Virus record (IMG/VR): IMGVR_UViG_3300042563_001656
Span: 1 to 23,587 of that record
From: a virus
Length of the DNA: 23,587 nt
Reading direction: 5' to 3' (one strand)
Shown: piece by piece, positions 1 to 23,587 of the stretch
Layout of the letters: each line of letters starts with the position of its first letter
Numbering within the stretch: position 1 is the stretch's first letter
Translations under genes and position numbers: made by a program
Notes under the pieces: model-generated
Seen by the model: the letters and a program-made list of their open reading frames with translations, nothing else
The model's database searches: none
What the model was told of the DNA's origin: nothing

Positions 1-1
1 G

Positions 2-637
2 TTGAAAGAAATGTTTGGGAAATGGAAAATGGACGGCAGACCGTCTATTCAACACATGCCGAAATTGCAGGGATTCTTGATTGAAAAGAAATTACCACGG
101 TTAATTGAATTAATTGATGAATTTATCGACAATGATAGATCTATACTCATCTTCAGTTGTTATATTAAACCGTTACACGCATTGGCGCAACACTATGGTA
201 ATAAGGCGGCATTATTAACGGGTGAGATGAACAGAACGGCACGGCAAACCTCCATTGATAGATTGATTGCGGAAGAAGCAAAAGTTGGATTGTTTAGTTT
301 GCGGGCAGCAGGCATGGGTATTGACGGATTGCAGAAAGTGATTGATACCGTCGTGTTTACCGACATGGGCTGGTTGCCCGCCGAACATGAACAAGCGGAA
401 GACCGCACGCACCGTATCGGCCAAAAAGGACAAGTGCAAGTCTATTATATGATGTGCGAAGGGACGATTGACGAAAATATGCGGGATACCTTGAAAGAAA
501 AACAAGAAATTGCGGATATGATTGTCGATGGCGCATTAGTCACACCAGACCGTAGTAAATCCATGTTTAAAGAATTTGTAAAACGAATTAATATTGAATA
601 TCGGCAACAGTTTGAGACAAAAAGTATTGAAGAATGA
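2..637 (+). CDS. SNF2-family helicase, C-terminal part (5' truncated)
   Basis: This is the C-terminal RecA-like lobe of a superfamily 2 SWI2/SNF2-type ATPase, a DNA translocase likely used in phage replication, recombination or transcription. The reading frame is open to the left edge, so the TTG at 2 is not a real start. Counting from there, helicase motif IV is the LIFSCY region near residue 49, motif V is the AAGMGIDGL segment around 102-110, and motif VI is QAEDRTHRIGQ at 131-141, whose arginines are the expected arginine finger. The run after motif VI (VYYMMCEGTIDENM) is typical of SNF2 proteins such as RapA/HepA and differs from T4 UvsW. The N-terminal Walker lobe lies outside the window. 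It ends 47 nt before the virion module. The family is clear; the cellular role is not. Confidence 0.88.
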   Translation: MKEMFGKWKMDGRPSIQHMPKLQGFLIEKKLPRLIELIDEFIDNDRSILIFSCYIKPLHALAQHYGNKAALLTGEMNRTARQTSIDRLIAEEAKVGLFSLRAAGMGIDGLQKVIDTVVFTDMGWLPAEHEQAEDRTHRIGQKGQVQVYYMMCEGTIDENMRDTLKEKQEIADMIVDGALVTPDRSKSMFKEFVKRINIEYRQQFETKSIEE

Positions 638-641
638 TATG

Positions 642-650
642 TATATAAAG
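642..650 (+). promoter_or_regulatory. Possible late-type promoter box before virion module
   Basis: The short gap between the helicase and the gp26-like gene holds TATATAAAG, which resembles the T4 late promoter octamer TATAAATA but is not identical to it. It sits about 35 nt before the ATG at 685, and a good ribosome binding site (AAAGAGG, 671-677) lies between. In AT-rich DNA such a match arises easily by chance, so this is a weak call based on position. Confidence 0.25.
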
Positions 651-684
651 GACGAGAACCACCAACACATAAAGAGGCTATACA

Positions 685-1458
685 ATGGCAGACCAACCAG
701 TTACAGAAATAGTTGACGCTTTCCCCACAGAAACCATCGACCTTCCATCAAAGGGAGTGTTTTATCCAGAAGACAGTCCACTCCGTAGTGGACAAATTGA
801 ATTACGATATATGACGGCAAAACACGAAGATATTCTAACCTCGCAGAATTTAATTCAAAAGGGTGTAGTATTAGACCGATTGATTGACGCTTTAATTGCC
901 ACAAAGGGGGTGAAAGCGGCAGACTTGTTCTTAGGTGACTTAAATGCAGTAATGGTTGCCGCAAGAATTTTGGGATATGGCAAAGATTATGATGTGTCAT
1001 TAGAATGTCCGGCGTGTGGGTCTACCGTGGAACAAATAATAAACTTATCAGATCTTGAAACAGAAAATTCACCAGAAACAATAGAAAGCAGTGAGTTTAC
1101 ATTAGTCCTTCCATTATCAAAGGCAGAAATTACATTGAAGTTATTAACACGCGGCGATGAATTGGCAATTGATAAAGAATTAAAAGCACTGAAAAAAATC
1201 AGTTCTGATGTTGAATCGGAAAGCACTTCACGATTAAAGGCTATGATTAAATCAGTAAATGGTGATTCATCGAACGGAAAGATTTGGGCATTTGTGGATA
1301 GTTTATTAGTTAAAGATGCCCGATATCTTCGTGAACAGTATCGTACTAAAGTGCCTGATATTAATTTCAATGTCTCCGTGGATTGTAGCTGTGGAACTGA
1401 ACAAAAAGTGAGGTTGCCGATTGGCGTCAACTTCTTTTGGCCTGACGCCCGAGTATAA
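685..1458 (+). CDS. T4 gp26-like baseplate hub/assembly protein
   Basis: This 257-residue protein resembles the T4 gp26 family of baseplate proteins, which help assemble the central hub. Visible support is the N-terminal DLPSKGVFYPEDSPLRSG segment (residues 18-35), typical of this phage family, and the gene order leading into the tape measure. Two cysteine pairs, C108-x2-C111 (CPAC) and C234-x-C236, could form a zinc site. The start is supported by AAAGAGG 7 nt upstream. The C-terminus, reading FFWPDARV, overlaps the next ORF, which lies in the +1 frame. A run of four T's at 1435-1438 could allow a +1 ribosomal frameshift giving a product of about 313 residues. The name rests on family resemblance and order, so the exact T4 equivalent is uncertain. 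Confidence 0.62.
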   Translation: MADQPVTEIVDAFPTETIDLPSKGVFYPEDSPLRSGQIELRYMTAKHEDILTSQNLIQKGVVLDRLIDALIATKGVKAADLFLGDLNAVMVAARILGYGKDYDVSLECPACGSTVEQIINLSDLETENSPETIESSEFTLVLPLSKAEITLKLLTRGDELAIDKELKALKKISSDVESESTSRLKAMIKSVNGDSSNGKIWAFVDSLLVKDARYLREQYRTKVPDINFNVSVDCSCGTEQKVRLPIGVNFFWPDARV

Positions 1459-1627
1459 GGTTGATCTGTTACGAACCATAATGACTATTGCGCATTATTC
1501 AAAAGGAGCATTTAGTGTAATGGATTTATACCAAATGCCCGTCTATTTACGAAACTTCTATATTAAAGAATTTGGAAAATTGAAGGAAGAAGAAAGTAAA
1601 CAATTGAAAAAGGCAAGCAGACAATGA
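1421..1627 (+). CDS. Small baseplate-assembly protein or frameshift extension of gp26-like gene
   Basis: This ORF of at most 68 residues lies +1 relative to the gp26-like gene and overlaps its last 38 nt. It has no usable ATG near its beginning. The candidate start is TTG at 1421, with GAGG at 1410-1413 seven nt upstream. The alternative is that it is translated only as a C-terminal extension after a +1 slip on TTT-T (1435-1438). The sequence is alpha-helical and charged, with a recognisable core of hydrophobic and Met/Tyr residues (MTIAHYSKGAFSVMDLYQMP) and a lysine-rich end. Its place between gp26 and the tape measure matches T4 gene 51, but T4 gp51 is far larger, so I do not assign that name. 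The protein-coding nature looks solid; the mode of initiation is open. Confidence 0.6.
   Translation: MASTSFGLTPEYKVDLLRTIMTIAHYSKGAFSVMDLYQMPVYLRNFYIKEFGKLKEEESKQLKKASRQ
1435..1441 (+). promoter_or_regulatory. Candidate +1 ribosomal frameshift site
   Basis: In the gp26-like frame the codons are AAC TTC TTT TGG. The Phe tRNA on TTT (1435-1437) can shift one base forward and re-pair perfectly with TTT (1436-1438). Translation would then continue GGC CTG ACG into the 1421-1627 ORF. This is inferred from sequence only. A separate TTG start with its own ribosome binding site is a competing explanation. Confidence 0.35.
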
Positions 1628-1995
1628 TATTACTTCGACATCTTTTAGCAGAAAATGATAGAGCTTATAAAGGAATGAGCGTCTCTGGAAGTCCGTTGAT
1701 TACCTTAGTGGGTGATCGACGGGCCTTCAAAGGCATGGCTGTTTCTGGTACGCCGTTATATACTGTAGTAGGAAATAAACTATATGCGGGGATGTCAGTA
1801 TCAGGATCACCATTAGCAACATTAGTCGGTGACCTTATCTTTAAGGGAATGTCAGTATCGGGTGCGCCATTGGCACGATTAGAACGAACCAGATCATACA
1901 AAGGAATGGCAGTTTCAGGATCACCGCTTGTCACGGTCCCTAGTGGAAATGTTACCACGTTGTTTATTGCAACGTATCACGCTTTGGTTGAGTAA
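1624..1995 (+). CDS. Unknown protein of five 19-20 residue repeats
   Basis: I do not recognise this 123-residue protein. After a 14-residue leader (MILLRHLLAENDRA) it is made of five imperfect repeats built on Y/F-K-G-M-(S/A)-V-S-G-x-P-L-x-T-(L/V)-V-G. The conserved Gly of GM falls at residues 17, 37, 56, 75 and 94, so the period is 19-20. Each unit alternates small, Gly and beta-branched residues with a conserved SGxPL turn, which would suit a beta-solenoid or stacked hairpins. The C-terminus (TTLFIATYHALVE) is not repetitive. The start ATG overlaps the preceding stop as ATGA, so it is probably translationally coupled. Lying between baseplate-assembly and tape-measure genes, it is probably a tail or baseplate component or chaperone, but no function can be read from the sequence. 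Confidence 0.75.
   Translation: MILLRHLLAENDRAYKGMSVSGSPLITLVGDRRAFKGMAVSGTPLYTVVGNKLYAGMSVSGSPLATLVGDLIFKGMSVSGAPLARLERTRSYKGMAVSGSPLVTVPSGNVTTLFIATYHALVE
1666..1950 (+). repeat. Five in-frame tandem repeats (about 57-60 nt each)
   Basis: These are the DNA units encoding the GMSVSGSPL-type repeats of the unknown protein above. The nucleotide copies have diverged at many synonymous positions while the protein pattern is kept. That points to old duplications under protein-level selection rather than a recent expansion. Confidence 0.8.
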
Positions 1996-1999
1996 GTAA

Positions 2000-4969
2000 A
2001 TGGCGCCAACAAGCCGACTAGAAAGAGAAGCAGAAGATTTAGCAAACGAATATCATAACGCTAGTGTTGCTGCTAGAAGTGCTATGGCATCGCAAAATAG
2101 ATTGACACAAATCTTATCTAAACACGCAAATGTAACAGTTGCTAGTATTGCGTCTATGGTGCAAGATATTGCAAATGCAAAAACAAATACTGCACTTAAG
2201 AAGCAAGAGATAGAAGTAACCCGAGCACAGATATCCGCTGCAAGACGGAAAAATCAAATGGATTTGCGCGCATTACAATCTGCGGCAGTCGATTTAAATA
2301 ACAATAGAACTAGAATAGACCAGCTTACTGCACTTGGTGCAGCACGTACTGCGGCAGATAGTGCAGAATTAGCCAGTAGAAGTGCAGCCTATGATGGTTT
2401 ACTAGAGGCAACAAGAGACACGGCAGACGCCGAGCGTAGAAGTAAAAATAAAATTGATACTCTTAGTACTACAATGGGTGTAAAAACCTCAGAGTTAAGA
2501 AATATAAAGTTAACTGCGCTGGCAACAACAGTAAATTCTGTTAATACAGAAATGCAAAAGTTGGTGGGTGCTATCAACAAAACCCAAGAACAGTTTGGAT
2601 TAGCAGCAGGACAAGCGGCAAATCTTAAAGTAGACAATATCGTATCAAGTTTTAATAGCTATGTAGAATCAGCAAAATCTTTATTCAGTGGAAAACCAGA
2701 GTTTGGTGTTTCCGCCGAAATGATTGAAGGTGCACAAGCTGCATATCAAAATGAATTTGGTGGTATATTAACGACTGGCGCTGCCAAAGATTTAGCAATG
2801 CAAGCACGTACAATGGGTGTTACCGCGGAACAATTAACAAAAGCTCGTCGTGTATTCACGGCGCAGTCGTTAGGTAACGTTGCAGAAGCAAAAAAATCAC
2901 AAGATAAATTTATTGCAGAATTTGCGAAGAAAGGATTAACGTCAAAGGACGCAATGCAGGCTATCTCGCAATATTCAGAATTATTAGCACGCAATGGCAC
3001 ACGATTTGCACAGTCATTTACCCGCGCAGCCGCCGATGCAAAGAAAATTGGAATTGACTTAAGTAAAGTTAGTCAGTTCGGTGACAATCTTATCAATGAT
3101 TTTGAGGGATTCTTAGAAGGTCAAGCTGGGCTTGGAGCAATGGGATTCAACCTTGACTCAAATAGATTGGCACAGATTTCCGAAACGGGAAGTGATGCGG
3201 ATTTATTTAATGAACTACGGTCGCAACTGGCCAGCACGGGTAAAGATATCACCAAACTTCGTAGATCAGAACGACTTGAATTAGAATCGGCGTTTGGTAT
3301 GAGTATCAGTGAAATGCAAAAATTAGCAGGTGAAACACCCACGGGTGACACAAAAAGTCCTGAAGACTTGCAAGTAGAGGCAAATGGATTATTAAATAGA
3401 CTTGCTGTGGGCATAGATTTACTGACCAAATCATTGGGTGGTATTACAAACGTTTTATTAACAGCAATTGGAATTAACACCTTTGCTACTGCATTCGCAA
3501 CTGGAGGTATGGCGGGCACATTACTTCCTATTGCCGCAGGAATTGCTACAATTGCGGCATTTACAACGATTGCTTCTAGTGAAATTAATAAAGGAAAAGC
3601 TTTATATAGATCAGGAGAAAAGGGAGTAGGTATAACTGTGGGGACCCTTGGAGGGGGATTGATGGGAGGGATTGCCGCCGCTGCAGCATTGGCAATAGCC
3701 GGGATTATTACTGGTCTGACCGGCGGTGCAGCACTACCTATTATTGCTGCGCTAGCCCCAGTTGTTATGAGCGGCTCTATTTTAGCAGGCGGAGCATATG
3801 GCGGTTATAGTACTACGAAAGGCGACGATGTAATTTCACAGACCGGCTATGGCAAACGTTCTCTAATAACACCATCGGGTGTGATTGCATTAAACAATAA
3901 AGATAATATCATTGCGTATGCAGATGACTTAGATGGCACGAAAAAACTACCATATGGATCTATTGCAAAGAAAGCCGTTGAAAAATACGAACAACTTGAT
4001 GTATTTAAAAAACAAGTAAATGACACATTTGCTCAATTAATTTCGCCGTCTGGCGGATTTGGTCAAATTTCAAAATTCCTTAATAAAGATTTAGGAGCCG
4101 TAGCCACTAATAAAGTGATGAGTGGAAAAGTTGGAGGTGCAATCGCCAAGGCACAAGAACTCAATGCAGGTGGCACTGGTGGCTTACTTTCCATGGCGCA
4201 AGGCAAGTTAAGTGGATTATTTGGCGGTAAGGCCGGCGGGCCAATGTCTAGTATAAGCAATCTATTCACCGGCGGCGGATCAACGACCAGTAATTTAATG
4301 GGTATGGCAACTAAGATTCCTGGCCTTGGTGGATTACTCGGAAAAGCTACTGGGTTGTTGAGCGGTGGCGGATCAACGACCAGTAATTTAATGGGTATGG
4401 CAACTAAGATTCCTGGCCTTGGTGGATTACTCGGAAAAGCTACTGGGTTGTTGAGCGGCGGCGGATTAAAAGGAATTGCTGGCGGCTTACTTGGGAAAGT
4501 TGGATTGGGTAGTCTTGGCGGTAGTTTATTGGGTGGACCAATGGGATTGGCAGGTTCCTTGGCAGCACCATTACTTGAGAAAATTCCCTTCGTCGGTGGT
4601 GCTCTTGCGTCAATTGCAGGTGGACCTGGTAAGTTGATGGGCAGTGCATTAGGTAAAATTGGTGGATTATTTGGAAAGAAGAAGGCCCCCGCAGTTTCTG
4701 CAATGGGCGCAATGATGCCTGAAATGGGGAACGTGATGTCGATGCTTCCATTCCTTTCTGGAACACAATCTACGGGAGCACAAGGCACTGCACAACCGCA
4801 GGCACCCATCTCAGTGGATACTGCGGGTATAGAAAAACAACTGAATAATTTCATCAACGCACTACAGAATATACAGATTCACATGGACGGAGCAAAGGTT
4901 GGAAACGTATTAGTTAATAGTAATGACGCCGCATCATCAATCGGTGTGTTCCGTGAACAGTCCCGTTAA
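2000..4969 (+). CDS. Tail tape measure protein
   Basis: This 989-residue protein sets tail length and is expected inside the tail tube, from which it is ejected on infection. The N-terminal 200 residues are rich in Ala, Gln, Lys and Glu and look largely coiled-coil. Residues about 480-603 form a long hydrophobic, Gly/Ala-rich region with several potential membrane-spanning segments, as is usual for tape measures. The C-terminal third is Gly/Leu/Lys-rich with an exact 31-residue tandem duplication (about 758-819), followed by a more conserved end (IHMDGAKVGNVLV). It starts at an ATG 4 nt after the previous stop with only a weak ribosome binding site. It is much longer than T4 gp29 (about 590 residues), which would predict a longer tail. 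It sits between hub-assembly and tube-cap genes as expected. The call rests on size, composition and order. Confidence 0.82.
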   Translation: MAPTSRLEREAEDLANEYHNASVAARSAMASQNRLTQILSKHANVTVASIASMVQDIANAKTNTALKKQEIEVTRAQISAARRKNQMDLRALQSAAVDLNNNRTRIDQLTALGAARTAADSAELASRSAAYDGLLEATRDTADAERRSKNKIDTLSTTMGVKTSELRNIKLTALATTVNSVNTEMQKLVGAINKTQEQFGLAAGQAANLKVDNIVSSFNSYVESAKSLFSGKPEFGVSAEMIEGAQAAYQNEFGGILTTGAAKDLAMQARTMGVTAEQLTKARRVFTAQSLGNVAEAKKSQDKFIAEFAKKGLTSKDAMQAISQYSELLARNGTRFAQSFTRAAADAKKIGIDLSKVSQFGDNLINDFEGFLEGQAGLGAMGFNLDSNRLAQISETGSDADLFNELRSQLASTGKDITKLRRSERLELESAFGMSISEMQKLAGETPTGDTKSPEDLQVEANGLLNRLAVGIDLLTKSLGGITNVLLTAIGINTFATAFATGGMAGTLLPIAAGIATIAAFTTIASSEINKGKALYRSGEKGVGITVGTLGGGLMGGIAAAAALAIAGIITGLTGGAALPIIAALAPVVMSGSILAGGAYGGYSTTKGDDVISQTGYGKRSLITPSGVIALNNKDNIIAYADDLDGTKKLPYGSIAKKAVEKYEQLDVFKKQVNDTFAQLISPSGGFGQISKFLNKDLGAVATNKVMSGKVGGAIAKAQELNAGGTGGLLSMAQGKLSGLFGGKAGGPMSSISNLFTGGGSTTSNLMGMATKIPGLGGLLGKATGLLSGGGSTTSNLMGMATKIPGLGGLLGKATGLLSGGGLKGIAGGLLGKVGLGSLGGSLLGGPMGLAGSLAAPLLEKIPFVGGALASIAGGPGKLMGSALGKIGGLFGKKKAPAVSAMGAMMPEMGNVMSMLPFLSGTQSTGAQGTAQPQAPISVDTAGIEKQLNNFINALQNIQIHMDGAKVGNVLVNSNDAASSIGVFREQSR
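4271..4456 (+). repeat. 93-bp in-frame tandem duplication in tape measure gene
   Basis: Copies at 4271-4363 and 4364-4456 encode the same 31 residues (GGGSTTSNLMGMATKIPG and onward). I can see only one nucleotide difference between them, a silent C/T at 4273 versus 4366. A third, partial unit start (GGCGGCGGATTA) follows at 4457. Near identity indicates a very recent duplication or ongoing homogenisation. Confidence 0.95.
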
Positions 4970-4989
4970 ACTTTGTATGAGAAATACAC

Positions 4990-6660
4990 ATGGCATTTAA
5001 AAACTTAGAAAGTCGGTTTAACGAAAACGTCAATAAATTATATGCAGGCGCTACATTAAAGTTTGATAATGGCGTGGCTAGTAATGGGAAGGCAGATGCG
5101 CCATTAATTGTACGTAAACCAGGCGAAAACCAAGTTGGGATTAAACTTGAAGGACGTAGTTTACCCGTGGTGAGTGCCGCACAAGACCTAAAACGATTAA
5201 CGTTATTTCAATTAAGTCGTCCGGGATTATTATTTCTGGCCAAACAACAATTGTTACAAACGGGTAATACATTTGAGTTTACAAGAGCACTAAATCCAGC
5301 ATTCGTGGTTGCAAACACAGTGCCGTTTTTACACGTTAAAAGAAACTTACGGCCATTAAATGAATTGTTCGGAAAAACCGATACATCATATACAAACGTT
5401 AAAAGTATGGGGCAACTGCAAATTAGTACTTATAATAAGTTTAAATCAACAGCCGCGCCAGTATTTGGAGAAATTAAGTTCAATAGACCTGGCGTTGGAA
5501 AAGCTTTAACCAGTAGATTGTTGGGTCCACTTAATGCATTAAAAGATACTGCGTTGGGTGCAATTTCTGCGTTCACTCCAAATCAAAAAAGAAACATTGG
5601 CGAATTAATAGATAAGTGGGGCATAGAAAGTTGGAAGGTTAGTAGACCGGAATTATTCAAATATATTCCGGGTATACAAGAACAACTGAGTAATTATACA
5701 AAAAACTCCCAGTTATTATCAGGCATCGAACGATTGAAACCTAGGCCCATAGTAAGGCCCATAGAAAGTACAGTCCCACAACCTATACTTGCAGATTATG
5801 AGGGCATAGCATTCATTAGATATTTTTCTGCGGGAAATGTAGGACTCAGCACTTTGAATGCTTCGGAAATAGCAGGTGGACAAAGTAACATGCAAGAAAA
5901 ACTAACAATTTTCAAGAATGGCCCACAGAAAGGTAAAAAACTTTCGTATATAAAAGATGACGCAAACTTACCAGCAAAACCACCAGTAGATAAAAATTCT
6001 AAACCTGCATATAGATCAATCAATAGTAACTTTGATGATCCCATCGTAGTATCGTTTGCAATGGGTACGGATAGCCCAGTTCGGTTTCGGGCATTTATCA
6101 AGGATTTACAACAATCAGCAACGCCGGAGTATAAATCATACCAATACATTGGTCGCATGGAAAAATTTGTTAATTATGTTGGGGTGCAACGAGAGATTTC
6201 CTTTAAACTAGGAATTATTGCATTTTCTAAAGATGAGTTAGATGGGTGTTGGGCGCGCATCAATTACTTGACAGGATTGGTATTCCCATATGGATTTAAT
6301 CGTGGAATTTTCCAACCGAACATTGTACGGTTGACTATGGGAGATGTATACACAGAACAACCCGGATATGTTACTTCATTGAACACCAATTTTAATGAGT
6401 TGGGAGAGTCGTGGGAAATTGATGATGGCCGACAAGTTCCAATTGCTGCACAGATGGATATTAAATTTACCATAATTGAAAAAACGTCCAAGGTTGCCGA
6501 TTCACCGTTTTATGGTATCACCGAAAAAATATTTGAAGTTCCCTATCTTCCTAAAGAAATGGCTCCACGACAGCTCACCGCGCTCACGCAAACGGTGGAA
6601 AATAGAAAACCGCCAGTAATATCCAGTGCAAATATTAAATTACCAACCTCGGGTCGATAA
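4990..6660 (+). CDS. Baseplate tail-tube cap/initiator protein (gp48/gp54-like)
   Basis: This 556-residue structural protein's C-terminal half, roughly residues 350-520, has the pattern of T4 gp48/gp54 and related baseplate tube proteins. It shows an AMGTDSPVRFRAFIKDL strand-rich section, a YIGRMEKFVNYVGVQREISF section, LTGLVFPYG, then PNIVRLTMGDVYTEQPGYV and a final WEIDDGRQVPIAAQMDIKF. In T4 these proteins sit on the hub and nucleate tube polymerisation. The N-terminal half carries no motif I can name. The ATG follows the tape measure by 20 nt with a weak purine-rich ribosome binding site. It is followed at 3 nt spacing by the gp53-like gene, which matches the baseplate gene grouping. I cannot tell from sequence whether it corresponds to gp48 or gp54. 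Confidence 0.6.
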   Translation: MAFKNLESRFNENVNKLYAGATLKFDNGVASNGKADAPLIVRKPGENQVGIKLEGRSLPVVSAAQDLKRLTLFQLSRPGLLFLAKQQLLQTGNTFEFTRALNPAFVVANTVPFLHVKRNLRPLNELFGKTDTSYTNVKSMGQLQISTYNKFKSTAAPVFGEIKFNRPGVGKALTSRLLGPLNALKDTALGAISAFTPNQKRNIGELIDKWGIESWKVSRPELFKYIPGIQEQLSNYTKNSQLLSGIERLKPRPIVRPIESTVPQPILADYEGIAFIRYFSAGNVGLSTLNASEIAGGQSNMQEKLTIFKNGPQKGKKLSYIKDDANLPAKPPVDKNSKPAYRSINSNFDDPIVVSFAMGTDSPVRFRAFIKDLQQSATPEYKSYQYIGRMEKFVNYVGVQREISFKLGIIAFSKDELDGCWARINYLTGLVFPYGFNRGIFQPNIVRLTMGDVYTEQPGYVTSLNTNFNELGESWEIDDGRQVPIAAQMDIKFTIIEKTSKVADSPFYGITEKIFEVPYLPKEMAPRQLTALTQTVENRKPPVISSANIKLPTSGR

Positions 6661-6663
6661 CTT

Positions 6664-6927
6664 ATGCCACGCTATCAAAATAATATAACTATAAAAAAGA
6701 CAGAAGAAGGTGTGCGATATTATACATCTGCAATTCCGGCCGACCCTTTAGAAGAACAGATTGAATATAATTATAAAGCACGAATGGGTGATCGTTGGGA
6801 TACTATTGCCTACAAATATTTGGGGTCTGCCGCATTGTGGTATGTTGTTGCAAATGCGAATAATGGATTGAACGGCTCTATATTTATTAAGCCGGGAACA
6901 ATTGTCACGATACCTCAAAACTATTAA
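6664..6927 (+). CDS. LysM-like baseplate wedge protein (gp53-like)
   Basis: This is a small 87-residue protein whose second half (residues about 38-86) reads as a LysM-type fold. It has a GDRWDTIAYKYLGSAALW segment, then a helix with the Asn-rich turn ANANNGLNG, then IKPGTIVTIP. T4 gp53 and Mu protein X-type tail proteins use such a domain as a structural clamp rather than for peptidoglycan binding. The gene lies 3 nt after the tube-cap gene and 6 nt before the hub gene, with no obvious ribosome binding site, so coupled translation is likely. Family assignment is good; equivalence to gp53 is inferred from size and position. Confidence 0.68.
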   Translation: MPRYQNNITIKKTEEGVRYYTSAIPADPLEEQIEYNYKARMGDRWDTIAYKYLGSAALWYVVANANNGLNGSIFIKPGTIVTIPQNY

Positions 6928-6933
6928 AATACT

Positions 6934-9900
6934 ATGGCACATGATCAAGGGTCTTTTGACTACAAAGTAATAAATGAAAATATAAGTAAATTGTTGGATG
7001 CACGATCTGAACTGGATAATACGATTCAAATTTCCATGCCATTTATCAGAGCAACAACAACACTTGATTTAAGTAAAGTCATGAGTAACAATGATGGTAA
7101 TATTGGATTTACGTTAGGGTTGCATGCTATAGACGAAGATGTGCGATATGAAGATATGTATGCATCAACAGACGGCGAAATGCCGTTGATTGGATATACG
7201 TATACGACGGAAGGAAAGTCTAAACGAGTATATGCAACCGATCCAACCGATCAAATAATATCAGGGTTATTTGATACGTATGGTATATTATATAAAACAA
7301 CAAATTTCATCAGAATTCCACCTCCTGGTATTACTACCGCTACTATCAGTAGAGCTAAGAACGGTGTGTTGGCAATGGCCACACTGGAAATTTCTGTTCC
7401 GTCACTTGTGCAACTGGAAAGTCTGCATCGAACATTTTTAGTTCCTGGCGTGGGTATGATTTTAGAATGGGGACAACAATTTGCCGCAGAGCTAAAACCA
7501 AGTTTAGGAGAATTGTCGGACATATCTGCAAATTTATTTCCGTGGTATAATCGCACCAAACTTTTAGAAATTTTAAATAAATTAGCAACCAATCAATTAG
7601 GACTAAAAGAAATTTTAGATGATTATGCGTATGCATCACAAGGTCAATACATGTGGATGTTTGGTCGTGTGGCAAATTTCAGTACTAAATCCAATTCCGA
7701 TGGATCATTCAATTGCACAGTAAAAATTGTAGGGCCATCAGAAGATTCGTTTGCATATTCCACACAAAACACAATAATTCCATCAAAAGATTCCAGCACA
7801 GCATATTTTTGTGCATCCGATACCACTAGTGTATCTTCATATTTCACAGAAACCGTTCCAGGTGGTGTAAATTTCAAAACGTTGTTGGATAATACTTTAG
7901 CAGGCGGCCCGTGGCAACAACACGTGCAAATTCTCAGCGGTGGAAATAAGAAAGCCGGAGAACCGACATCAACTGAACAAAATCCTGTTATAAGTCAAAA
8001 TAATTTTGCAGATGCAGAAGATGCATATTTCATAACATGGAGATTCTTTGTTAATAGAGTATTGAATAGCACTGATAAAAATTACGCGGGATTGAAATAT
8101 CTTTTTAGTACGGTCATGAGCGATAAAGAACTGGAAAAAGTAGGATTACTACTGCCGTATGCAACTGGCGATGATCGAAAAAATACAACCGTAGACAAAT
8201 TACAGTATATAAACGATCCGATGGAATCATATGTTGGCATGAATAAGTTTTTACGATCTATTGATCCGTCTACGTTGATTATTGTTAATGAAAAAGCGGC
8301 ACAATTAGCACAGGCAAATCCACAGTATAATATACCAACATCTGAAGTAAAATTTTTTGAGCCAAATGAAGAAACAAAAAAGTTTTATGCATCATCAAAC
8401 AAAAATGATCCCCGTGGATTGTTTGAAGAGTCTACGACTGCAGACGAAATAGCAGAAGATCGTGGATTTTTAAGTTCCGGTGTGTGGTTAAATCACAAAG
8501 CAGTTGCAGAATGTATGTTGGGTAGTACTACCGTTATCCGAGGCATTGTAAGTTTATTAGAGCGTATGAATAACGCAACATTAAACTATTGGAAATTGGC
8601 AATAGATTACGCAGAACCCATGAAAGGATCTGAACATTCATTTAATTACATGGTGGTCGATGCTAATTTCAGAGAAAGTTCTGATCGAGCGGTGTCAAAG
8701 TTTATAGATAAAGTTCACACGTTTAACAAATATGTTCGTACTGATACAGTCACCGGTAAGCTGATAGGATCAGAATTAACCGAATGTTCTATTGACTTAT
8801 CGTTACCGAAACGATTGTTTACGCAAATTGCCACATTGGGATTGGTACAGCCCGAAGACATGCAGAAGATTGCGGCCATCGGTAAGACCAAAGATGAATT
8901 GGCAGAAGAAGCAGCAGCTGCAGAAAAACCCGGCGTTGGCTCGAACAAACCACCAAAAATATCTGATCCAAATGATACCTTGCGGGAAATGTTTGCTATT
9001 ACGTCATTGGCGGGTGGGTCAAAAGGAAATTTCGATGACAACCTTCAAGGTCCGGATATTACAATACTTCCAAAAACCGCCCGTGCAGCACAATTAAAGG
9101 CAAGTGGAGTATGTGGAAAAGCTAACACACAGACTACTGCAAACACCGCCGGCGTTGGACAAAAACCAGGTCCAATTGATCCTTCTGCAAATCTCAGTGA
9201 TAAAAATGCAGCCGAGCTGAAAAAAACACAAGAAGACGCAAAGAAAACACTAGAAACTGACATATGTAAAAAATGCGAGACTTGTCCACCACCAAAAGCG
9301 CCGCCAGTTACTACACAACCAACGAATAAGAAATTATCGCAATTAACGGTATCAGAAGTATTATCTGTACAAAAACCTGCTGGTACGGTTCTTGCAGTCG
9401 GTAAATATCAAGCAATTCCTGCTACATTTAAAGCGTGGATTGCGGCACAGAAAATTCCAACGGATACTGTATTTGATAGTGCTGCGCAAGAAAAATTGGG
9501 CGATTACTTAATTGTTGGTAAACGACCGAAGGTGGGAAGATTTGTTAATGGAGATACATCTATAACAATAGAAGATGCGCAATTAGAATTAGCAAAAGAA
9601 TTTGCATCAATCCCAGTTCCATATAAAGTTACTAGACCCGCCGGAGCAGCATCAAAATCTGATCCGGGAGCGGTACTTGAAGCGGGCCAATCATATTATT
9701 ACGGAATAGCAGGAAATAAATCCACAGCAAGTTCTGCAAAATATCAAGAAGCATTGCGTATCGCCAGACAAAATAAAAGTTTACAGTCGTTAAAAGAGTT
9801 TATTGCAAAGGGCGAAGGAAATTATGATGCGTTGAATAGAGGTATTGCAGGAGATACTAAGTTAGACAGCACGGAATATTATGCAGCACTTAATCAGCGC

Positions 9901-10527
9901 AAATCATCCACATCCAGTACTAAAGTGTGCAGTGACGAGGCATATATTGAAATTGGAACCATTGGCCTCGGCAACCTGAACACCTTGGGGTTTGCAGATA
10001 ATACTGCCTTTATTAAAGAAGGAAAGGCGCGATGTGCAAAGTGTGCTACTGCAAAACTTGTGACAACTCAAACTGCCGTGGTGATAGCGGAAAAAGAAAA
10101 GGCAACGCAGGCGGCAGAAAAAGCAACCAGAGATTTTCCGGGTATGAATAGGATATTTCGATATGTAGAAATATTTCCAGAGAATATGGTTGCAGAGATT
10201 ACAGATTCTGCCAACGGTCAGTTTTCTAATGCATTTGGCGCATCCCCCGCCGCGCTATCAATATCGGGTGACATTGCTATGCCTGGTATAGCAGGATTGC
10301 GAGTCGGTGAATTGTTTTGGATTGATCGTATTCCTACTTTCTATAAGGCATTTGGTGCATTTCAAATTATGGGCGTTGAAGATATTATTGGTAGAGATGG
10401 GTGGTCAACTAAAATACATTCACGGTTTAACTATCTAGGAACCAACTGGAAAACGGCAATGGCGACCAAACTTAATAGTGCTAAAGCTGCTCAAGCACCA
10501 AGCACTACTGCGCCGCGGAGTACATAA
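6934..10527 (+). CDS. Baseplate hub protein with embedded lysozyme-like domain
   Basis: This 1197-residue protein probably forms the central hub/spike and carries the tail-associated muralytic activity. The N-terminal ~640 residues look like a hub structural region (SLHRTFLVPGVGMILEWG). Residues about 799-974 resemble a phage lysozyme or transglycosylase. Segments are LSQLTVSEVLSVQ, AVGKYQAIP (821-829), KRP (863-865), AKEFASIP (887-894) and SYYYGIAGNKS (920-930), then KEFIAKGEGNYDALNRGIAGD (954-974) with E961 a candidate catalytic acid. In the family as I remember it, the last segment comes first, so the domain seems circularly permuted. Cysteines cluster on both sides (C778, C781, C784; C1034, C1037). 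The C-terminal 120 residues (PGIAGLRVGELFWIDRIP) resemble gp27-like hub ends. Hub assignment is likely; the enzyme fold needs a profile search. Confidence 0.68.
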   Translation: MAHDQGSFDYKVINENISKLLDARSELDNTIQISMPFIRATTTLDLSKVMSNNDGNIGFTLGLHAIDEDVRYEDMYASTDGEMPLIGYTYTTEGKSKRVYATDPTDQIISGLFDTYGILYKTTNFIRIPPPGITTATISRAKNGVLAMATLEISVPSLVQLESLHRTFLVPGVGMILEWGQQFAAELKPSLGELSDISANLFPWYNRTKLLEILNKLATNQLGLKEILDDYAYASQGQYMWMFGRVANFSTKSNSDGSFNCTVKIVGPSEDSFAYSTQNTIIPSKDSSTAYFCASDTTSVSSYFTETVPGGVNFKTLLDNTLAGGPWQQHVQILSGGNKKAGEPTSTEQNPVISQNNFADAEDAYFITWRFFVNRVLNSTDKNYAGLKYLFSTVMSDKELEKVGLLLPYATGDDRKNTTVDKLQYINDPMESYVGMNKFLRSIDPSTLIIVNEKAAQLAQANPQYNIPTSEVKFFEPNEETKKFYASSNKNDPRGLFEESTTADEIAEDRGFLSSGVWLNHKAVAECMLGSTTVIRGIVSLLERMNNATLNYWKLAIDYAEPMKGSEHSFNYMVVDANFRESSDRAVSKFIDKVHTFNKYVRTDTVTGKLIGSELTECSIDLSLPKRLFTQIATLGLVQPEDMQKIAAIGKTKDELAEEAAAAEKPGVGSNKPPKISDPNDTLREMFAITSLAGGSKGNFDDNLQGPDITILPKTARAAQLKASGVCGKANTQTTANTAGVGQKPGPIDPSANLSDKNAAELKKTQEDAKKTLETDICKKCETCPPPKAPPVTTQPTNKKLSQLTVSEVLSVQKPAGTVLAVGKYQAIPATFKAWIAAQKIPTDTVFDSAAQEKLGDYLIVGKRPKVGRFVNGDTSITIEDAQLELAKEFASIPVPYKVTRPAGAASKSDPGAVLEAGQSYYYGIAGNKSTASSAKYQEALRIARQNKSLQSLKEFIAKGEGNYDALNRGIAGDTKLDSTEYYAALNQRKSSTSSTKVCSDEAYIEIGTIGLGNLNTLGFADNTAFIKEGKARCAKCATAKLVTTQTAVVIAEKEKATQAAEKATRDFPGMNRIFRYVEIFPENMVAEITDSANGQFSNAFGASPAALSISGDIAMPGIAGLRVGELFWIDRIPTFYKAFGAFQIMGVEDIIGRDGWSTKIHSRFNYLGTNWKTAMATKLNSAKAAQAPSTTAPRST

Positions 10528-10529
10528 CA

Positions 10530-10937
10530 ATGATTGACACTGAGCTAATACAGAAACTTTATAAATCTAACGAACAACGACTAATCAATACTTTAGATAA
10601 AATGCCGTCACAAGTTTTACCCACGGTTACACAAACAGATGCCAAGAATAAATTTATTATGCGGTATTTTGTGCGGCAGGTCACCGATAAAGATTTTATT
10701 GTTGAAGTAGATAATAGTCAATATGAGGAATTCAAAGAAAATCCTCGATTCATTACTACAACCGTAAAATGGAAGATTGTTGGTAAAAAACAAAATATGA
10801 CATTATTAAACGGGGTAACGATTTTCGGGGTAGAAGATACAAACCGTGTAGTAGTTTCCGAGGCGGACTTGACTTTTGGGGGACTGTTGAAGTATATTAC
10901 AAGTTATCTGGAGTATTGGTTCGCCGAAGAGGTCTAA
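10530..10937 (+). CDS. Conserved-looking unknown protein, probable virion component
   Basis: I do not recognise this 135-residue protein. It has an acidic/amphipathic N-terminal helix (IDTELIQKLYKSNEQRL) followed by a strand-rich core (FIMRYFVRQVTDKDFIVEVD; TTTVKWKIVG) and a C-terminal helix rich in aromatics (LLKYITSYLEYWFAEEV). There is no signal peptide, membrane segment or cysteine pattern. The start has GGAG 9 nt upstream, 2 nt after the hub gene stop. The stop is directly followed by the next ATG, so it is co-transcribed with both the hub and the polymerase-like gene. Position suggests a small baseplate or tail protein, but that is inference from neighbours only. Confidence 0.6.
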   Translation: MIDTELIQKLYKSNEQRLINTLDKMPSQVLPTVTQTDAKNKFIMRYFVRQVTDKDFIVEVDNSQYEEFKENPRFITTTVKWKIVGKKQNMTLLNGVTIFGVEDTNRVVVSEADLTFGGLLKYITSYLEYWFAEEV

Positions 10938-12224
10938 ATGGTTATTAATAGTTATGAACAATATAACGAGTTAAAAACACGGATGGATCGGGAGATGCAT
11001 ATTTGCACACCGATCTTTCGTGATTTATACTATCATGTCATGGAAAATGAACTGTTATGTGTATGCATAACGTTCATGAACGGTGAACACTTTGTAGTAT
11101 CTATTAGTCATGATGATGCCCCACACTTTGCGTTGCCCGTTGGTAATGCACTCTGCTTTACGGCAAACTCTAAAGTACTATCAACTTCGTATATTGATCT
11201 TGCGGCGGTAGCCTATATTCATCAACTCAATATACCAGTATTAAAAGATTTCTTTACGCCATATGTAAATGATACGTATACTACATTTTATAATATGCGC
11301 AACGTTAATCGAATTATTCCATTGACAGTGTGGAGCAACATTCTCGCCGACTATAATACAGAATTATTACCAATTATGAATGTATATACACCATCGAAAC
11401 AGTATACGTATATGCACGAATTATTGAACACGTTGCAGAATATTGAAAATACCGGAATGTGTATAGATAGAACAGTGCTCTCACAGCACTTTTCTTCGGA
11501 TGCAATGCGTGCCTTCAAATCCAACATGGTATACACTGAATATAATCCGTATACTGCAACTGGTCGTCCAAGTAATAGATTTGGCGGAATGAATTTTGCC
11601 GCACTAAACAAATCAGATGGTTCCCGTGATAGTTTCATTAGTAGATATCCGCTTGGATCATTAGTTCAAATGGACTTTGAGGCATATCATTTACGATTAA
11701 TGGCAAATGAATTGAACGTAGAATTACCCAGTGAGCAATCTATTCACACGGAACTTGCCAAAATATATTTTAATACAATGGATATTACCGAAGATATGTA
11801 TGCGGAAAGTAAGCGGAGAACGTTTGAAGTTATGTATGGAATGAGTAGAGAAACATATAATTTTGAATTGTTTGAAAAGATTCATGAACATAGAAAGCAA
11901 TATGAATATACAAATACCATCGAATTACCCAGTGGTATTACGGTTGATGTAATCACGCCAAATGCAAGCAAATTATTTAACTATTACATGCAATCGTTGG
12001 AAATGGTAAGAACATTACCAAAACTCACACGCATTATTGACCTCATAAAAAATACAACGGCGCATTTGGTATTATATACATATGATAGTATACTGTTGGA
12101 TATACAAACTATGGATACCGAACTATTGCAGCAGATACAAGACATTTTAGAAGAAAATAAAACATTCCCAGTGCGGGTATATTCGGGGAATACATACGGT
12201 AATATTAAGGAGATATGGGTATGA
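10938..12224 (+). CDS. Small divergent family A DNA polymerase-like protein
   Basis: This 428-residue protein carries the catalytic motifs of Pol I-type polymerases in order. They are a TATGRPSNRFGGMNF stretch (206-220, matching TGRLSS...NLQNIP), motif A QMDFEAYHLR with D246, motif B K292-x3-F296-x3-YG (300-301), the N348/Q352 pair, and motif C LYTYDSILLDI with D383. The usual Glu after the motif C Asp is Ser. Residues 157-184 (NTLQNIENTGMCID) match the start of the polymerase domain. Only about 20 residues separate them from the TGR motif where Pol I has well over 100, so the thumb seems missing. No DxE exonuclease I motif is seen in residues 1-150. AGAGG 5 nt upstream supports the start. 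The gene overlaps the dehydrogenase by ATGA. It may be an accessory polymerase or may have lost catalysis. Confidence 0.75.
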   Translation: MVINSYEQYNELKTRMDREMHICTPIFRDLYYHVMENELLCVCITFMNGEHFVVSISHDDAPHFALPVGNALCFTANSKVLSTSYIDLAAVAYIHQLNIPVLKDFFTPYVNDTYTTFYNMRNVNRIIPLTVWSNILADYNTELLPIMNVYTPSKQYTYMHELLNTLQNIENTGMCIDRTVLSQHFSSDAMRAFKSNMVYTEYNPYTATGRPSNRFGGMNFAALNKSDGSRDSFISRYPLGSLVQMDFEAYHLRLMANELNVELPSEQSIHTELAKIYFNTMDITEDMYAESKRRTFEVMYGMSRETYNFELFEKIHEHRKQYEYTNTIELPSGITVDVITPNASKLFNYYMQSLEMVRTLPKLTRIIDLIKNTTAHLVLYTYDSILLDIQTMDTELLQQIQDILEENKTFPVRVYSGNTYGNIKEIWV

Positions 12225-13078
12225 GTTTTAAGATAGGAATCGTTGGATTAGGATACGTGGGCGGTGCGGTATTAAACGCATATGCACTAAAAAACCGCAA
12301 GGTACACACATTTGATGTTAATCCAAAAACAAACCCATCATGTAAATCTTTACAAGAATTGGTGGAGTTAGTTGATTTGATATATGTTGCTGTGCCAACG
12401 CCGATGAAATCTTCGGGTGAATGTGATACATCCATTGTTGAATCGGTAGTAAATGATATTGGTAAAAGTAAAACCACAAAACTAATAGTCATAAAATCTA
12501 CAGTACCTCCTAAGACAACGGAACGATTGCAAGATATGAATCATAAGCATGTCGTAATGTTTAATCCAGAGTTTTTAACGGAAGCAAATTATAAAAATGA
12601 TTATTTGAACCAAGATGTTATGTTATTAGGATATTGTGGATGGGTGTGGAGAGACATTGCATTCGATGTACTAACCGAAATTAAAAGTACGGTAGATTCT
12701 GTTAAATATGCTGCAGCGGTTGGAGCAACTGACGCGGAATTTTACAAATATGTATGCAATACATTTCTTGCTACGAAAGTATCATTTGCCAACGAAATGG
12801 AATCCATTGCCCGTGCAATGAACGTGGATTGGGAAGTTGTGCGAGAAACATTGCCGTTTGATTCTCGTGCGGGTAAATCGCACTGGCAAGTTCCGGGTCC
12901 AGACGGTCGCAGGGGATATTCTGGGTCATGTTTTCCAAAGGATATCTCTGCCATTCGTCACGTAGCAAAATTGCTAAATATACCCACTCCCGTATTAGAT
13001 TCTGTGTGGAATCGCAATATTACCATAGACCGACCAGAAAAGGATTGGGAACAATTAAAAGGTCGTGCAGTTTCTTAA
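12221..13078 (+). CDS. Short nucleotide-sugar dehydrogenase (UDP-glucose/GDP-mannose dehydrogenase family)
   Basis: This 285-residue enzyme would oxidise a nucleotide sugar such as UDP-glucose to its uronic acid with NAD+. It has an N-terminal Rossmann motif GLGYVGG (G9, G11, G14), the STVPPKTT and MFNPEFLTEA motifs, a catalytic-helix region KYVCNTFLATKVSFANE (K177, N180, K186), and the nucleophile C237 in GYSGSCFPKD. It stops soon after the central domain, so the third, sugar-nucleotide-binding domain of the roughly 400-450 residue cellular enzymes is absent, as in some other phage versions. I choose ATG 12221 over 12215. AAGGAG lies 8 nt before 12221 but only 2 nt before 12215, and 12221 makes an ATGA overlap with the polymerase gene. 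Its likely role is capsule, LPS or virion-associated sugar modification; the substrate is unknown. Confidence 0.88.
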   Translation: MSFKIGIVGLGYVGGAVLNAYALKNRKVHTFDVNPKTNPSCKSLQELVELVDLIYVAVPTPMKSSGECDTSIVESVVNDIGKSKTTKLIVIKSTVPPKTTERLQDMNHKHVVMFNPEFLTEANYKNDYLNQDVMLLGYCGWVWRDIAFDVLTEIKSTVDSVKYAAAVGATDAEFYKYVCNTFLATKVSFANEMESIARAMNVDWEVVRETLPFDSRAGKSHWQVPGPDGRRGYSGSCFPKDISAIRHVAKLLNIPTPVLDSVWNRNITIDRPEKDWEQLKGRAVS

Positions 13079-13099
13079 ATGCATAACCCCCACGGAAGT

Positions 13100-13128
13100 T
13101 TGATGGTTGTTTGACGGCGTTGTATAAT
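13100..13128 (+). promoter_or_regulatory. Sigma70-type promoter before 13169 gene
   Basis: A -35 box TTGATG (13100-13105), a 17-nt spacer and a perfect -10 TATAAT (13123-13128) lie in the gap after the dehydrogenase gene. The spacer region includes an 11-nt spaced duplication, GTTTGATGG and GTTTGACGG (13098 and 13109). A small hairpin, AAGGT/ACCTT (13138-13153), lies in the predicted leader. The box match is strong and the position suits an early or middle phage transcript recognised by host polymerase. Confidence 0.7.
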
Positions 13129-13168
13129 ATTTATAAGAAGGTTGTTATACCTTTAATGGATGTTATAT

Positions 13169-13567
13169 ATGAATCATGACGCACAATTATTATGTACATT
13201 CACTTCTGTAAACGAATTAGAAAATACCATTGATACTATAAAAAATTCATATACCTTAGTTTTCAATAAATTATATTTACTGGAAAATGTTGCAGATACA
13301 AACCAGTTGGTATTAACGTATAATATTACAAACGCAAACACAAATGTAGTACCACCGGCATCCACCATTTCGGTGCACAGAAAGAAACAAACGAATACAA
13401 TTTATACAATAAATGCAATTAATAAATTGATTGAAATGAAAAATAATGGCGTATTAGATAAATCCTTTCGTATTAATTGGGAAGAATTAAAAAATTCAGT
13501 ATTAGTTACTGCATATGGAAAATTGAAAGTGGTAAATACAAAATTATCAGATATTATTGAATTATAA
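13169..13567 (+). CDS. Conserved unknown small protein of the replication block
   Basis: This 132-residue protein has no function I can assign. It is rich in Asn, Thr and Ile, with alternating strands (LVLTYNITNANTN; HRKKQTNTIYTINAINKLI) and a C-terminal section, INWEELKNSVLVTAYGKLKV. I recall similar small proteins in T4-like aquatic phages, but the family is unnamed. ATG 13169 is preferred over the in-frame 13160 ATG because the recognisable sequence begins at AQLLCTFTS and GGA lies 8 nt upstream. Neither start has a strong ribosome binding site. A better candidate (AAGAAGG, 13135-13141) is too far upstream and partly in a small hairpin. It has its own promoter and stands just before the SSB promoter, so it is probably expressed with replication functions. 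Confidence 0.7.
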   Translation: MNHDAQLLCTFTSVNELENTIDTIKNSYTLVFNKLYLLENVADTNQLVLTYNITNANTNVVPPASTISVHRKKQTNTIYTINAINKLIEMKNNGVLDKSFRINWEELKNSVLVTAYGKLKVVNTKLSDIIEL

Positions 13568-13577
13568 TATTTACCCC

Positions 13578-13606
13578 TTGACAAACTAAGGTCAGCCCAC
13601 TACCTT
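13578..13606 (+). promoter_or_regulatory. Promoter of gp32-like SSB gene
   Basis: A consensus -35 TTGACA (13578-13583) is followed after 17 nt by TACCTT (13601-13606) as the -10. The -10 is weak, which may imply an activator or regulated use. Its spacing and flanking inverted repeat are the same as at the recombinase promoter (14471-14499), and that correspondence is the main support. Confidence 0.65.
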
Positions 13607-13618
13607 TATAAAGTGGGC
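13595..13618 (+). promoter_or_regulatory. Inverted-repeat operator over SSB gene -10
   Basis: GCCCACT (13595-13601) and AGTGGGC (13612-13618) form a perfect 7-bp inverted repeat around the -10 region. The same half-sites, GCCCACTA and GTGGG with the same 10-nt centre, recur at 14488-14510. Because the predicted transcription start falls at or near the right arm, a DNA operator is more likely than an RNA hairpin. Confidence 0.55.
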
Positions 13619-13666
13619 ACTAAACTCACTAAACAAAACATTCTAAACACTAAGAGGTACACACGT

Positions 13667-14464
13667 ATGGGAATTAACATCTCAGCACTCAAATCGAAAC
13701 TCAACCAGTTTACTCGTCAGAACGACCGCACAGACGCACTCTGGAAGCCCACGGAAGGAAAGACGGTTATTCGCATTGTTCCGTGGAAGGACAACAAGGA
13801 AAATCCCTTCGTTGAATTATATTTTCATTATCTTGGCAACAAGACACATCTTTCCCCCACCTCAAACGGCAACCGTGATCCTATTGTAGAATTTGCCGAT
13901 GCGTTGCAGGCAGGTGGTTCTAAGGATGATTGGATGCAGGCACGTCCATTCCGTCCAAAGCTCCGTACATTCGTTCCTGTCATCGTTCGCGGCGAAGAAG
14001 AGAAGGGCGTTCGTTTCATGTCGTTCGGTAAGATTGTATACACGGAATTGTTGTCGATTATCTCCGATCCTGATTATGGTGACATTACCGATGTGCAGAA
14101 CGGTCGGGATGTTGTGGTGGAGTATATTCCACAGGAAAAGAGTGATACTAACTTTGCAAAGACAATGGTTCGTCCAAAGCCAAATCAAACGCCGTTGGCC
14201 GATTCTCCCGAGAAGATTCAGAAGTTTCTTACGGAACAACCTGACATTCGTTCAATTTTTAAGGAACCTACCTACGAAGAATTGAAGGTTGCACTGGAAC
14301 GCTATCTTGATCCCGATGCAGCAAAGACTGCGCCAGTTGCTGCTCCCATCAAGGAAGTATCAATTGTTAATCCTACCTCTCCAACGGCAGTTAAATCCGT
14401 GGAACTTAAGTCAAAATCAGTCAAGGATATGGTTGACGAATTTGACGATGTATTTAATAACTAA
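13667..14464 (+). CDS. gp32-like single-stranded DNA-binding protein
   Basis: This 265-residue SSB of the T4 gp32 type coats single-stranded DNA and coordinates helicase, recombinase and polymerase. It has a basic N-terminal section (SALKSKLNQF), an OB-fold-like core with WKPTEGKTVIRIVPW (26-40), LYFHYLGNKTHLSP and DPIVEFADAL (71-80), and an acidic C-terminal tail (KDMVDEFDDVFNN) of the sort used for partner contacts. ATG 13667 is chosen over an upstream in-frame ATG at 13613 because AAGAGG lies 9 nt before it and the family N-terminus starts here; 13613 falls inside the promoter palindrome. The protein contains no cysteine, so the zinc ribbon of T4 gp32 is absent. Codon use leans to AAG for Lys and CGT for Arg, unlike the virion genes, consistent with high expression. 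It is directly followed by a promoter for the recombinase. Confidence 0.85.
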   Translation: MGINISALKSKLNQFTRQNDRTDALWKPTEGKTVIRIVPWKDNKENPFVELYFHYLGNKTHLSPTSNGNRDPIVEFADALQAGGSKDDWMQARPFRPKLRTFVPVIVRGEEEKGVRFMSFGKIVYTELLSIISDPDYGDITDVQNGRDVVVEYIPQEKSDTNFAKTMVRPKPNQTPLADSPEKIQKFLTEQPDIRSIFKEPTYEELKVALERYLDPDAAKTAPVAAPIKEVSIVNPTSPTAVKSVELKSKSVKDMVDEFDDVFNN

Positions 14465-14470
14465 AATCAC

Positions 14471-14499
14471 TTGACTTTACTTGCGTGGCCCACTATATT
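14471..14499 (+). promoter_or_regulatory. Promoter of UvsX/RecA-like gene
   Basis: The -35 TTGACT (14471-14476), a 17-nt spacer and the -10 TATATT (14494-14499) lie in the 78-nt gap before the recombinase. The layout matches the SSB promoter base for base in spacing. Confidence 0.72.
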
Positions 14500-14512
14500 A
14501 CTATGGTGGGTC
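14487..14512 (+). promoter_or_regulatory. Inverted-repeat operator over recombinase gene -10
   Basis: GGCCCAC (14487-14493) and GTGGGTC (14506-14512) make an inverted repeat with one mismatch (a G-T wobble if in RNA). It shares GCCCACTA-N10-GTGGG with the SSB operator at the same distance from the -35 box. It is probably bound by a common regulator of the replication genes. Confidence 0.55.
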
Positions 14513-14542
14513 ATTCACGTTATTATACTATAGGAAAATATT

Positions 14543-15685
14543 ATGACAAAAATAGATAAAAAAGTTATTCAAGAACCAGATCGTGATGAACTGGCCCAAC
14601 TCATTGCAGAGTCTTTGAATAAAATGAATAAGGACAGCGATCAAGTTGCATTTTTTCTTGATGGCCGTGAATCAACGCCAACCGACTTTACAGACTTTGT
14701 TTCTACGGGAGCAACGATGTTGGATGTAGCAATTAGTAACCGTCCGAACGGTGGAATTGCTGTTGGTCGGATTACCGAGTTGACCGGTTTAGAGGGGTCA
14801 GGAAAGAGCCTGATTGGGGCACAGTTGATCGCAAACACACAGTTAAGGGGTGGAGTAGGGGTGCTTATTGATACCGAAACTGCGGTCAATGCAGAGTTCT
14901 TTAAGGCAGTCGGTATTGACATGAATAAGTTGGTATATGTGCAGTTACAGACGGTTGAAGAAATCTTTGATGCAATCACCGTTATTATTGAAAGTGTTCG
15001 GAAAGATCCCAAGAAGCGAGATAAGATTGTTACCATCGTCGTAGATTCTGTAGCAGCTGCATCCACGAAGAAGGAAATGGAAGCAGACTTCGGTAAGGAT
15101 GGATATGCCACTGATAAGGCCATTATCATTAGCAAGGCAATGCGTAAGATCACGGGCCTTCTTGGTCGGGAACGAATTGCACTAGTGTTCACCAATCAAC
15201 TCCGTCAGAAGATGAATGCAATGGCGTTCTCTGACCCGTGGACAACTTCGGGCGGTAAGGCTATTGCATTCCACGCATCAACTCGTCTTCGATTGTCGTT
15301 GCTCGGTAAGATTAGTAATTCCAGCGGTGATGTGATTGGTGTGAAGGTGAAGGCAAATGTTGTGAAGAATCGTCTTGGACCGCCACATCGCATGGCAGAA
15401 TTTGAAATTTACTTTAATCGTGGCATTGACGATTTGGGTAGTTGGTTGAAGGTACTGAAGGAAAATAAACTTATCAAGCAGGCAGGTGCATGGTATGCTT
15501 ATGTCGATCCGGTTACGGGAGAAGAAACGAAGTTTCAATCCAAGGACTTTCAAGGATTCTTAGATGCAGATCCTATTCGAAAGCAAGTACTCTACAGTGA
15601 AATTTGTGATTCATTGATCATGAAGTATCAGAGTGAATTTGATCCTGAAGATGTGAGTATTTCAACGGCAACTGAAGATGAATAA
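14543..15685 (+). CDS. uvsX: UvsX/RecA-like recombinase
   Basis: This 380-residue strand-exchange ATPase forms filaments on single-stranded DNA for recombination-dependent replication and repair. It shows Walker A GLEGSGKS (82-89), a RecA-like VLIDTETAVN segment (107-116), Walker B VTIVVDS (163-169) and the L2 region FTNQLRQKM (216-224) followed by TTSGGKAIAFHASTRL, which parallels RecA's NQ...GG.AL.FYAS.R. The sequence around L2 is closer to bacterial RecA than to T4 UvsX, although the position next to gp32 and gp41 homologues is that of UvsX. AGGA lies 7 nt before the ATG. It has its own promoter and operator. Its stop overlaps the next gene by 8 nt. The acidic tail (STATEDE) could contact partners. 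Confidence 0.93.
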   Translation: MTKIDKKVIQEPDRDELAQLIAESLNKMNKDSDQVAFFLDGRESTPTDFTDFVSTGATMLDVAISNRPNGGIAVGRITELTGLEGSGKSLIGAQLIANTQLRGGVGVLIDTETAVNAEFFKAVGIDMNKLVYVQLQTVEEIFDAITVIIESVRKDPKKRDKIVTIVVDSVAAASTKKEMEADFGKDGYATDKAIIISKAMRKITGLLGRERIALVFTNQLRQKMNAMAFSDPWTTSGGKAIAFHASTRLRLSLLGKISNSSGDVIGVKVKANVVKNRLGPPHRMAEFEIYFNRGIDDLGSWLKVLKENKLIKQAGAWYAYVDPVTGEETKFQSKDFQGFLDADPIRKQVLYSEICDSLIMKYQSEFDPEDVSISTATEDE

Positions 15686-15947
15686 TCCAGAAGATATTGT
15701 GCAGATTGCATTGTCTGCGTATGATAAGTCATGGATTGGCATCCCCTCAGTGAATATGGTCGCTGGCCGTCGTGACGATTTCGAATTAGAACTTCGCCGG
15801 TTGTTAATGCAAACATCTTCTGTCAAGAAGGAACACGCCTATACGATTACTCCACCAAACTTGATGGGCACATGGACCACTGGTGGCACCCAAACAAGTG
15901 CTATGGGTATTCCACCCGCTATTAAACCAGAAATTTTACATGGCTAA
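15678..15947 (+). CDS. Small unknown protein between recombinase and 5' nuclease
   Basis: This is an 89-residue ORF that I do not recognise. It overlaps the recombinase gene by 8 nt at its start and the nuclease gene by 8 nt at its end, the tight packing expected of a real gene. The N-terminal half is helical and charged (PEDIVQIALSAYDKSW; FELELRRLLMQTSSVKKEH). The C-terminal half is Gly/Thr/Pro-rich and probably flexible (LMGTWTTGGTQTSAMGIPP). No cysteine or enzyme motif is present. Co-translation with UvsX-like and 5' nuclease proteins suggests a small accessory factor of recombination or replication, which is inference only. Confidence 0.65.
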   Translation: MNNPEDIVQIALSAYDKSWIGIPSVNMVAGRRDDFELELRRLLMQTSSVKKEHAYTITPPNLMGTWTTGGTQTSAMGIPPAIKPEILHG

Positions 15948-16983
15948 TCTGCAAGATATTTTTCACAATATGAAGTTTGAAGAAGACCCGCAAGGCATGA
16001 CATATAATAGTCGGGTATTGTTGGTTGACGCAATGAATTTATTCATTCGTTCGTATTCTGCAGTACCTTCAATGGACGACGATGGAAATCACATTGGGGG
16101 TATGATTGGATTCTTTAAGAGTTTAGGTCTTGCCATTCGCACGTTTAAACCCACCCGAACCATCATTGTGTTTGATGGAAAGGGTGGGAGCCAAAGTCGC
16201 AGAAAGATTTACCCGCAGTATAAGGCAAATCGTAAACCGCCCGTTCGATTGAACCGGAGTTATGATTTAACGACGGATGAACAAGAAAAAGAAAATATGA
16301 AGTGGCAGTTGGTATCATTGGTTGAAATGCTGGAATGTTTACCCGTTACTATTTTTGCATTGGACAATGTAGAAGCAGATGATGTGATTGCCTATCTATC
16401 ACAATTGGTTACGGCAGACGGTGGGGATAGTATTATTTATTCTACCGACAAGGATTTCTTTCAACTTGCCGCAGAAAATATCAAAATCTATAATCCTATC
16501 AAAAAGAAAACATTTAGTGACCAAGTAATCTTGGAAGATTATGGCATTCATCCTAAACATTTTCATTTCTTTCGTGCATTAGATGGTGATAAGAGTGATA
16601 ATATTGATGGAGTAAAGGGTGTGGGAGAAACTAATCTAAAAAAGTATCTTCCAGAAATTGCGGACCCAACGGCAGAAATTTCGGTAGACATGATTCGCAA
16701 TAAATATGCAAATATAAAGAAGGTTCCAAAAATGATTGAGAACATTCTGAATAATGAAGATATAATTGAACGAAATATTACATTAATGAACCTCCATGAA
16801 AGTATTATGTCTATTGATGCTAAAATGAAGGTAGTCAATAGATTTCAGACGACATCGACTTCATTGCGGAAGGTAGACTTGACAAAGTTGATGATGAGAT
16901 CGCGCCTGCTGGGGAGTTTTTCTAATTATGACGACTGGCTAGCTCAAAATTTCATCCCATTGAGTCGGTTTCATACTGGATAA
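15940..16983 (+). CDS. 5'-3' exonuclease / flap endonuclease (T4 RNase H-like)
   Basis: This 347-residue nuclease of the FEN/Pol I 5'-nuclease family would remove RNA primers and flaps on the lagging strand. Metal-binding acids are visible in order: D30 in LLVDAMNLF, D79 in IIVFDGKGG, E145/D147/D148 in NVEADDVI, D170/D172 in YSTDKDFF, and D217/D220 in LDGDKSDNI. The helix-three-turn-helix DNA-binding motif follows as GVKGVGETNLKKYL (224-237). The arch basic residues (SRRKIYPQYKANR) are present. ATG 15940 is used because it overlaps the preceding stop and gives a normal family length. A frame extension to 15883 adds unrelated residues translated over the upstream gene. It ends just before the structured RNA element at 16998. 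With no 5' nuclease domain on the polymerase-like gene, this supplies that function separately. Confidence 0.93.
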   Translation: MANLQDIFHNMKFEEDPQGMTYNSRVLLVDAMNLFIRSYSAVPSMDDDGNHIGGMIGFFKSLGLAIRTFKPTRTIIVFDGKGGSQSRRKIYPQYKANRKPPVRLNRSYDLTTDEQEKENMKWQLVSLVEMLECLPVTIFALDNVEADDVIAYLSQLVTADGGDSIIYSTDKDFFQLAAENIKIYNPIKKKTFSDQVILEDYGIHPKHFHFFRALDGDKSDNIDGVKGVGETNLKKYLPEIADPTAEISVDMIRNKYANIKKVPKMIENILNNEDIIERNITLMNLHESIMSIDAKMKVVNRFQTTSTSLRKVDLTKLMMRSRLLGSFSNYDDWLAQNFIPLSRFHTG

Positions 16984-16997
16984 TGATATTTATAGGA

Positions 16998-17106
16998 GTC
17001 GGAAAGATGTTCGTGGCATTTTCCGACACATAGTAAGTCTATCCCCTATGAGTATGCATTAGGTGCCACGAACACCTATCGTCAGAAAGTAGGGGATTTC
17101 TTTTTT
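16998..17106 (+). ncRNA. Candidate structured RNA with kissing loops
   Basis: Hairpin A has an 8-bp stem GTCGGAAA/TTTCCGAC (16998-17005 with 17020-17027), a bulged G, a 3-bp cap ATG/CAT and a 7-nt loop TTCGTGG (17010-17016). Hairpin B has a 6-bp stem TAGGTG/CACCTA (17060-17065 with 17073-17078) and a 7-nt loop CCACGAA (17066-17072). The two loops are exact reverse complements, and the complementarity extends to 10 nt (17009-17018 with 17064-17073). Hairpin B is enclosed by an 8-bp stem ATCCCCTA/TAGGGGAT (17041-17048 with 17090-17097), which is followed by a T-rich tract. This predicts a loop-loop pseudoknot in cis. I cannot match it to a known RNA family. It lies between the 5' nuclease and a homing endonuclease gene. 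Confidence 0.6.
17041..17106 (+). terminator. Rho-independent terminator-like stem and U tract
   Basis: The 8-bp stem ATCCCCTA/TAGGGGAT, with hairpin B inside it, runs straight into TTTCTTTTTT (17097-17106). This would end transcripts of the 5' nuclease operon. The ribosome binding site of the endonuclease gene (GGAG, 17107-17110) starts at the next base, so read-through past this element could control that gene. Confidence 0.65.
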
Positions 17107-17116
17107 GGAGAATCGC

Positions 17117-17824
17117 ATGGAATCTATATATTACGTGTACGCACATTATATTCCCGGTAGTTCTGATCCATTTTATATAGGCAAGGGAAAAAAACACCGT
17201 GCATATAGCACAGCATCTAGAAATTATTTATGGCACACCGTCGTCGCTAAGTATGGATATGATGTTGTCCTATTATATGAGGGGCTATCGCACGAAGACG
17301 CGTTGCGTAAAGAAGAGGAACTAATAAAACATTACGGTAGAAAAAATACCGGAACTGGTGAACTAGTAAACCTAGTCGATGGTGGTATTGGGTTTGTCTC
17401 GTTAGTTAGACGCCCCCATTCGATAGAAACAAAAAAGAAAATGTCGGATAGTCATAAAGGAAAAAAGTTTTCAGACGAGCATAAACATAACATATCAACC
17501 GCAAATAAAGGAAGGCTTATTTCAAAAGAACAACGAGTTGGAATGAAATCCCGTTTAGCATCGCGATGGACAACTCATAGAACTGAGATGTGCATGGCCG
17601 CAGTCGCCGGTTGGACGGAGCAACGTAAATTGGAAGTATCGGCGAGACTGACCGGAACCTCACATTCCACGGAAACCAAGAAGAAAATATCCAATAAACT
17701 AACCGGCATTGTTCGTCCCGCGTCAACCAGGAAGAAAATATCGGATACTAAAAGAAAACAACACCTTGACAAAAAACACCCGCGGGTGTATACTGATACA
17801 GACAACGCCAGTGAGGCAGAATGA
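17117..17824 (+). CDS. Free-standing GIY-YIG homing endonuclease
   Basis: This 235-residue selfish nuclease is expected to cut a specific site in related phages lacking it and to spread by repair. The N-terminal GIY-YIG domain reads IYYVYAHYIPGSSDPFYIGKG (residues 4-24; the YVY and YIG at 20-22 are the name motifs). It is followed by an arginine at 28 and an acidic helix, EDALRKEEELI, holding candidate catalytic glutamates. The rest carries four NUMOD3-like DNA-binding repeats (about 99-115, 116-132, 181-197, 198-214), each with the pattern S.ETKKK(M/I)S. ATG 17117 has GGAG 6 nt upstream. Its C-terminal codons contain the helicase promoter, and its stop overlaps the helicase ATG. Both neighbours look intact, so it is not within an obvious intron. 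Its target is probably a nearby replication gene. Confidence 0.9.
   Translation: MESIYYVYAHYIPGSSDPFYIGKGKKHRAYSTASRNYLWHTVVAKYGYDVVLLYEGLSHEDALRKEEELIKHYGRKNTGTGELVNLVDGGIGFVSLVRRPHSIETKKKMSDSHKGKKFSDEHKHNISTANKGRLISKEQRVGMKSRLASRWTTHRTEMCMAAVAGWTEQRKLEVSARLTGTSHSTETKKKISNKLTGIVRPASTRKKISDTKRKQHLDKKHPRVYTDTDNASEAE
17766..17794 (+). promoter_or_regulatory. Consensus promoter with palindromic spacer before helicase
   Basis: A perfect -35 TTGACA (17766-17771), exactly 17 nt, then TATACT (17789-17794) lie within the last codons of the endonuclease gene. The spacer holds a perfect 14-bp palindrome, ACACCCGCGGGTGT (17776-17789). It could be an operator. Its half-site differs from the GCCCAC repeats at the SSB and recombinase promoters. 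Confidence 0.78.
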
Positions 17825-19206
17825 CAACACAGCATGATACGACGGTAGACACGTTAACAAAATTTGGAAGCGTATTTCAAGCAAAAGTATTAGCAAATTT
17901 ATTGTCATCTACAGAATTCCTACAGCAATCATTAGATGTATTAAATCCTAAATTCTTTGAATCGAATGCGGGGCAATGGATTGTTGATACGACGATTGAT
18001 TATTTTGCCGATTACAAGTCATTGCCGACATTAGAAGTTTTCAAGGTTAAGTTGGATTCGGTGAATGATGAGGTGTTGAAGATTGCGATCAAGGATCAAT
18101 TGCGATCCGCATTCCAACGAAAGAACGACGACGATTTGGAATATATCCGTGACAGTTTTCTAGATTTCGCAAAGAATCAAGCAATTAAATCGGCAATTAT
18201 TCGATCCGTCGATTTGCTGCAGATTGGGCAATATGGCGAAATTAAGAATTTGATTGATGGGGCGATGAAGGCAGGACAGCCTCGTAATATTGGACATAAT
18301 TGGAGAGACGATATTGGTATTCGATTATCGGGTATTTCTCGTATCGTTGTTCCTACGGGATGGGATTCTGTAGATCAGTTGATTGGCGGAGGATTGGGGG
18401 CAGGTGAACTGGGCGTTATCGCTGCTCCTTCTGGTATTGGCAAGAGTTGGGCGCTTGCCACGATTGGAGCAAATGCAGCAAAGGCCGGAAAACGAGTGGT
18501 GTATTATACATTGGAATTAAATGAGAATTATGTTGGACTTCGATACGACACTATTTTCACGGGCATTGAACCTGGAAATGTACCCAATCACCCAGAAGTT
18601 GTAAAAGAAGCAGTTGCGGGAGTAACCGGTGATATTATCATTAAATATTATCCCGCACGTTCCATTACCGTGCATACAATTCGGGCACATCTTGACCATC
18701 TTGTAAGTAATAAATTAAAGCCCGATCTAATTTTGATTGATTACGCAGATCTCATGCGATCAGTAGATCGTATAGAAGCACGACATCAAGAACTTGGAGC
18801 AATTTACGAAGAAATACGTGGTATGTCCGGTGAGATGGGTATTCCCTGTTGGACTGCTTCACAAACGCAACGCAGTAGTATTCAAGACGATGTAATTCAA
18901 GCAGACAAGATTGCCGAATCCTATCAGAAAATTATGACGGCTGACTTGGTAATTTCATTGTCGCGTAAACTGGAAGATAAAGCAAATCATACTGGTCGAG
19001 CACATATTATGAAAAATCGGTTTGGCGTCGATGGTGTAACACTGCCTGTGTATATGAATACTGGTCTTGGAAAGATTGAAATTTATGATGAAAATTCTTC
19101 CAAGGGCATTCTGTTGAAGAAGCAAATGCAGGCGGGAGAAGGAATGTTAAAAAAGACTCTTGCAAAGAAATTATCTGAACTCCACGATGATTTTTCGGAG
19201 GAGTGA
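17821..19206 (+). CDS. dnaB: Replicative DNA helicase (DnaB / T4 gp41 family)
   Basis: This 461-residue hexameric helicase would unwind the fork 5' to 3'. After an N-terminal helical domain (residues 1-150; LLSSTEFLQQSLDVLNPKFF) comes the RecA-like motor. It shows GWDSVDQLIGGGLGAGELGV (180-199), Walker A APSGIGKS (202-209), the catalytic glutamate in YTLELNE (E232), Walker B LILIDYADL (303-311; D307) and ASQTQR (346-351). A basic stretch, AHIMKNRFG, near residue 400 should hold the arginine finger. Length matches T4 gp41 (about 475). GAGG lies 4 nt before the ATG, which overlaps the endonuclease stop. A consensus promoter sits 27 nt upstream, so it can be expressed independently of the selfish gene. 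No intein interrupts the P-loop, although phage helicase genes of this type often carry one. Confidence 0.93.
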   Translation: MTTQHDTTVDTLTKFGSVFQAKVLANLLSSTEFLQQSLDVLNPKFFESNAGQWIVDTTIDYFADYKSLPTLEVFKVKLDSVNDEVLKIAIKDQLRSAFQRKNDDDLEYIRDSFLDFAKNQAIKSAIIRSVDLLQIGQYGEIKNLIDGAMKAGQPRNIGHNWRDDIGIRLSGISRIVVPTGWDSVDQLIGGGLGAGELGVIAAPSGIGKSWALATIGANAAKAGKRVVYYTLELNENYVGLRYDTIFTGIEPGNVPNHPEVVKEAVAGVTGDIIIKYYPARSITVHTIRAHLDHLVSNKLKPDLILIDYADLMRSVDRIEARHQELGAIYEEIRGMSGEMGIPCWTASQTQRSSIQDDVIQADKIAESYQKIMTADLVISLSRKLEDKANHTGRAHIMKNRFGVDGVTLPVYMNTGLGKIEIYDENSSKGILLKKQMQAGEGMLKKTLAKKLSELHDDFSEE

Positions 19207-19256
19207 GTGATAATTATTAGAACCAACGAACCCAAACCGCTCGGAGATTGCCCGAA

Positions 19257-20540
19257 ATGCAGCTAGAATCAAAATTATTGTCGGAAATTACGACATTTAT
19301 GAAGTACGCAAAATACGTGCCAGATAAGCAACGTAGAGAAACATGGACAGAGTTAGTTGATAGAAATAAGAACATGCATCTAGAAAAGTTCCCTCAGTTG
19401 AAAGAGGAAATTGATGCCGCATATAAATTTGTATATGATAAGAAAATCCTCCCCTCTATGCGTTCCTTGCAGTTTGCGGGAAAGCCAGTTGATTTAAACA
19501 ATACTCGTTTATACAATTGCTGTTTTCTTCCCGTAGACCACAGTGATGCATTCAGTGAAATTATGTTCCTATTGTTGTCGGGAACTGGTGTGGGATATTC
19601 CGTACAACGTCAGCACGTAGAAAAGCTCCCAGAAATTAATAAACCAACCAAGTCTCGTCGTTACCTTGTTGCGGATAGCATCGAAGGATGGGCAGATGCC
19701 GTGAAGGTGTTAGTGACTGCTTACATGAAGGGCAAGGCGTATCCATTGTTTGACTTCCGCGACATTCGTCCAAAGGGTGCAATGTTGATTACGGCCGGTG
19801 GAAAAGCACCCGGCGCGGAACCGTTGAAGGATTGCTTGCATAATATCCAAAAGGTATTAGACCGCAAGGCAAACGGTGAACAACTCACCACACTGGAAGT
19901 GCATGACATTATGTGTTATATTGCCGATGCGGTATTGTCGGGCGGTATTCGTCGGTCGGCAATGATTGCGTTGTTTAATTTGGACGACGACGATATGTTG
20001 ACTTGCAAGTTCGGCAACTGGTGGGAGAATGAACCACAACGTGGTCGTGCAAATAACTCTGCGGTGATTGTTCGTCACAAGATTGAAAAGGAAATCTTCC
20101 TTGACTTGTGGAAGAAGATTGAATTAAGTGGTTCTGGTGAACCTGGGTTCTTCTTTACGAATGATGCAAGTTGGGGACTGAATCCATGTTTGACAGGAGA
20201 CTCCATAATCACAGTCAAAGATCACGACACCACCGCCGATAGCATAACAATTGCTGAAGGTGGGATATATCAAATTCCGTTAAAGCAACTTGTGGAACTT
20301 TATGAAACCAGTACTCTGCCACCCATGATTCTTTCATATAATACAGAATTGAAACAGTTGGAATGGGATATGTTGGACAACGCAGCACTTACTCGCGAGA
20401 AGGCGTCCATTATTGAGTTGGTACTTGATAGTGGTGAGACTCTCAAACTTACCCCTGACCACAAGGTATTTACCGAAAATCGTGGTTGGGTGGAGGCGGC
20501 CCAACTGACAGAAGAAGATATTTTGTTAACAATTAAATAA
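19257..20540 (+). CDS. nrdJ: Class II ribonucleotide reductase, N-half fused to split intein-N
   Basis: This polypeptide is a 310-residue N-extein plus a 117-residue intein-N, ending at a normal stop. The extein is the N-half of an adenosylcobalamin-dependent (class II) reductase, which makes deoxyribonucleotides for phage replication. Visible segments are the redox cysteine region LYNCCFLPVD (C88/C89), GTGVGYSVQ (109-116), SGGIRRSAMIALF and GEPGFFFTNDASWGLNP, which ends just before the radical cysteine. The intein starts at TGT 20187. ATG 19257 is preferred over TTG 19248 because CGGAG sits 10 nt before it and 1 nt before the TTG; a TAG at 19218 closes the frame. It is not a pseudogene, because the C-half follows at 21373 with matching intein-C. 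Activity requires trans-splicing with that product. Confidence 0.94.
   Translation: MQLESKLLSEITTFMKYAKYVPDKQRRETWTELVDRNKNMHLEKFPQLKEEIDAAYKFVYDKKILPSMRSLQFAGKPVDLNNTRLYNCCFLPVDHSDAFSEIMFLLLSGTGVGYSVQRQHVEKLPEINKPTKSRRYLVADSIEGWADAVKVLVTAYMKGKAYPLFDFRDIRPKGAMLITAGGKAPGAEPLKDCLHNIQKVLDRKANGEQLTTLEVHDIMCYIADAVLSGGIRRSAMIALFNLDDDDMLTCKFGNWWENEPQRGRANNSAVIVRHKIEKEIFLDLWKKIELSGSGEPGFFFTNDASWGLNPCLTGDSIITVKDHDTTADSITIAEGGIYQIPLKQLVELYETSTLPPMILSYNTELKQLEWDMLDNAALTREKASIIELVLDSGETLKLTPDHKVFTENRGWVEAAQLTEEDILLTIK
20187..20537 (+). other. Split intein, N-terminal fragment (117 aa)
   Basis: The fragment starts with the nucleophile Cys1 in CLTGDSIITV (block A). Block B is near its end, as GETLKLTPDHKVFTENRGW with T89-x2-H92, the residues that assist the first acyl shift. 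It closes with LTEEDILLTIK and a stop. No endonuclease domain is fused to it. Length and layout match split inteins of the gp41-1/NrdJ-1 type known from ocean metagenomes. Confidence 0.93.
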
Positions 20541-20552
20541 CATATGGGTTGT

Positions 20553-20598
20553 TTCCCCACAATACACACTACTTATAGGTAGAACCTATTGTGGGGAA
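20553..20598 (+). promoter_or_regulatory. Hairpin covering the nuclease ribosome binding site
   Basis: TTCCCCACAATA (20553-20564) and TATTGTGGGGAA (20587-20598) form a perfect 12-bp inverted repeat with a 22-nt loop, which itself can form CTAC/GTAG. The right arm contains GGGGA (20593-20597), the only good ribosome binding site for the ATG at 20603. In a transcript running through from nrdJ the site would be paired and translation repressed. T4 genes such as I-TevI use this logic. There is no T tract, so it is not a standard terminator. Confidence 0.75.
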
Positions 20599-20602
20599 CA
20601 TT

Positions 20603-21412
20603 ATGTTAGATTTGAATACATTATATTGTAAGTTTATAGAGTTAAAAGAATGTTCCAATATTCGTGACGAATGGAAAGACGAATATAGAGAGTTTTTTAA
20701 AGAACAATATAAACTGTATGGAAATGGTGCTAGAGGATTTGTAAAAAAATCGTTCGTAAGAAAAAAACTTACAGAAGTATACCCAGATGAATGGTTATAT
20801 TTTGTATCTACCTTACAATCCAAATATGAATTTGATGGCGTAGGATTAAAGTTGATGGCAAGGGAAATTGGAATTAGTTATACAAAAATGCGTAGACTAC
20901 TGGAATATACAGGAATACCCATTCGTAAAGGATATTCCGTAGTTACTGAACACTTGAGAAAGATTAGACGCGCAAACGCTATAGCATCGGGTGGTTGGAG
21001 AAACAAAAAAACAAAAAATAAAAATACCGAACGGGGTGTTCAGGGATATTTCTTTAATCAATCTAAACAAAAATATGTATGGCTTCGGTCAACCTATGAA
21101 GTTATTTTAGCAAAGTGGTTAGATAAGAATAAAATGAACTGGGCAGTAGAATCACAGCAATGGATGATAGGAACCGAATCATACAGACCAGACTTCTTCA
21201 TTTACGAAAATAATGAACTTGTAAAGATAATAGAAGTTAAAGGATATTATAAAAATAGATTGTGGAAGTTTGATGAATTAAAAAAAGAACCATCTCTCCA
21301 AAATGTTGAGTTTTGCTTAATAGACAATATAACTCCGTTTTTGGATGGAAATACATACTTAGGAGAATTAAAATGGTGGAAACAAAACAGATTATTAAAG
21401 CTAGAATCGTAA
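20603..21412 (+). CDS. PD-(D/E)XK-type homing endonuclease inside fractured nrdJ
   Basis: This 269-residue nuclease lies between the two intein halves. An N-terminal region with a helix-turn-helix candidate (GLKLMAREIGISYTKMRRLL, 81-100) precedes a C-terminal nuclease core. The core has STYEVILAKWL with E166, YRPDFFIYE with D197 and IIEVKGYY with E211 and K213, the acidic-Lys pattern of PD-(D/E)XK and Vsr-like folds. Nucleases in this position of fractured genes are known from ocean metagenomes and are thought to cut intein-free alleles so the intein is copied. The ATG has GGGGA 5 nt upstream inside a hairpin. A GTG at 20591 is in frame but lies within the stem. Lys codons are almost all AAA and the gene is AT-rich, unlike the flanking exteins, indicating separate ancestry. 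Its end overlaps the intein-C start by 40 nt. Confidence 0.85.
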   Translation: MLDLNTLYCKFIELKECSNIRDEWKDEYREFFKEQYKLYGNGARGFVKKSFVRKKLTEVYPDEWLYFVSTLQSKYEFDGVGLKLMAREIGISYTKMRRLLEYTGIPIRKGYSVVTEHLRKIRRANAIASGGWRNKKTKNKNTERGVQGYFFNQSKQKYVWLRSTYEVILAKWLDKNKMNWAVESQQWMIGTESYRPDFFIYENNELVKIIEVKGYYKNRLWKFDELKKEPSLQNVEFCLIDNITPFLDGNTYLGELKWWKQNRLLKLES

Positions 21413-21501
21413 AAAAGACAGTCCGGGAAAATGAAGATGTGTATGATTTGACTGTAAGAAAGAATCATAACTTTTTTGCAAACGGATTATTGGTGCATAA
21501 T
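21373..21501 (+). other. Split intein, C-terminal fragment (43 aa)
   Basis: Block F is VYDLTVRKNHNFFANG (23-38) and block G is LLVHN, with penultimate His42 and terminal Asn43. The +1 extein residue is Cys. All residues needed for branching, Asn cyclisation and splicing are present. The charged first ten residues suit electrostatic association with intein-N. Confidence 0.94.
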
Positions 21502-22425
21502 TGCGCCGAAATTTCGTTGCGTCCATTTCAATTCTGCAACCTCTGCGAAATCAATGCGTCGGATATTATTGACCAAGACGATTATAATGCACGGGCAAAG
21601 GCAGCCGCATTTATCGGAACGTTGCAGGCAAGTTACACCAATTTCCATTATCTCCGTGATATCTGGAAGCGCACTACTGAACGTGAAGCGTTGATTGGTG
21701 TTGGTATGACGGGCATTGCATCTGGGGCGGTGTTGAAATTGGATATGAAGGAAGCCGCAAATGTGGTGAAAGCAGAAAACGAACGAATTGCTGGCATGAT
21801 TGGTATTAATAAGGCTGCTCGGACAACAACGGTGAAGCCAAGTGGTACTTCTTCATTGGTATTAGGTTCCTCTTCGGGTATTCATGCGTGGCATAATGAA
21901 TATTACATTCGTCGTATTCGCGTGGGCAAGAATGAAAGCATTTACACATATCTGCTGATTAATCATCCAGAACTGTTGGAAGATGAATACTTCAAGCCAA
22001 ACCAACAGGCTGTTATCTCGGTTCCACAGAAGGCTCCGGTGGGAGCGGTAACTCGCCAAGAAACCGCATTAGACTTACTTGCACGCGTGAGTAAGGTGTG
22101 GAAGGAATGGGTCAAGCCTGGTCATCGTAAGGGTGAAAATAAGAACAATGTATCTGTCACCGTAACGATTAAGCCAAATGAATGGGAAGAAGTTGGGGAA
22201 TGGATGTGGGCAAATAAGGAAAATTTTACCGCGCTAAGCGTTTTACCCCATTCGGAGCATACCTACATTCAAGCGCCGTTCGAAGACATTGCACCAGAAC
22301 ATTACGAAGAATTAGTTGAGCATCTTCATAATATTGATTTAAGTCAGGTGGTGGAGTTAGATGATGCCACCGATTTATCGGGGGAAGTGGCCTGCGGCGG
22401 CGCCGGCGGGTGTGAGGTGGTATGA
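21373..22425 (+). CDS. nrdJ: Split intein-C fused to class II ribonucleotide reductase C-half
   Basis: This polypeptide is a 43-residue intein-C plus a 307-residue C-extein. The extein begins CAEISLRPFQFCNLCEIN. Joined to the N-half it restores NPCAEI, the active-site N/C/E triad, and the second cysteine 11 residues on has the spacing of C408/C419 in Lactobacillus leichmannii RTPR. Further class II features are VGMTGIASG, the phosphate-binding VKPSGTSSLVLGSSSGIHAW and a C-terminal CGGAGGC that can act as the thioredoxin-linked redox pair. ATG 21373 has AGGAGA 6 nt upstream. The start and ribosome binding site lie inside the end of the nuclease gene in another frame. The spliced enzyme would be 617 residues, shorter than RTPR (739). 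The glycosyltransferase ATG overlaps its stop. Confidence 0.94.
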   Translation: MVETKQIIKARIVKKTVRENEDVYDLTVRKNHNFFANGLLVHNCAEISLRPFQFCNLCEINASDIIDQDDYNARAKAAAFIGTLQASYTNFHYLRDIWKRTTEREALIGVGMTGIASGAVLKLDMKEAANVVKAENERIAGMIGINKAARTTTVKPSGTSSLVLGSSSGIHAWHNEYYIRRIRVGKNESIYTYLLINHPELLEDEYFKPNQQAVISVPQKAPVGAVTRQETALDLLARVSKVWKEWVKPGHRKGENKNNVSVTVTIKPNEWEEVGEWMWANKENFTALSVLPHSEHTYIQAPFEDIAPEHYEELVEHLHNIDLSQVVELDDATDLSGEVACGGAGGCEVV

Positions 22426-23135
22426 AGTTAAAAGATTTGGTCACCATTGTTATTCCTTGTAAAAACGAAGAAGGATATATCGGCAGCTTGTTGGGAGATT
22501 TATTTCGCTCAGTGGAAATTGGAGATGTAAGAATTATCATTGCTGATGCAAATTCCACAGACAACACCCGACATATCATCAAAGAATGGTCACGTGGATT
22601 GAACATTGAGACAATTCAAGGTGGGCAAGTTTCTGAAGGAAGAAACAATGGTGCCAAATTAGTTACTACTCCATATATTTTATTTCTTGATGCCGATGTC
22701 CGGTTCTTTTCGACAACTGCCATATATGATGCAGTACAATGCATCCATCAAGAAAATTTAGATTTAGTTACTTTGAGTCCGAAAAACTATGGAACTGAAT
22801 GGAGAGCATCCATTATATTCCGTCTGTTCAGTGTGTTTAATAAAGTCATGACACAGTTCACCCCGTTTGCCATTGGTGCGTTTTTCTTAACTCGCCGCAG
22901 CGTGTTTGAGGTATTCGGGGGATTCCCCAATAAGTACGACACCTCGGAAGATTATATTTTAAGTAAACAGTATGATGCAAAGAAATTTAAAATTGTAAAT
23001 CATTATTTTGGACAAGATGAACGCCGTTTTAAAAAATTAGGGTATCTTGGAATGTTATGGTACATGATTATAAATTTCTTTAACCGTCATAACTTACAGC
23101 ATTTTGAAAAAGCTAAAGTTAACTACTGGGATTAA
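22422..23135 (+). CDS. Family 2 glycosyltransferase
   Basis: This 237-residue GT-A fold enzyme would transfer a sugar from a nucleotide donor. It shows the N-terminal VTIVIPCKNEEGYIGSLL (7-24), IIIADANSTDNT (38-49), the metal-binding DxD in ILFLDADVRFF (D90-A-D92), GAFFLTRRSVFEVFGGF in the acceptor region and an ED pair in DTSEDYIL as candidate catalytic acid. A hydrophobic C-terminal section (YLGMLWYMIINFF) could touch the membrane. The ATG overlaps the NrdJ stop as ATGA. With the nucleotide-sugar dehydrogenase upstream and the LpxH-like gene downstream, it may take part in modifying host surface glycans or a virion polysaccharide. Acceptor and donor cannot be read from the sequence. Confidence 0.88.
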   Translation: MKLKDLVTIVIPCKNEEGYIGSLLGDLFRSVEIGDVRIIIADANSTDNTRHIIKEWSRGLNIETIQGGQVSEGRNNGAKLVTTPYILFLDADVRFFSTTAIYDAVQCIHQENLDLVTLSPKNYGTEWRASIIFRLFSVFNKVMTQFTPFAIGAFFLTRRSVFEVFGGFPNKYDTSEDYILSKQYDAKKFKIVNHYFGQDERRFKKLGYLGMLWYMIINFFNRHNLQHFEKAKVNYWD

Positions 23136-23137
23136 TT

Positions 23138-23587
23138 ATGCAACGATATAAGGCCATCATTGTATCCGATGTACATTTAGGAACAGACAATAGTAAAGCC
23201 GCAGAATTTTTAGAATTTTTAAACACGCATCACACTGACATTTTAATTATCAATGGGGATTTTGTTGATGGATGGGCATTGTCTCGTGGCGTTCGATGGA
23301 GAGGCAAGCACACAAAAGTCATTTCTAAAGTGTTAGATATCTCCAGAAAAATACCTGTGGTATGGATTCGTGGAAACCATGATGAATTTTTACATGAGTT
23401 CATGCACATGCATTTGGGTAAACTTCAAGTAGAAGAACATTACATCTTGGATTTAGGTGAAGGGAAACGATATTTCATTTTCCACGGTGATATCTTGGAT
23501 GTGTTTGTTTCTAAATGGAAATGGATTGCAAAAATAGGTGGACAAGGATATGACATCGCATTAAAATTAAACACCCTATATAATAAA
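23138..23587 (+). CDS. LpxH-like metallophosphoesterase, N-terminal part (3' truncated)
   Basis: Open from ATG 23138 to the window edge, this gives 150 residues of a calcineurin-like phosphoesterase. Metal-binding motifs appear in order: SDVHLG (10-15), NGDFVD (39-44), RGNHDE and, later, FHGDILD. This arrangement resembles the UDP-2,3-diacylglucosamine hydrolase LpxH branch, which cleaves the pyrophosphate of a lipid A precursor in Gram-negative bacteria. Many relatives in this branch have other or unknown substrates, so the function is open. It starts 2 nt after the glycosyltransferase stop, without a clear ribosome binding site, so coupled translation is likely. The C-terminal insertion that binds lipid in LpxH is beyond the window. 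An envelope-directed role fits its neighbour. Confidence 0.82.
   Translation, partial: MQRYKAIIVSDVHLGTDNSKAAEFLEFLNTHHTDILIINGDFVDGWALSRGVRWRGKHTKVISKVLDISRKIPVVWIRGNHDEFLHEFMHMHLGKLQVEEHYILDLGEGKRYFIFHGDILDVFVSKWKWIAKIGGQGYDIALKLNTLYNK

Follow-up and report, generated by a model that had tools for sequence, protein, structure and literature searches.

We identified a conserved RNA element in which the 7-nt loops of two hairpins are fully complementary to each other, located directly ahead of homing endonuclease genes and carried with them on a mobile insert. The element was found in a 23,587-nucleotide stretch of a T4-like phage (IMG/VR record IMGVR_UViG_3300042563_001656), hereafter the window. 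Four diverged relatives preserve the pairing of the loops through matched mutations, and the element is therefore a real conserved RNA. On balance, and with some reserve, we favor reading the insert as a homing cassette that brings its own promoter, a terminator or attenuator with kissing loops ahead of the nuclease gene, and an exit promoter serving the operon that it splits.

Table 1. Features of the insert and its surroundings, in window coordinates.
Feature	Position	Strand	Remarks
Stretch present only in the filled allele	16898-17819	+	Replaces 77 nt of the exonuclease 3' end relative to the empty phage
Diverged exonuclease 3' end	16898-16980	+	14 synonymous and 7 non-synonymous codon changes relative to the empty allele (21 in total)
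TATTTATA (TAYTTATA), promoter-like	16987-16994	+	Conserved in 5/5 copies
Hairpin 1	16998-17027	+	Kissing loop UUCGUGG, 17010-17016
Terminator-like hairpin	17041-17097	+	Outer stem 17041-17048/17090-17097
Hairpin 2, nested in the terminator-like hairpin	17060-17078	+	Loop CCACGAA, 17066-17072, partner of loop 1
U tract	17098-17106	+	Present in all homologues too
GGAG Shine-Dalgarno of the endonuclease gene	17107-17110	+	Outside both main stems
Free-standing homing endonuclease gene	17117-17824	+	235 aa, GIY-YIG type by similarity
Putative dnaB exit promoter, in the endonuclease gene	17766-17794	+	TTGACA-17-TATACT, 11/12 sigma-70-like consensus
DnaB-like helicase gene	17821-19206	+	PHROG 19, E 1e-73; parted from the exonuclease gene by the insert

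Structure and covariation of the kissing-loop element

Hairpin 1 consists of an 8-bp lower stem (GTCGGAAA/TTTCCGAC), a bulged G at 17006, and a 3-bp upper stem (ATG/CAT) closing the loop TTCGTGG. Hairpin 2, with a 6-bp stem (TAGGTG/CACCTA), is enclosed by the terminator-like hairpin, whose 8-bp outer arms (ATCCCCTA and TAGGGGAT) are followed by TTCTTTTTT and whose internal loop (UAUGAGUA/GAAAGUA) appears to be loop-E-like. The GGAG of the endonuclease gene comes after the U tract, with which it is predicted to form a weak local hairpin. A preliminary description of this DNA had reported the complementary loops and the nesting of the second hairpin in a stem that ends in a U tract, and we found both where it had placed them. 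It had also noted that complementarity extends beyond the loops, which is so, the length being 11 nt (TGTTCGTGGCA at 17008-17018 with TGCCACGAACA at 17064-17074) rather than 10 nt.

The 109-nt RNA had a predicted folding energy of -36.4 kcal/mol (z = -4.65), which none of 200 shuffles equaled. Loosely defined kissing hairpins were common in shuffled sequence, and a 10-nt inverted repeat with a spacing of 25-80 nt occurred about twice per shuffled window. Under a strict criterion, requiring both loops to be exactly 7 nt and fully complementary and the stems to be at least 4 and at least 6 bp, dinucleotide shuffles yielded 138 pairs in 8686, or 0.016 per window. Rarity on its own is only suggestive for a feature picked out post hoc; the observation is real because four homologues carry compensatory changes, and the shuffle rate alone would not decide it.

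The homologues were found in IMG/VR contigs. Together with the window type (also in L002-L004), they make up five distinct sequences, the others being L298 (the same as L295 and L296), L299 (the same as L297, L301, and L302), L304 (the same as L303), and L300; pairwise identity of the element among the five is 61-84%. Since L002, L003, and L004 are identical to the window cassette, they provide no covariation. The first two diverged copies (in G020 and G016) came to light, via the terminator half, when the element was compared by BLAST with complete records of related phages, and a pattern built from these copies brought in further homologues. The pattern did not include hairpin 1, its loop, the upstream motif, or the downstream gene. 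The CCCCTA/TAGGGG stem and the TATRAGTA/GAAAGTA internal loop are invariant among the five sequences, an invariance that is not independent evidence because both stood in the search pattern.

All 35 cells of the kissing helix (7 pairs in each of five sequences) are Watson-Crick pairs, in the plain MAFFT alignment as well as in the model-fitted one, and two-sided changes are present in 4 of the 7 pairs. For the whole structure in the model-fitted alignment, 93.5% of the cells are paired and 14 of 31 pairs show two-sided changes; 0 of 500 shuffles reached the observed values, and moving the partners by 1-3 columns left 36-52% paired. Several compensatory pairs are present in each of three helices, namely those of the two hairpins and the kissing helix. 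The search for homologues with compensatory changes that had been proposed earlier, carried out here on five independent sequences, came out in favor of the structure. From the model-fitted alignment, RNAalifold recovered both hairpins as well as the terminator stem, a result that leans toward the structure because the alignment was fitted to it. Both hairpins have 7-nt loops and G-C closing pairs in 5/5, although the upper stem of hairpin 1 in L299 is poorly formed past the closing pair. The two hairpins of L300 show a joint switch of their second pair from T-A to A-T, and loop-loop complementarity reaches past the loops, to 9-11 nt, in 5/5. The GC-rich stem is followed directly by a U-rich tract, as in an intrinsic terminator, in every copy.

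No Rfam 15 family was detected in the whole window at gathering or permissive thresholds (best match at chance level, E 2.1). BLASTN of the element together with L304, L298, and L300 against 50,697 phage records gave no real match, and the genomes of bacteria and archaea, scanned with two patterns, gave 0 matches. Such an element was not found in the literature searched, which took in few subscription papers. A looser viral scan returned L329-L331, which were false positives.

Five marine viral contigs (L305:9277, L306:11626, L308:2098, L309:9331, and L311:8135) contain a hairpin with the internal loop TATRAGTAAG/CTGAAAGTA and a conserved GCCCTGTT loop, which is not in Rfam. These were not accepted as members, as no complementary upstream loop was seen and the best model score was 27 bits; in the three inspected (L308, L309, and L311), the hairpin is intergenic and no adjoining endonuclease gene was found. 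Resemblance of the internal loop (UAURAGUA/GAAAGUA) and the kissing architecture to tertiary-structured RNAs, and the presence in these contigs of the internal loop only, could suggest a leader responding to a ligand or a protein, whose binding site would be made up of the kissing complex together with the loop-E-like internal loop. This is quite unlikely in our view, given that there is no ligand or protein candidate and that the internal loop is invariant partly because it stood in the search pattern.

A mobile insert and recurrence of the element at four gene junctions

The empty phage L204 matches the window with 100% identity over 12940-16897 and again from 17820 on, and lacks the stretch between. 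In relatives free of the endonuclease gene, the exonuclease and DnaB genes overlap or sit a few bases apart. The diverged tail of the exonuclease gene has its nearest match in the L213 lineage (68%) and is what co-conversion during homing would leave behind; it is probably a co-conversion tract from another phage lineage. The endonuclease gene matches PHROG 314 homing endonuclease (E 2e-27) and NUMOD3, and its TGA overlaps the ATG of DnaB. A group I intron carrying an endonuclease gene was considered and rejected, as there is no Rfam match in the window and the endonuclease gene reaches the right end of the insert.

The five elements are spread over four gene junctions, each a short distance ahead of an endonuclease or endonuclease-like start, and the endonuclease genes differ among the cassettes. 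In the distant phage L300, the element accompanies a different endonuclease at the same exonuclease/DnaB junction. The L299 element lies ahead of a SpoU-type methylase gene, at a junction where both genes abut in a relative, so that it is insert-borne there too; the L304 element is ahead of a metallophosphoesterase-like gene, and the L298 element is behind a UvdE gene. Identity among the endonucleases is 26-52%, for the most part covering only portions of the protein, and because they diverge far more than the element does, the RNA is under constraint of its own. The element belongs to the mobile insert. At L298:5294-6927, a tandem pair of endonuclease-like genes stands behind a single kissing-loop element.

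The preliminary description had offered protection of an mRNA 3' end as one role for the RNA. Located after the stop codon of the host gene and ending in a U tract, the element could protect the mRNA of the upstream gene, terminated or processed near 17106. We regard this as very unlikely, since the upstream genes vary (exonuclease, a 113-aa protein, a lipoprotein-like protein, and UvdE), the RNA moves with the endonuclease gene, and the empty relatives are without it. The link to a homing endonuclease gene, also noted in that description, stands. Beyond it go the element's place in a mobile insert, its recurrence at other sites beside different endonucleases, the TAYTTATA conserved upstream, and the putative exit promoter.

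Promoter-like motifs and proposed control of the endonuclease gene

The distance from the end of TAYTTATA to loop 1 is 13-17 nt in 5/5. In the relative G009, genes are preceded by TAYTTATA 10 times, where 0.82 would be expected (about 12-fold), and by its reverse complement TATAAATA once. Within the window, a hairpin at 20553-20605 (a 12-bp inverted repeat, 20553/20589) covers the start region of a second endonuclease-like gene and holds TAYTTATA (TACTTATA) in its loop; T4 late endonuclease promoters are likewise placed in a hairpin covering the gene start region (PMC2988022). On account of this enrichment ahead of genes and the T4-like placement in a hairpin loop, we read TAYTTATA as a probable promoter of this clade, late-type by analogy with T4, and it is probably the cassette's own promoter. 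Against the late class, a virion-structural match was obtained for only 1 of 8 tested genes behind TAYTTATA, and four relatives yielded no clear homologue of sigma-70 region 2. The motif could also pair with TATRAGTA (8 pairs in 5/5, with one-sided changes only), which may be a coincidence of two conserved motifs.

Other occurrences were noted. A further intergenic TATTTATA lies at 13128-13135, ahead of a 135-aa gene at 13160, and in L010, L016, L028, and L039, motifs of the TATAAATA or CATAAATA type lie between inverted-repeat arms that reach the endonuclease start region, as in T4. Elsewhere in the window, the ribonucleotide reductase gene (19248-20540, 20603-21412, and 21313-22425) is interrupted by an intein split into two frames with an endonuclease-like gene between them, and a 123-aa frame at 1624-1995 is made up of imperfect repeats of the type (Y/F)KGM(A/S)VSG(S/T/A)PL.

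At the other end of the cassette, the 3' end of the endonuclease gene carries TTGACA-17-TATAYT in 4/5, a motif that is read as a putative exit promoter for the downstream gene. Three of the four cassettes other than that of the window have TTGACA-17-TATATT at the endonuclease stop codon, the TGA lying inside TTGACA. In G009, TTGACA-(16-18 nt)-TATAAT-like boxes occur 19 times on both strands, compared with about 2 per strand in shuffles. The spacer of the exit promoter contains a perfect palindrome, ACACCCGCGGGTGT at 17776-17789, which could be an operator.

In the cassette reading that we favor, the left end would bear an RNA control element, with hairpin 2 enclosed by an intrinsic terminator stem and its loop kissing that of hairpin 1. 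Read-through RNA from the split operon (exonuclease to dnaB) would fold into this structure and polymerase would halt just before the endonuclease start codon, so that less endonuclease would be made; the kissing pair may stabilize the terminator and tune termination. TAYTTATA, directly ahead of hairpin 1, would act as the cassette's own promoter, and the exit promoter would serve the downstream gene, mending the damage to the operon. Among the roles offered earlier, that of an attenuator to curb read-through into the endonuclease gene has the best support, termination being predicted from the stem and U tract. The stem holds a large internal loop and a hairpin, unlike a classic short-loop terminator. 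Because the putative promoter lies upstream of the terminator, expression of the endonuclease would need leakiness, antitermination, or a polymerase that ignores the terminator.

Transcripts started at TAYTTATA would lose only part of the 5' arm of hairpin 1, and this raises the possibility, which we rate as doubtful though worth stating, of a promoter-selective switch, a termination version of the I-TevI/SegB logic. Read-through RNA, with the full 5' arm, would present loop 1 for kissing and termination; in RNA started at TAYTTATA, with a partial arm, the 9-11-nt loop-1 strand would invade hairpin 2 and open the terminator, allowing late endonuclease expression. Predicted energies of hairpin 1 are -11.9 to -17.2 kcal/mol for read-through RNA and -3.6 to -7.9 kcal/mol for motif-started RNA, weaker in 5/5, and the long helix of 9-11 bp is the predicted minimum in all five nascent motif-started transcripts. 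The extended complementarity and the joint change in L300 also fit such a rearrangement. However, 3/5 nascent read-through transcripts also have the long helix at the minimum or no more than 0.1 kcal/mol from it, which counts against promoter selectivity; moreover, the completed terminator wins in every case (folding without pseudoknots), and the transcription start was assumed from T4 spacing. The earlier proposal that the RNA could change between a kissing complex and a longer helix is possible. It would be a rather unlikely, tentative step to propose an undescribed, horizontally moving RNA family that gives endonuclease cassettes a promoter-selective kissing-loop switch, by which read-through is stopped while late-promoter transcripts rearrange and pass.

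The promoter-like motif, the two stable hairpins, and the U tract also delimit a discrete unit, which could be a stable sRNA of about 107 nt running from the TAYTTATA start to the U tract, with loops that may act in trans or dimerize. The 50-kb contig G020 carries a diverged copy of the element and a second filled copy of the window cassette, and the differing loop sequences of its two elements would suit such a role. By contrast, the element is always directly ahead of an endonuclease start, as a leader would be, and no target is known, making an sRNA unlikely. A leader peptide (ATG TTC GTG GCA TTT TCC GAC ACA TAG, 17007-17033, with a Shine-Dalgarno-like GGAG) was rejected, as L300 has TAG at the start and L299 and L304 are without proper spacing.

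Relation to known systems

An endonuclease cassette of this kind, in which an entry motif, a conserved terminator with loops kissing within one RNA, and an exit promoter accompany varied endonuclease genes, would illustrate how a selfish gene can enter essential operons and do little harm, and it would be a compact natural system for testing loop-loop control of termination. ColE1 RNA I and RNA II form loop-loop complexes through fully complementary 7-nt loops; there, the pairing is between two RNAs, whereas here the 7-nt loops pair within one RNA. To our knowledge, the described cases in which RNA structure restrains phage homing endonucleases are RBS-sequestering hairpins or simple terminators.

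Among the former are the leaders of I-TevI, I-TevII, I-TevIII, segB, and Aeh1 mobE, in which transcripts from a nearby late-type promoter miss part of the structure (PMC2988022). If TAYTTATA is a late promoter, its transcripts would likewise miss part of hairpin 1. In those leaders, the RBS is sequestered in a hairpin, whereas here GGAG lies outside the main stems (PMC2988022). The seg43 gene of Aeromonas phage 25 likewise has a stable hairpin directly upstream of the endonuclease RBS that does not cover it; that case involves one hairpin of unknown effect, and the present one two kissing hairpins and a U tract (PMC2988022).

The closest parallels are T4 mobE and segF, which have terminators at their 5' ends, where about 30% of mobE transcripts end (PMC2988022), and whose downstream genes are served by promoters inside or beyond the endonuclease gene (review by Edgell, Gibb, and Belfort; PMC2988022). 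As in mobE and segF, a free-standing endonuclease gene lies in a split operon with an intrinsic terminator, recognized here from its sequence, at its 5' end, and, as in mobE, a promoter for the downstream gene, here putative, is near the 3' end of the endonuclease gene (PMC2988022). Judged in the same way, a terminator-like structure is present in 5/5 of our cassettes and a putative promoter for the downstream gene in 4/5. The terminators of mobE and segF are inside the coding region, whereas the element described here precedes the start codon; and whereas no kissing hairpin has been described for those genes, the present cassettes have a conserved two-hairpin unit common to different endonuclease genes (PMC2988022).
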